Below, in pieces: positions 1 through 64,000 of a stretch of DNA of 64,000 bases; within the stretch, counting starts at the first letter, position 1; every line of letters begins with the position of its first letter. A program made the translations under genes and the position numbers. The DNA comes from Melieria omissa (Eukaryota > Arthropoda > Insecta > Diptera > Ulidiidae): NCBI GenBank assembly GCA_963971225.1, contig OZ020269.1, positions 22,318,921 to 22,382,920 of the forward strand, in the 5' to 3' direction. Under the pieces are notes generated by a model. It was not told the DNA's origin. It saw nothing but the letters and a program-made list of their open reading frames with translations, and ran no database searches.

Positions 1-484
1 AAAACACTAAATAAACATGTATTACACAGACCTTTTTGCAATAAGCTCAGTCACTTGGATAGCACTTTAAAAAAAGCCAACAAGTTTTCGCTGTCGATTT
101 TCAAACACGATGTCTTTCAAACTCAATTGCTGCCACAAGCAATACGTGTTTGTACTTCGGTGTAACCACAAAAGTAGAGTCATATCATAAGACAAACTTC
201 ACAGTTGAAAGATTGGCGATATGTCAATTAGGGAAAGAAAAAACGGTAATGGTTCACAACCCAGCCTGGTTCACAACCCAGCCCTCTCCCTTACTACTGA
301 CTGTTTCAAACGGCGTTCCGTCTTTCCATCAAGCATTTTTTATTCATTTTATAAAGTTGACTGAACTTTTCCTATCAAATGTAATGAATTTAAAACTTCA
401 ATTTTTTTTTATAAAATATTAATAAAATAAAATATTTTAAAATACTATCTTCTATATTGATTATTTCTTGCTTCCGTTGGGATA
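1..484. other. AT-rich sequence without a recognised gene
   Basis: No recognisable coding domain on either strand. The short open frame at 150-422 has no family resemblance and runs into a poly-T stretch. The only structure seen is the small duplication at 251-284. Confidence 0.5.
251..284. repeat. 17-bp tandem duplication
   Basis: A 17-bp unit beginning GGTTCACAACCCAGCC occurs twice head to tail with a single mismatch at the last base. This looks like a local slippage duplication with no evident function. Confidence 0.7.
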
Positions 485-813
485 GCAAGAACTTTCGGAG
501 AATCCATTTTGGTCAGGCTTCATCAACCAGTTGATTCAGTTCGAAAATCTGATCGTCCAGGCTTCTGCACTATGGGATCGTATGAACAACTCGTCAATTA
601 TTTATATCCTAATGTCTGCTGATATTTTCAATTGTTCTTACTATCAGACTCAGATCAGACTTTGCCAAAGTTGTTGAAATGAAGAGAAGAAAGAAACTAT
701 AAGTCACTTTCTCTGCCAGGCTTTTCCATCTTTCCTTAGTTGAACCAGTTGTGGTGGAACAAGTTGTGCTATCAGAACGGGCCCCTGCTCAGGCAGCGAC
801 TTTAACCTAACCT
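485..813 (+). pseudogene. Decayed 3' end of a LINE (non-LTR retrotransposon)
   Basis: A degraded C-terminal zinc-knuckle region of a jockey/R1-like LINE is visible at 663-740. It reads CQSC, a stop, then KKETISHFLC and QAFPSF in one frame. This is the usual C-terminal CCHC pattern (C-x2-C ... H ... C) followed by the 'CPAF'-type motif. The fragment ends near 813 in TTTAACCTAACC, a tail shared by LINE and SINE 3' ends in fly genomes. Reverse transcriptase and endonuclease are absent, so this is a 5'-truncated, mutated copy. Clade assignment is uncertain. Confidence 0.5.
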
Positions 814-894
814 TTAAATTCTCGTCACGTATGTATGTATGCAATAGGTGGATATGAGGACCAACGTGGCGTATGCGTCACATGGTATATTGAC

Positions 895-1148
895 CAGACA
901 TGGGGGCTTTGCACTAAATTCACAGTGCTCTATGTTTTTCACTACCACTAAATAAATTTAGTGATAACTGTATTTTCCACTAATCACTGATCTTTTTTTA
1001 TTAACGGTGGTAAAAAGTACCACTAAAAAAATTAGTGGACGAAAATTGCACTACCACCAAATAAAGATCAGTGATTATTGGAAAAAATTCAACTATCGCT
1101 AAATTTATTTAGTGGTAGTGGAATTATAGTACAAAACCCCCATGTCTG
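895..1148. mobile_element. Fold-back (palindromic) MITE, 254 bp
   Basis: The element starts CAGACATGGGGG and ends with its exact reverse complement CCCCCATGTCTG. Inverted homology continues inward through CACTACCACTAAAT blocks, so nearly the whole element can form one long hairpin. It has no coding capacity. Several internal copies of the CACTA(A/C) motif occur in both orientations. I find no clear target-site duplication (flanks are ...TATTGAC and ATATTTT...), so the superfamily is undetermined. Confidence 0.75.
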
Positions 1149-3240
1149 ATATTTTGAAATATTTTTTCTAGTAGGTATGTGTTAAAAATTTCAGCAAGTG
1201 GGATTTCAATGGGTTCGGGTCGTTTGAATTTTTGTATTAGCTGCTATTTCAGTTCAATTGAATTCTGGCTGAATTCACGGCTGTAAGCATTCTTGAGCCT
1301 GGAGCTAATAACAGGGAAATCCCTATAACCAAGCTGAATGAATATTTCAGTAAGTCGTTGCTTAAACTAATTCCAGGCGCTTTGACTGGGCGTTCGATTT
1401 CTTACCTTAATAATTATTCTTTCAGCATAGAAAGATATGATCACAACATCTTTTTCTTTCCTTAAATTCTTCTTTTTATTTTCCTTTTTTTTACTTCGCT
1501 TTTTGCATCTTTCAATTCATATTTCTCATCTTAAATTCAAGCTTTATACTACCAACTGTAGCGATATGAAATCGATATCTAAACAGTTTCCTTAAAAATT
1601 ACCCAAAACCCTTTAAACATTTCGAGCCCCGCAAGGAGGCGAGCTTTCCATTTGTTGACTGCATTCGAATTCAGATGGCAACAATTCAAATGTGCTCCAT
1701 TTGTCGGGCACAAATGCGCAGTTCTTAATGTCATTAAACTTTCACTTGTCAAAATTGTATTATGATATCAGTTGCCGTTGGTGTGATTGCTTGCTAATTC
1801 GAATGTTCCACAGTCGGTGTGGGTTGTCGCTGACAAATTGAGTTACAACACGAATTCAACTCATTTGCAAACACCAACACATTTACACATACATATGCAA
1901 GTGTGCGTGTGTGTGTGTGGGAGTCAACATAAGTTTGAGCAATTGTTGATGTGTTTGTTCCAAAGTCATTGGAGCTTCGAGTTGCTGCCGTATTCATGGT
2001 TAAATTTTTGATGCTTTGTTGAAGTATTGTTGTATTTCACTTGTGTTTATTTCTTGACATGTGTCAAATTTTCATTTAACTAAATTGTCTACAAAATTTT
2101 CACCATTCAGCAGATGATTTCATTTGGTGTAATTTGAAAAGTTAGCATCAGTGTTGTTGTTGCCGCGCAGCCAATTTGCTGTGGCATATCCATGGCCGTT
2201 TGCAGTGTCTGTCTGTCTGTCTGTCGTTCGCTTTCTTCGCCCTCAGCGTTCGTTCGCTTCAGCTGTCATTGATTAATTTAATTTCAAGTTTGTTTGCTGC
2301 ATTTTTTATGCCATTTCGTGTGCTTTTTGCTTTACATTTTCACTCGTTGTTGTTGCGTTTTTTTGCACTGTCGTAGTTATATGTATGTAGTTAGTTGTTG
2401 GTGTAAAGAGTGCGACACAAAGTTGCTATGTGCTTGAATCTAAATAGAAATAATTGAATTATGTTGGCTGTGTGTGTGTGTGAGTGCGTGTGTATTCCAT
2501 TGTCGTCGCTTCGCGTTCTAGCATTCAGGACATTCGTGCTGCCAGTGTTGCCATATTGCGCAGCTTGCATGCGATATTGCGGTGGCGTGGCTTTCATTTA
2601 ATCTGCAGCTATGAGCTGCGGTCGTGCCTTGATTTAGTCGCGTGTGTGTGTGTTGGTGTGCTTTGCTGTTAAAAGTCATTTCTGACAGCTTCAAACTTTC
2701 AAGTCAATTGACATTTTGTCTTTGTCGAAAGTTTTGCTTCGCTGACTGCGTGATGTTTAGTTGTCGTTTGAATTTGTTGTTGGGAATTGAAATTTATCAC
2801 CGCTGTGTGGCTGAAAGTTTGACTGGCATTGAAGAAGATTCACAATTGAATTTGAATTACATAATGTGACATTCAACTTTTGCGCGAGTGATACATATCT
2901 AATTTTCGCCGAAGCGACAGACATTTGGCTGACAAAATATACTCGTACACAGATGAGCATCGATTCAGGAATTTCTGGATATTAATAACTTAAATGTGTT
3001 TGACTTTTGCGCGTATCAGAGGTTGACATTTGACGAGTTTAATTAGGGGTTTAGAGGACCATTGGGTTAGGAAGGGGATACTGTGAATTAGGTGAGAACG
3101 GTACAGCAGAATGCTGACAGAATGCTGATAGCGATGACGCAAATTATTTTACAAAATTTTGAATTATGTTGAATTAAATTTTAAGGTAATGTGCGCTTTA
3201 ATAAAACGTGGAAGGCTTGTTTATTGCGTGAGAGGTTATA
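1149..3240. other. Unique AT-rich non-coding sequence with microsatellites
   Basis: No gene recognised. It contains short simple repeats typical of fly introns: (GT)n near 1903-1920, (CTGT)n near 2205-2226, GTT runs near 2345-2355 and (TG)n near 2468-2483. Small open frames on both strands here lack domains and overlap the simple repeats. Confidence 0.5.
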
Positions 3241-5573
3241 GAAAAAAAAGGGATGAAGATAGCGTGAAATAGAAAGAGACCAAAGAAGGAAAAAGAAAAG
3301 AAGAAGATAATAGAAAATAAGAAGACGCAGAAAAGAAGTGAGAGGAAGTTGATCCTAAGACAAGAAGAAGAAACAAGGATGTCATGTCTTTAAAAAAGGG
3401 AAGAAGAAGAAAAGTAAAAGGGGAAAGAGAGGAAGAACTAAAAGAAGAAATTTAAGACGAAAAGGAAAGAAATAAGTTTGTAATTTCTTTGAAAATGGGA
3501 AGAAGAAGAAAAGTTAAAGGGAAAAGAGAAGTAAAAGATGAAATTGAAGAGGAAAAGGAAAGAAGTAGAAGATGATTTTAGAACAAGATGTGAAAGACGT
3601 AAAAGTAGAAAGGCTAATGAAGCTCACAAGTAGAAAAAAACAACTACTCTCACATCTTAGAAAAAGAAGAAAAAAGGAGAAGAAAAAAAAAAACAGGAAA
3701 AATAAAAAGGAGAAGAGGAAAGAACATAAAAGGCGAGGAAGTAAATGAAAAAACTAATAAAGTTTACCTTTATGAACAAAAAGTCTTTCATATTAAAAAC
3801 AAGCAACGAAGAAGAAAAATAAGTGCAGAAGAAGAAGAAGAAATAATTTAGACACACAGAAGAATAAGCAGAAGAAAAGTGAAGAAGTTAATTCTAAAAC
3901 AAACTATTTAAATCTGTCGTATCTTATGGAAAGGAAAGAAAGATACAAATAAAAGGAAAAGTCTTCCCTTTTAGAAGCAGAAGAAGAAAAATGAGAAGAC
4001 GAAAATAAAAATAGAAGTTGGTACAAGGTCGAACTACTAATCTTTCATGTCTTAGAAAAAGGGAAGAAGGCGAAAAATTAAAGAAAAAATAAGAAGACGT
4101 AAAAGACGATGTTACTGAAGAAAAAGTGAAAAAATAAGAAAAAAAATTAATCCTAGGACAAAATATTGAAAGATAAGTATATAGAAAGGTTAGCAAAGTT
4201 AACAGGTTGGATGCAAAAAAATCCGTCATGTCTTACAAAAAGTTAAGAGGAAGACGAATAAAAAGGGGAATAGGAAGCAAAAGAAGAAGAAATAGATTCT
4301 GGGAAATTATATTGAAGTCGTTGAAGCAAAACAGAAAACTTATTTAGCTCGCGAGTAAGAAGTGAAATATAAAGTCTAGGAAAAAGAGAAGAAGAACCAA
4401 AATTAAACGTGAGTATAGAATTAAAGAAGAAGAAAACGAAAGAAAGAGAGAAAAAAAGAGATGAAATTGTTTCTATGATGAGATCTTGAAGAAGTGACAG
4501 TAAGTTGAAGGACTAATGAAGCTCACAAGCGGGAAAAACAATAAGTTTCTCATTTTTTTTGAAAAGAAAGAAGAAACAAGACAGAGATTAAAAGAAAAGA
4601 AAACACAAAACAAAAGAATGAAAGAAAACGAAGAAATTTAAAAGAAGAAATAAACTTGATTTTATAACAAGAAATTGGGAACGTGGAAAGACTAATGAAG
4701 CTTACGAGTAGGAAGATACATAAGTTTCATAGATCTCAGAATAAAAAAAGAAGATTGAAGACTGGCGAAAATTAAGAGCAAAAAAGAGAAAAAAGTAAGA
4801 GAAGAAGAAAGTAAAAAGCATTCGAAAAATCGAAGGAAGTTGATTCTACTACAAAATATTGGGGAGGTGGAAGTAAGTTAAAACTCGCATGTAAGAAGAA
4901 AGATGAGTCTCATGCATCTTAGGATAAAAGAAGAAGGTATATACTTAAAGAAGAAAAATGAACTTAAAAGCAGAAGAAGCAAAATAAGAACAAAATAGAA
5001 GGAAGTTGATTCTCGAACACAATTTTGGAAACAAGGTGGAAACCTTCCTCACTCCAAACTCAATAACAGAAGAAGATGTATACTAAAAGAAAGAAAAGAA
5101 GAAAATAAGAAAATAAAGAAAAGAAGAAAAGAAGAAAATAAAAAGCAGAAGAAGTAAGAACAAAAGAGAAGGCAGTTTATTCTAGGACAACATTTTGGAG
5201 ACGTGGAAGTACTTTAGGTTAAAAACTAGTAGGAAATAAGTTAAAACGAATCTTTCATTCTTCTAGATAAAAACTAAAAGGGAAAGAAAAAAATTAAGAG
5301 AACGAAGAAAATGTAGATCCGAAAAAGAAGGAAGGAAGTTGATTCTAGGATTAAAATTTGCGGACGTAGAAGTTAGTTGAAAAATTAATGATGTTCACAA
5401 ATATGTAGGAACAAAAACCAGCCTTTCACGTCTCAGAAAAAATAATAATAAGAAGAAGAACAGAAAAAGAAATGGTAAAGATATGGTAAATTGATTCCAG
5501 GACAAGAAGTTGAAGAGGAAATAGAAAGTCTAATGAATCTCACAAGCAGGAAGAAAAATCTAATTTTTCTAAC
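3241..5573. repeat. Purine-rich degenerate tandem array (~170-180 bp units)
   Basis: The + strand is strongly purine-biased; for example 53 of 60 bases in 3241-3300 are A or G. A diverged unit recurs, recognisable by GACTAATGAAGCTCACAAG, then a GGAAGAAAAAC-like stretch, then a CATGTCTTAG-like stretch and AAGAAGAAG. Copies are seen near 3610, 4505, 4690, 5385 and 5530. A second recurring phrase is TTGATTCTAGGACAAAAT near 4840, 5000, 5175 and 5340. I interpret it as an old satellite-like array in decay. All open frames here are low-complexity artefacts. Confidence 0.65.
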
Positions 5574-5734
5574 GTCTTAGGTTAGGTTAGGTTGCGGTGG
5601 CTGCCTCTATGAGAGACACACTCGGAGGCCTGAAAGGCCCATTGTGATACCACATATTTCACCCGTTTTTTGAACTGTGTATGCAACACTGTTTTGCCAA
5701 CATATGTTACAGCACACATTTCAAGCATGTCTTA
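5574..5734 (-). mobile_element. 3' part of SINE-A, inserted in the purine-rich array
   Basis: Read on the - strand this matches the 3' half of the SINE at 62182-62540. It includes AACGGGTGAAATATGTGGTA, CACAATGGGCC, GAGTGTGTCTC, AGAGGCAGCCACC and a CCTAACCTAAC tail. It carries about 30 extra bases near its 5' end compared with the other copy. GTCTTA occurs on both sides (5574-5579 and 5729-5734), a possible short target duplication taken from the host array. The tRNA-like head is missing, so it is 5'-truncated. Confidence 0.7.
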
Positions 5735-6131
5735 CAAAGAAGAAAAAAACACTAAGAAAATGATTTATAAAACGAAGACCAAGATAAAGTAGCAGAAAAG
5801 AAGCAAAAACTGTATCCAAGGGACCAAGATATTAGGGACCAAGAAGTAGGAATGCTATTGAAGTTTATAAAGTAGGAAGAAAAACCAATCACGTACGCAA
5901 TTGTGGAACATGTACAGTAGTGCACAGAGGGGGAGGGTTCGGGGCTTAAAACCCCAAATGCATAAATTGCTGGTACAAAATATTTACAAACGGTTACAAA
6001 CGGTATTGAGCTCAAAAGTTGTATGCAAACCCCCCTAAAATGAAATCCTGTGTGCGCCACTGGACACATATTAATGTTTAAATAATTCAGGGATACAGCT
6101 TTTAGGATTTAAAACCCCCCAGATATTTGTT
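5735..6131. repeat. End of the purine-rich array and a dispersed repeat module
   Basis: Purine-rich sequence continues to about 5890. From about 5930 a module follows with TTAAAACCCC, then ATTTACAAACGG, CCCCCCTAAAATGAAATCC and GTGTGCGCCACTGGACAC. A diverged counterpart with the same order of landmarks occurs at 34245-34385, also next to a degenerate array. The module and array may therefore belong to one composite repeat. Confidence 0.4.
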
Positions 6132-6133
6132 TA

Positions 6134-6881
6134 CCAGGTATGCGCCTATGAAACGATGCGCCGGTAACGACATCTAGCGGTAAATAGCCGAATACTTATA
6201 AACTTCGGAACCGTACCAAATGTCATGTTTACTTCTTCTGTCATATGTCAACAATATTCAGTTCACAATTTGTCAAGTTTCATCCAACAACGCATTGTTT
6301 GACGCTCCGGAAAATGTCGGATTACGTGCCTACAAATTACGATTTGCGGACACAGTTAATTTTGTGTTACCATTTGAAGAAAAAAACCTTCTAAAACCTG
6401 GTGAAACGGTTAACGGTGAACGTTACCAACAACAACTGGCCGATTTGAACCGTGCTATACGCCAAAAACGCCCAGAATATGAAGCCAGGCAACACAAAGT
6501 GATTTTCCTCGATGACAACGCACCACCACACCGCACTAGAGCCACCAAAGAATTGGTTGCATCGTACAACAGGGAGGCTCTTGCTCATGCGGCTTACTCA
6601 CCAGACTTGGCGCCTTTGGATTATCACATGTTCGCATCGATGGGCCACGCATTAACGGAACGGCGCTTCAATTCTCACGCAGAAATCAAAAAATGGATCG
6701 ATGATTGGTTTCAGGCAAAAGACGAAACATTTTTTTGGCGAGGCATCCATAAATTGCCTGAGGATGGGAAAAATGTGTAGCTTGCGATGGCCATTACTTT
6801 GAAGAATAAAATTGTCAAATCATTTTCTCACAATAAACGTGTTTTTTCAAAAATAATTACCGGTTTCATAGGCGCATGTGG
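6134..6881 (+). mobile_element. mariner-family element, internally deleted, with both TIRs
   Basis: The left end CCAGGTATGCGCCTATGAAA and the right end, read inward, CCACATGCGCCTATGAAAC form terminal inverted repeats with a perfect ATGCGCCTATGAAAC core. TA dinucleotides flank both ends (6132-6133 and 6882-6883), as expected for Tc1/mariner insertion. The element is 748 bp, well short of the usual 1.3 kb. It keeps only the C-terminal part of the transposase (6220-6780). It cannot mobilise itself but could respond to a related transposase. Confidence 0.85.
6220..6780 (+). pseudogene. mariner transposase, C-terminal fragment
   Basis: The frame carries the second and third catalytic positions of a D,D34D mariner transposase. 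The second aspartate is in FLDDNAPPH. The third is in YSPDLAPLDYH, exactly 34 residues after it. ELLKPGETVNG-type and ERYQQQL-type sequence precedes them. The N-terminal DNA-binding helix-turn-helix and the first catalytic aspartate (GDE region) are gone; the first ~60 residues of the open frame look like a deletion junction. The gene lies between the TIRs of the 6134-6881 element and ends 100 bp before the right TIR. It cannot be catalytically active. Assignment to mariner is secure; subfamily is not. Confidence 0.85.
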
Positions 6882-6883
6882 TA

Positions 6884-8640
6884 TGTAAATAATACTACTT
6901 TTATAAATATAAATCCAATATGTTTACTTACAAATATTTATGTGTGGATGTATGTTTGAAATTGCAAAATACGCAATCACCTTTCAATTGGAAAGCCGCC
7001 AATTTTCGTTGAAAACCCAACTCCTCATCACGTGCCAAGGTATTTGTATAAGTATGTACGATTTGTGGGTTTGTGTGTGTTGGTTTTATTGTTGAACTAT
7101 TTTATTACGTCAGTCGACGACCATTTGTTGCACACTGTTTCCATCAACGTGTGGCACACACGAAAATCGCTATTCTGCGGTCTAACACAATGGGCCGATA
7201 GAAATCTGGTTTATGTCACCGATGTGGTAGTCGACACTGCTGGCGCATTATTGCCAGTCAGCGGCTACATTTGGGGCTTCCGAGCGTGTTGCACACAATT
7301 TCAGTTGCAACAATGTGTTGAAGGCAATTTTGAACGAGTGCGGCTTACAGAAATCCACCATAATTTAATTCAATTTAGCACTTTTGTTGAAATTGAATAT
7401 AGAAAACGTATGCACACAACGCAGTCATGACTGCATAAATGGGAGTTTAAGGAAAATTTTAACAAGTTTAAATCAATTCAAATATTGTGCTGCAATTGAT
7501 GTTAAAATAATTTGAAAACGATGAAATGTAAAGTTAATTGTTATATTTTTACTTCTTTGTGTAATTGTCACCAAAAGTTATTGATTTCGATATTGTGTCA
7601 CTTGTTAAATATTTAATTTTCCTTTGTATTTTTGCCGCTTTAATGTTTGCTTTATAGCTCAAAAAAATATGAAATTACATTTGTTTGCTTTTTTAATTTT
7701 TTTTTTTAAACTTTTCTGCAGCAAAGACATTTAATTACGCTGGCACTCAATGTCACTTGAACGATTCAATTAGTTTTCAATTAGCGATTTTTTTTGAGTT
7801 TGTATTGATTTCAAATGTCAAAAGCATGCAAGAAGAAGGGGCTCTTGTCTGCCTAAGCACACATATACATGCACACATACATGCAAGCCAACATTAACAC
7901 ATATATCATATGTTTATATAGAACATACATAACGCGCAGATATAAATCTATGTGTGTTCACATCCGCCAAGTCACATACAAATTCATTTATTTTAGAACC
8001 AAATGTTGGGGGTGTGAGTGTGTGTGTTTGTGAACGTGCAAGAGTGTCGGCGCATATTTCACTTGAATGTCACAAGCAGCCTCGAGTGACTATTTTGAAA
8101 CTTATGAGCGCTTATTTACGACATGCAACTCTGCCACTGCCAGCGTCCAAGTAGCGGCTGGCGCTAAGGCCTCAACTGCTGCCGCTTCGACTTTGCATTG
8201 TTGGCTGTTAAGTTGCCGCTCTGCATTCTTACCGCTTTGCATTGTTAAAATTTTAATTAGAAATGTCAGAATCGTGGCTGAGATTATGACATTAATCCGA
8301 AGGGAAAACAAATCGTGTGTGAAAGATGATTTAGACGCTGCTGGCGTGTGTGCGTTAGTTATGGATGCGTCTGCCTGCCTGCTCGGGCATCGGTGATTTG
8401 TGTTGAAGCGACTTGAGCAGCAAATGTCGTAAGCAGCGCGCTGAAGCAATGAACTATTGACATATTTCCTGGGAACTCGCTAATGCGAATTAGCGACAAG
8501 TGGCTTTCTGCTAAACGGCTGACAAGTGGCTTTTCATTTATTTGATTATAAAATCAATATTGAGCTTAAATTGTGGGTGAAATTGTAGTTTAAAATGAAA
8601 ATGTGAGCTTGTTGAAATGATAAATTGTAAATGTTAAATT
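6884..8640. other. Unique AT-rich non-coding sequence
   Basis: No gene recognised. The 132-codon frame at 7032-7430 shows no domain and is judged spurious. CACA/CATA-rich simple sequence occurs near 7855-7950 and TG-rich sequence near 8010-8045. The frames around 8067-8449 are open on both strands and show no family. Confidence 0.45.
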
Positions 8641-9355
8641 TTGTTATTACGCCATTAATGCGTCACAGATCACATTACATCATCAAATCAAATCACATCA
8701 CAGCAAATAACATAGCATCACAAAACATCACATCACATCAAATAGCATCACAGCATATCAGATCAGAACATGTGCCATGAAATAACATCACGTCACATCA
8801 CACCATATCACATCAAATAACATCACATTATATAAGATCACATCAATAATATCACATCAAATAGCATCACATCACATCACATCACCACATATCACATCAA
8901 ATAACATCATATCACTTAACAACATATCACATCAAATAACATCACATCACATCACAACATATCATATCAGATAACATCACATCATTTCACAATATATCAT
9001 ATCAAATAACATCACATCAAATAGCTTCACATTACATCACATCACATCAAATAACATCACATCAAACAGCATCACATAACGTCACATCACATCACATCAC
9101 ATCACATCACATCACATCACATCACATCACATCACATCACATCACATCACATCACATCACATCACAACACATCACATCACATCACATCACATCACATCAC
9201 ATCACATCACATCACATCACATCACATCATATCACATTACATCACATAACATCACATCACATCACAACATATCACAACAAATAACATCACATCACTTTAC
9301 AACATATCACATCAAATAACATTACATCAAATAGCATCACATCACATCACGTTAC
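8641..9355. repeat. ATCAC pentanucleotide satellite
   Basis: About 700 bp built from ATCAC. The core at roughly 9085-9235 is nearly perfect ATCAC repeats. The flanks carry a higher-order pattern in which ATCACATCAAATAAC-like variants and ACATATC interruptions recur every 40-60 bp. The gradient from perfect core to diverged edges suggests growth by slippage from the centre. Confidence 0.9.
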
Positions 9356-9359
9356 TATT

Positions 9360-9525
9360 GAGTGCGTAGCTGCTAAGACCATTCGCTGTCTACTAAGCTT
9401 CGTAAGAAGCTCCAATTGGTTCAACTTTTTGAGAGGTTTCATGCTTGACCGCATGTGATATCACAATGGGCTGCCATGGCCTAAGTGTGCTCTCCTCTTG
9501 GGATGGCTACACCTACCTAGGTATA
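9360..9525 (+). pseudogene. 3' end of a LINE
   Basis: A short conceptual stretch LLSFVRSSNWF at about 9390-9425 resembles the extreme C-terminus of jockey/R1-like LINE proteins. It is followed by a 3' UTR-like segment with GTGATATCACAATGGGC, CCTAAGTGTG, CTCCTC and GGCTACACCTACC. The same landmark order occurs in SINE-A at 62.5 kb and in the LINE at 34.45 kb. Everything upstream is missing; the preceding sequence is the ATCAC satellite. Confidence 0.5.
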
Positions 9526-11330
9526 TTCCATACTATATCTATATTCAGTAGCTGGAGTAGTTCATTCAGCGCTAGGTTCCAAAGACGCAGAGAGCACACC
9601 CCTGTGGGACTACTCAGGTGACCTCTTAACGAAGTTGCAATCCAGAGATGCATAGATAACCCTTTGGTCAAGAGCCTTGATAACCCGGTCGCAGTTTCAA
9701 AGCTCTATTCATTCGTTAACGTTTCATACTTTTCTCTGCTATATTTTTCCATTCCATCCTTAAATTTCATTCTCAGCCTATCTTTCCTTTAACTACTCTC
9801 CTTCTTTCTTTCAATTTGTTGCCCTCCCTAGTATTTCCATTCTTATTCTGCGTATTACTTCAACATTTTGACCTCACATTCTGCTTTTCCTGATCTCTTT
9901 ATCGCCGCTATACGTTAACCCAGTGCCACAAATCTTTCTATTCACATTTCCCTTCACCAACACATCGACTCTTTTTCGACAACACTTTGTCCTTTCGGAA
10001 AATAAATATCGTATGTGCCATTGAGTTTAACAGGACCTACTCGCAGACAACGACTTGCCACCATTGCCAGTCCTTGCTGCAGCCATTATAATTTACTCCG
10101 ATGCCAGCGCATTTCTTTATACACTTCCTACCTTTCATTCAGAGAACAGCACTCAACACTCGACACTCGGCTGGCTTCGCTAAGCCACACGTGGTGTTGT
10201 GCCACTCTCGCTTATCAGCTGTCAAAAAAAAACGCTAAACATGCCAAACAACATACGGAATGTGTCGCTTCACTTTTTTGCGCTCGGACCCGTCAAGTGT
10301 ATATTTTACACATTTCGATGCGTTATATAATAATTTCATTTTGTCACCGCTCGAACCCTTGTCGGGGCCGCATTGCCATACTTGTGCGGCACTTGAGTTT
10401 TTTTTGGTCGTTGCGTTTCTTGTCTGTTTTGCGGCTTCGGCGCTGCTATTCACAATAATTTTACGTCTCATAGAGCTTAAGTACGAATTGGGCAAGTAGG
10501 CTTCGGCGATAACAACAACAACAACAATAACGATAGCAATAAAAAACCTCGTGCACAGTCTTCAGCAGAGCTGCCTATCAGCTTTTGACGGTCACATTGC
10601 GCTGATAGCAATCTGTCTGCCCCCTTTGCCATTCCACCGCAAACTGTGTCTCCGGGGATACATTTGGATGTTGCCTGTACGTTTTGTTGTTGTTGTTGTT
10701 GTTATTGGTCTATATTGTGGGATTATGTTGTGAAGCGGCAATTTATTGAATATTTTCTGGGTCTTCCTCAATGTGTTTGGCATTTCGGCGCTTTTTTTAT
10801 TTATCTCTTGGCGTTTGTTGTTGTTGTTGTTGATGAAATTTTGTTACAGTATTTTTGCGGCTGAAAAGTAACGCAATTGCGTTCGAGTTTTTATGTGCGT
10901 TGAGTTTTTTTCATGCTGCCGCTGTTGTTGTAATTGTTGTTGTTGTATTTTTAATATTATAAAGTCATCGCGCAAATGATGATTGGAAATTTTTGTGCAC
11001 TCTAGATTTGGGACATTTTTTCTGTGTATTTATAATCATTTGCAAAAAATTTTGTACAGTTGTGAAACATTGATGGCGATTGGCTGAAGTTTGATGGCAG
11101 TAATGAATGTTTGTCTGGAAAATTTTATGAATTAAAAAAAATGTCAAAATTGAAATCGAATGGTCTCTCAGTATTTCCAAAGCTTAGTGGAACAAAAAAA
11201 GTATTTTTTAATATTTAATTTGCCTGTCATGGTTGAAATGGGACTAATAAGACTGCTAATGAGTTTCATTGAGCGTTAAGACTCAAAAAGCTTTGAATAG
11301 GTGGGGTTAGTTTCCAAGTGTTTAACTACT
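9526..11330. other. Non-coding sequence with GTT/CAA simple repeats
   Basis: No gene recognised. AAC/GTT triplet runs occur at 10510-10535, 10681-10705, 10815-10835 and 10920-10948. The 147-codon frame at 10015-10458 overlaps an equally open frame on the other strand and has no domain. Confidence 0.45.
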
Positions 11331-11334
11331 TTAC

Positions 11335-11625
11335 AGAAAATTTCAATCGTTTGAGTCTTTGTTCAAACACATTGCAAGGAAGTAAGTGAAATGCTAACTG
11401 AAATAAAGAAACAATTTAAAATGAAATTTTAAGTATTTGCAGAGTTTTTAAGTTCTAAATTCATTGTATTAAAATGTAACATTTTAATCGTTTGAGTCTT
11501 TGTTCAAACACATTGGAAGGAAATAAGTGAAATGCTAACTGAAATAAAGAAGTAATTCAAAATAAACGAATTTCAAATATTTGCAGAATTTTTAAATTTA
11601 AAAATTTTTGGTATTAAAATAGTCT
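11335..11625. repeat. 142-bp tandem duplication
   Basis: Two copies of a ~142-bp unit lie head to tail. The landmark AATCGTTTGAGTCTTTGTTC is at about 11345 and again at about 11487. Each is followed by AAACACATTG, GAAATGCTAACTG and a TATTTGCAGA-type phrase. Copies differ by scattered substitutions and small indels. No coding content. Confidence 0.8.
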
Positions 11626-11639
11626 ATTCGAATTTTTAA

Positions 11640-12060
11640 ATTTCCTTATTTCACACAAGTTTGGTTCATTCAAGTTTCAATTCATGCAAAAAATCTAATC
11701 TTCAACGAAAAATTGAAAATCGAAATACTTTTTCCATTCAGCAATCTTCTGGCCACTTTGTAGCCAACATCCCAATGGCTCAAAACCAATTTAAGGATTT
11801 CACCTCACTACTGCATCTGTGCTTGTGTGTGTATTGTACCTTGTGCCATTCGTGTTGATTGGTGGTAGCGCATCATGGACGCGTAAATGCATCGGACACA
11901 TGGTTCGCAAAGCGCAAAGGGCGCGCCACTTGCATGTGACATGTGACAGCAAAGAAAATACGGCAAACGAATTGCATGCAACCGCGCTGAATAGCTGAAT
12001 AAATGCGGCGGCAAATCGATACATGGCTGCATAGCTGCCTGGACATATATATGGGTCGAG
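11640..12060. other. Unique sequence between repeats
   Basis: No gene recognised. Three overlapping short frames on both strands at 11800-12032 show no domain. Confidence 0.4.
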
Positions 12061-12062
12061 CT

Positions 12063-13676
12063 CAGTGTTGGTTACGCTGGCCGATGTGGTTCCGTGTAGG
12101 AAACTTGCTATATACTAAAAATGATTGTGTGACAAAGCTGCTTTCAGTTGGGACATGTTGTGACAAGTTTATTTAAGTAGTCAGTTTTTGTCACATAGAT
12201 CTAAATTGTCAGATAGTAATTGTGACAACGAGGGGTTAACCATTTTTCACTCTTTTTATTTGGGACATGTCAAATATTGATCACACAGTTTTTTTTTCCA
12301 AATTGTGACACATTATTGTCAGCAACATACTTTGTCATATACTAAATGGAATTGATAATGAAATCTTCTTCACTGTGTACACTTTATATATTCTTTATTG
12401 TACGAAGTGAACAACTTGTCACAAAATTTTTGAACTGTGAGTAAGCTTGCAAACATTTAAATATGCACTGAAAAGTTTAGAAAATCTTAATCTCTTGAAA
12501 ATTTTGTTTAAAAACAAACGGATAAAATCTGCATAAAATTAAGAAAATTTATATTTTCAAGTTTGCGATTGTGCCGCAATTTTGATATCAAAGTTTTGAA
12601 GTTTTTATAAATTGTGTTAAAAAAATTAAAAAAAATTAATACCCAATTTTTATATTCAAATTGACTATTGTCCTACGATTTTGATGTCTTAAATTTCTCT
12701 TTCAAAATTTGTCCCAGAAAGAAATCATACTCATTCACAATTTATCACAGAAATAAAAAAATTTAGAAAATGTGTATTATAAAATTTGGGATTATCCTGT
12801 GGTTTTGATGTCAGAATTCTAAATTTTTTCTAAAAACTTTTGTCACAAAAATTAGAGGCAAATAATAATAAAATTCGGAATATTTTTATATTCAAATCGC
12901 GATTGTGTTCTAATTTTGATGTAAAAACTTTTAATTTTCTCTTTCAAATTTTGTCAAAAAAATTGAAAATAGTGATAACAAAATTTATAAAACTTGTATC
13001 ATGTAATTTGCAATTATCCTGTGATTTTGACGTTAGAATTCTTAATTGTTTCCTAAAAATTTTGTCACAAAAACTGAGAAAATAACTAAAGCAAACTTTA
13101 ATAAATATGTATTTTCAAATGTCCTCCGATTTTCATGTCGAAATGTTAAATTTTTTGTAAATTTTGTCTCAACAATTTTGTCACACAATTTTGTCACATC
13201 ACAAAATTAATTTTTTTATTTATTTATTTTTTATTTGTGCGATTATTCTTTGACTTTGATGAAAGTATTTTAAATCTTTTGTTGCAAAATTAAACAAAAC
13301 CCTGAAAAAATTTGTCACATTTAGTCACAAAAAATGGAAAGACTCATTACAAAGTTAAGAAAATTCGTATTTCTATAATTAAAATTTTAATCAGATAATT
13401 AAATTAGGTGTCACTTTTCACTACCATGGTTCCAGTGGGACACACAAGCGGGGTTTGTGGATTAACTCCCCAATAACTCTCCAATTTATATTACAAAAAC
13501 TTTGGGTTTCTAATGGTATTTGCCTCAAAAGTTCTGTACGAACCTCTCTATTCAAAGAGCTTTAAGGTTTTTAAATTTCCACAATTATTTTGTTTATTTT
13601 TGCGAAAAATTCAAGTTATTGATTTTTTGTGACAACAATTGTGACATTGGCTACTGTGACAACATTGCCAGCACTG
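12063..13676. repeat. Degenerate ~115-bp tandem array with TGTGACAA-rich margins
   Basis: From about 12540 to 13260 a unit of roughly 103-123 bp repeats. Each contains a TTTTGATGTC-like phrase (near 12578, 12681, 12804, 12917, 13025, 13131, 13254) followed by TTCTAAATTTT and TTTTGTCACAAAAA. Both margins are rich in TGTGACAA or its complement. The outermost bases, CAGTGTTGG and (inverted) CAGTGCTGG, resemble hAT ends. The 8-bp flanks do not match, so transposon status is unproven. Confidence 0.5.
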
Positions 13677-14285
13677 TGGGTGTCGTGTGAAAAACGGTGT
13701 TTTCGTTTTTAACTGAAATTTGCTGGCATTTTTTGCCGCTCCCCATTTGCACTTTGCGTCTTGTCAGTTTTTTTCCTCGGCACATTCAGTCAAAGTGAAA
13801 AGAACGGATTTTGTTTGCAAATCGGTTCATGAAAATTGAATTTGTATTAAAAAGACGAACGGTTGCCTGGCTAACAGCAGCACCAATAACAGCGGCAATG
13901 ACAGCCAGCTGTCTGCCGAACCACATTGGCGGCAATGAAGGAGGAAAGAGCGAAAATTGAAAAGCGGTCGCATGCAGATAAAATATTGATGAACGCAAGA
14001 AATGAACACAATAAATAAGCTGCTGCATTGCGAATGGGGTTGGGACAGGCTGAAAAACTGTGAAAAAGATATGCAACCATAAAGAAGAAGAATAAATTAT
14101 TGATTTGAGTTTTCTTAGAAACTAAAGAGACAAAAAAAATGAGATTTGAAGGTGATTTCTAATACGTTTAAATAGTTTTAGAAAATGTAAGATAGTTTAA
14201 TATTTCTTAGAACAAAACAGAGAGAGTGAAACTTTCAATTACAGTGGTTTTAAAAGTTTTTAAATTAATTATTAAATCAAATTAG
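13677..14285. other. Unique sequence
   Basis: No gene recognised. Short - strand frames at 13786-14080 overlap in three phases and have no domain. Confidence 0.4.
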
Positions 14286-14800
14286 GTTATTTTATTTTAA
14301 TATATTTAATTTTATTTTATTGTATTTTATTGTATTTTATTTTATTTTATTTTATTTTATTTGATTTTATTTTATTTTATTTTATTTTATTTTATTTTAT
14401 TTTATTTTATTTTATTTCATTTTATTTCATTTTATTTTATTTTATTTTATTTTATTTTATTTTATTTTATTTTATTTTATTTTATTTTATTTTATTTTAT
14501 TTTATTTTATTTATTTTATTTTATTTTATTTTATTTTATTTTATTTTATTTTATTTTATTTTATGTTATTTTATTTTATTTTATTTTATTTTATTTTATT
14601 TTATTTTATTTTATTTTATTTTATTTTATTTTATTTTATTTTATTTTATTTTATTTTATTTTATTTTATTTTATTTATTTTATTTTATTTTATTTTATTT
14701 TATTTTATTTTATTTTATTTTATGTTATTTTATTTTATTTTATTTTATTTTATTTTATTTTATTTTATTTTATTTTATTTTATTTTATTTTATTTTATTT
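14286..14800. repeat. (TTTTA)n microsatellite, ~515 bp
   Basis: Almost pure TTTTA pentanucleotide, with TTGTA, TTTGA and TTTCA variants in the first ~140 bp. A four-base unit near 14510 and a TTATG variant near 14565 recur about 160 bp later (near 14674 and 14724), so a ~160-bp block has been duplicated inside the array. The array directly abuts the 3' end of the truncated retrotransposon at 14801 and resumes on its other side at 15458. Long ILFYF-type frames here are artefacts. Confidence 0.97.
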
Positions 14801-15457
14801 CCACGATTTATTGAACTCCTTAAGGGTTAAATATTACATATCGGTTGTATAACAACAAGATACATAAAACTATTGCAGGTACATGGTATTTTCTTAAGCA
14901 TCTATACAATTTAACTTTCAATACTTAAAAACGAACGAACAATTGACGTTGTTGACAATATTACTGATTTTTGTATAGTCAAAAATTTATCCGCTAATTG
15001 AAGCCTCTCCAGTGTCGTCATTAATGTTTTGGGCACTACCCCTGTCGATGAAATGATGATTGGTACAATCACTACCTTGTCGAGTTGCCACATCTGTTTC
15101 AGTTCTTGGGCCAGTTGCTGATATTTCCTGCTTTTTTCCGCGATACAGTCCTGTAGGTTGTGTGTGTTGGGAACTCCGATGTCAATTAGATGTGCGTTAT
15201 TTGTCAATTTTTCGAGCAGGATAACATCTGGTCTGTTGTGCGGAATGCTCCTATCCGTCAATACTGTGCGATCCCAGTAAATCTTGAACTCGTCATTTTC
15301 TAGCACTGCACTGGGCGTATACTTATAATATGGTAATTCTTCTGTTAGCAGCTTGGTCCGTATTGCAAGGCTTTGGTGCACAATTTTTGCAACGTTGTTA
15401 TGACGCGTCAAGTATTCAGTGGCCGCTAACATTACACATGCTCCAGTGATATGTTGT
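14801..15457 (-). mobile_element. 5'-truncated copy of the microsatellite-inserted R4/Dong-type retrotransposon
   Basis: This 657-bp segment is the reverse complement of 48471-49126. The 173 C-terminal codons translate identically. In the 3' UTR I see only one substitution (TATATATGC versus TATAGATGC). The copy starts within the CCHC knuckle region, a 5' truncation typical of target-primed reverse transcription. It is flanked on both sides by TTTTA repeats (515 bp on its 3' side, about 76 bp on its 5' side). Its sense strand is therefore the A-rich strand, as in the full copy. Confidence 0.95.
14911..15432 (-). pseudogene. C-terminal fragment of the retrotransposon protein (restriction-like endonuclease domain)
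   Basis: The frame encodes the last 173 residues of the element protein, identical to the full copy's C-terminus. It includes the endonuclease core: RPD, then LIDIG 16 residues further on, then the EKSRKY lysines. The reverse transcriptase, and with it any autonomous function, is missing. The methionine at the start is simply an internal residue of the parent protein, not a true start. There is no independent promoter, and it is best read as a recent dead-on-arrival copy. The uninterrupted frame reflects youth rather than selection. Confidence 0.9.
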
Positions 15458-15533
15458 TTTATTTTATTTTATTTTATTTTATTTTATTTTATTTTATTTT
15501 ATTTTATTTTATTTTATTTTATTTTATTTTATG
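15458..15533. repeat. (TTTTA)n microsatellite, second arm
   Basis: About 76 bp of pure TTTTA on the 5' side of the truncated retrotransposon. With 14286-14800 it formed one array before insertion. It ends in TTATGTTACTTTATA. Confidence 0.95.
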
Positions 15534-17150
15534 TTACTTTATATATTTTAAACGATTTCAAAGTAATTGTATTGTATGTTTTCGAGTTATTATTATTTTT
15601 ATTATTTATTATTATTATTATTTTTTATATTACATTTGAGATATTTTATTTGGCTACCTTCAATTTTATGTACTACTTCACTGGTTGTTTTCAATGAGTT
15701 TTTTATTGCTCTTAAAAAACGTTCGCCTTAGAAATACTTGACAATCAAATAAAATTTTCCCTCATGAGACAAATGAGAAAAAAATCGCCCAAATTGGATT
15801 TACGCCCAAACCTTTCACCTTGCAATTACATGTATTTTTATATTCATTATTTGTATAGCTTGAAGAAATTTGTTCAATTTTGTAGGCTTTCAATTGAGCC
15901 GAAAAAATGTAAAAAATGTAAATGCCAATGTCTCACTTTGTGTGTGTTCACATTCGCTGCAGTATGCGGCTTTTTAATAAAATTTACCCAAACCCAGCAA
16001 ACGCCAGCCACGCTCTGACCTTCGAGAAAGACACAACCTGCTTTCTGCCTCCCTTTTCTCTGCCCATATTTACTCTCTTTAGCAGCCTTTTAAATGTTGG
16101 TAGCGGTTTGTGTTTTTTCGCTGGTTGGCTCGAGTGTTGAATAAAAAATTCGCTGGCTCAATTCATTGGTTGCAAATTATGCTACGGCAAACTGTTGGCG
16201 CAAGCTTATTGCTGCCGACATGTGTGCCAATATGCGTCGACTGTACAATGTGCGACGTGCATTACCCACACACGCGTGATTTTACGCGCAACACCTGAAA
16301 GTCAACGTGCACACTGGCTGGCGGTTCGAATTTTATTTGCCAACGCCGCACAACCAATGCATACCAATTGCCCGCACACCACAATACGCACAACAAATAC
16401 TTGCAAGTGTGCTCGCGTGTTTAACTCACACACACACACTCAAACATACACAAAGCGCACAGCTGGGGCCAGAAGTTGGCCCAAGTTAAATGCGCCAAGC
16501 AATGCAATGCGGCCGAAAATACAAATGACGCAAGCGGTTCTATCGAAATCTTCACAATGGAGCAAATTTGCGAAAACTAGTTGAAAAATTCAAGTAATAC
16601 CGACTGAATGTTGTTGATTGTTTTTGATAATTTTTAACTAACTTCGATAACTTCGATTGTTTGATGTTTCTATACTTATTTAACATAAAAAAATTATTAA
16701 TTACTTACAAATAAAAAAAAATATATTAATTTAATATAAAAAATTAATTAATTAATCGAAATTGAAACTAAACCTCCGCCTTACTTAAAATATTTCTATA
16801 TGTTTTTACGAGTTTACCAGGCTACCTCAGTCGCTTTCGCCGCTATTTTGAATAAATATCAGAAAAACAAAATCCTCTGGCAAGAAAACTAAATTTTTCC
16901 ATAGTCGCAAAATAAATCGTTTTAAGTAGTTGGGCCTTTTCTCGGCCGCTGGAGTAGTGTTGCCCCTTAATTGACGCTAATTCCGAATGGAATGAAATTG
17001 ACGGCGATGAGAATTATTTGCTACATTAAATAGACATCGATTCTGATATGAAAGTAGAGCAGGTAAAAGTAATGATGATTAATGATTTTCCATACAATTT
17101 TTTCCAGTTTTCTATCTTGAAATTTTAAGAGAGACTGCCACATAAAACTA
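15534..17150. other. Unique AT-rich non-coding sequence
   Basis: No gene recognised. ATT-rich low-complexity sequence occurs at 15585-15640 and AT-only sequence at 16680-16760. Frames at 15764-16584 have no domains; the 129-codon frame overlaps CA simple repeats. Confidence 0.45.
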
Positions 17151-17154
17151 GGAT

Positions 17155-17370
17155 TTTTCAATGGAATTGGCTCATCAATTTTAAATGTAGTAGTTGAATG
17201 AAGTCGTATCTTGGAAACCACTGGACCAATTTGAATGATTTATTCAACGATCGACACTATTATTGATTGCAAAAAATACAAAAGTATTTAAAGTTTAAAA
17301 ATTCACCACCAGAGGGCGCCTCCCATACAAACAAAGTTGTGGTGTTGTCAACTTTTGGATTTCTACAAAG
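17155..17370. repeat. Dispersed repeat family P, copy 1
   Basis: Matches 45170-45380 in the same orientation over about 210 bp. Shared landmarks are ATGGAATTGGCTC, GTTGAATGAAGTCGTAT, CGACACTATT or its variant, ATTCACCACCAGAG and CATACAAACAAAGTTGTG-like sequence. No coding capacity and no terminal repeats seen, so class is unknown. The two copies differ by many substitutions, indicating old insertions. Confidence 0.75.
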
Positions 17371-18234
17371 CAAAAATTAAAACGTATCGTGGAAAAAATC
17401 GATTAAAATGCCCATTTCAAATTTGATTGCAATCATAACTGAACAATACAAAGAAAATATTTTATGACTGCATTGGGAGCAATAAGATCAAAAATCATGC
17501 ACTAAATCATGGCTAAAGCACACTTACTCAGAAAAAGTTTTGACTCTCTTATAAAGCAACACGAATGATTGATAAAACACAAAGACATAATGAAAATATT
17601 CAAATTTAAACATGAACAAAAATTTACTAAAGAACACTAATTTAATATTTGTTCAGTGAGTCGAAATCACAACTAGATTGAATCAGTACTCGAACCAATA
17701 TTAAACAATAAATATTTGAAAAGTCACCCGGTTGGCCGAAAGTAAAGCAAAAGTTAACCCGCCTAAATGTATGCTACACAATAAGTTAAAGCCAAACAGC
17801 GTTGGATTAACATTCAATGCGAATTTTTTAAGTATACTTGTAGGATACACGTAAAATTCTCATATCATTAATAAATTTCCCAGTAATAACAATTCTCAAG
17901 TCAACAACAAACTTTCCCATGGCAACAAATTTGATTTTTGCAAACTTTGTCTGTGCATTACGCATTTTCCAAGCAACAAATAACTTAATGCAAAGTTTAC
18001 TGTCTTAACAGAATGCAATAGTACAACAGCCACAAGCGATGTGGCAGTGACATCAGCCACACTTAAAAGTTGTGAATACAATGAATAGTAAAAGTTCTGA
18101 AGTTTGATTATGATTTGTAAAATATTTTAAGCAACATATGAAATTTGCACGAATTGCAAAGAATTTCATTATACGACGGTTGCCTTTTAAATTTTTTCAA
18201 AAAGGATGAAAATGCATTTTGTTATCATCAAAAA
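17371..18234. other. Unique AT-rich non-coding sequence
   Basis: No gene or repeat recognised. Confidence 0.4.
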
Positions 18235-19290
18235 TGGTTGTATTGCTTTTCATTCTCCTTGAAGATTTATACACTTTTGAATGTACTCAAACCAATTGTC
18301 GAAGCACTTGTTCCACTCCGATTGAGACACTTCCAAAACATGGTTTTTGAATGCTTCAGCAGCATCTTCTGGCGATAAAAATCGTTGACCAGGCAATTTT
18401 CATTGCGTCATTGGGTGCTAAGGCAGAGCTGTATGGCGGATGACCCTTTAAATCGATGCTTTGGTCGATCGGTTGTTTGAGCTGATGTGTGAGAACGCGC
18501 TTTGTTCTGGTGAAGAATGAATCGGCATCGGCGGTTGTTTTCCCGTATTTCATTGAACATTTCTGTACAACAAATTGTTGTGTACCTTTCAGAATTGACC
18601 CTTCTACGTTACTCTAATGGGACAGTAGCCACATGCCCAGTTTTTCCGAAGAAACAGGCGACCAATTTGGTTCGATGTGCTGCGTGCCCGAACAACTTTT
18701 ATTGGGTTTGGCTCGTCTTGGAAGACCCACACGGTCGATTGCTATGTTTCGCACTCATACGCATATAGCCTTGATTCGTCACCTGTCACGATCTTATAAA
18801 CGTCTTTCGCAGTACCGCGATCCATCATTTCTTGGCACCAACTGACACGAGCCAAATTGTGCGGGATCCAACGAGAACAAAACTTTCTGTTCATGCAATA
18901 TCGAATGCACGGCCGTGGAACTAATGCCCAAGGATCCCTCTATCTCTCGGTATGTGACATGATGATCTTTCATTATCAGTTCACGCCCAGCATCGATGGT
19001 TTCTGGGTACAATGACCTATTTTGGATGACCTTCACGAAATTCGTCCTGGAGCGAACGGCGACCATGCTTGAATTCGTTATAGCAGTTATAAATTGTCTT
19101 GAGGGTTGGTGCTTCATCACCAAATGCCGAATGAAGGCGATCATCGAAGCACTGTTGTTGAGATTATTCACTTTGGAAATTGTAAAAACTTATTGCTCGA
19201 ATGTGTTCACGAGTTAAATCAATTTTTTGACCGAGATGAATTTTCAAGTCAATGTTAACAACACAAAAAGCGCTTGAACATCAAAATGTT
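18235..19290 (-). pseudogene. mariner transposase pseudogene (lineage 2)
   Basis: Read on the - strand and allowing frameshifts, the order of a mariner transposase is visible. Near the N-terminus are KIHLGQKIDLTREHIR (about 19245) and a phrase around YNEFKHGRRSLQDEF. Then come PETIDAGRELIM and HVTYREIEGSLGISS, the helix-turn-helix region. Then GDES (first catalytic site), VWVFQDEPNP, and a QNKARSHT site where the usual aspartate-asparagine pair is altered. A YSSALAPND site (third aspartate region) and a C-terminal KCFDNWFEYIQKCINLQGE follow. Several stops and frameshifts break it. I did not find its TIRs. It is distinct from the mariners at 6.1 and 36.1 kb. Confidence 0.85.
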
Positions 19291-19329
19291 CTAAGCACGT
19301 TTATGGTAAAAAATGCCAAACTTTTCAAT

Positions 19330-20347
19330 CGGCCTTATGCTGAATATCGTCATCGTCTGAAAAAATGACGATACGGCAACTTTCGTATGCTGCTCATCGT
19401 CGTATCGTCAGCTGACGACGGAGTGCTATGCTCGTCATCGTTATCGCCTTCGCCTTTCGTCTATCGACGAATATTTCCATCGTCGGAAATTTCGCTGACG
19501 AAACTAAAACGATACTGAAATAAAATTGGGATCTCCCGTTTCCCAATGGCTTCCCTTTTCCAGGGAAGGGAGCGTAGTGTTGTGGTAACATAGGTAACAA
19601 GGTTGGCTGTGGTATTTTCTGCAGTCAGCGAAGCGAAGCCCCAGCTTTTCCTTCCACCTGATCATTGCAGTGTCTTCCAGGCAGAAGTAATGGCCATTTA
19701 CCAGGTTTCTATATGACTTATCTGCGAAAACGCGTACAAAGCGGATGTCCACATATACTCGGACAGTGAGGCAGCCATCAAGCCGCTCGCGGAGGCGACC
19801 ACCTCATCTAGGCTCGTCTTGGACTTCCAAAAATTCTTAATAACCCTAGCTAAAGGCTCCAACGTCTCATTATTTTGGGTGCCAGGGCACAAGGTATCGT
19901 AGGCCACTGCGAGGTGGGCGAACTCTCCGGAGCAGAACGCTGCTTACCGAGGCCGCATCCTTCCTCCCAGTGGGGGCTCCACTTGCATTGGTCAAAGAAA
20001 AATAAATTACTTGGTTTCAGGCAACGCAAATAAGTCCACTGTTTGCATTAACAGCCTCCGCTGCACCGTCAAAGATTTATTTTCTTCCTCGTCGCTTGAA
20101 AAAAAAACAGCTCGTAATCGATTTATTTTTCAAATAAACACACAAATCATTTGAAGTAACAGAATTTCCCACGTGAAATACCCAAAACAAAAAATTTCCC
20201 ACTCATAGAGTTGCCGTGTTTATTCAGTGCACAACGTTTCGTCTACGTTGCTTGTACAGCATACCGAAGTGTCGACGAAACGATAGATTTGACGATACAC
20301 ATAGACGATCGTCAACGATGAGTGAGACGACATTCAGCATAAGGCCG
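19330..20347. mobile_element. 1.0-kb TIR element with CGTC/GACG-rich subterminal regions
   Basis: Ends are CGGCCTTATGCTGAAT-(A/G)TCGTC in inverted orientation (19330-19351 and 20326-20347), 21 of 22 bases matching. The adjacent ~190 bp on the left and ~130 bp on the right are crowded with TCGTC, GACGAT and CGTATCGTC motifs, like elements with repetitive subterminal transposase-binding sites. The interior holds a fragment of a LINE RNase H domain. No transposase is visible. Flanks show no clear target duplication, so the superfamily is open. Confidence 0.7.
19560..20040 (+). pseudogene. LINE RNase H domain fragment inside the TIR element
   Basis: Conceptual translation with frameshifts gives CSVFQAEVMAIYQ (about 19669), ADVHIYSDSEAAIK (about 19743) and SNVSLFWVPGHK (about 19858). 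This is the order of the RNase H domain in I/jockey-type LINEs: FQAE with the second acidic residue, YSDS with the third, and WVPGH near the end. Reverse transcriptase is absent. It lies between the TIRs of the 19330-20347 element, either captured or nested. Stops between motifs show it is inactive. Confidence 0.75.
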
Positions 20348-22635
20348 AATGGCAATCTCAGATTTTTCGAAAACTTACTAGACCATCCCTATTGGAAAAA
20401 TATAGAAAAGGCAGCCTACGTATGAAATATATATAAAAGTAAAATTAAAAATTTGTTTGTTTTCTTTTCTTTCTTTACTAAAACTCTGTTTTTTAAGTGT
20501 TGTTGTGTTGTGACAGCTATCATATCGTTGTGGCTTAAATATAAAAATTTTTAGGCATATTTAAAAAAACCAATATTTCTTCAGTCAAATTAAAAAATTT
20601 ATATTTTTTTACTGCGACAATTAAGAATTAAATAATTTTTCATTTACTTCAGCTAAAATAATTAAAAAAAAAATTTGAGTTAAATCAAAAAGTCAAACTA
20701 AAATTGTTATTTTATTTTTTCGTGCTTCTTCTTTCTTTACTATGTTCAAATATAATATTCAAAAACGTGCAACTATAATAATTACTTAAACATAAAAATG
20801 TTTACGCATAACGAAAATTTGAATATTTCTTCATTTACTTTAGCCAAAATAAGAAGTAAAGAAGTAACTAAATTGAAAGAAAACATCAAATTAAAAGTTA
20901 AGTTAATTTTTCTGCTTCTTCTTCCTTTGCTATGTCAAGATATACCATTAAAAAAACGTGTATTCTTCTCTTCTTTAAACTTAAATATTCAGTTTATTAA
21001 ACACACAAAGTAGCCTGTTGCCATATGACAAAAAAAGTAGCGAAAGGGTCAAGTAAATTAAATCAATTACATTAATCTTCGCTACAGCCACAGCTATACA
21101 TTGATCCCATTCTCATAAAAATTCCATGCATTTCAAGTTTTGACAGGTCCTACCACAGTCTCAGCCACAGCTACGACATTCTGTTCGGACAGTTAATCGT
21201 AATATTTGATGAAAGGAATTTTTGCCAAAACGAAAGCAGACTTTCAACGCTGCGTTGGCCGTTGATAAACTTGAACTAAAACTATTAAAGTCGCCTCACC
21301 CCACCGCACTCCCCGCCGCCTACCTCACCGTGACAGAGCGCGCGACCTCTAATTGGCAGTCAGCGCACAAGGAAACCCATAAACAACAACAAAAATAAGG
21401 GTAGCAACTAAAGAAAAAGTCCAAAGTGTAAAAAGTATAAACGCACAAAAACGCAACGATGAAAGAATGCGAGAAGCAAACAAAAGCGAAATACAAGAAA
21501 TGTAAGTAAACAAAAGTTTTGTGCGATATTTTTGCTCGTGTTGTATATTTTTATATTAATTTTTTTGGTTGGTTTGTTTGGCTCGTGCGAGCAAAAAATT
21601 TCACGCAGCGCAACACAACGCTGCGTTGGGTATATTGTCACATTTGATTCGAGCTTTGATCATAATCCTTGGCGCAACATTTGGCAGCAGCAGCAGCAGC
21701 AGCCGGAGCGAAAGTGTTCAGAACAGTGACAAATGAAACGTGAGAATTTCAGTTCAAGTTTTTTCCGTGTCGCTTTGTTGTGGCATCGGGTGGTGGTACA
21801 GTCGACACTTATTTATACACGCACACACAGAAAGATGCTGCTTGATGGCAGCAAAAGTGGCAGGAAAAGGAAACAAATTTTTACGTCTGTTTGAGTGCGC
21901 GAAAGGAAGTTGTGCAGCATTAGTGTTGTCGCCATATTGCTGTGTGTGTGTGTCTTCATAATACATATATGTACATATTTATATATATATATATTACATT
22001 CATATGTGTACGTAAGTGTCTGCTTGTACATTCGAGTGGAAGTTGAAGCATCGTGGTGTTGTTGGTTTTGTGCTTCGTTCGCTTTTGCAGTTCGCATGTT
22101 CACTTTTACTTTTACTTTTCTTTACTTTTGCTTGCATTCATTTTATTCGATTTTAGTTTTCTTTAATTTTTTTTTTTTACAAATTAAATCGAATATTCCT
22201 CAAGCGTAAAGCATAGCCATGCGTACACAATGCCAAGACGTGAAATGTGACACCGGAAAAAGGTTTTTATGTGCCGCTCTGTGTGAAGGTGTCTGTGAGT
22301 GTGTGGGTGTCTGTGTGGGTGTCCTTTTAAAATATGTGCGCGGCATTAAGCGGCACGGAAACATGAAAATATATTCAATTGTGTCACATTCCATTGTGTG
22401 TGCAGCCCATTTTGTTGCCATTGTTGTAAAGTTAATGGCGGTCGGAATTATTTAGTTACGACTTACATGATAGTGTTTGTGTGCGACTGCCTTCTTCTGT
22501 CTTTCCCACGCATTTTCGCACTGCCCGTGGTTTATTTTATTTTTATGTGTTTCTGCGAAGGTCGTTTCAAATGTTTGACATGGCTTAGTTTACTTTTTTC
22601 GTTGCACGAAAGTATTTAAATATTCCACAAAGAAG
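20348..22635. other. Non-coding sequence; possible regulatory or 5' UTR region near 21.3-21.5 kb
   Basis: No coding gene recognised. 21290-21370 is locally GC-rich with GCGCGCGACC, then CAACAACAAAAATAAGG-like sequence and a good splice-donor match AAATGTAAGTAAA at about 21499-21511 (see findings). CA/TG microsatellites occur near 21815-21830, 21940-21955 and 22280-22325. AT repeats lie near 21980-21995. Frames here are short and without domains. Confidence 0.35.
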
Positions 22636-22794
22636 TCAAACGGAAATAAAACTTGAGATGCTCTTGAAAAAAATTGGTTTATTTGAGTTTAGTTTGAAGT
22701 GTTTTTTGAAGGGTTCATGGTGTATAAACAAAGCACGAATGTCACTAATGAGTGAAGCAATGAATTGGGAACCTTTTTTTGAACACAAAACAAT

Positions 22795-22950
22795 ATTTAT
22801 AGGTGATGCAAGCTTTTCACAGAAGGCCAAGAAGATCTTGAACAAAGCAAAAGTTACTTACAAATGAATCAAATATCTCCCTTTTTTTAGCACTAAAACA
22901 ATGTTTTAAGGTGCTATAAGCTTTTCACAGAAGGCCGAAAAGATGTTAAT
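22795..22950. repeat. ~106-bp partial tandem duplication
   Basis: The phrase ACACAAAACAATATTTATAG followed by AAGCTTTTCACAGAAGGCC at 22780-22845 recurs as CACTAAAACAATGTTTTA followed by AAGCTTTTCACAGAAGGCC at 22890-22950. The second copy leads directly into the mariner remnant, so the first may be a duplicated part of that element's 5' region. Confidence 0.65.
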
Positions 22951-23300
22951 GACAATGCACCCAACAACCGATAAAAATGTTAAAGCATTAAAGAAAACTG
23001 TTACGAAGAATTGTCGCATCACGATTAGAGAAGCTAGTGAGGATGCTGGAAAAACAGTTGGCGCGTGACATTTCTTTGCATGTTTTGGGCATCAAAAGTG
23101 TGGCAGCAAAGTGTGTAAAGTCTGTGAAATGACGTCAACAAGCTTCCAGATTTTTCTTACTGGTAATGAAATTGGTAACGAAACCTGGGTAGTTATGAGA
23201 TTATAATGTGGAACTCAAAGCCCAATGATTCCAATGGATGTGGCCAGAAGAGCCAAGACCGAACATAAAATTCGGACAAATTTAACATTTTTTTCTCCTG
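22930..23300 (+). pseudogene. mariner transposase remnant (lineage 3)
   Basis: In one frame 22955-23070 reads MHPTTDKNVKALKKTV, then TKNCRITIREASEDAG, the N-terminal helix-turn-helix of a mariner transposase related to the SETMAR/Hsmar-type group. Further on, GNETWVV (about 23178) corresponds to the first catalytic GDE(S/T)WV site. NSKPNDSNGCGQKSQDRT and its neighbouring frame correspond to the region after it. Frameshifts and stops are present, and the C-terminal two catalytic positions are missing. No TIR found. Confidence 0.75.
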
Positions 23301-23329
23301 GTTCACTTCTCTCGAGAACATAGGACCTC

Positions 23330-23545
23330 CACAAGACTTTGCCTTGTGTTGGTTACGTTGATCGGTTGTGTTTCCCTGCCAGGTTGGTGATTAGCCTAAG
23401 TGATGGGCCTGCCATCTATCGCCGCTTAGGAACAATGCCTCCGATGTAGTGAGCTACCGCTTATAGCGCCATCTGTTGTGTAAGGGAAGTGACAGCAGTA
23501 TGGTTGAGGATTTCGCTAACATCGGTTTGGTGTGCTGTTTTGGCT
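23330..23545. repeat. Dispersed repeat family Q, copy 1
   Basis: Shares with 28890-29030 the ordered phrases GAGCTACCGCTTATAG, CGCCATCTGTTGTGTAAGG, AGTATGGTTGAGGATTTCGC and ATCGGTTTGGTG, same strand, about 80% alike by eye. A TCTATCGCCGCTTAGG phrase precedes it. Unclassified; probably the tail of an old element. Confidence 0.65.
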
Positions 23546-24335
23546 TTAGCGAAAATTATGCTCTCTTTTTTCTTCAACTATAATGGCATGGCGCATTGTA
23601 AGTTCTTGCCATAGGGTTGCACGATCAATAAGAAATATTTCCTAGAAGGTTTAGCCCGTTTATGTGAAGTAATAAGGTTTTTGGGAAAAACAATTCAAGG
23701 CTCATACAACCCAATCACATGGATCACAATCAATCAATCACATCTTTGCTTATTGGTAATTTTTTTGCCCAAGAAATACACCTCAGCTATCGTATTTGTC
23801 AGACTTGGCCCTTGCGGCTCTTTCTTTAATGTTTCCGAAACTAAAAAGACCCATAAAAAGGTGAAGATTTGCTACGATTGAGGGAATAAAGACCTCATTG
23901 CTGGAAGAACTCAATGCCCTATGAAATTTATAATAATTTATTAGATAATTTTTGGAAGTGCTTCGGGGGTTGGAAAAAGCGGTGGAACAAATCTCAAGAC
24001 AGTTATCCTCTTCTCCTCTCATAAGAGAGGACTCCACGACGACTTAAGTCAACTTTTTATTCATTTAAAATAAATAACGAAAACTCGTCATCAATTGGCT
24101 TCAAATTAACTTAAATATTTTAATTCAAAAAGGCATTGAAATCGATCAACCAATCAGTTAGAAATCCATTATTTTTTTAATTAAAGAAAATAAATGATAA
24201 TCCCGTAGCCAATATTTTCAATTAATCAAAGAGAAGAAATAATGAAAATCATGTACCCACTATTTTCATTAAATTAAAGAGAAAAAAGTAATGTAAATCA
24301 TAAAAAAATGGAGCAGAGAGCCCATTCATAGGGCC
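23546..24335. other. Unique AT-rich sequence
   Basis: No gene recognised. Short frames at 23681-24037 on both strands show no domain. 24060-24300 contains three diverged copies of an ATTTTCAATTAATCAAAGAG-like phrase. Confidence 0.4.
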
Positions 24336-24339
24336 AGCC

Positions 24340-24790
24340 CTGATTTTCGGGCTTAGCAAAAAAGACCTGAAACAGAACATTCAAAGCTGGACGCAAAAAC
24401 ACAAACAAAAATACTGGAACAACTTGGAAGGTCTACACCATTCCAAAAAGTTCCTAAACTTCAATAGAGAGAGAGCCATCTCTGCTCTCGATCCCAACAG
24501 AAGCCAACTTAGGACCCTATGTGGTGCTTTTACAGACCACTTCTTCTGTAACAACCACCTCTACAAACTTGGTCTTACTGACAACAGAACATGTAGATTC
24601 TGCCAAGAAGCTGATGAAACAATGGATCATATTATGCCCTGACACACAGACGTGCAAAGTTTCTAGGAAAACATAACCTCGGTGAAGAGGACTGCAAATA
24701 TCGCAGAAAGGTCTGATTCAATACCTGAGCATATAAAACACCAGAGGATTTAAGGGGCACAATAAACGTCTCAGGTTGCGGTGCGCAAGA
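24340..24790 (+). pseudogene. LINE C-terminal fragment with CCHC knuckle and 3' tail
   Basis: The frame at 24424-24642 contains RAISALDPNRSQLRTLCGA, GLTDNRTCRFC and EADETMDHIM. This is the region just before and including the C-terminal knuckle C-x2-C-x8-H of R1/jockey-like LINEs. A frameshift at the final cysteine moves the frame on to CPDTQTC and AKFLGKHNLGEED, which continues the family pattern. 3' UTR-like sequence follows (AAGGGGCACAATAAACGTC near 24753). It is a different LINE lineage from the 34.45-kb copy. Confidence 0.75.
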
Positions 24791-27700
24791 ACATTTGACT
24801 GGCTGTTCGAAGAAAGTGGGCATATGGTCGTAACATGTATCTCATCTATGTAGAGGATGGCCAGGATGTCTCTAAAGAGAACTGGATACATTAATTAGAA
24901 ATTTAAGCAGTAAGCACAAATTCTTCCGAGGCTAACTTTGCATCGATGTTTAGGGACCATTTCAGTCGAGTTGATAAAACCGCTTACGTTTTTCAAATCT
25001 CGTGAATTTTCTGCGACCGGATGGACACAGTTTTGCACAGCTGTAGGATTATGATTTATAAAGGAGTAAAATTTTAAAATATTTTACCTTTGCTGGCTTG
25101 CGAACCACGCTCCAAAGAAATGCTGATGCTGAAATATCGATTTGACTAATAGAAATGCTGATTTTTGCAGGTTCTTGTCTGCTTTCAAGGCTATGACTTT
25201 CTGCATGACTTTCTGACTCTTTCTGCATTTCTTTCAAAATTGTGGTGCAATACTTCTGCATTGTCTGCTTGGGCTTTCTGTAAATATGGAGCAGAGAAAA
25301 CAGCAGTAAATATTATAGTTTAAATGTGTAATACATATTTTATCATCATAGAGAAAATCATTATTAGGCATCAAAAACTTATCGGTAAATATGCAAAACT
25401 ACAATTTTTAGTCAATTAATTGGCAAACTTTATGCAAATTGTACAAATATTTTAATTTGCCAAATGTTAAACTTGCATTAGCAATTCTAAGCGTATAGTC
25501 AATTACAACATTTTCATGGTGCCAGCAGCTAAGATACTTAACAGTCAATGCTCACAAAACCGTAAAGTGAATTTCCAATTGAATTTTGATCAGTAAGTCG
25601 TTTAGAATCTTAAGCCAATAATTTCAATTATGGCTTCAAGTTGCAGTGAACTTGGTCAATTTCGAGAATTTTGTATTTAAGTTGACTTTAGGCCACGACA
25701 CGAACTGAATAGCTACACAGATTATTGCCCAGTGCAGACAGACAGACGGACGAACTGTGGTCGATGCATTGTGCCATAAATTATTGAGGCTGAGTATGTA
25801 AGCGTCTATCTTTGTGCATGTATGTGTGTGTGTAGAGGCGTGTCTGTGTGAAGAATGTTTAGTATCTATCCTTCCATCTTTCAAATTATCAACAAGTGCC
25901 GACACAGCAGCAACAACTCGAACCATCAACAATCGATGGATTTATTTCTCCCACACCTACATACATTTCTACTTGTTAATGCTCCTGTGTGTGTGTGTGT
26001 GTGTGCGCGGACATGATATATGCCAGCGCGCAATAGACCGCAGTTGGGGGCTGATAGCAAATGTGTGCGTTTGTGCTTGAAGGCGGAAAATACCTGTTGA
26101 AAAGTAGTTTTGTGCTGCCAATTTAGGAACTGTTAAATAAAGGACAAAGGACATCTGAAAGGAGCTCAACGTCAGAGACAACAAATGACATGGCAGAAAT
26201 CACAAGCCGAACGCATTGGTGCCATTTGGTAATCATTTGCACAGACAGCCGTGCAGCGCAGCGCACAGCACAAGGCGTGCAATGCGAGGCATACGCGGCG
26301 TATACGTAACATAATGCGGCAGCGCTGACTGGCGTAAGACGAGCGCATAATGTAATCGCCGCAAACGTCAATGTCAGCAACAATAGTGGTTGTGGTGGTG
26401 GGGGTGCTGATATTGTTGTTTCTGTTATTGATGCTGTTGTTGTTGTGCTAGTGACCGTGGCAGTTATGGGCGATTGCGTATAGCGGATATCGGACGCAGT
26501 CGATAAAGCTGCTGCATTGAATGGTAGAGGGGGGCCGCGGCGGGATTTGCGAAACTTATAAATATTGCATGAATACAATAAAAGTGATTGGGTTGGATTT
26601 TTCCATTTCGCTTTTGTTTTGCTGTTGATTTCTTTGCATTTGTTGTTGTTATTGTTGTTGTTGTTGAATTTGTTTGTGCCATTTTTGCAAGCTTTTGCGT
26701 TTTTATTGTTGTGTCGAGTGCGCAATGCGTGCGCTGTGCGTTAGCGATTGTCGAACAGCGGCAGCAGCAGCAGTTGCCGTGCACTGGGCGCGACGCCGCG
26801 GCAACAAAAGTGGTTCAATAAGGCAAAAGCAACGAACGTATCGAGTGGCGTTTTACTTGGTTGGGAAAGCAGTGTCCTTGGGCTGCCATTGCTTGCGATC
26901 CAAGGCAGAGGCACCAAAGCGCTGCGGACGGCGGGTGGAAGCGCTCGGCGCCATGGATAGAGCCAAAGTGCGAAAGTGTGTGGTGAGTTGATGCTTGGCA
27001 TGCGATAACACTAAATGGTGGCATTACACAAAAAACAAAAGAACGTTTGAGAGGGCGTGGCGAAATGCTAAACGGGGCGCAACTGCCACGCGCTGCTTGC
27101 TATGGGCCGCTGGCACGTAGGGGCGTTGAAAACTTGCAAACTTGGTGTGCGTTTGAGCGTTTGAGCGTTTGAGCGTCAGTTGACGGTAATAATTGAATTC
27201 AGCATTTAAACGCATGAAATTCAAATGCCAAGCGCCACTTTAATCTTATCCCGTTGGTGTCTTCTGCAAGTCTTCCTTTTGTTGTTGGCCTGCTACGGTT
27301 TCACTGGCCAATTTTATTCTATACGTTGCTGCCGTTTGGGAATGAGCTAAGAGATCAGGTTGATAAGTGTTGAAGGCTGTTTTATCTATGGAACTTTAAA
27401 ATTAATGCATGAAACGGGATTTTACAAGGTCGCATGTACTAAACGTTATACAAACAAATGGATATTGTTTGGATTTGGTAAGTAGTAAACAGGATTAGTC
27501 GGCAGCACGCTTGCTTTTCATACAAGATCTTCTAGGTTCTGCAAATATAAAAGAAATACTGCCCATCGTTGTTCATATTCGACCTTAAGTTATATGTTCC
27601 CCCGCCCTTTCCTCTATTCGTTTAACATGTGTGTGATATAACACATGTTGAAAACATGAAAACATAAAAATTATTATTATTATTATTATTTATTAATTTA

Positions 27701-28135
27701 ATTAATTTTTTTAATTATAAATTAAAAATTTTTTTTATTAATTTTTTAAGTGTAAAAAAATGTTTCCTATGCGACAAATTAAATCAACTTTTAGTTATTC
27801 GAAGGAACGAATCTAACAATCAGTGCCGATGACCATCAGTGTCAAGCAACGTTCAACGCTTTCACGAACAGTACTATTCAAGGCAAACGTGGCGTATACG
27901 TAACATAATTCGGCAGTGATTAGTGGCGAAACATTTTTGATTCGATAAGCTGATTATTTCAACTTAGCTATGCTTCATTAAGCTAAGTTTGATAGAGCTA
28001 AATGAAATAAAGTTAGCTGAATCTTAGGTTTGGGTAGCACAAACGAACACTTTATTCCCAACTGGTCTGTTCTGAAATCACATAAAGATTGAAGACATTG
28101 ATTAGGAGACATTATCCTTAGCAGGGACTTTGAGC
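24791..28135. other. Non-coding sequence, with a GC-richer block at 26.2-27.2 kb
   Basis: No gene recognised. Microsatellites: TG near 25815-25835, (GT)n at 25985-26005, GTT near 26643-26665. 26220-27160 is GC-richer than its surroundings and has many overlapping open frames on both strands, the usual sign of fewer chance stops. The 200-codon - strand frame at 26123-26725 is driven by AAC and ACC triplets. GGCGTATACGTAACATAAT occurs at 26298-26316 and again near 27891. Confidence 0.4.
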
Positions 28136-28139
28136 TCGC

Positions 28140-28480
28140 TGAACTTGTTCAATTAGTTTTTCAGGTCTTCCCTACATGAGTTAGAAATCTAAGCATTGAT
28201 ATCTAAATAGTTGCATCTTCCTTGGTCAAGTTTTTCACATCTTCTTTTTCCTTGCAGCTTCTGCAAAAAAAAAAAATTTGAAAAATTCTTAATTCCGCTG
28301 CATGTAGACCAATTAGCCAGGGATAGCTGACGTAAGCCTTAAGAAATTAAAAAAAAATTTTTCAGCAAGTCGGTTGTTCTGAGAAAGTTTGAAAGGGTGG
28401 AATTTCGAGCCACTCTGTAGCTGGATAGTTTATTCCACCTACTGTTTGCAGTACTAAAAAGTAGTTTCATATCTGTCTCA
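28140..28480 (-). pseudogene. LINE C-terminal remnant
   Basis: On the - strand, with frameshifts, the sequence reads WNKLSSYRVARNSTLSNFL, then LRQLSLANWST and CRSCKE. This is the stretch between the RNase H domain and the C-terminal knuckle in I/jockey-like LINEs. The nucleotide phrase GCATGTAGACCAATT and CTGCAGCTT-like sequence are shared with the LINE at 34.45-34.80 kb, so both belong to one family. A poly-A run interrupts it near 28266. Confidence 0.55.
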
Positions 28481-28889
28481 GCCTTGCCTTTTCAGGCGAC
28501 GCCACCTTCTCGAATTGTGTATCCAAAACACACCTCACCCTGGTCAGCTGATCAGCTGAAACTGACTCATTTTCATGGATGCTCGTGACACCAAATATCC
28601 AGAAGATGGTAAGACTCCCCTCGCACAGCAGCAAAGAAGGTTCTTCTTAACATTCCTAGATTATTTTATTTAGACTTAGTTAGAGTTAGGTGTTCTAGGA
28701 AAAACTTGACTTGTCTAACAACTTTAGGATGTTCATTCGGTTTACTCATCTGTTCTTGGGTTTTTATTATTTTTTGTATGCGGTTCTATTAGTTCCATTG
28801 AAATCTTTGAATTCTTAAAGGAGAGCATCAACGTATTCTGCGCTTGTTTGTGGAAAACTTATCTTACCCAGCTAATTTAAGTTACCTAA
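28481..28889. other. Unclassified sequence between LINE and repeat Q
   Basis: May include older LINE sequence on the - strand (28490-28650), but no motif is clear enough to support this. Confidence 0.3.
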
Positions 28890-29030
28890 GCACTCCCGTA
28901 CAATCTTCGAGTAGCTAACCTGACAACAAGCTATGAGGTACCGCTCAAGTCGCCATCTCTTGTGTAAAGGATGTGGGAGTAATATGGTTGGAGACTTCGC
29001 TAAGATCGGCTTGGTGCACTATTTTTCGCG
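28890..29030. repeat. Dispersed repeat family Q, copy 2
   Basis: Diverged copy of the 23330-23545 repeat: GAGGTACCGCTCAAGTCG, CCATCTCTTGTGTAAAGG, TAATATGGTTGGAGACTTCG, ATCGGCTTGGTG. Same strand as copy 1. Confidence 0.65.
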
Positions 29031-30827
29031 CAAAATCAATATTTTGACAGATTATTCCTTAGAATGAAACATTTTGTTTCAAGAAATTTAATTGTAAGTT
29101 TAATTAATTCGTTTTTTTATATAATTAATTAATGTTTGAATTTAATTTTTCTAATCAGATTTTTATTTTTTTGAACAATTTATTATTATTTATCTATTTA
29201 TCAAAATTCCAAATGTATTGTATTTTTTATCTATTTTAGTTCTTGCACAGCAAAATTTAATTCTCACAAATTCAAACATTTGTTTGCTTTCACTCAACTA
29301 AACTGGCCTGCGGCAAACAAAAGTCTAAGCTCCAATTAATGTATACAAATTATTTAACATATCGAAAGCAGCTGCTTGCACAACAAAGCTATTTGTTTTA
29401 ATCTGTTATGAAATTTACATCCAATCAGATTGAAATACGCCGCAAATAAACCAATTAAAACATTGCAAAAAACTTGCTAAAATTTATAAATGGCAAATTG
29501 TTTTGACAGCGCACAGATTTGTGATAAATGAAAAGCAAAAACAACAAAAAATGCATTGAAAAAATAGAAATGTATTTTGCATTAACATTCAATGTGGTTT
29601 GATGGCTTGTGAATTTGTGAATTTATTTAGAGCAAAAAGTGGTCACACAAAGGCGTACGGCACAAAGCAGTGTTGCATTTGCCGCTGTCAATGCGTTGCA
29701 CTCGAGCGACACCCATTGAATGTCATTGAATGGGGCCCATTAATTCATTAGCGTCATTTATGGTCATTAAAGCAGCCACAACAACAGCAGCAACTGTAGC
29801 ACTGTTACACAACACAATTAGTACAAAACAAAACAACAACAAAAGCCTTAGCGTTATGTGTCAAATAGGCACTTAATCTAATTGAAATGAGCCGTTCATT
29901 GATTATCGATCAATTATGTTTGAGCTGAGAGCGCAGCGGCGGTGATAAAAAAAATAAATATAATAAATAAACAAAAATCAACAACAGCAAGCACATCAAG
30001 CACTCACACACACACACACACACACACTCAAATACCAAAAAGTCGCCAGCGACTTATCAGCCACTTAGGCGAACCGCAGCACAAAAGTTGGCACTGCCGC
30101 TGCCGTTGCTGTTGTTGGTCATACTTGAGTTGCTGCTGGGTATTTGCAGTTGACATTTGTGCTGTGTTGCTGCAACTCACAACAACAGCAACAATCACTC
30201 CAAGCTGCAAATGCGTCACATGAAATTCAGAACGACGCAATTCAGCCAACAAGAAAAATAACAATAACAACAACAATCAAGACACTGGCCAAGAGTTTAC
30301 GCAACGCATGCGATAAGCATTGAAATATTTGCCGCATTATTTGTCTATCCGCTGGTGCGATTCATAAAGATGAGTTTCAATTAATTTGCAGCTCCGAGCG
30401 TCAGTGACTGCTTGAGTGCTGTGTGGCCGTGGCGACGATAAGCTTGCGACACTTGTGGCGTTGACAGCGACAGCAACAATGGCGCTCTTAAGCGTCTTTC
30501 GTTGTTGTTGCTTGTGGCATGCAACAGTGATTAGTAGTTGGACGTTTTTCTATGTTCTTGTAGTCGCTGGTTTGTTGCTTAGTTGGAATTTATTAGCCAA
30601 GAGCCGGCGAACTCTGAACATGGCAAAGTGTTCAAGGAGCTTTTGAATAGCGAAAACTAACGAACGACTGGCAATGAAGTTTAAAGCTGTTTTAAATGTC
30701 TGGTTTGGATTTTGAATTAATTAAAGCATTACTTAGAAGGCCAGAAGATAATATGTGCTATATATAGAAAGATATATATTTCCGACTGTCTGCCAAATAG
30801 TTATGTAAGTAAAAAAAAGATTTAAAA
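29031..30827. other. Unique AT-rich sequence with microsatellites
   Basis: No gene recognised. A (CA)n run lies at about 30005-30028 and AAC/GTT triplet runs at 29830-29845, 30105-30120 and 30180-30270. Frames overlapping them are artefacts of the triplet repeats. Confidence 0.45.
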
Positions 30828-31070
30828 ACACTCACATTGAATAAGATGGCACTGTACTCAAAAAAGTCACTCATACGCAGCGTAGGACCGTTCCATGCGT
30901 TTTGTGCATTGTTTATGTATATGAAATAATGAAATATAGGAGTGGTTGACAGAGAGAATGCATTTTCATCTCTTTGCACATAAATGTTTGTCTTGATTGA
31001 GTGACTGACTGTCTGATTGGCTGACTGATTCATCATCGACCAGCACAAAGCGCTTGAGCTATAGCTCAAG
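30828..31070. repeat. Composite dispersed repeat, modules X and Y
   Basis: Module X (30828-30930) contains CACTCATACGCAGCGTAGGA. It recurs inverted at 53738-53835. Module Y (30995-31070) contains GACTGACTGTCTGATTGGC and TGATTCATCATCGACCAGC. It recurs in direct orientation at 53535-53615. In one locus X precedes Y; in the other it follows Y and is inverted. Confidence 0.7.
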
Positions 31071-31079
31071 CTTGAAATT

Positions 31080-32470
31080 TAAACTGAAAGTGCACTTTAA
31101 AAAATGAGCCTCCACTAAGACGAGATTTTTTGTAATCTGGGGTCTAAAGGGGCAAAACATGGGTGCTTTATGAAGAAACTTGATTTAATAATCCTATTGA
31201 TTTCAAAATTGCTGAAAATACTTCAAATCAAAAATAATGCGAGACGTCTTTTTTAGTTTTTTAAAAATCAAAATTTAACGGAATCATGAATGGGTTAAGG
31301 TTCGCATATAGAAAGAATATGAACAAACATGGGTCAATTGACTTCAAAATTGCTGAAAACACTTGAAATCAAAAATAATTAGATACATGTTTTTTGTTTT
31401 AGTGAAAGTCCAAACTTGAGAGGGTAAACCAAGGGTTAAATATTTGTATGGAGAAACATGATTTGATGGATTTTTGAACTTCAAATATGGTTAAATGAGA
31501 AATAATTTGTCATATAAATTTAATTTTTATTAAAAACTAAAATCTGAAGGGGTCAAGCATGGGTTAAAATTTGTAATAGACAAGCTGTAAGAATAAGAAT
31601 AATTGAGCCTTGACTTCTAAATTGGTGAAAGTACCCTTAGAGAGAAATATTTTGACACGTGCTTTTCACATTTTTGGAATTAAAAGTTGAGCTGAGTCAA
31701 CAGTTAACACTTCATATGGAGAAATATGATTTAATGGGCTCATTGACCACTGCACAACAAAATCAAATTTTTTTTTAAATAACAAGGTTCTGACAACGGA
31801 TTCTGGTAGAGAGGACCAAAAAAAATATGTTTTAGTACGTAAAAATACAACACATTTTCAGTTTTGGCTTAAATCTGGCGTTCAAGTAAATTTCTGAGCT
31901 TTGATGTGTTCAAAGACCCCTAGTAGAATTTTATGACGAATATTTTTGTGGTATATTTTGTCCTTAAAAAGTCCTTTTGTACAGGACATTTTTGGCATTT
32001 TAGAAAAAAAGGGTCCAATTGACCCATAAAAATAGGAGCTACAGGGTTAAAATGCTCCACAAAAATGTTCCTCGGAGTGTTATACACCTAATTGCTGAAC
32101 ACATAATATACCTAAAATGTGATTTTACATGGGTTTGGTATGCCCATTCACCATAAGAATGCGCGAAATGGGGAAAACTGTGACTTCCTAAAAAAAATTC
32201 AGATGTAAACTTTCAAAACGCCGATACACGTATATTTTTGTTTGGTCCCCTCTACAAGAATCCGTTGTCAGATCCTTGTTATTTTTTTTTTGTGTTGTGC
32301 AGTGATTGGACAAGTATTGTTCATCGAAATCTGATGAAGTCAACAAAAGGTTAAGAACAACTTGTTTTATGGGGCCCACTGATTTCAAACATGGAAAAAG
32401 CACTCAAAATCATAAATAAGGCAGCGCGTGTCTTTTAGTGTTTGAAAATCAAAATCCGACAAGGTAACGT
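31080..32470. repeat. Degenerate ~150-bp tandem array, split by a MITE
   Basis: Units contain, in order, GGGGTCAA-CATGGGTTAA-like sequence, GAGAAACATGATTTAATGG, CATTGACTTCAAAATTG, TGAAAACACTTGAAATC and TTTTTAAAAATCAAAAT. Four or five diverged units are seen from 31130 to 31747, and one more continues after the 31748-32304 insertion (32320-32470). A fragment of the same unit is present at 53650-53730. Confidence 0.65.
31748..32304. mobile_element. MITE-A, 557 bp, with ~75-bp terminal inverted repeats
   Basis: Left end CACTGCACAACAAAATC and right end ATTTTTTTTTTGTGTTGTGCAGTG-type sequence are inverted repeats. Inverted homology extends through AACAAGGTTCTGACAACGGA, TCTGGTAGAGAGGACC and AAAAAATAT. 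A poly-T/A tract interrupts both arms. No coding capacity. ATTG lies on both sides but no longer target duplication is clear. A second copy is present at about 59150-59770. Confidence 0.85.
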
Positions 32471-32479
32471 TTTTTTAGA

Positions 32480-34140
32480 AGTTTATGTAAATAAACATAA
32501 AACATAAATTTAGAAAAAATCATGACATGAGTAAAGATAAGTTCACTGATATCATAAACTTCGTGCTTGCAAAGCTGATGAACGCTGCTAGTAAACAATC
32601 AAGTTTTACTATACTAATTCTAAGACTTTCTTTACTTTTTTTACTTGTAGTTATTTTTCACCTTATGCACAGAAACTGAAAATTCAAATTCTTTCAAGCA
32701 TTTCATACACTCGTAGTTTCTTTTCATAACAATTGACGTTAACATTCCGCACAGGTTTAGTCTTTGGTTGGGGAACAGTAATCGCTGCTGCTCAACTTGG
32801 CCGCTACTTTACTTATTTCCTGCCGACTTGGCATCAAATGTGTCCGCATAAATTATGCAGCTGGCCCAACAGTTGCTTCCTGCTCAACATTTGCTTATCT
32901 TAATTTATGCTCGAACGCGATGCAATACTTACAAAGCAACAGAACCAGCCACATTGAAGCCCTGCGTTGAAGTTTACCTCAAATACTTCTGCCACATTCA
33001 CACTTTTGGCCGTCTTAGGTCAGCGTGCACTGTGCAATGGGGGGAAATACAAAAATTCGCTTGCTGCACACAGGCCAAGAAGGCGGTAAAGCTGTCCGAA
33101 AGCAACTGGCTGGCAGTTGGAGTGTGCGAAAAGTACAAAATACGATAACGTGCAGCGTATTGTGCGCTGGCAGCTGGCAACACAATGGCAATGGCAACCC
33201 TCATATAAATTCTTACAAAAAAAAGGGAAACTGTCAAACTTCATGAAACAAAACAGAAGAAATGTCTACTGTTCAAAGTGCTTCGACTATGGAACAGCGC
33301 TACATGCGATGGAAAAATAGAGACAATCATACCTCGAGTGCTTTAGTTTTACTGCACGAAAATAAGCCCAGAAGTATGAAGCTACAGAAAAGGGTAGAAG
33401 TAGTAATTTTTCTTATGGAAAAATAGATGAGCTAAGATTTGTCATACTTATCTTCTTGGCTCATGTCAAATTTGAGCTCTAATTTTTCTAAGCAAAAGTA
33501 TCCTCATACCCATTGTAGCGCATCGAGAAAATTATAGGAGCTAAGCGCTCCAAGTAGCAATTGCATTGCTTTTCTCTTTTGCTTTATCTATATCTGTCTT
33601 TATCGCTATGCAGTCTTTCTGTGTGTGTGTGTAAATTTGGCACAGCCAATTTTGTTTGTGTGTGTGTGTGTGTGTGCATGGCTTGTTGTATGTTATTTAC
33701 GGTTAAAGTGTTTTATCGCGCACGCAACAGTAGCCGCCGCACTCCACTTCACTCGCCACTCGCCACGGGCCATGTTCGGCTGTCGCGTCCACTTGTTAGG
33801 GGCTGTCATGGTGCATGGCCACTCGGCATGCGGGCTCGCCACTTGTTACTTGTGCCAAACTGCGCACGCACAATTTATCGTATAATTTATGCAATGTTTC
33901 ATTGCATGATAATCAGAACGGCACACAATGCGACCTTTTGTGCCGCCAATGTGTCAGCCAAACGGCAGCTTTGGCTGTGGGCGTTTGCTGGTAGCCAGTG
34001 TTTGGCTATTTTTGCGCCATTTTCTGTGCTATTAAATACTAAAGACGGGACTGGACATTTTACGTTTAACTGAGTTTCACATATGAGCCGTTCACGAGTT
34101 AAATAATTTAAATTTGTTTGGTTTTTGGTTTTTTTTTTGG
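32480..34140. other. Non-coding sequence
   Basis: No gene recognised. (GT)n runs lie at 33617-33632 and 33654-33676. The 170-codon frame at 33561-34073 and the cluster of frames at 32855-33320, open on both strands, have no domain. Confidence 0.4.
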
Positions 34141-36128
34141 AGGTAAGAGATTTTTCTACCTTCAGCAGTCAATCAAGGAGATTTGGTGAATACTTAGAGA
34201 GAGTTGGGTTTTGTTTGTAAGAAGAAAGGCACACGCAAGGAGTCTTTAGGGATTAAAACCTAAAAATATCTGTTTGACAGACAAATTTTGTTATGTAACT
34301 GAATTATTTGTCTGAATTATTTACAAAACTTGCGCCTGTCGCGCCTCCAAATTGAACTCCTATGTGCGTCATTGTAGAGAAACTGAAATCAATGTGAAGA
34401 ATTCGTCTCGTGTTTCAGGTAGACATTTGAAAACATTTTCTTGTCTCTTAGGTAGGTAGGTAGCAGCGACTGCGTGCTCTCTGAGCACACTCAAGTAGCA
34501 CTGTGTGCCGTTTTGTTGTCGCCTCCTCGATTGGGTCTTCTCTGCGTGGGAGAAGATACTGGGCCTTAAAGCCAACCCGCATCGTCCAAATAGGACTTGA
34601 TGCATTTCAGTCTTGTCTCAGACAGATCAGCAAGAGAGCTAATCAGACTGTTTCCCAAGGAATTTAGTCTTTAAAAAGCCAAGGCAGGGCAGCCGCAGAG
34701 GAAGTATTCGAGTGTTTCCCTCTCGTTGATTTTCCTGCAGCTTTTGCAAAATGGGTTGCGGGGGATTCCCAATCTCGCCGCATGTAGACCAATTGGCCAG
34801 TGACCTCTTGTCTCTTAGGGAATAAAAAATTAAAAAAGTTAATCCTGGAAATATTAAATTAATTAAATATGATGGATTTTTTCATTAGAAACGCTATGAG
34901 GAGATATTGGGAAAAAATTTAAATATTTCAGGGGACGAAAAAATTAAAAATATATTATTTATTGAAACAAAAATAATAATTGAATACAGCGCAATATTTT
35001 TTGAAGAAAATATACTTAAAATGTTTTGAGGAGAAAACTGGGAAGAAAACTTGTAAAAATTATACTCCAGCGAAGTCTTCTGAATAACCTCAAGTCATTG
35101 CTCACAGGGGCTGAAAGGATTAAAACAGATAAAAAAACTTAAAAACTTAAAACTTAAAATTTAAAAACTTAAAACTTATAACGAAATTCAATCCAGCAAA
35201 GATATTTGTAGAAACTGAGTTCATGAATGCCAATGAAATTAAATAAAATGTTATTTTTTTTTTGAAACGTTTGTTATTAGAAAGTTTGACGTCTTAGCAG
35301 TCTTAGAGGATTAGAAAAAACAAATATTTAAAATTAAATTAAAAACAAATTAAAATATTAAAAAAACACATTAAAAACATAATTGGCATCTAAATCCCTC
35401 AGGGGTTGAAAGATTGAAATGGATAATCCTTACAACGAAATTCAATCCAGCGAAGGCAAAACTCATCTGTGTTCATTAAAATGAATTGAATATTATTTTT
35501 TTGAACGTTTAAAAAGACTTTTGGAAACGTTTTACGTCTCACAGAAAGCGAAGGATTAAACAAAATTAATTGCTTAAAAAAAATATCTAGACCGATTGTC
35601 CTTTGAAGGAACTGATTGTAAAGCAATATTTCTTATTAGAAAGTTTGAAAATTTAACGTCTTATATGGGATTAGAAGAATAAAAAATTAAAAAAAAACCT
35701 TTACAAATAAATTCAATTGAAATATTAAGAAGCCTTTATAAAAGATAATTGGAAATTTCGTATCTCACAGGAAATGAAAGGATTAAAAATAAATTGCTTA
35801 AAACGTAATTTAATCCGCAGTAATAATCAGTGCAGTAGTTTGAATAAACTTTGAAGTCATCATGCCAATTATTTTATAAATATTTTACGTATGTCCTGCG
35901 AAGCGAATGGAATAAAAAGCTTATTATATTAAAAAAAAAACGATCTAAACCGAAGAATGTCGATTAAAGGAACTTACATACATAAGTGGCTGTGAGGCAT
36001 TATTTCTCATTAGAAAGCTTAACGTCTTAAAGAGGATTAAAAAAAATAAAACTTCTTTAAATATAAATTTGATTCAAATATTAAAGAATTCATTCTATTT
36101 AATGGAAAATTTATTAAATAAACTGAAA
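34141..36128. repeat. Degenerate AT-rich tandem array
   Basis: A recurring phrase ATTAGAAAG-TT-AACGTCTTA followed by GGATTAGAAAAAA-like sequence appears near 35275, 35635 and 36008. GAAATTCAATCCAGCGAAG appears near 35190 and 35438, with variants near 35080 and 35810. Spacing is irregular (roughly 170-370 bp). The CTTAG phrase and flanking module resemble those of the 3.2-5.9 kb array. It is interrupted by a LINE at 34453-34805. Confidence 0.5.
34453..34805 (-). mobile_element. 5'-truncated LINE with a 14-bp target-site duplication
   Basis: On the - strand, conceptual translation with frameshifts gives HWPIGLHAARLGIP, then CKSCRKINERE, LEYFLCGCPALAF and KCIKSYLDDAGWL. These are the C-terminal CCHC knuckle and terminal helix of an I/jockey/R1-like LINE. 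The 3' end is a (GGTA)n-type tail next to TAAGAGACAAGA. TCTTGTCTCTTAGG flanks the insertion on both sides (34439-34452 and 34806-34819), a perfect 14-bp duplication. It keeps only ~350 bp of the LINE. Confidence 0.85.
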
Positions 36129-36130
36129 TA

Positions 36131-37076
36131 TCAGGTCAGTCCATAAGTTCGAGTATAACCACTACACAAAAGTGGTTTTCCAAATTCCGCAGTGGTGATT
36201 GTGAAGCTCTGGTCGTCCTGAGGTCCTTTACTCCGACGCCTTGCTAGAACTCGTCAAAGCAGACCCAAGTTTGACAGTCGATATGCCGGCTGGAAAGTTA
36301 AATTCATCACATGGAAGAGTTTACAGGCACCTGGTTCAATTGGACAAGATTTAAAAGCTTCCATGGGTTACGCATAAACTTTCCGTCAGCAGAGAACGAA
36401 TGTGTGTTCTCAGCTGCTGCAGCGGCTTGAAAATTAGAGTTTTTTGAACTGTATTGTTACTGCGGACGAAAAACGGGTCCTTTACAATAATCCTGTTTGC
36501 TAACGCTAATGGTTAGATAAGTTGAAACACTAGCACCAACCCTCAGAGACAGCCTTCACCCCAAGAAGATTCTCCTGGCTATTTGGTGCAATATGACCGG
36601 TTCGTTTATTTTGATCTGCTGGAACCAAACCAGACGATTACAGCTGATTATTATTGCCATCAGCTATTCAAACTGAATGAAGCACTTGAAAAAAATCGAC
36701 CGTCTTTAGCCAATATACGCACAATTTTGTTTCACTACGACAACGCAAGACCGCATACCGTAAGACAGACCTTAGGCAAGCTGAATGAGCTCGGATGGGA
36801 GCTAATGCCGCATCCACCATACTCTCCGGATATTATACCTTGCGTTTATCACCTTTTCCGCGGACTTCAGTCCCATATGAGTAATAAGAACTACAACTCA
36901 AAAGGAGCTATAAAAAAGTACAAACAATTTTTTGAAATTAAAAATTTGCCTAATCGTTGGGAAAACATTGTAATTAACCCAGGAAAATATATTATTGATA
37001 AATAAATACTGAAAACTTCTTTTTATTTATTTTAAAACTACCTAAGAAAAACGCACGAACTTATGGACGGACCTGA
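36131..37076 (+). mobile_element. mariner-family element (lineage 4) with complete TIRs
   Basis: Ends carry CAGTCCATAAGTTCG (left) and, inverted, CCGTCCATAAGTTCG (right), each preceded by TCAGGT. They form 21-bp TIRs with one mismatch. TA flanks both sides (36129-36130 and 37077-37078). At 946 bp the element is shorter than the ~1.3 kb expected, so internal sequence has been lost. N-terminal transposase traces (WFSKFRSGDC, LLELVKADPSLTVD) follow the left TIR. The main remaining frame is at 36583-37005. Confidence 0.92.
36583..37005 (+). pseudogene. mariner transposase C-terminal fragment with a lost catalytic aspartate
   Basis: The frame contains HYDNARPHT, the second catalytic site, and YSPDIIPCVYHLFRGLQ, the third site. 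Counting 34 residues on from the second aspartate lands on valine where a D34D enzyme has aspartate. Catalysis is therefore lost even before counting upstream stops. Sequence before 36583 shows more transposase in other frames (SRERMCVLS, LLRTKNGSFTII) separated by stops. The C-terminus ends 70 bp before the right TIR, as in intact mariners. The family is secure. Confidence 0.88.
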
Positions 37077-37078
37077 TA

Positions 37079-38855
37079 ATTCATTTGAATTTGCTTTTCG
37101 TTGGAAACCTTTTAGGAAATAATATCATTCCACAGGGCAAAAAAGATAAAAAACTGATATGAAGTAATCAAACTTAATTTTCCATTGAAATAATTTTGGT
37201 GTATTAAACACAAAACACTCAAATGCTGCTGGCAATCTAACAACAACTCAGTCAACAATGGCACAAATCATTCAATTTGACAGCATATCATTGAATTAAC
37301 CCTTCGTTGCATGATTTAATTTCCGTGAAGGAAAACAATTTTTGTCATATAATTCTTGTTGCTTGTGAAGTTCTGATGGTAAAAAAGAAGTTTTGTTGAA
37401 TTTCTGTATCTATGAATGAAGTTGTGCGAACATTTTCCGAATCCTGGTGAGAACGCTACCGTCGAAATGAAAGTCGGTTTCATCTATGTTTTAGTGTTGG
37501 CGTCTACGGGGAGTCGAAGAGAGGTCAGGTGTCACTGTATACTCATAATTCAACGCACTAAACAGCTGAACGACGGCCACCGCCACATCAGCAACGCCAT
37601 CAATAACCAAAGTTCTTTCACCAAATCGAAACACTTATTGTATTTTTAGATTTTTTTAAACATACTTTCAATGTTATTCGCAAAATTCCGTAAGTAATCA
37701 AATGTTTTAACATAAAAGACACAACTGAAGAATGAATGACTGTAAAATAATGAACAGAATAGTTTCCAAATCTATGAAAAGTTAACATTGCATATATGCA
37801 ATGCCATGCAGCGATGGGTTGAATACAATTTTTTCTCAAATCATTTATTGAATTTAATTTATTTATTTAACTTTAGTCATTTATTTAACTAATGTCGGCG
37901 GGCAACAATTGTTGCATCAGCACTTTGCTCATAACAATTGAAAAATTAAATTTTATTGAATATAAAACAATTAAGTTGATTGCAAATTTGTGCTCAGCAT
38001 TGAGCATTTCGCATGGAAAACAATGAAACGAGTCGAAATACATTTGAAACAAACTTCCTGCTTACTGCATTAAACATTAAAAATTACACACATACAAACT
38101 TCTAGGCGCAAAACTACAAATGGCAACAAAATTTCCAGCAACAATAATCATAACATCGACAGCAACAATAACAAAAAATATTTGATGTTAAAGCATATGG
38201 GAATTTGACATGCAAATATATAAACACTTATAATATAAAGCACTCATAACACATACACACATATACAACTGACTGCCAAATGGCCAACAAGGCGTGGAGC
38301 TGAGAACAAAGACACATTAAATAAACATAAAAACGACCTGCATGCAAAAGCAGACAACGCGAAATATGCCAAAGGATAAACGTATCTAAAGTCGGAGTAG
38401 AGGCCATAGCGGCGATGATGATACTATGAAGATGAAAATATAATGTAAAGGAGATAAGAAACTCGCAGTGAGTGAGGCACAACGAATACCAAAGGTGCTC
38501 TACACTGAAGGCTGAAACTTTATTGAAAGCCAGAAAATTCGAAATTCGATGTCAATAAAGAGAGAGTCAAGAAGATAGTGAAGGTTAAAAATAAATACAA
38601 AAGTGTTACAGAATTCAGCTCTCTGCAAATATTTTTTACCATGGCTTTAGAAACCGTCCTTGGACCGAAAACCTTCAATGGACTGGGTAAAAGCGTCACA
38701 GCGGGATCACTAAGACTTGAGGATAGAACTAGGAACTCAAAACACTGGTTTAGCTTCTCGGTTCCATAATGAATAAGAAGACATTAATAAGGCTTTCCAT
38801 AGTCTATGAAAAATTAACTACAAATAAGCTTAGAATCGGCATAAAATTGTAAGTA
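37079..38855. other. Unique AT-rich non-coding sequence
   Basis: No gene recognised. Short frames have no domains. Confidence 0.45.
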
Positions 38856-38859
38856 AGGA

Positions 38860-39560
38860 GAAAATAAACACTGGTATAGGATTTTTTTCAGCCCTACGAA
38901 CGAGCTCACTTTGTTTTTTGATCAGGACTCTTCCGGTAAGTGGTCTTACGAGGGATCTCTCAGACTTTTTTATTTAGTTTATGACCAATCAGCGCGTGTT
39001 CTTGACTTTTGCTTTAAATTGCTTTGAGTCTATAAAAAAAGAAAAGGAAAAGTTAGCTTGAAGATTTTGTATAAACCCCTTCTTACTTGGTTTCTGACTT
39101 TTTAATATGTTTTCTTGATTTGTTCCTGTAAATTACTTTGAGCTAAGGAAATTAAATTTTATATACAATTTTTTGTAGTCCTGTGATCAAACTCCTAGAC
39201 TTTTTTACTTAATTTATGATTGTTCAGTATGTTTTCTTGATTTCTTCTTTAAAAAAACTTTGGGTTAAGAAAAGGAGGAAAGGAAAAGCCAGCTGAAAGA
39301 TTCTCCATACTATTTGCTTCAGTACTACAAGCGAGTTTTTAGACTTTGTACTTAGTTTATGACTCTTCCGTATGTTTTCTTGATGGTTTCTCTGAACGGT
39401 TTCGAGACAAAGAAGAGAGTAAAGGACACACGAGCTGGGAGATTCTCTATAGAATTGTATTCAGAGCTGCAAGCGAGTTCTCAAATTTTGTACTTGGTTT
39501 ATGACTTTTCCGTTTGTTTTCACATGAGTTCGCTGGACCTGAAGCGTTTGTTGAAGTTTG
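38860..39560. repeat. Degenerate tandem array, units ~110-145 bp
   Basis: About five diverged units. The landmark TATGTTTTCTTGAT is at about 39104, 39224 and 39370, with variants near 38995 and 39508. Units also share ACTTAGTTTATGACT, CTTTGAGTTAAG-like and AAGGAAAAG phrases, and several contain a CAAGCGAGTT phrase. The frame at 39359-39640 spans two units and is not considered real. Confidence 0.65.
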
Positions 39561-41260
39561 CCAAAAGCACTCATCACGCATCGCTACTACAACTCATGAC
39601 CATCCAGTTACACCAAAAATCTGTGAGAAAACCTCGATGACTGCTTGTCTCACTCATCTACGTTGACTCCCAGTATTAGCTTTCCTTGTTCATTTCACTT
39701 AAAACAATGTCCAACACCAATCTAGCCTACAGTCTTCAAGTGTAGCGCACACGATGACAAAAAAAATCATAAAAATGCATAAAAAGAACTAAAAATAATA
39801 TTGCACTTATAAAATGATAATTGTGCCGGCTGTCTGGCTGGCTGGCATGGCTGCGGTTATGGCAAGCCGACAGTGCAAAGTGGTCGCCATGGCGTCTCGA
39901 GGGGCCAAGCAGCAAAATTCATGCATAGGAAATGTGATCGAGGAGCGGACTATGTAAACTTCAACAATTGCACATAAATGGCTCCATACATATGTATGTA
40001 TGTGTGTACATATTGGTATGCAAGTAGTTGTGTATGAATGGATGTGTTGGTGTGATTGTGTTTGCGTTTGTGGATTTTTAGCTGCTTTGCGGTATGTGTG
40101 CGCGCCATGTAAATGCGGGGCACGTGCACATCGTAACGGCAAATGTGCACTTTCGCTTTATGTTTTGCAACAATAATAACAAAAACCAACTGAAAAACAA
40201 CAACCACATCAATAGCTATAATAATTTTGCAGCAAAAACGTATGTGAACTGAACACAAGTGGCATAATTGGAAAGTTGAGCTGAGTTGACCAACGAGGCG
40301 TTCGGTGTTAGTTTGGAGCAAACAAAAAATAAGTATTTGCTTTGATTAAAGAAAAAACCAAGCAAATTGAATTGACTGCAAAAAATTTCATAATTATTTA
40401 TGGCTTACGCACTTTTTTCTCTTTCTGAATTTTTTCTCGTTTATGAACCCAAACTTCAGGTCAAGTTAAGTTTGTCATTTGAAGCAAGTTTAATTTAGGT
40501 TCAAGTTAGGTCAAAATTCACAGTTCACATGTGTCTCTGCTCTGTGTTTGCCACTTCAGTTTGAACTCCCATTGCAACTGAGAGCAGTAAATCGAAAAAC
40601 GACTTGCTGGCTGTGGCTGTGCGAGTTATAAATGCGGTTTGCTTGGCAGCGTTGTGGTGTTGTATATGTTTGTTGTTGTTGTTTTTGTTATTGTTGTGGT
40701 ATATGTGGGCATGTAAATGTGCATAGTTGACAGTGCGTGCGGCAATAAGTGCCTGAATGCGTCGTGCCTTCTGCGGTCAAATTGGTTGCAGAATGTGGGG
40801 TTTAGTTGTTGTGGTTTGTTGTAAGTTTGGATCTCTGCGCGTACGAGTTGATTCTTGCTGGCCTGGAGTCGAAATTGTTATTACTGGCTATTGTTATTAC
40901 TGTTATGGCCATTCTGGGTAAGTTTTCTTGTTCCTGTAGTTGTTGTACTGTGATGGTTTTCTTATTTCTATATGAATCACAGCGTTCGTAATTAGTTCTT
41001 TTTGGTTCAGTGTGAGGAATTTTTTGACAATTTTGATATCATAAACGATACTGAAAAATTATTTAAGACCCACGAAGCACATAAAAAGGACAAAGATTAT
41101 TGTTTTGTGTTGTATTGAATGCTGTAAGGTGATGTTTAGATTTTATTCTCTTTATTTCTTCTTTCGCGTTTCTTCAGTTAAGGCAGACAAGGTAAGTCGC
41201 GGGACTGGAGATACTTAAAGCCCCAGTTTAACCTCTGCGGTGTTTAGAAACATATTTTCT
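39561..41260. other. Unique non-coding sequence with simple repeats
   Basis: No gene recognised. GTAT/TATG simple sequence lies near 39985-40010 and GTT triplet runs near 40668-40690. Frames on the - strand at 39807-40321 overlap in two phases and have no domain. Confidence 0.45.
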
Positions 41261-41269
41261 GTAATTTAT

Positions 41270-41880
41270 GGAACATGCTGTAGTGAAGATGGAAGATGTA
41301 ATCGTAGCTAGTTAACAGTGCTTTTGAAGAATCTTTTTTGTCCAAGTACTCAAAATAGATGAATCATAGCAGATTTACAGTTTCTTCGAAGAATCTGTAT
41401 GATTCCAGTACTCCATATAGAAGTAATCGATGCTATGTTAGTCTCTTTGAAGAATCTGTATGGTTCCAGTACTCAATATGGATGTAAGCGTAGCTGGGTT
41501 AGTCTCTTTGAAGAATCTGTATGGTTCCAGTACTCAAAACAGATGTAATCGTAGCTGGGTTAGTCTCTTTGAAGAATCTGTATGGTTCCAGTACTCAAAA
41601 CGGATGTAATCGTAGCTGGGTTAGTCTCTTTGAAGAATCTGTATGGTTCCAGTACTCAAAAGAGATGTAATCAAAGCTAAGTAAGTCTCTTTGAAGAATT
41701 TTTATGGTCCCAGTACTAAATATGGATGCAATCGTCGCTAAGTTAGTCTCTTCGAAGAATCTCAAAGTACTCAAAAAATAGTAGTGAGTGTAGTATCATT
41801 GAAGGATCTGTTTGGTGTCAGTATCCAATAAAGTATAATTGTGGTTGATTTACAGTCTCAATGATGGATTTGTTTTAGCT
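41270..41880. repeat. 61-bp minisatellite
   Basis: The phrase GTCTCTTTGAAGAATCTGTA starts at about 41441, 41502, 41563, 41624 and 41685, then 41746 with changes: an exact 61-bp period over at least six units. Each unit continues GGTTCCAGTACTCAAAA and GATGTAATCGTAGCTGGG. The middle units are almost identical; units at both edges (41290-41400 and 41760-41880) are diverged. There is no spacer variation, so it is not CRISPR-like. Confidence 0.95.
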
Positions 41881-44602
41881 GAATTCAGTCTTTTATGTAA
41901 TTGAGACCGAGTACAGAGCCCTGAAACTTTACTTCTCCATAAGCTTTAAATTAAATATTTAAACGATACAAGCCTGTTTTGCTTTGGCGATACTATGTAT
42001 GTTATCCTTATACCAAAAATATTAAGTAGTATCCACACTTTGGGTCACCGATGACCCATCGATAGGTTTTTTATAGTGAACTCTTCAAAAAGTTGGCGTA
42101 AGATTCTTCTATCTTAAAGTGCAATTTCCCTACTATACCTGAAAGTTTTCTTTAATTTGATTGAACTAGACGATTTATTTCTGTGCTCTGCAACGACATC
42201 ATTAACTTTACTTGTATGATCTGCCAGGAACAGGAACATACTTCACACTCCTACGACATGTAACACAACTTTGTTTATAACTTTGGTGAAGACATTCATC
42301 GGTGTGATGAATGGTTGGATCGAGAACTAAAGCAACAATATTTATTATCAATTCAGCTCATTGCATTGCAATTCAAGGCGGTGACTTTTTCAATAAAAAC
42401 CAACAAACAAACAAGTAAAAAATGATAAAAGTAAAAAAAAATAGACATGTGCAAAAACTTTTGGCAATATTCACTGCTACGCTCAATAAAGTTTGTGCGA
42501 AAACTTTGACGCTTTGCTTGTTGTATAAATGTGAGGAGTACTAAAGTGTTTGGCAGTGATGAACTGAACCAAAAATGCTTTTGAAATGAGAGAAAAAGAG
42601 GCCTAAGAATTAAGGAAAAAATATATGAAGTGCAAAAAACAGTGAGTGTATGTGTGTGTATGTGTAAGTATGAAGTAGAAGAAGCAGTGGAGAGGGCAAA
42701 GTGAGAAGAATTACCACGAAACGAGCACTGATTCTTGGGTGCGTTGGAATATGTGAGGTGGAAATGAAGTAAAAAAGTTGTAAATATGAGAAAAAATTGG
42801 AAAACCAAAGAACACGTAAAACACGGAAATGGTTTTCTAAAGAAGTTTTTTTTTTGTAGGTTTTAGGCAGCTTTAGGAAATGAAAAGCATGAAACAGCTT
42901 TTCAAAATGTGGTTGTAATTGCCAGCTCAATGTGGACTTAAAATGCAGCTGATTCAACAGCTCTCATTGCAGTCAAAATGGGCCCATTTGTGGCCTATCT
43001 GAAGCAGCAGCAAAGCCTCAACATTAAATATTAAACAACAAAAAATCAACTAAAACAGTTGAAGAGTGAGCAACAATAACAGCTGCACGCTGCAAACTCA
43101 AACGACTCGAACGAAAATTGCCAAAGGTGAAAGTTTTCGAACGCACCTTGGCAACGACTTCTTGGCCTTGCAACAGGCGCCACACAATCATCAAAATTAT
43201 GTGTTTCGAGTGCCGTCAATCGGGAAAAACGACTTTGATGGCTTCGCTGAAAATGAACCAAAGCGCCGGAATGGCGACCGAACGACCACATAAACCAACT
43301 TTGTGCTCGGCCGCAGACGTTGCTTTAATGCTGCCAACACATGAGAGCCGCCCACAGTGCTGCCCACCCCGCCTCGCCTCGCCCACCTGCAGCGAAAATG
43401 CGCAGCCAAAGTGTGGCACAGTGCGGCTGCTGTTTTTTATTGCATACTCGACGGCGCAGCGAGCGTTCGCACTGCATTAATTTAAATAAACTTTCAATGT
43501 TAATGAGCGCGCGCGCGTAAATTACGGCTGCACGTCGTCGTTGACGCTGTCGACAGCGTGTCTTCAGTGCGTTGTGAATAGTCGCGAACGTCTTGAACGT
43601 CAGCGCCGCCTGTTTATTTATGATGCAAAGTTTTGCTATAAAAATGCAATTAGTAAAATTTATGATTATTTCGCAGCAAAATTGTGTGCGTCGTTACTTG
43701 TTGGTTTCATTACAATAACAAAAATTAAGTAGAAAATACAAAAATAAAATGAGAAATAAATTCTTGCAAATTCTTCAACTTTTTTTTTCCGCACATGCGT
43801 CGTAACTAATTGCTTTGATGCTTGTCTACAACTGGCGTCAAGTGTTGTCGACACTTAGAAAATATAAACACACACACATCATTACGCTGTTGTTGACTCC
43901 CTCACCCACTCTCTCTGCCTCGCACAGCAGTTGTTTTAATTTTTTATAATTTTAATGCATTAATTTGCAACTCGAAAACTTGTCGTTCCATGCGAAATAT
44001 TTCACACTTACGCACAATGCACAAAGCCTACACATAAGTGCCCACACGCGTCCACTTTGTGACATGGCAAGAATTTAATTAAAAACTTTAAAACTTATCA
44101 GCTATGCGAAGACAAATGTGAGCGAGAGCCAAAATCTAAACATATTTTGTTCGAAAAATGCAACAAGCCTGAAGCGACCCAACAAACGCTCCACACTTGC
44201 ATGTCAAAGGAATTAACCTAATGTTTTCAAACACCTGTTAATTTTGGGCAAAAGTTTTAAATACCACGGCACGGCGTAATTAAATACCCGAAATGGCAGT
44301 TTTGTTAGCGACAGGCGAGCCGCTGCCATGTTGTCGCACAGTGTGGCGAGTTCATAAAGCGAAGTAATAGAAATAAAAGGATTAATTAGACACAAATGAA
44401 ATCCTATGCAGTTATTGCATGAGTAAACAATTTACTGGATTGGATTACCGGATTAAAAAAAAAGTCATATAAACCATGGAAATTATCTTAATACACAAAA
44501 GCTGCAGTAATTTTACAAAAAAGTTTAGGCTTTGGATATTATTGCATACTCAGCACTCGAAAATTTAATAGACTGCTAAAGTTTGCTAGAAATTAGAAAT
44601 GA
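41881..44602. other. Non-coding sequence, GC-richer at 43.1-43.6 kb
   Basis: No gene recognised. 43060-43560 is GC-rich and open in several frames on both strands, including one of 120 codons at 43118-43480, without any domain. The - strand frames at 42353-42957 are rich in F, L and S because of T-rich sequence and are considered artefacts. Confidence 0.4.
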
Positions 44603-44606
44603 TTAA

Positions 44607-44899
44607 CCCTCTAACGCCAAGTGTGACCACTTTAAACATGCAATCAAAAATTGTAATTCTTTAACTAAGCTTTACATTTAATTGTAAATAAAATTTTTCT
44701 CAAAATTCAAAAGAAAAAGAATTCCTACACATTCGTTTAAGTGTTGTATGGAGTTGGGTTCTCAATGCTCCGAAACCCTCCATATATATGAGAGTCCAAA
44801 GTAGAGTTTAATGACGGTGCATGGAGGTCAACATTCATAGAATAGCTGGGAAAGTCCACAAAATTGCTCCACAACTGCTCAGAAGTTGCTCTTAGAGGG
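44607..44899. mobile_element. piggyBac-like MITE, 293 bp
   Basis: Starts CCCTCTAACGCCAAG and ends (inverted) CCCTCTAAGAGCAAC. TTAA lies on both sides (44603-44606 and 44900-44903). A TTAA duplication with CCCT-starting ends is the piggyBac signature. Terminal identity is only 8 bp before mismatches, and there is no transposase, so it would need one in trans. Confidence 0.7.
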
Positions 44900-44904
44900 T
44901 TAAA

Positions 44905-45375
44905 ATCTATCACCGACCCCCACTAGTTTTTTCTTCTGAATATTTCTTTCGAAGATACTTACCCCCTAGCTCCAACCCTTAAGAAGGCTCCCATACAAAA
45001 TCATTATTCTTATAAAATGGGCTCCCATTGCTCTCAGGTTGCCCCCAGACATATCAAATGTAAGATTGACACCCATTAATTTTCTCTTCTCAATGTTTTT
45101 TCCATACATACCTAATCGCTATCTTTAACACTTAAGGGGGCTACCATACAAAACTCGCCATTTTCTATGGAATTGGCTCCCCATTTTTTAATGTATTCGT
45201 TGAATGAAGTCGTATATTAGAAACTACTGAACCGATTTAAATAATTTCTTTAACAATAGACACTATTCTTGTTTACAAAAAATACAAAACTAATTCAAGT
45301 TCAAAAATTCACCACCAGAGAGCGTATCCAATACAAAAGCAGTTGTGAGGTTGTAAATGTTTGAGTTTGTATGAT
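44905..45375. repeat. Dispersed repeat family P, copy 2, with an upstream internal duplication
   Basis: 45170-45375 matches 17155-17370 (ATGGAATTGGCTCC, GTTGAATGAAGTCGTAT, GACACTATTCTTG, ATTCACCACCAGAGAGCG). Upstream, AACCCTTAAGAAGGCTCC-CATACAAAA at about 44977 recurs as AACACTTAAGGGGGCTAC-CATACAAAA at about 45129, a ~150-bp duplication. The (AAAAT)n array holding the retrotransposon begins right after this repeat, so the repeat may have supplied the A-rich seed. Confidence 0.7.
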
Positions 45376-45503
45376 GTAAAAAATAAATAAAATGAAATAA
45401 AATAAAATAAAATAAAATAAAATAAAATAAAATAAAATAAAATAAAATAAAATAAAATAAAATAAAATAAAATAAAATAAAATAAAATAAAATAAAATAA
45501 AAA
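45376..45503. repeat. (AAAAT)n microsatellite, 5' arm
   Basis: About 125 bp of AAAAT repeats, slightly irregular at its start (AAATAAATAAAATGAAAT) and then perfect up to the 5' end of the retrotransposon. The same repeat resumes at 49127. Confidence 0.95.
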
Positions 45504-48500
45504 TGCAACTAACTAATGCGAAAATGCAACTAACTTGGCAAATTCTCAAACAGCAACAAGTGTTTTAATGGTTGAGCCATTAACCACCAGAGCTGTATCC
45601 CCCACGCAACGCATGAAATGGACAGTAGAAATGAATGAATTCATCATGCGTAGCTACTACAAGATAACCCAAAATGAGACGAAAACAAGCGGATATAGAC
45701 CACGGCTACTTGAAGCCTTTCAACAAGCATTTCCAACTATAAAGGTAAATGTGCAACGAATAGGCGACCAGCGAAGCGCAATTATTAGAAATAAGTACAT
45801 ACCGGCGCGCAGACTGGCGGAAATAAAGCAAGAAGTGGCTAAAGATATAGAACGGGAACGTGTGTATCAACAAGAAGATGAAAATCAAGATCAAAATAAT
45901 TCCAATGACAACTTAGCATCAACCACAGCAAGACCAAATGAGATACTTGACAACCAACAACCTGACTTACAAAGTGGACCAATGCAGAATAAACAAACTG
46001 ACACCAACGAACTTTATACAAAGCTTAATCTCGAGTTTCAATGTGCAATAAATGAATTTGATGGAACTGACCCACTACTTCGGCCACCTGTTCCGAAACA
46101 GAGCTCGACAAGAGCAATAGCAATAGCAGCTAATTGTATGAATAGCCAAATACTGCCAATATATCTAGAAGCAAATGTCAATACTTTTGACAAACTACAA
46201 ACATCGATCTATGCTGCAGCTGTTGCAATTGTACGTTTTGTAGGTGGGAAGATTAAGCCACAGAATACACCCACCTCACGCACACGGAACGCTGCACCAG
46301 CTTGGAAGCAAAGACTCATGCGCCAAGTCGAAGATCTTCGGGCCCACCTTGGGCGGCTGACTCAATATATTGCAGGAAACAGGAGTGCAAAGGTGATCAA
46401 GTGGTTTGAGGAAATCAAAGTGAAATACAAATTTCACTCGAAACATGACCCACCAAACAACACTGCTGAGCTCCTACGCGATACATTGCGACAAAAACTG
46501 CAATTAAAAGCAAATCGGCTGCGTAGATATACTTTGTCTGAAAAACGCAGGGAAGCTAATACAACCTTTCAGAGGAGTGAAAAGAATTTCTATAGACGAA
46601 TGCGGAAAGAAGATACAGGCGCAATCGATGAAGTGCCTGAGATAAAGCACATTGAAAGCTTCTGGAAATCAATATGGGGTCAAGCTGGTGAGCATGCGGC
46701 AAACGCAACGTGGATTAACAAGCAATATAAAGAAGCGGAAAAAATCAATGTGATGGAAAATATCACACTAGTAGAGAAAGATGTAAGTGATGCCATCAAG
46801 AAGGCACACAACTGGAAAGCCACAGGACCTGACAATATCCATAACTTCTGGATCAAAAAACTTACTTGCACTCATGCATATATGGCAAGGTTCTACACAA
46901 TATTTCTTCAAGATACCTCACAAGTACCGAAGTTTTTAACCAAAGGACAAACATACCTGCTACCGAAGGACAAAAATAACACTAAAGACCCAGCAAAATA
47001 TCGACCTATTACGTGTTTGTGTACGCTTTATAAATTATTGACATCGTGCATAGCAAATAAACTGTATCGGCACTTAGAGGCGCATAAAATCTTGGCGATC
47101 GAGCAAAAGGGTTGCGTAAAGCACTCACAAGGCTGTAAAGAACAGCTGCTAATAGACTCGGTTGTAATGGAGCAAGCTTATCATAAGCAAAGAAATATAT
47201 TTACAGCGTATATTGACTACAAAAAAGCTTATGATAGTGTACCGCATTCATGGCTCCTAGAAGTGTTAAAAATCTATAAAATAGCACCAAATATCATAAA
47301 TATCTTACGATATTTAGCAAATACTTGGGAAATAACACTCAATTTAAGAACTAACAAGGGTCTTCTGAAGTCTTCGCCAATATGTATTAGAAGAGGCATC
47401 CTGCAAGGGGATAGCCTAAGTCCCTTATGGTTCTGTCTTGCGCTTAATCCGCTCTCCTCTCTTCTTAATGCAACTAAACTCGGGTTTAATGTGAAAAGTG
47501 CTGATTCTTACAAAATCACACACCTCCTTTATATGGATGACATAAAATTGTACGCAGGATCTGAACGTCACATAAATGAACTGCTTCAAATTACAGAAGA
47601 TTTTTCACGAGACATATGTATGTCATTTGGACTGGACAAATGCAAACGGTTTAGTGTTGAAAGCGGAAAAGTTGTCCTGCGAGAGTTTCCGTTAACAAGT
47701 AACGAAACTATAAATGCAATGGATGACGATGATGCCTACAAATATTTAGGCATCATGCAAACAAGGAGAATCCATCATAATACTATGATACGAAATGTTA
47801 CGGACTCCTTCCTGCACAGAACCAAGGCTCTCTTAAAATCGTGCCTTAACGGGAAAAACTTGTTCAAAGCAATAAACACGTATGCTGTTCCGGTGCTAAC
47901 ATATACGTTCGGTATATTGAAATGGTCCGACACGGAATTGGAAAGCGTTAAGAGAGCGACGCGCACTTTGCTTACAAAGTATGGAGCACATCACCCAAAG
48001 TCAGCAATCGAGCGAATAAACCTACCCAGAAGCTTAGGAGGCCGTGGATTAATAGACATTCAGCATCTTTGCAAAAAGCAAATCTCTAGCTTGCGCCGAT
48101 ACTTTCTACAACAGGACACTGCATTACACATAGCGGTATGCAAAGCCGATGACAAATATACGCCACTTAACCTAAAAAATGCGACGCCCCAAGACGAAGC
48201 AACAGACATCATGCGCATTGACAAGTTATTGGAAGAATGGAAGATGAAATCGTTGCATGGCAAACATCCACATGCCTTAAGTCAAGCTGATATCGACGCC
48301 CCTGCCTCAAATCTGTGGCTCAAACAAGCGGGCATTTATGCGGAAACTGAAGGACTCATGCTCGCGATCCAGGACCAGGTTATTGCAACCAGAAATTACC
48401 TAAAATATATTGCACGCGCTGACATTAACAACGACAAATGCCGGAAATGCCAACAACAACCGGAAACGATACAACATATCACTGGAGCATGTGTAATGTT

Positions 48501-49126
48501 AGCGGCCACTGAATACTTGACGCGTCATAACAACGTTGCAAAAATTGTGCACCAAAGCCTTGCAATACGGACCAAGCTGCTAACAGAAGAATTACCATAT
48601 TATAAGTACACGCCCAGTGCAGTGCTAGAAAATGACGAGTTCAAGATTTACTGGGATCGCACAGTATTGACGGATAGGAGCATTCCGCACAACAGACCAG
48701 ATGTTATCCTGCTCGAAAAATTGACAAATAACGCACATCTAATTGACATCGGAGTTCCCAACACACACAACCTACAGGACTGTATCGCGGAAAAAAGCAG
48801 GAAATATCAGCAACTGGCCCAAGAACTGAAACAGATGTGGCAACTCGACAAGGTAGTGATTGTACCAATCATCATTTCATCGACAGGGGTAGTGCCCAAA
48901 ACATTAATGACGACACTGGAGAGGCTTCAATTAGCGGATAAATTTTTGACTATACAAAAATCAGTAATATTGTCAACAACGTCAATTGTTCGTTCGTTTT
49001 TAAGTATTGAAAGTTAAATTGTATATATGCTTAAGAAAATACCATGTACCTGCAATAGTTTTATGTATCTTGTTGTTATACAACCGATATGTAATATTTA
49101 ACCCTTAAGGAGTTCAATAAATCGTG
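45504..49126 (+). mobile_element. Apparently full-length R4/Dong-type non-LTR retrotransposon in an AAAAT microsatellite
   Basis: A 3.6-kb element flanked on both sides by (AAAAT)n. It has a very short 5' region (about 60 bp, containing a 21-bp tandem duplication of an AAAATGCAACTAACT unit), one long reading frame, and a 109-bp 3' UTR ending AATAAATCGTG against the array. There are no LTRs. A site-specific position plus a C-terminal restriction-like endonuclease is typical of the R2/R4/Dong group. In known members of this group, R4 targets rDNA and Dong targets TAA repeats. The intact frame and a near-identical second copy at 14.8 kb indicate recent activity. Confidence 0.92.
45568..49017 (+). 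CDS. Retrotransposon polyprotein: reverse transcriptase plus restriction-like endonuclease
   Basis: 1149 codons without a stop from the first ATG. The open frame extends 5' to 45517 without another ATG, so non-AUG initiation is possible. Residues ~14-85 (KWTVEMNEFIMRSYY ... QRIGDQRS) look like a helical, Myb-like DNA-binding region. The reverse transcriptase spans ~420-730: GPDNI (420), YRPITCL (478), AYIDYKKAYDSVP with catalytic D550, GILQGDSLSP (610), LLYMDD (YMDD 655-658) and KYLGI (726). A CCHC knuckle follows (C958, C961, H970, C975). The C-terminal nuclease of PD-(D/E)xK type has RPD 1043-1045, LIDIG with D1060, and EKSRKY (~1075-1080). It should nick the microsatellite target and reverse-transcribe its own RNA there. 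All catalytic residues I can check are present. No apurinic (APE) endonuclease or RNase H is visible. Confidence 0.95.
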   Translation: MVEPLTTRAVSPTQRMKWTVEMNEFIMRSYYKITQNETKTSGYRPRLLEAFQQAFPTIKVNVQRIGDQRSAIIRNKYIPARRLAEIKQEVAKDIERERVYQQEDENQDQNNSNDNLASTTARPNEILDNQQPDLQSGPMQNKQTDTNELYTKLNLEFQCAINEFDGTDPLLRPPVPKQSSTRAIAIAANCMNSQILPIYLEANVNTFDKLQTSIYAAAVAIVRFVGGKIKPQNTPTSRTRNAAPAWKQRLMRQVEDLRAHLGRLTQYIAGNRSAKVIKWFEEIKVKYKFHSKHDPPNNTAELLRDTLRQKLQLKANRLRRYTLSEKRREANTTFQRSEKNFYRRMRKEDTGAIDEVPEIKHIESFWKSIWGQAGEHAANATWINKQYKEAEKINVMENITLVEKDVSDAIKKAHNWKATGPDNIHNFWIKKLTCTHAYMARFYTIFLQDTSQVPKFLTKGQTYLLPKDKNNTKDPAKYRPITCLCTLYKLLTSCIANKLYRHLEAHKILAIEQKGCVKHSQGCKEQLLIDSVVMEQAYHKQRNIFTAYIDYKKAYDSVPHSWLLEVLKIYKIAPNIINILRYLANTWEITLNLRTNKGLLKSSPICIRRGILQGDSLSPLWFCLALNPLSSLLNATKLGFNVKSADSYKITHLLYMDDIKLYAGSERHINELLQITEDFSRDICMSFGLDKCKRFSVESGKVVLREFPLTSNETINAMDDDDAYKYLGIMQTRRIHHNTMIRNVTDSFLHRTKALLKSCLNGKNLFKAINTYAVPVLTYTFGILKWSDTELESVKRATRTLLTKYGAHHPKSAIERINLPRSLGGRGLIDIQHLCKKQISSLRRYFLQQDTALHIAVCKADDKYTPLNLKNATPQDEATDIMRIDKLLEEWKMKSLHGKHPHALSQADIDAPASNLWLKQAGIYAETEGLMLAIQDQVIATRNYLKYIARADINNDKCRKCQQQPETIQHITGACVMLAATEYLTRHNNVAKIVHQSLAIRTKLLTEELPYYKYTPSAVLENDEFKIYWDRTVLTDRSIPHNRPDVILLEKLTNNAHLIDIGVPNTHNLQDCIAEKSRKYQQLAQELKQMWQLDKVVIVPIIISSTGVVPKTLMTTLERLQLADKFLTIQKSVILSTTSIVRSFLSIES

Positions 49127-49278
49127 AAAAATAAAATAAAATAAAATAAAATAAAATAAAATAAAATAAAATAAAATAAAATAAAATAAAATAAAATAAA
49201 ATAAAATAAAATAAAATAAAATAAAATAAAATAAAACAAAATAAAATAAAATAAAATAAAATAAAATAAAATCAATCA
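49127..49278. repeat. (AAAAT)n microsatellite, 3' arm
   Basis: About 150 bp of AAAAT repeats directly after the element's 3' end, with one AAAAC variant near 49237, ending in AATCAATCAAAATAAAAATTT. In the opposite reading this is TTTTA, the same repeat that holds the truncated copy. Confidence 0.95.
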
Positions 49279-49286
49279 AAATAAAA

Positions 49287-50390
49287 ATTTACTGTCGAAA
49301 CTCATTAATCTTCCTATTTGGAATATAATTGTAATCCTAGTTCAAGTTTTGAAGCTATGTTTAATAAATTTTTTCACTAACAACAAAGCATTGTTTGCTG
49401 TTGATATTCAACCAAACATTGAATTTACAGCGAATTCTTCTATGAAAAATATCGAAAATTTGTATTCGTGCAAATTTTACAGAAGCATTTTACAGTTTTC
49501 TAATGTACAAACATGCTTAAATAAAATATAAGAAATTAATAATTAATAAATTAAATAAATACAAAATTAATTAATCTTTAAAGTTTACAACTCTGATTTT
49601 ATTTACTTGTTTTTGTTTTCTTTCGTTTTTTACCACAACGTTACTGCTCAGAGTTGAAAAGAATCAGTAAAATTTTGGTCTTGCCAAACTTGAATTATAT
49701 GAAGCTTACAACAACAGTAAGTTTTATGGCCTAGCTCATAATTTGGTTTGAAATATTGAACACCAAAGTGAAAACAAAAATTTGCTATTTGTTAAAATTG
49801 TTTTTTAAAGCTTCCTTTAAGAACTCATAACTTCCATGATATGCAATATTTTTTCTTAAAATTTGGAATCTATCTTAATTGAAGTATTTCCAATTAAACC
49901 TCGTACTAAGACTTGTTAAGTTATATTATTTAATTTTGTCATCTTTGTTACAACTCGCCACACTGTGCAACGGCTGCCAACCAGCCAACGAGTTGTTGCT
50001 GTCGTCATTGCTGTTGTTGCTGTTGTTATGGACTTTGTAAAAATGCTTTTGACGCAAAACTTTACCATCCAAAGTCAAATTACATGTACGCTGCTTTTGT
50101 TTACGTTTTGTCAACCCACGTTTCGGTGCTGGGCGACCGAAAGACTGGAAAGGTGTAAATTTGAATTTTTTCAAAATAATACAAAACTAAAGGTGTGGTT
50201 TGCTGGGGTGTGGCGTCAACAGTTGTTGTGGCAGTTATAGTTTAATTGAAAGGGAAATGTGTGGCACCTTTTCACGCATCTTTAACTTTTGTGTTGGATT
50301 GTTAACGTTCCGGTGGTGTGAAAGCAGCTCAATGTAAGCGGAGGAAAGTATGTTTAACTTTTATTTAAAATTTAAATCTCTTAATGAGAT
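49287..50390. other. Unique AT-rich sequence
   Basis: No gene recognised. GTTGTTGCTGTT triplet sequence occurs near 50006-50030 and makes the overlapping frames there low-complexity. Confidence 0.45.
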
Positions 50391-50399
50391 TTTCTGGTA

Positions 50400-50640
50400 G
50401 CTTCATATTCGACAAAGCTGAGTTCCAGGACATAGGGACACTTCAGGGTACTGTAGAGCAGACGAGCTCGCTGTGCCCGGTATGACTGAACAGATACGTG
50501 AAAAATAACAAGGCTCATGCAAGCTCCATACAACCTAAGATAGGCTGAAGACAACTTAGGATTAACTGTGTTAAATTTGGCCAACCTCAGACTTTCGTCG
50601 TTCTAGACAATTTTTCCGACTAAAAAAGGGACCAAATGGG
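50400..50640 (+). pseudogene. LINE fragment: end of RNase H and following linker
   Basis: 50423-50500 reads VPGHRDTSGYCRADELA in one frame. This is the C-terminal RNase H motif (VPGH ... ADELA) of I/jockey-like LINEs. At about 50578, WPTSDFRRSRQFFRLKK matches the linker before the C-terminal knuckle. Intervening sequence is frameshifted and the knuckle is absent. A separate and more diverged copy than those at 34.45 and 28.2 kb. Confidence 0.75.
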
Positions 50641-51884
50641 AACCACAATTGTTGTTACCTATTGTCACCTATTATTTATATACATTGAGGTCAACCACAC
50701 AAACAAACTTTTGAATTGCTCAAATCAGTTCTATTCAAATCTGATCCTAACATTCCTTAATAGATTATGTGCTTAAAGCCTAAATAATAATAACAATAAT
50801 AATAATTATTATTAATTGAGAATAAGGAACTAAGAAGAGAAAAGCCAAGTGTATTTTAAAGTAATTATTACTGTTATAATTTAATGGCATTAATTAGTTT
50901 GTATAACACAAGTTGTTTCTCTTTTCAGTCCTTTCTTTCAAAATTAATTACAAACACTTAGAATTACAATTTAGAATTACACTGCCTTCTTCATTAATTC
51001 ATTTCAATTTACAGTATGCAGTTTCAAAGAAATTCACCAACACAGTGAGACAATGCAAATAAAATGCCCCAAAAAAAAAATTCAAAAATTGTGACATTTT
51101 CATTTCATTGCACTGACCTCACATTGTGCTGCACATACATGCATACCCACTTATTTATTCAAGTAATTTGCAAACGTTTTTTCTACTCAAACAAAAACAC
51201 ATACACACACACAAAGCACCACTGCTGTCGATATCATAAAAATAAAAATAAAAAAAATTATTTTAAACATTTGTTGTAATTGCCTCAATTATTTTAATGC
51301 CTTTCCAGAGATTCCTTTTCATTGTTTTATTTTTACATTTTTTTTGTTGCTTATTTACTTTCATTGCTCGACTGGCTTGCAGCTTTGTAATGTTAAAGAA
51401 AGTAACAAAAAAGTGCACATAAAAAAATGTTGACACACTAAGTAGTCGCACAAAAATGTGCCCGCCAGCCAGCCAGCCACACACTTCCCTCGAGTAAAAT
51501 CACAACAACGTTAGCTGTGTTATTTTTATTTTTAGCCCGCTGAAGTTGACCTCACTTGGGGCCAAAATGACTTAAATTTGGCGCAACGTTGACGCCACTC
51601 GGGAGTTACTACAATTCGGCCATATCCGCTCGTCAGCTTATCTGCGTTCCGCTTCGGCGTGGCGAGTGCGTTGTGCCGCGTTTCGCCGTTGGCCCATTGC
51701 GTCAAATCCATAAAACTGTCAATGTGTAGCGCCAGCAGTCGATAGAATGTTTGGGTTTAGATGCGTGGCAGTTCGAGCAGCGGCAACGAAATACTTAGAC
51801 TGGCCAGGTTTGTGTGAGGAGCAGTTCTTTTGGGAATAATTTGTTAGATTGTCAAAGAAGATATTGTGCCCAGTTGAGTTTTTT
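50641..51884. other. Non-coding sequence, GC-richer at 51.55-51.75 kb
   Basis: No gene recognised. 51590-51740 is GC-rich (TCTGCGTTCCGCTTCGGCG) and could be conserved regulatory sequence, but nothing in it identifies a function. Confidence 0.35.
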
Positions 51885-52335
51885 CTTTTGGACATTGTGA
51901 TACAATGCTTTGACAGAATTCAAAAGTCCTCTTCTTTGTTGGATGAAGTCTTCATTCATATAGCTTTGACAGAAGTCAAAAGTTCTCTTGTTCCTTCGTA
52001 CACCTTCGACAAAAGTCAGAAGTTGAGAAGATAGAAATTCATATAGCTTCGACAGAAGCCAGAAGTCCTCTTCTTCGTTCATACAGCTTTAACAGAAACC
52101 AAAAAAAAATCCATATAGCTTCGAAAGAAGTCAAAGCTGCTCTTCTTTGTCCATACAGCTTCGAAAAAAGTCGTAGCTCTTTTTCTTCATCCATACAGCT
52201 TCGAAAGAAGTCAAAGCTGCTCTTCTTTGTCCATACAGCTTCGACAGAAGTCGTAGCGTCTTTTCTTCGTTCATATAGTTTCGACAGAAGTTAAAAGTCT
52301 TCGTTCATACAGCTTCGACAAAAGTCTTTAGGAAG
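51885..52335. repeat. 40-bp minisatellite
   Basis: CATACAGCTTCGA(C/A)AGAAGTC starts at about 52152, 52192 and 52232, and in variant form at 52272, giving a 40-bp period; the last step to 52306 is 34 bp. Each continues with CTCTTCTTTGTC-like sequence. Diverged units extend upstream to about 51890. Short frames on both strands follow the repeat. Confidence 0.9.
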
Positions 52336-52781
52336 CATGCTCAACCTTCTTACGTGAATGCCAATTACTCAGTGATCAAGTGGTGCACACAGTATTTCAT
52401 TTTGACGGATCAGTAGATATCTTTTGAGCCTCTACCAGCTGAAACCATATTTCCAACCCAAATTGTTTGCAAGACACATATTTTTGTGCGTAATCTGGCA
52501 GCCTGAACTTCAAATTGAGATTCAATTCGTTTGAGTGGATGCTACAGCTCATTCTGCCAAGCAACTTTAATTCCTTCGTACTATCGTAGCATATTTTTGT
52601 GCTATTATATCTCAGATGTCCTTGACTGTACTTTTTTTTAATAGCTATGAGCTTAGGCTTTCAAAATTGCAATTTAATAACAGAGATTTCCGCTTCAAAC
52701 ACTTCAAACACTTAAAATTCACACTGTCAACTGGGGCGTATGAGTGATGAAAATGCACTGGGAGTTTAAGTCAAAAGCAAT
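52336..52781. other. Unique sequence
   Basis: No gene recognised. Confidence 0.4.
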
Positions 52782-52785
52782 TTAA

Positions 52786-53499
52786 GGGGGAACTCCATGA
52801 AACGCTCAAAAAATGACCAATTTTCTTTATTTTACTGTACAAAAAAAGAAAGAGACAGGAACAATCCGTTTGGAACATCTGTAGGTATTAGTTAAAAGTT
52901 CAAAAAAAAGTTATACATAAAAAAATTAAAAATGGCAAACATATTGAATATCTTCCGAGGCTTGGTTTAAAAAAAGACGTCTTCCCGTCCACACGATGCC
53001 GTCTGAAGTTAAAGTCTGAAACATACAAATTATATATCAAATTAATCAGCAGGCTTGTCGCAAGTGCGTGAACCTCAAAAACTATAAAAAATTTTCAAAA
53101 TTTAGCAACAAAGCCATATAAACTACAAAAAAGTTCGTTTTTTCTTACTTGTTTTTATTAAAAAAACAGTAAAAAAAATTTTTTTTTTTTAAGATTTCAG
53201 AGGTTCATGCACTTCTCTATTCAATATCCTACAAAACAAGTATGTATTCGTGTAGATCGGTTCAGTAGTTTTTTTTTATCATGTGGACGGACTACAAAAA
53301 CGTGTTTATGAGGAAACGCGTTCCAAAGTTATTCGGAACACCTGGTGTAGCTGACCACGCGTCGATGAAATGAACTGTGTTTCCGAAAGTTTTCAGAGCT
53401 CGACTCTGAAACTTTGCAATAATGTTCTCGGATAATATATCTTTCGATTTAACCAAAAAAAAAAGCGATTTTTTTAAACCATTTAATGGAGTGCCCCCG
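52786..53499. mobile_element. TTAA-flanked MITE, 714 bp
   Basis: Left end GGGGGAACTCCATGAAA and right end (inverted) CGGGGGCACTCCATTAAA are terminal inverted repeats. TTAA flanks both sides (52782-52785 and 53500-53503), suggesting piggyBac-type insertion. A TA duplication with one more base in the TIR also fits, so a Tc1/mariner-like origin is not excluded. The interior is AT-rich and non-coding. It contains AGATCGGTTCAGTAGTTTTT, a phrase also seen inverted in repeat family P (ACTGAACCGAT near 45226). Confidence 0.75.
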
Positions 53500-53529
53500 T
53501 TAATAAAAATTCTACTAATTCTAATTGTT

Positions 53530-53840
53530 TTTCCCAACTGATTGCCTAACTGATTGACTTACTGATTGACTGACTGATTCATCATCGTCCAGCCTAAACC
53601 GCTAAAGCTGCAAATATGAAATTAGAGCTGTAGGTACATCGGGGGAAAGAATACAGAGAAACATGACTTAATGCGCCAAGAGTTAAGTAGAACTTGATTT
53701 ATTGCCCCATTGACTTCAAACTTGCATGCAAAGCCGCGGGTCGCTGGTAGTTTCATGTACATAAACAATACACCAAGTGTATGGAGCGGTCCTACGCTGC
53801 GTATGAGTGACATTTTTGAGTAAAGTGTCATAATTCGTAA
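53530..53840. repeat. Composite dispersed repeat: module Y, array unit, inverted module X
   Basis: 53535-53615 carries module Y (TGACTGACTGATTCATCATC). 53650-53730 carries a fragment of the ~150-bp unit seen at 31 kb (GAGAAACATGACTTAATG, CATTGACTTCAAACTTG). 53738-53835 carries module X in inverted orientation (TCCTACGCTGCGTATGAGTG). Compare 30828-31070. Confidence 0.7.
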
Positions 53841-55974
53841 TGGCATGTGAGAAATTTGAAAATAGTTCACTTGCATATTTGCAACAACAAAGGTCACTTA
53901 CTCTTTCTCAAACCTAATTAGGAAATTTCTGAAGTTGGAAAACAGCTATCGTAACATACTTTTAGGTTATTAAACTTGCAATGCAACAAACTTGACGAAA
54001 CTCTTTCAATCATTTTCAAAAATTGATTTAAAAATGACAACAACAATGGTCACCCCATCTGACTACCTCTCCGCCCCGCCTCGCTGTGCCACATGCGTAC
54101 TTTGGTACAAAACTTAAACAGCGGCATTGCACCGGAAGTTGCCATATTGAATTACTTCTCTTTATTTCGGTTTTGCTGTCGTTCTGTTTTGTTTTTGCAT
54201 TGGCTTTTGACCATTTTTACTTCTTTCATACCTTGGCCATTTCGCAGTAGCTGTTGTTGTTGTTATTGTAGAATTTTTTTCCTAGTTTTGTCTGCTCTGT
54301 CGTTTGTGTGTTATTTATTTGTACTATTAGCTCTTTTGCTTTGACTACAATTTTGTTGTTTTGATTGTTGTTGCGCGGCCAAAACGTGCTTTTCGCTGCA
54401 CGTCTACGCTTGCTGACCTTATTTCCCCCAAAAGATTAATTATATAATTTGGACTTGTTGTAACAAAAGTTTGGCTTTCTCTAGTTTTTTTCATTCTCTA
54501 GTGTTGTTGTTGTTGTGCGCCCAAGGAAATATATATAAACATTATATACAAATATTTTTTACGTTGCTACTTAGTGGCCCTCGGTGACATTTTGGCGCGT
54601 GTGGCGTTCTTATTTATTGGCAAACAAAAAAATTAGCATCGACACATTTATCTTTATTAGGGCTGTTATTGTTGTTGCTTTTGTTTTTATTTTTATTTTT
54701 TTTTACTTGTTGAGATTTTTTGATACTAATGGCGCGTATACGTTAAGAAAACTTTTGCATAAGTAGGGAAGTAAGCCAAAGAAAATCGTTCAAAGCTCTC
54801 GTTACTGCTCGCTTCTGAAGTCAGTCTTCAGATGCTTGCAAATGTAAACACGCACACACACACACCGTTACTTACATGCTGCGATCATTCTCGGCATTCA
54901 TCATCGTAATAACGAAAATATCACAAATTCGTCTGCTTTGCTTTTTCATACATGAAATGTTGCCAGTTGTGGTTGACTGGTGGCGTTTTGCTTCTGTTGC
55001 ACGAATTTGCATCTTTCGGCGACATTCACGTGCCTGCACGCACACACACTCAGACTTATTGTGCTCAGCCGGTGCCATTTCCCCGGGCGACGTTATGGCT
55101 GTCGCTATCGTTGCTATCGCTGTTGTTGTTATTGTTGTTGCTCTTGTTGTGGTTGTCGCATATGGAAAAAGTTCGCAGCCGTTGCTTATTGTTTGGCAGC
55201 TGCTTGTCATTGTGCTTCCTCTTCCTTTTCCTATTATCTTAACATTTCCTTGGCGCTTTTTCCTTTTGTTTTTTCCTCCCCATTCAGTTCAGTCCTGTTG
55301 TTTTTCCAATCGATTCTTTTCTTGCAACTGTTTTTGTTTTTGTAATATCACTTTTGAAAAATATGCGTTTTTAATGCGCGCTTACTATGCTTTGGTTTCT
55401 ATATCGCTGGCAATTTTTTGTTGTTCATCCATTTCTGCGTGCACGTCGACGCCAAGTCGTCATTTGTCGTCGTCGTTGTTCGTCGCGGCTGTACTGCGTC
55501 CGCATAGAGCTGAACGCACACGTAACTGCCCTCATTATCATAAAATCATGTTGAGTGAGTTTCGCTGTCTTCTCAATGCCGCTCATTACTTTTCAAATCA
55601 TCATAAACCCTACATGTGCCAGCTGCGCGAACGCATCATCGGAATTACTTTTCTCAACCGAACTGTCGACGCAAAGTTCTCGATTTCAGCGCTTCAATGC
55701 TTTCGCTTGTTTGTTGTGTGTTTGGTAGTGTGGAATTTTTTCCCAATCGTTTATTTAATGTTATCCTTAAAGGAAGATTTAAGGGAATGAATTTAATTAG
55801 AATAATATAAAAAATAATAAATTAAATAATAAAACTATTAAATTTTAACTATAATAAAATTAATATTTTTGTCATCAAAAAAATTTTAAAAATAAAATTT
55901 AATACTTGAACATTGACTTGAGTTGTGTTTAATCGGGTTGAATAATGGATGACGAATGTTAAAAAATATAAATA
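53841..55974. other. Non-coding sequence with GTT/CAA repeats; long overlapping open frames
   Basis: No gene recognised. GTT triplet runs lie near 54252-54270, 54500-54515 and 55120-55155. A 304-codon + strand frame (54876-55790) and a 112-codon - strand frame (54872-55210) overlap. Neither shows a domain (see findings). Confidence 0.4.
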
Positions 55975-56130
55975 ATAAACATTAAACGATGTGAACGGTC
56001 AAGACGATGGTAAAACAAGGAATGGGGGAGGCATAAGTACAGAAGGTGAAGAAAAGAATGGACTCAAGGTGGGAAGAACATATCATTACACACACACGTC
56101 ACTTATTTAGTCAGCTCTGAATGTTGTAGA
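55975..56130. repeat. Dispersed repeat family R, copy 1
   Basis: Matches 56812-56960 in the same orientation: ACATTAAACGA, AACGGTCAAGACGATGG / GACGGCCGAAGCCGGGG, GGGGGAGGCATAAGTACA / GGGGGAAACATGAGTACA, GGTGGGAAGAACA / GGTGGGATCGACA, TCACTTATTTAG / CACTCATTTAG. Unclassified. Confidence 0.65.
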
Positions 56131-56811
56131 CTCATCCCTCGTACTCAACTGGCAAACATATTAGAAAAGTACTTTCTTTTAAAGCAAATTGAACCACTAA
56201 AAATTGAAATATTCGATTTTCGTAGTAGCTGAATGCATCCCTTTGCTGTTGGTTTCGTATTTCGTATGAAGAAATCATTCAAATTAAGAAAATACTTTCA
56301 TCTTTCTGCAGTTTGAAAGCGAAATATTTGAAAGCGAACCCATTTTTCTTAATAGATAAAAAACTATAGACGTTCTTTATAATCGTACAGAGTGTCCCAC
56401 TAGAAGATCACAATTTAAATTTTGCATCATATTCTTTCTGTGCGAATGGTATAATTCTAGTATTTTACAGCTGTTATCCACGGCTGTTCCAGTTTTTTAA
56501 AATGGAGCACAACACAAACGAATAATTCGTTTTGAATGTAAAAATAATCGATTTATTAGAGCAATGATCCAGATCCAGACCGAAACTTCTTCCAAAATTC
56601 CAATGTCAACTTGCTACCAAATTTGTGCGATTTCTTTCGTCGTAGCTTTATGAAATCTCTGATCTATGCCAATGACTTCTATACCAAATAAAATTCATGA
56701 AATTCTGATTGTTTACGTCGGCGGAGCGGTAGGAAGTAAAACGCTGTATGGTTTGGGGTTTTCGGGTCTTTATTGCGCGGGTGTCGAATAAAGAGTGTTA
56801 CAACGAATACA

Positions 56812-56960
56812 CGAAACATTAAACGAGACAGACGGCCGAAGCCGGGGAGCAGAAAATAGGGGGAAACATGAGTACAAGAGGATAAGGAAAGGAAGGATTA
56901 GTGGTGGGATCGACAGATCACTGAACAATCACAGCACTCATTTAGACACTGATCTCAAGT
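56812..56960. repeat. Dispersed repeat family R, copy 2, inside the ~100-bp array
   Basis: Direct-orientation partner of 55975-56130, about 835 bp downstream. It interrupts the tandem array, with array-like sequence on both sides. Confidence 0.65.
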
Positions 56961-57511
56961 CACCACCAAGGTCGCGCAATTTCTTTTTTATGGGCTTTGT
57001 GAAATCTCTGATCTATGCAATGCCTTCCATACTAAATAATCTTTCAAAACTCCAATGTCAACTAGACAACAAAAGCATGAAATTTCTTTCTTTGAAGTTC
57101 CGACTACTTTTGGACCAACATATCTCGAAATTCCAAAGTCAACATACAACTTTTTTCTTTGATGCTGTGACAAATCTATGCAATGATTTTCAGACCAAAT
57201 TATCTCCCGAGATTCCAAAGTCAATTAGCCAACAAAATCGTGAAATTTCTTTCTTTGGAGTTTTGTGAAATCTTTTGATCTATGCAATGACTCTCGGACC
57301 AAAGAAATCTCCCAAACTTCCATTGTCAACTAGCCACCAAAGTTGTGCAGTTGCTTTCCTTGAAGTTTCCACTACTTTCGGATCATCTTTCCAATCTCCA
57401 AAGTCAACTAGCCAACAAATTCGTAAAAATTCTTTCTTTGGGATTTTAATGAACTTCTGATCTATGCAATAACTTTCGGATCAAATCATCTCCCGAACTT
57501 CTTATGTCAAC

Positions 57512-57785
57512 TTCTTCTTAACTGGCAAGAGAGACTAAGGCCTAGCTACCCGCAACCAACCGTGTTGTGCGTGCGATTGTTTTTACAATCGGACAGTTGT
57601 ATGCCGATTCCGAACGGCGAGTTGGGAGCTTTTTCATAGGCAATTTTACTCTCAGAGGTTTGCCATTTCCTGCTAAGAGGACAGCCGCCGAAAGAAAAAT
57701 TTTAGTTTTTCGGTTTTCGGTGTTAACGCAACGGAGTATTGAACTCGCGGCCCAACGCACTAGCCAGCTGAGCTACGGCGGCTGC
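57512..57785 (-). mobile_element. tRNA-derived SINE-B
   Basis: On the - strand the head reads GCCGCCGTAGCTCAGCTGG, with a perfect polymerase III box A (TAGCTCAGCTGG, + strand 57764-57775). A degenerate box B (GAGTTCAATACTCC) lies at 57732-57745. A central domain follows: CTCTTAGCAGGAAATGGCAA, GTAAAATTGCC, AAAAAGCTCCC, CGCCGTTCGGAATCGGC. The tail is GTTGCGGGTAGCTAGG-type sequence. TGTCAACT occurs on both sides (57505-57512 and 57786-57793), matching the host array, so it is either the target duplication or array sequence. The tRNA-like head is part of the SINE, not a functional tRNA gene. Confidence 0.82.
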
Positions 57786-58050
57786 TGTCAACTAGCCATC
57801 AAAATTGTGCAGTTTCTTTCTTTGGAGTTTTGGACCAAATAATCTCTTGAAATTCCAAAGTTAACTAGACAACAAAATCATGAAATTTCTTTCTTTGAAG
57901 CTATGAGAAATCTCTGATCTATGCAACCATTTTCAGACCAAAACATCTCTCGAAATTTCAATGTCAACTTGTCTCTAAGTTTGTACAATTTCTTTCTTCG
58001 GGGTTTCGTGAAATCGTTGATCTATGCAAATAAACCATAAATAGTTTCTG

Positions 58051-59149
58051 GGTTCAAGGCCGAGAGATTCAATGCGTGTTTGGTGCGGTAGAGCCACATC
58101 GCAGTCAAAATGTCATAGAAAATTCCATGAAAAGAGCAAATACTTTTAGTCAGAAATTAAGTCGGTGCAAAAGGAAAACGTTGGCTTATCTTTGATACCT
58201 TATGCCTTTATTATTGTTCTAATAGATTTTCAGTTTTTCATATCATCATTCAGTTCTGTTATTCAACTCTATATTAAATGTCCAAAATCATCTTGTTCCA
58301 GTCAATCAATCAGAAATCTAAGCAATTCCTTTGCTCACAATGGAATTGAACATTTTGCATACAAATACTGAATAATCATAAAAATTATATAAACCCACTT
58401 CAATCTGGTTTTACTACTCACTTTGTTGAACTTGGCCAACAAAAGAGCGCATTAATTATGTCACAGCCACTTCAATTGACTGAGCCAACTCAATGTCAAT
58501 TATTTGTCATACGAATGTATAGAATTAATACAATGACAGCTCCAATTATAATGCACACAACTACGGCCACACTTTGTTATTTTATGAGCCAACAATTTCG
58601 TCGTCTACGATTCAAATTGCCTCTGATCGCCTTTAATGGTTTGGCTGTCATTATGGCAAAGCACACCCACAGTGAGCGAGAAAAGTGTACGCGTTTGTTA
58701 TTGGTAATTTTAACAACAAACATAGTTAGTACTTGGGACATTATGTCAACCCAATGATTGGTCATAAAAAAAGTATTGAACAGTCTGATTAAAACGGCAT
58801 GAAGCAGTCACATAAACAATTTGGCTAATTTGCACATAATTCATGAACACACACACACATGCAAGGAAATAAATTAAATAATTCTGTACAAGGAAAGTAA
58901 TTTAAGTTGCCAGGCAGAAGTATGAATACAAGTACTGTGCATGACTGCGTAAGTTGGTGAATTAGAATTTATTTTATTATTTTATTGAATCAGTTTTTGG
59001 GCGGAATTATTGCTTTGGTCACTGAGAAACATATGAAAGTGCGTCATGTATATACAAATTCGCATACACTGACTAACATTAAAATTAAGATTTGTAGGAC
59101 AATTTGGCAACAATTTTGAATAAATACAAAGTTTCTGCCATTGAAGTTC
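58051..59149. other. Unique AT-rich sequence
   Basis: No gene recognised. A short (CA)n run lies at 58850-58860. Frames at 58458-58765 are open on both strands and have no domain. Confidence 0.4.
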
Positions 59150-59770
59150 AACTTTAAACTTTGTTGTTTTCAGAGATCTATGGAAACATTTTATGGCTTC
59201 CTTAAAACTCCTGTTTCAAAGAAACTTTTTTTTGTCATTTTAGCAAAAAAGGGGCAAATTGACCCATAAAAACAGGAGCTAGAGGGTTAAAATGTTGCAC
59301 AAAAATATTCCTCAAAGTATTTTACATCAAAATTGCTGAACACTTAATATACCTAAATTCTGAAATCACATGGTTTTCATATGTCAATTTAACATAAATA
59401 CAGTGGTGTCTGGATATAGTGAACTAATTATTGCAAGGCCTGTTCACTGTATTGAGGTTGTTCACTATATCAAAGTTAACATTTTTGTTCAAAAACTCGT
59501 TTTATTTGCTCAAAATGCAATTTTTGTTTTTTTGCTTGAAATTTTTTTTTTCTATATTTAGAGGCTCGATGTCAAAATTTGCGTGTTCACTATATAGGGG
59601 GTTCACTATAACCAGACACGACTGTGTATGCAAAGTGGGTTAAACTTAAAAAAAATGTGAAGATGAAATCTTTCAAAAACAAATTCACGTATATATTTTT
59701 TGGATCCCAGTTGCCAGAAGCCTTTTCAGAAATTTGTTGTTTAAAAAAAATGTGATTTTGTTGTTCAGTG
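59150..59770. mobile_element. MITE-A, copy 2, containing a nested MITE
   Basis: Matches the interior and right end of the 31748-32304 MITE. Shared are CATTTTAGCAAAAAAGGG, AATTGACCCATAAAAACAGG, AGCTAGAGGGTTAAAATG, GCTGAACACTTAATATACC and CACGTATATATTTTTTGG, ending TTTTGTTGTTCAGTG. The left TIR is not recognisable. A 224-bp pogo-like element sits inside it (59401-59624). The copy is diverged and its left boundary is approximate. Confidence 0.75.
59401..59624. mobile_element. pogo/Tigger-like MITE, 224 bp
   Basis: Ends CAGTGGTGTCTGGATATAGT and (inverted) CAGTCGTGTCTGGTTATAGT match at 22 of 24 positions over the TIR. The left side has the expected TA (59399-59400). The right side has TG followed by TA, so one target base has probably mutated. 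Subterminal TGTTCACT repeats occur inside. No transposase is present. Nested in MITE-A, so it is the younger of the two. Confidence 0.82.
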
Positions 59771-59879
59771 TTATTATTGATTAAGGGGAATGCGCACTGC
59801 GACCAAAGAGATCTATTATGCCCCAACTGAGTCGATAGTTTCTTCATAACAACAACAATTACTTTACTTTTGAATCCCT

Positions 59880-60690
59880 ATAAACATAATCTTCGCTGAA
59901 ATTTTTCGAGACTCCAATACTTAACAATTTTAAGTACCAATTCCATTTATTTCTATCCTTCAACTATTCGTCTAACTATTCTACAACTCTGCAACTATTT
60001 TTCTAACAATTTTGTATTCTTCTTCTATTTCAATTCTAACTAATTATATTTCCCATAATGGCAACAATTGAAATTCTTTCGAGACTCGAACACTTTACAA
60101 CTTTAAGTTTCAATTCTAACTATTTCTATTCTTCAACTATTCCTCTAACTATTTCTATTCTTCAATTATTCTTCTAACTTTTTATATTCTACTACTTCTA
60201 TTCTAAACTAAACTAAACTAAACTAAACTAATTCTAACTATTTGCCATAATGGTAGAAATTTGATTTTTTTGAATGCCCATAGCTAATTTTCACTGAATT
60301 CTTCCGGCACTCGAACACTTTACAACTTTTAAGTATGAATTCAAACTATTTCTATTTTCAACAATTTTTCTGGCTGTTTCTTTCTTTTTCTATTTAAATT
60401 CTAACTAATTCCAACTATTTGCCATAATGGCAACGATTTGTTACCCTTGAGTTCCCATAGTCAATTTTTACTGTATTCTTTCGAGACTCGAACACTTTCA
60501 AGTTTCAATTCTGAGTATTTCTATTCTTCAACTTTTCTTCTTGATATTTTTATTCTTTTTCTATTTCAATTCTAACTAATTCCAATTATTTGCCATAATG
60601 TCAAAAATTTGTTATGTTTGAGTATTCATAGCCAATTTTCACTGAATTCTTTCGAGACTCGAACACTTTACAACTTTTAAACATCAAATA
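59880..60690. repeat. Degenerate ~175-bp tandem array
   Basis: About four to five units carry TTCTTTCGAGACTCGAACAC (near 60078, 60307, 60479 and 60650), then ACTTTAAGTTTCAATTCTAAC, CTATTTCTATTCTTCAAC, TTGCCATAATGGCAA and CCATAGCCAATTTTCACTG. Units differ in length through slippage of TTCTAACTATT blocks. An (AAACT)n run lies inside one unit. Confidence 0.8.
60203..60231. repeat. (AAACT)n microsatellite
   Basis: Five perfect AAACT units inside the ~175-bp array, apparently expanded from the unit's own CTAAACTA sequence. Confidence 0.9.
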
Positions 60691-60699
60691 TTTCGTGTA

Positions 60700-62181
60700 A
60701 ATATTACAAATTTCAATTCAAGTATGAAACAATTTTAATGAACAGCATCAGTGAGACTTATATAGCAAATCTTGACTACAACTTTTTATTATTTACTTTA
60801 CAACAAGTGCCCAATTGCTTCTCACAAGTTTGCAAATTTCCAATGAATTTTGCCATGTTTCGTAGAAAAATATGTTTCGAAAACTATTCAAGTGTCAATT
60901 AATTCTTAACCAATTTGCCAGCGCAACTGTAGCCAAAGTTGCTGCAATTAGCAGAAAATATTTATGCCACATTGTACATATATGTGTGTGTATGTGTGTG
61001 TGTTATTCGTGCCATATTGGCTTCCAGTGTGCTCAGAGAAATGTGCTTTTAATACATTTTTGAGCAATTTTCCCGCTTCATTGCCGCTCACTCGATCAGC
61101 GCCCTAATTAGTAAAGAACTACCAGTTTACTTTCTCAACAAAATTCTTGGTATTAATATATATGTGTGTGTGTGCTACTCCTCACACAAAATTGTTCTAC
61201 TACATGTAACTGAAAATTTCCAGTTAATTAGTTTGCTGCAATTTAAGTAGTTCAGGTGGAAAACTCTTCAATTTTCTTTTATAAATTTCTTGATTTTTGC
61301 TGCTTTGCATCTTTTGTACATTTTGCACAAATTATTTTTGACATGCAATATTTATACAGATTTGAGATTTTCTCATTTTCTGCTTATTTGACCCAAAATG
61401 CGGTAAGATTGTGGTGATGCCTTATTACCATTAAGCGGCCATGACCGCCTTTTGTCGTATGGAAGAAAGCACTCAACCAACCAGCGTCGAGTACTCCCAT
61501 TGATTGAAAATTAGCGTTGCTGATTTTCAGCTTTCAAAGCGCCAACGTCAAAACGTCCAATAACCCGTTATGGCGCCTTTGTTGCGGACCATTTGGCTAT
61601 TTGCAGTTGAATGCTTTGATGGCGTTGTTGTTGTATGTGTTGCAAGCAATTTCTTTAATATTTTTTGGCGTATTTGTACATAAGTCAGAACTTGTGTCGA
61701 CTATGAACAATAAAATTTACAAAATGGAAGCACATTTTTTGGCTGCAAGTTGCCAAGGAATGAAACTGTTTGGACAGTTTTGTTAATTATCAATGAGATG
61801 AAATTGAACCAATAGTCCACTAGACATACATACATCATAAATAACTACAGGGGCATGTAAACTTCCGAAGTCATGAAAATCATTTCTAAAAAGTCGAGAC
61901 AGCTAGAAAAAATTAAAAATTAAAATATAAAAAATTATCACATTTGATGCATTGAATTGAGTTAGCGACGCTAACCTGTAATCTTTTTAGGTATATATGT
62001 GTATGTGTCTTGAAAGTTTGATATGAGAATCACAATGGTTTGTTATTCAAACTGATAGGCTGAGCCCATGAGAAAACGTTGTTCACTGAGAATGATTTGG
62101 ATACCAAATTTTAAATTAGTTAAAAAAACATTGTCCAACAATTGTACATTAAAAGTTGAGGTATCATAATATAATATTATT
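60700..62181. other. Unique AT-rich sequence
   Basis: No gene recognised. TG/TA simple repeats lie near 60977-61002 and 61157-61175. The 89-codon frame at 61517-61786 has no domain. Confidence 0.45.
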
Positions 62182-62540
62182 GCCGGCCTCGATAGTACAG
62201 CGGGTAGCGCTCTGGCTTCTCATATTGGGCGCCCCAATTTCGATTCCTGGCTCGGGCTGGAAAAAACACTCATCTACTTCTATCGCTATCCACATGAAGT
62301 AGATGAGAACTACAAGAATCGCACAAGTGCGCTCTTGGCAGGCAATGGAAAAACTTCCATGTGTGAAAGAAAAACTACCAATCGCCGTGCGGATTCGGCG
62401 TTAAACTGCAGGTTCCCCATCCGCTTGAAATGCATACAAATTTCAAAAACGGGTGAAATATGTGGTATCACAATGGGCCTCATAATAGGTGTGTCTCCGA
62501 GTGTGTCTCTTATAGAGGCAGCCACCATAACCTAACCTAA
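62182..62540 (+). mobile_element. tRNA-derived SINE-A, apparently complete
   Basis: Head GCCGGCCTCGATAGTACAGC with box A TAGTACAGCGGG (62193-62204; one mismatch to consensus) and box B ATTTCGATTCC (62237-62247; 9 of 11). The central domain CTCTTGGCAGGCAATGG, AAGAAAAACTACC, TCGCCGTGCGGATTCGGCG is shared with SINE-B. The 3' region CACAATGGGCC, GAGTGTGTCTC, AGAGGCAGCCACC and the CCTAACCTAA tail are shared with the fragment at 5.6 kb and LINE 3' ends. TATCATAAT lies on both sides (62162-62170 and 62543-62551), a likely target-site duplication. It would be transcribed by polymerase III and needs LINE enzymes to move. Confidence 0.85.
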
Positions 62541-62551
62541 TCTATCATAAT

Positions 62552-64000
62552 GTTATTTGAAATACGGTTAACAGAAAATAGGTTCTGGAGATGTCATCTA
62601 TATGTAACTTGTTGTAAGGAAAAGGTACATCCTTCCGGATTTTCAGAGAAAATTTCAAAGCATTTAATTCACTGGAAGCGAAGTTATTATCTCTGAACAT
62701 CGAATGAACATCGAACAAAGAACCAACTCTATGTTTTGTTTTAAGCTTGGAAAAAAATTTAACCCAAACATTTGAAATGATAAAAAAGTTTGTGGTGATG
62801 TTTGGGCAGAGTTCAGGGATTTCAAAATGTTTGTGAGAACATAAATGATACGAACAAATATCCATGATCAAAGCAAATTCCATGAAAACTGTGCTTCAAT
62901 TCATCAAAGATCAGTAAAAATCTTCACTAAAATTATTTAGATTGCGTAGATTAGCAAAATATTCGCATTTTATTGGAATATTTGGCTACCAAAAAGTGTG
63001 TGCACAGTTTTTTCTATAAAAGTAAAAGTTGACTGAGGCCATTTCACCGATAGACACTGACACTTTTACCTATTTATTTTTTTCTAAAAATTTCTTTTCA
63101 ACCTCTAAACACTTCCCGTGTTTGGTTGATTTATCACTGAGTGACTTTTCCTTTCAGAAAATTACCTATGCCGATGAAAGAAAAGCGTTTTGAGAACCGA
63201 CATCCTGATGAACGAGGCCAACGATCTAAAACACTCATTCGATATACTTTTTAACCATAAAATCGCTATGTTGAATCTGACGGGGTCTATTTTGAGTTAA
63301 ATAAATAGGATTTGCCAAAAATATATATTTATATATTAATTATATATATTTAGTAATTATGTTTAAAAAGTCCTTCTTGCTTTTGAATGCGCTTTGTCGA
63401 TTTTCATGTGATTCTCAAAAATAGTTTTAGAGAGGAATTGATGGGCAATCGTTCATAGATCATTTATTACTTATGATTTAATTGATGATGTGATTTGAGA
63501 TTTGTTGCTAAGATAATCTTAACAAAGCTTTACTAAGAGAGAACTTTAACTTTGAACGTAGAACCTTGTAATTGTCTTTGCCGGTAACAGGAATCAATAG
63601 AAATGCTTGCAAAACAGAAACAAAACAAATGTTTTATAGGCTCAGCTTTGTTTTCTGAATCTTTAATAAATCTGTGGTGTAAAATAATTGCAATTCATGA
63701 GAAGAATCAGTTTTATGGAGTGAACAAAAAATACTCCGATAAGCAATTTTAGATTCAGTGCAAAGATTGAAGGGTGAAACATGAACAGGGCCTCTGGATC
63801 TCTGAAGCAAGCAAGAAGGAAAGCTACAAAATACAACTTTAAGGAACAGAGAGAGAAGGCCAAGTCGATGTAGTCTGGTGTGTTTGACTAGTAATGAACT
63901 GATAGCAACAGTGACAATTGAAATTCTATGAAATTTGGTGGGCGTAACTGATTAGACAGTTCAGTGGTTGCGTTGACTGAACCATTTTAACATTTGACTA
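62552..64000. other. Unique AT-rich sequence
   Basis: No gene recognised. Short - strand frames at 62545-62883 and 63663-63863 have no domain. TATATATTTATATATTAATTA-like low-complexity sequence lies near 63320-63355. Confidence 0.45.

Follow-up and report, generated by a model that had tools for sequence, protein, structure and literature searches.

An R4/Dong-like retrotransposon of Melieria omissa and the microsatellite arrays that flank it

A retrotransposon copy in a 64,000-nucleotide stretch of the Melieria omissa genome (the window; contig OZ020269.1, positions 22,318,921 to 22,382,920) stands between two arrays of AAAAT repeats. Is this pentanucleotide microsatellite the target of the element, a product of its insertion, or one instance of a wider class of targets? 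Comparison of copies across the 490-Mb host assembly points to an R4/Dong-like non-LTR retrotransposon, probably active or very recently active, that in all likelihood inserts by target-primed reverse transcription (TPRT) into short A/T-rich tandem arrays; these are (AAAAT)n where the copies lie on C1-C3, and (TAA)n for those on C4 or C16.

The copy in the window and its protein

The array on the 5' side of the copy (45380-45502, plus strand) contains 24.8 repeat units with 96% matches by Tandem Repeats Finder, and the array on the 3' side (49128-49286, plus strand) contains 31.8 units with 94% matches. We read both as target DNA; they are clearly long, beyond chance, yet slightly impure. A 16-base filler that resembles nearby element sequence (ATGCAACTAACT..) occupies the 5' junction (45503-45518, plus strand), and homology to the other copies of the family, which we call family A, begins at 45519. 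An earlier note on this DNA had placed pure AAAAT repeats directly on both sides. Arrays do lie on both sides, but they are imperfect and the 5' array is separated from the element by the filler.

The family A copy itself (45519-49127, plus strand) is about 303 bp shorter at the 5' end than the 3912-bp copies, represented by L002, to which L003 and L004 align over the full length. Its single ORF (45535-49017, plus strand) encodes 1160 amino acids from a TTG with no stop inside, and the open frame spans 1166 amino acids, compared to 1239 in the full-length copies L002-L004. The uninterrupted frame described earlier is therefore confirmed, whereas the word "intact" holds for the ORF and not for the 5' end. 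The 3' UTR (49018-49127, plus strand) ends in ..AATAAATCGTG; other copies mostly end in ..CGTGG plus 3, 5 or 6 A, followed by the first T of the array. A second, 5'-truncated family A copy (L039; 14802-15457, minus strand), with 99.7% identity over 656 bp, is also flanked by AAAAT arrays on the minus strand, at 14287-14800 on its 3' side (TTATT on the plus strand) and at 15457-15550 on its 5' side (TTTTA on the plus strand).

A reverse transcriptase with YMDD, a CCHC knuckle and a PD-(D/E)xK nuclease had been proposed for this protein, and all three are supported by a Pfam match and by conserved residues in an alignment of 43 proteins, the window protein plus 42 homologues. The reverse transcriptase domain (46978-47754, plus strand; residues 482-740) matches RVT_1 with an E value of 2e-27, and its YMDD motif is encoded at 47530-47541. 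In the alignment, the knuckle (48439-48492, plus strand; residues 969-986, C-x2-C-x8-H-x4-C) has invariant C969, H981 and C986 and a nearly invariant C972. The restriction-like endonuclease core (48622-48873, plus strand; P1055-D1056 ... D1071 ... K1087/K1090), placed from the alignment and a predicted model, has invariant P1055, D1056, K1087 and K1090, and position 1071 is D in 36 proteins and E in 7. Near the N terminus, a three-helix segment (45619-45795, plus strand; residues ~29-87, predicted helices 31-44, 54-65 and 73-85) carries W29, which is present in 38 of the 38 proteins having a letter at that column. Structure matches of the model barely cover this segment, and the name Myb/SANT-like is given to it by position only, following PMC7998251.

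The best structural matches of the predicted model (pLDDT 88.5) are R2 TPRT structures; sequence identity is 20% for one of the top two and 17% for the other. Among 7996 scored candidates, 81 were protein homologues, with a best identity of 56%; those with names include sequences from Lepidoptera, Diaphorina and beetles. The names R4, Dong and Rex6 do not occur among the 81 homologues shown, most of which are nameless. Placement in the R4/Dong clade is likely. No relatives were found in phage records, and none of the 6 stretches of viral contigs that fit a pattern was a relative.

Repeats at the junctions on C1-C3, C4 and C16

In all 43 copies read on C1-C3 (39 tabulated plus L061-L064), the 3' junction enters AAAAT in a single orientation. 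In 37 of the 39 tabulated copies AAAAT also lies no more than 100 bp from the 5' junction; L027 has none on the 5' side, and L007 has none at that distance. The earlier note had proposed the AAAAT microsatellite as the home of this lineage, to be checked by tabulating junction flanks in the host assembly. On C1-C3 this proposal stands, as copies are not mostly outside AAAAT. Family A is young, and 30 of the 39 tabulated copies are at least 99% identical to L002.

Exact 3' termini, defined by the same 18-base 3' end, number 109 genome-wide: 97 on C1-C3, 7 on C4 and 5 on C16. A strict pattern, TAAAATAAAAT, lies within 12 bases of 74 out of 85 of these termini, scored by eye in the range to C3:31.24 Mb; 12 further C3 copies lie past that point. 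Four of the 11 misses were read and do have AAAAT (only 12 bp in L057), and the other 7 were pattern-scored only.

The same terminus meets a different repeat elsewhere. (TAA)4 lies within 25 bases of 12 out of 12 exact termini on C4 and C16, compared to 0 of 97 on C1-C3. AAAAT is thus not the sole target, and the description "AAAAT-specific" is too narrow; the target looks like the A/T-rich short tandem arrays that the chromosome offers. The 12 TAA copies fall into two tight clusters and therefore represent few independent TAA insertions, at most about four loci, including C4:20.8 and C4:30.82 Mb. Since clustered copies lack independence, we make no use of a Fisher test relating chromosome to repeat (43/0 versus 0/3). 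A search of L085 for the 3' end of the copy at C4:30.82 Mb did not find it, and the single C29 relative examined has no array in 1.4 kb. Two related but divergent families show the same split, with family B in AAAAT (C1/C2) and family B' in TAA (C4).

What sets the target

It is quite possible, though we hold this tentatively, that the element recognises A/T-rich short tandem arrays as a class of DNA, and that families A and B/B' each follow the array dialect of the chromosome. The dialects would be AAAAT on C1-C3 and TAA on C4 plus several small contigs, with the scarcity of AAAAT on C4 judged from 24 kb of C4 and arrays placed for part of C1 only. The target would be set by the chromosome together with pairing of the A-rich RNA end to the T-rich strand once nicked, and the protein would need to change little if at all. 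If true, recognition of a DNA class would account for the easy moves of this clade between microsatellites.

Possible too, and slightly less likely, is the presence of two lineages with strict specificities, an older Dong-like TAA branch surviving as the C4 and C16 copies, plus a younger offshoot that switched to AAAAT and expanded on C1-C3, such that the split reflects history rather than array supply. The TAA copies with known identity, at 93-94% and 97.9%, are indeed older than most AAAAT copies, and B and B' are alike at the 3' UTR end and differ over the remainder of the compared stretch. However, two strict lineages would require an identical TAA/AAAAT switch in families A and B, both along the same chromosomes. 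In addition, only 9 of 542 bounded TAA array starts lie on C1-C3, and this near-absence means that strictness is unreadable from C1-C3 alone.

A third explanation, very unlikely and largely refuted, is that the arrays belong to the insertion, with an AAAAT tail made by slippage and 5' arrays that are earlier tails hit again. In its favor, all 11 pure AAAAT runs of at least 20 bases in the window are inside the four arrays flanking the two copies, stacked copies occur (L022 and L043), and the tail appears to begin with A's copied from the RNA. This last point, which also speaks for TPRT into arrays, comes from the A-run class, which tracks haplotype (A5 9/10, A6 0/4; Fisher p 0.005, post hoc); the A3 class, however, is found with both haplotypes. 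Yet bounded AAAAT array starts number 1608 genome-wide, and the first 100 fall, by eye, into ~74 separate places spanning C1:2.0-27.8 Mb. One of these places adjoins a family A copy (L004) and the stretch holds 6 such copies, a comparison that counts exact-terminus family A only, not other families or other termini. Reversed controls of the two array patterns (292 and 2019 matches) are themselves repeats and so provide no null. Furthermore, 34 of the 39 tabulated copies are 5'-truncated, and arrays abut many different truncation points. Because arrays exist without the element and the same 3' terminus precedes TAA on C4 and C16, AAAAT is a target and not a part of the element. The earlier concern that the flanking repeats might be element sequence did not materialise, as AAAAT arrays far outnumber copies in the listed stretch of C1.

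Hardly credible is near-random insertion in A/T-rich DNA with selection purging copies elsewhere: the window is A/T-rich (GC 0.36), but all 43 copies read share one orientation, the strict pattern occurs, once the window's arrays are masked, at 12 of 62,590 positions on one strand and at 0 of 62,590 on the other (unmasked, at 248 and at 535 of 63,960; the background also includes genome pattern counts of array starts), and the near-identity of 30 of the 39 copies to L002 leaves little time for selection.

TPRT into A/T-rich arrays is supported by the domains, the single orientation, the arrays on both sides of nearly all tabulated copies and the frequent 5' truncation. For its course, we envisage that the N-terminal helical domain would grip the array and that the C-terminal nuclease would nick its T-rich strand (...TTTTA or ...TTA), releasing a T-rich 3' end. 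The RNA would anneal to this end through its own 3' terminus, ..CGUGG followed by a few A's, and be copied from it, and the second strand would be finished at the 5' end. The repeat used would depend on the array available on the chromosome.

These copies form a natural series in which site-specific retrotransposons occupy two related microsatellites of a single genome, in part as members of the same family. Target change in restriction-endonuclease LINEs therefore becomes testable with few proteins and oligonucleotides. An element that settles in renewable repeats outside genes also has appeal as a platform for inserting genes harmlessly.

Comparison with known systems

R2 resides in 28S rDNA, and R4 of nematodes has the same domain order as family A; family A differs from both in that each of its 43 copies read on C1-C3 sits in an AAAAT array. 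Dong and R4 carry an HDV-like ribozyme that cuts at the 5' junction, according to PMC3774820, whereas family A shows no clear one. No HDV family appeared when L002 (600-1800) and the 5' loci of four relatives were scanned with Rfam, at E values up to 1 and 2, the first 110 bases fold little better than shuffles (z -0.68), and all 13 solutions of a brute-force double-pseudoknot search have a single weak 5-bp P1; an HDV-like ribozyme at the 5' end is not claimed. As a separate observation, a covarying 5' RNA pseudoknot is common to the families compared and is a candidate for the feature by which the protein grasps its RNA.

Other microsatellite-specific non-LTR elements are Togen, a NeSL-related element in (TG)n (PMC4640811), and Mino, an R1-clade element in AC repeats (PMC3124438); their clades and repeats differ from those of family A. 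In the open-licence literature, judged by the titles and abstract openings of the top matches, we found neither an AAAAT-targeting retrotransposon nor such a chromosome split. The AAAAT target and the split thus appear to be without precedent in the literature searched, and Dong in (TAA)n is already known.

The closest comparison is with the R4/Dong clade as a whole. According to PMC7998251, its members combine a reverse transcriptase and a restriction-like endonuclease with an N-terminal Myb/SANT-like region, and insert in rDNA or microsatellites, with (TAA)n the target in most insects, molluscs and cnidarians; DongAg and DongBg are located in microsatellites (PMC3636483). Family A likewise has one ORF in the order reverse transcriptase, CCHC knuckle and C-terminal PD-(D/E)xK-type nuclease, and likewise inserts in microsatellites. 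It differs from Dong, with its known TAA target, in being chiefly in (AAAAT)n; among its 109 copies with the exact terminus, TAA is the site of 12.

Target repeats of family A and its relatives

The R4/Dong-like non-LTR retrotransposon of the window, family A, was compared across the host assembly by reading its flanks. Two DNA searches gave 45 and 41 matches (40/145 and 40/141 candidates scored); 60 loci were fetched, and removing 18 duplicates left 42 copies with flanks. Three of these (L020, L024, L025), diverged and clustered on contig C4, were handled separately; the other 39 all lie on C1-C3. AAAAT stands at the 3' junction in all 39 (in L057, just 12 bp) and within 100 bp of the 5' junction in 37, the exceptions being L027, with other sequence in its place, and L007, where an element piece comes first and AAAAT lies farther up. 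With four additional copies (L061-L064, AAAAT at the 3' end in 4/4), the combined C1-C3 count is 43/43, in a single orientation throughout. In 34/39 copies the 5' end is truncated, at many different break points and with AAAAT at the truncation point in nearly all, which is the pattern expected from target-primed reverse transcription.

Genome-wide, the exact 18-base 3' terminus has 109 matches (C1 40, C2 32, C3 25, elsewhere 12), and its reversed control has none. In the range up to C3:31.24 Mb, TAAAATAAAAT occurs within 12 bases of the terminus in 74/85 copies, compared by eye (C1 32/40, C2 30/32, C3 12/13). L003, L019 and L035, with impure arrays, and L057 account for four of the 11 misses; the other seven were unread. 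Background on the two strands of the window is 12 and 0 of 62,590 positions with arrays masked, and 248 and 535 of 63,960 unmasked. (TAA)4 within 25 bases of the terminus gave 55 matches, representing 12 distinct copies, two of which were read directly. TAA follows 0/97 exact termini on C1-C3, whereas it follows 12/12 elsewhere; the split by chromosome is complete because these are all 12 copies off C1-C3. Since they fall in two clusters, seven at C4:23.640-23.656 Mb and five at C16:0.207-0.221 Mb, each on one strand, they represent few independent events. The earlier note had proposed an AAAAT microsatellite as the home of this lineage. That reading is partly supported: it stands for C1-C3, where every copy read has AAAAT at its 3' junction, but copies with the same terminus on C4 and C16 lie in TAA.

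Further family A copies lie in TAA on C4, at 20.8 Mb (L020 and L025, TAA on both sides, 93-94% identity) and at 30.82 Mb (a 5' end, 97.9% identity over 572 bases). A protein search of the host genome (40/5671 candidates scored) recovered relatives with 41-49% protein identity. We read the 3' flanks of 13 and grouped them by 3' UTR likeness: family B has AAAAT in 3/3 (C1, C1, C2), family B' TAA in 2/2 (both C4), and family C TAA in 7/7 (three on C4, three on C11 in apparently one cluster, one on C20); one relative on C29 has no array within the stretch read. The 3' UTRs of B and B' have terminal bases in common, ending in GGGGAGAGAGGCCGTGGG. The same chromosome split thus recurs in two families, because B/B' and family A each meet AAAAT or TAA by chromosome.

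Arrays and the full-length element

L002 measures 3912 bp, and both L003 and L004 align with it over its entire length; CTCCGTGCGG directly follows the array in all three. The window copy (45519-49127, plus strand) lacks about 303 bp of L002 and carries 16 bases of filler. The earlier observation of an element between AAAAT arrays was confirmed overall; its description as intact holds for the ORF but not for the 5' end. Another window copy (14802-15457, minus strand) is also flanked by AAAAT arrays on both sides.

The possibility that the repeats are the element's own part was not borne out among the arrays listed. Bounded (AAAAT)6 starts number 1608 genome-wide, and the first 100 listed represent about 74 separate places, counted by eye, in C1:2.0-27.8 Mb. 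This range holds six exact-terminus copies, one of which, L004, is adjoined by an array place (C1:27.383 Mb), so arrays there far outnumber family A and most listed C1 arrays have no adjoining terminus. Bounded (TAA)10 starts total 542, with 1 on C1, 0 on C2 and 8 on C3; TAA arrays are characteristic of C4 and other contigs and hardly of C1-C3. Among fetched loci, a biased sample with overlaps counted repeatedly, 257 kb from C1-C3 contain 296 AAAAT and 0 TAA runs, and 24 kb from C4 contain 28 TAA and 0 AAAAT runs.

Among matches listed to 30.89 Mb, clusters at C4:18.16-18.35, 20.75-21.27 and 30.84-30.89 Mb contain long TAA arrays at intervals of a few kb, all on the same strand within a cluster, a pattern suggestive of tandem amplification of TAA arrays together with Dong-like elements nested in them. 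COX1-like sequence is not limited to contig C164: many stretches of it occur on C3 and C4, four nearly full-length (two on each), probably through recent transfer of mitochondrial DNA to the nucleus. The window also holds a degenerate 682-base ATCAC tandem array (8669-9350), a 61-base tandem repeat of 7.6 copies (41294-41762), and ORFs at 6220-6780 and 36583-37005 that resemble mariner-type transposase fragments (DNAPPHRTR, DNARPHTVRQT).

RNA structure and the 3' junction

Families A, B, B' and C have in common a motif, some 240 bases in from the 5' end, that folds into an H-type pseudoknot (L002:1414-1510; L078:1001-1097; L079:54-150, minus strand; L080:1162-1258). In an alignment of seven sequences, six distinct, its 7+7 bp (14 pairs) are 98.8% paired over 84 cells with five pairs changed on both sides, figures that are biased in the structure's favour because it was drawn from the same sequences. 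None of 500 shuffles matched its percentage paired, cells changed on both sides or covariation score; 33/500 equalled it for pairs changed on both sides and 490/500 for further pair types. Sliding the structure drops the paired share to 21-46%. Being common to AAAAT and TAA families, the pseudoknot alone does not set the target. The motif resembles the Rfam guanidine-III riboswitch (L002:1411-1474 and L078:1003-1061, both 18.9 bits, E 0.27 and 1.1, well below the gathering score of 36); although found in two families, this is probably a chance resemblance between pseudoknots.

The fixed orientation implies that the T-rich strand would supply the primer. Of the 39 tabulated copies, 15 have three A's after ..CGTGG (three of these 15 with an extra G first), 10 have five, four have six, one has nine and none has four; the remaining nine have other 3' forms, one being CGTG plus four A's. 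One haplotype is present in 9/10 copies with five A's versus 0/4 with six (Fisher p 0.005, a post hoc comparison counted by eye), and the three-A class occurs with both haplotypes. Because the five- or six-A class follows haplotype, the first A's look templated by element RNA, judging from sequence. The RNA may end in or read into an A-rich tract, which could base-pair with the T-rich primer.

Comparison with known elements

Silkmoth R2 has a 5' pseudoknot. R2 proteins are also described as binding structured RNA, with a pseudoknot in the 3' UTR (PMC12222951). HDV-like ribozymes are described at the 5' junction in R4 and Dong (PMC3774820); none was demonstrated here by Rfam scans of L002 and four relatives' 5' loci or by a hand-written search. 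Among the best matches in the open-licence literature, we found no report of an AAAAT target, of one family in two repeats, or of a split by chromosome, and as far as could be seen all three are apparently new. Compared by description, family A likely belongs to R4/Dong. It works in like manner to Dong, and DongAg and DongBg are described as located in microsatellites (PMC3636483).
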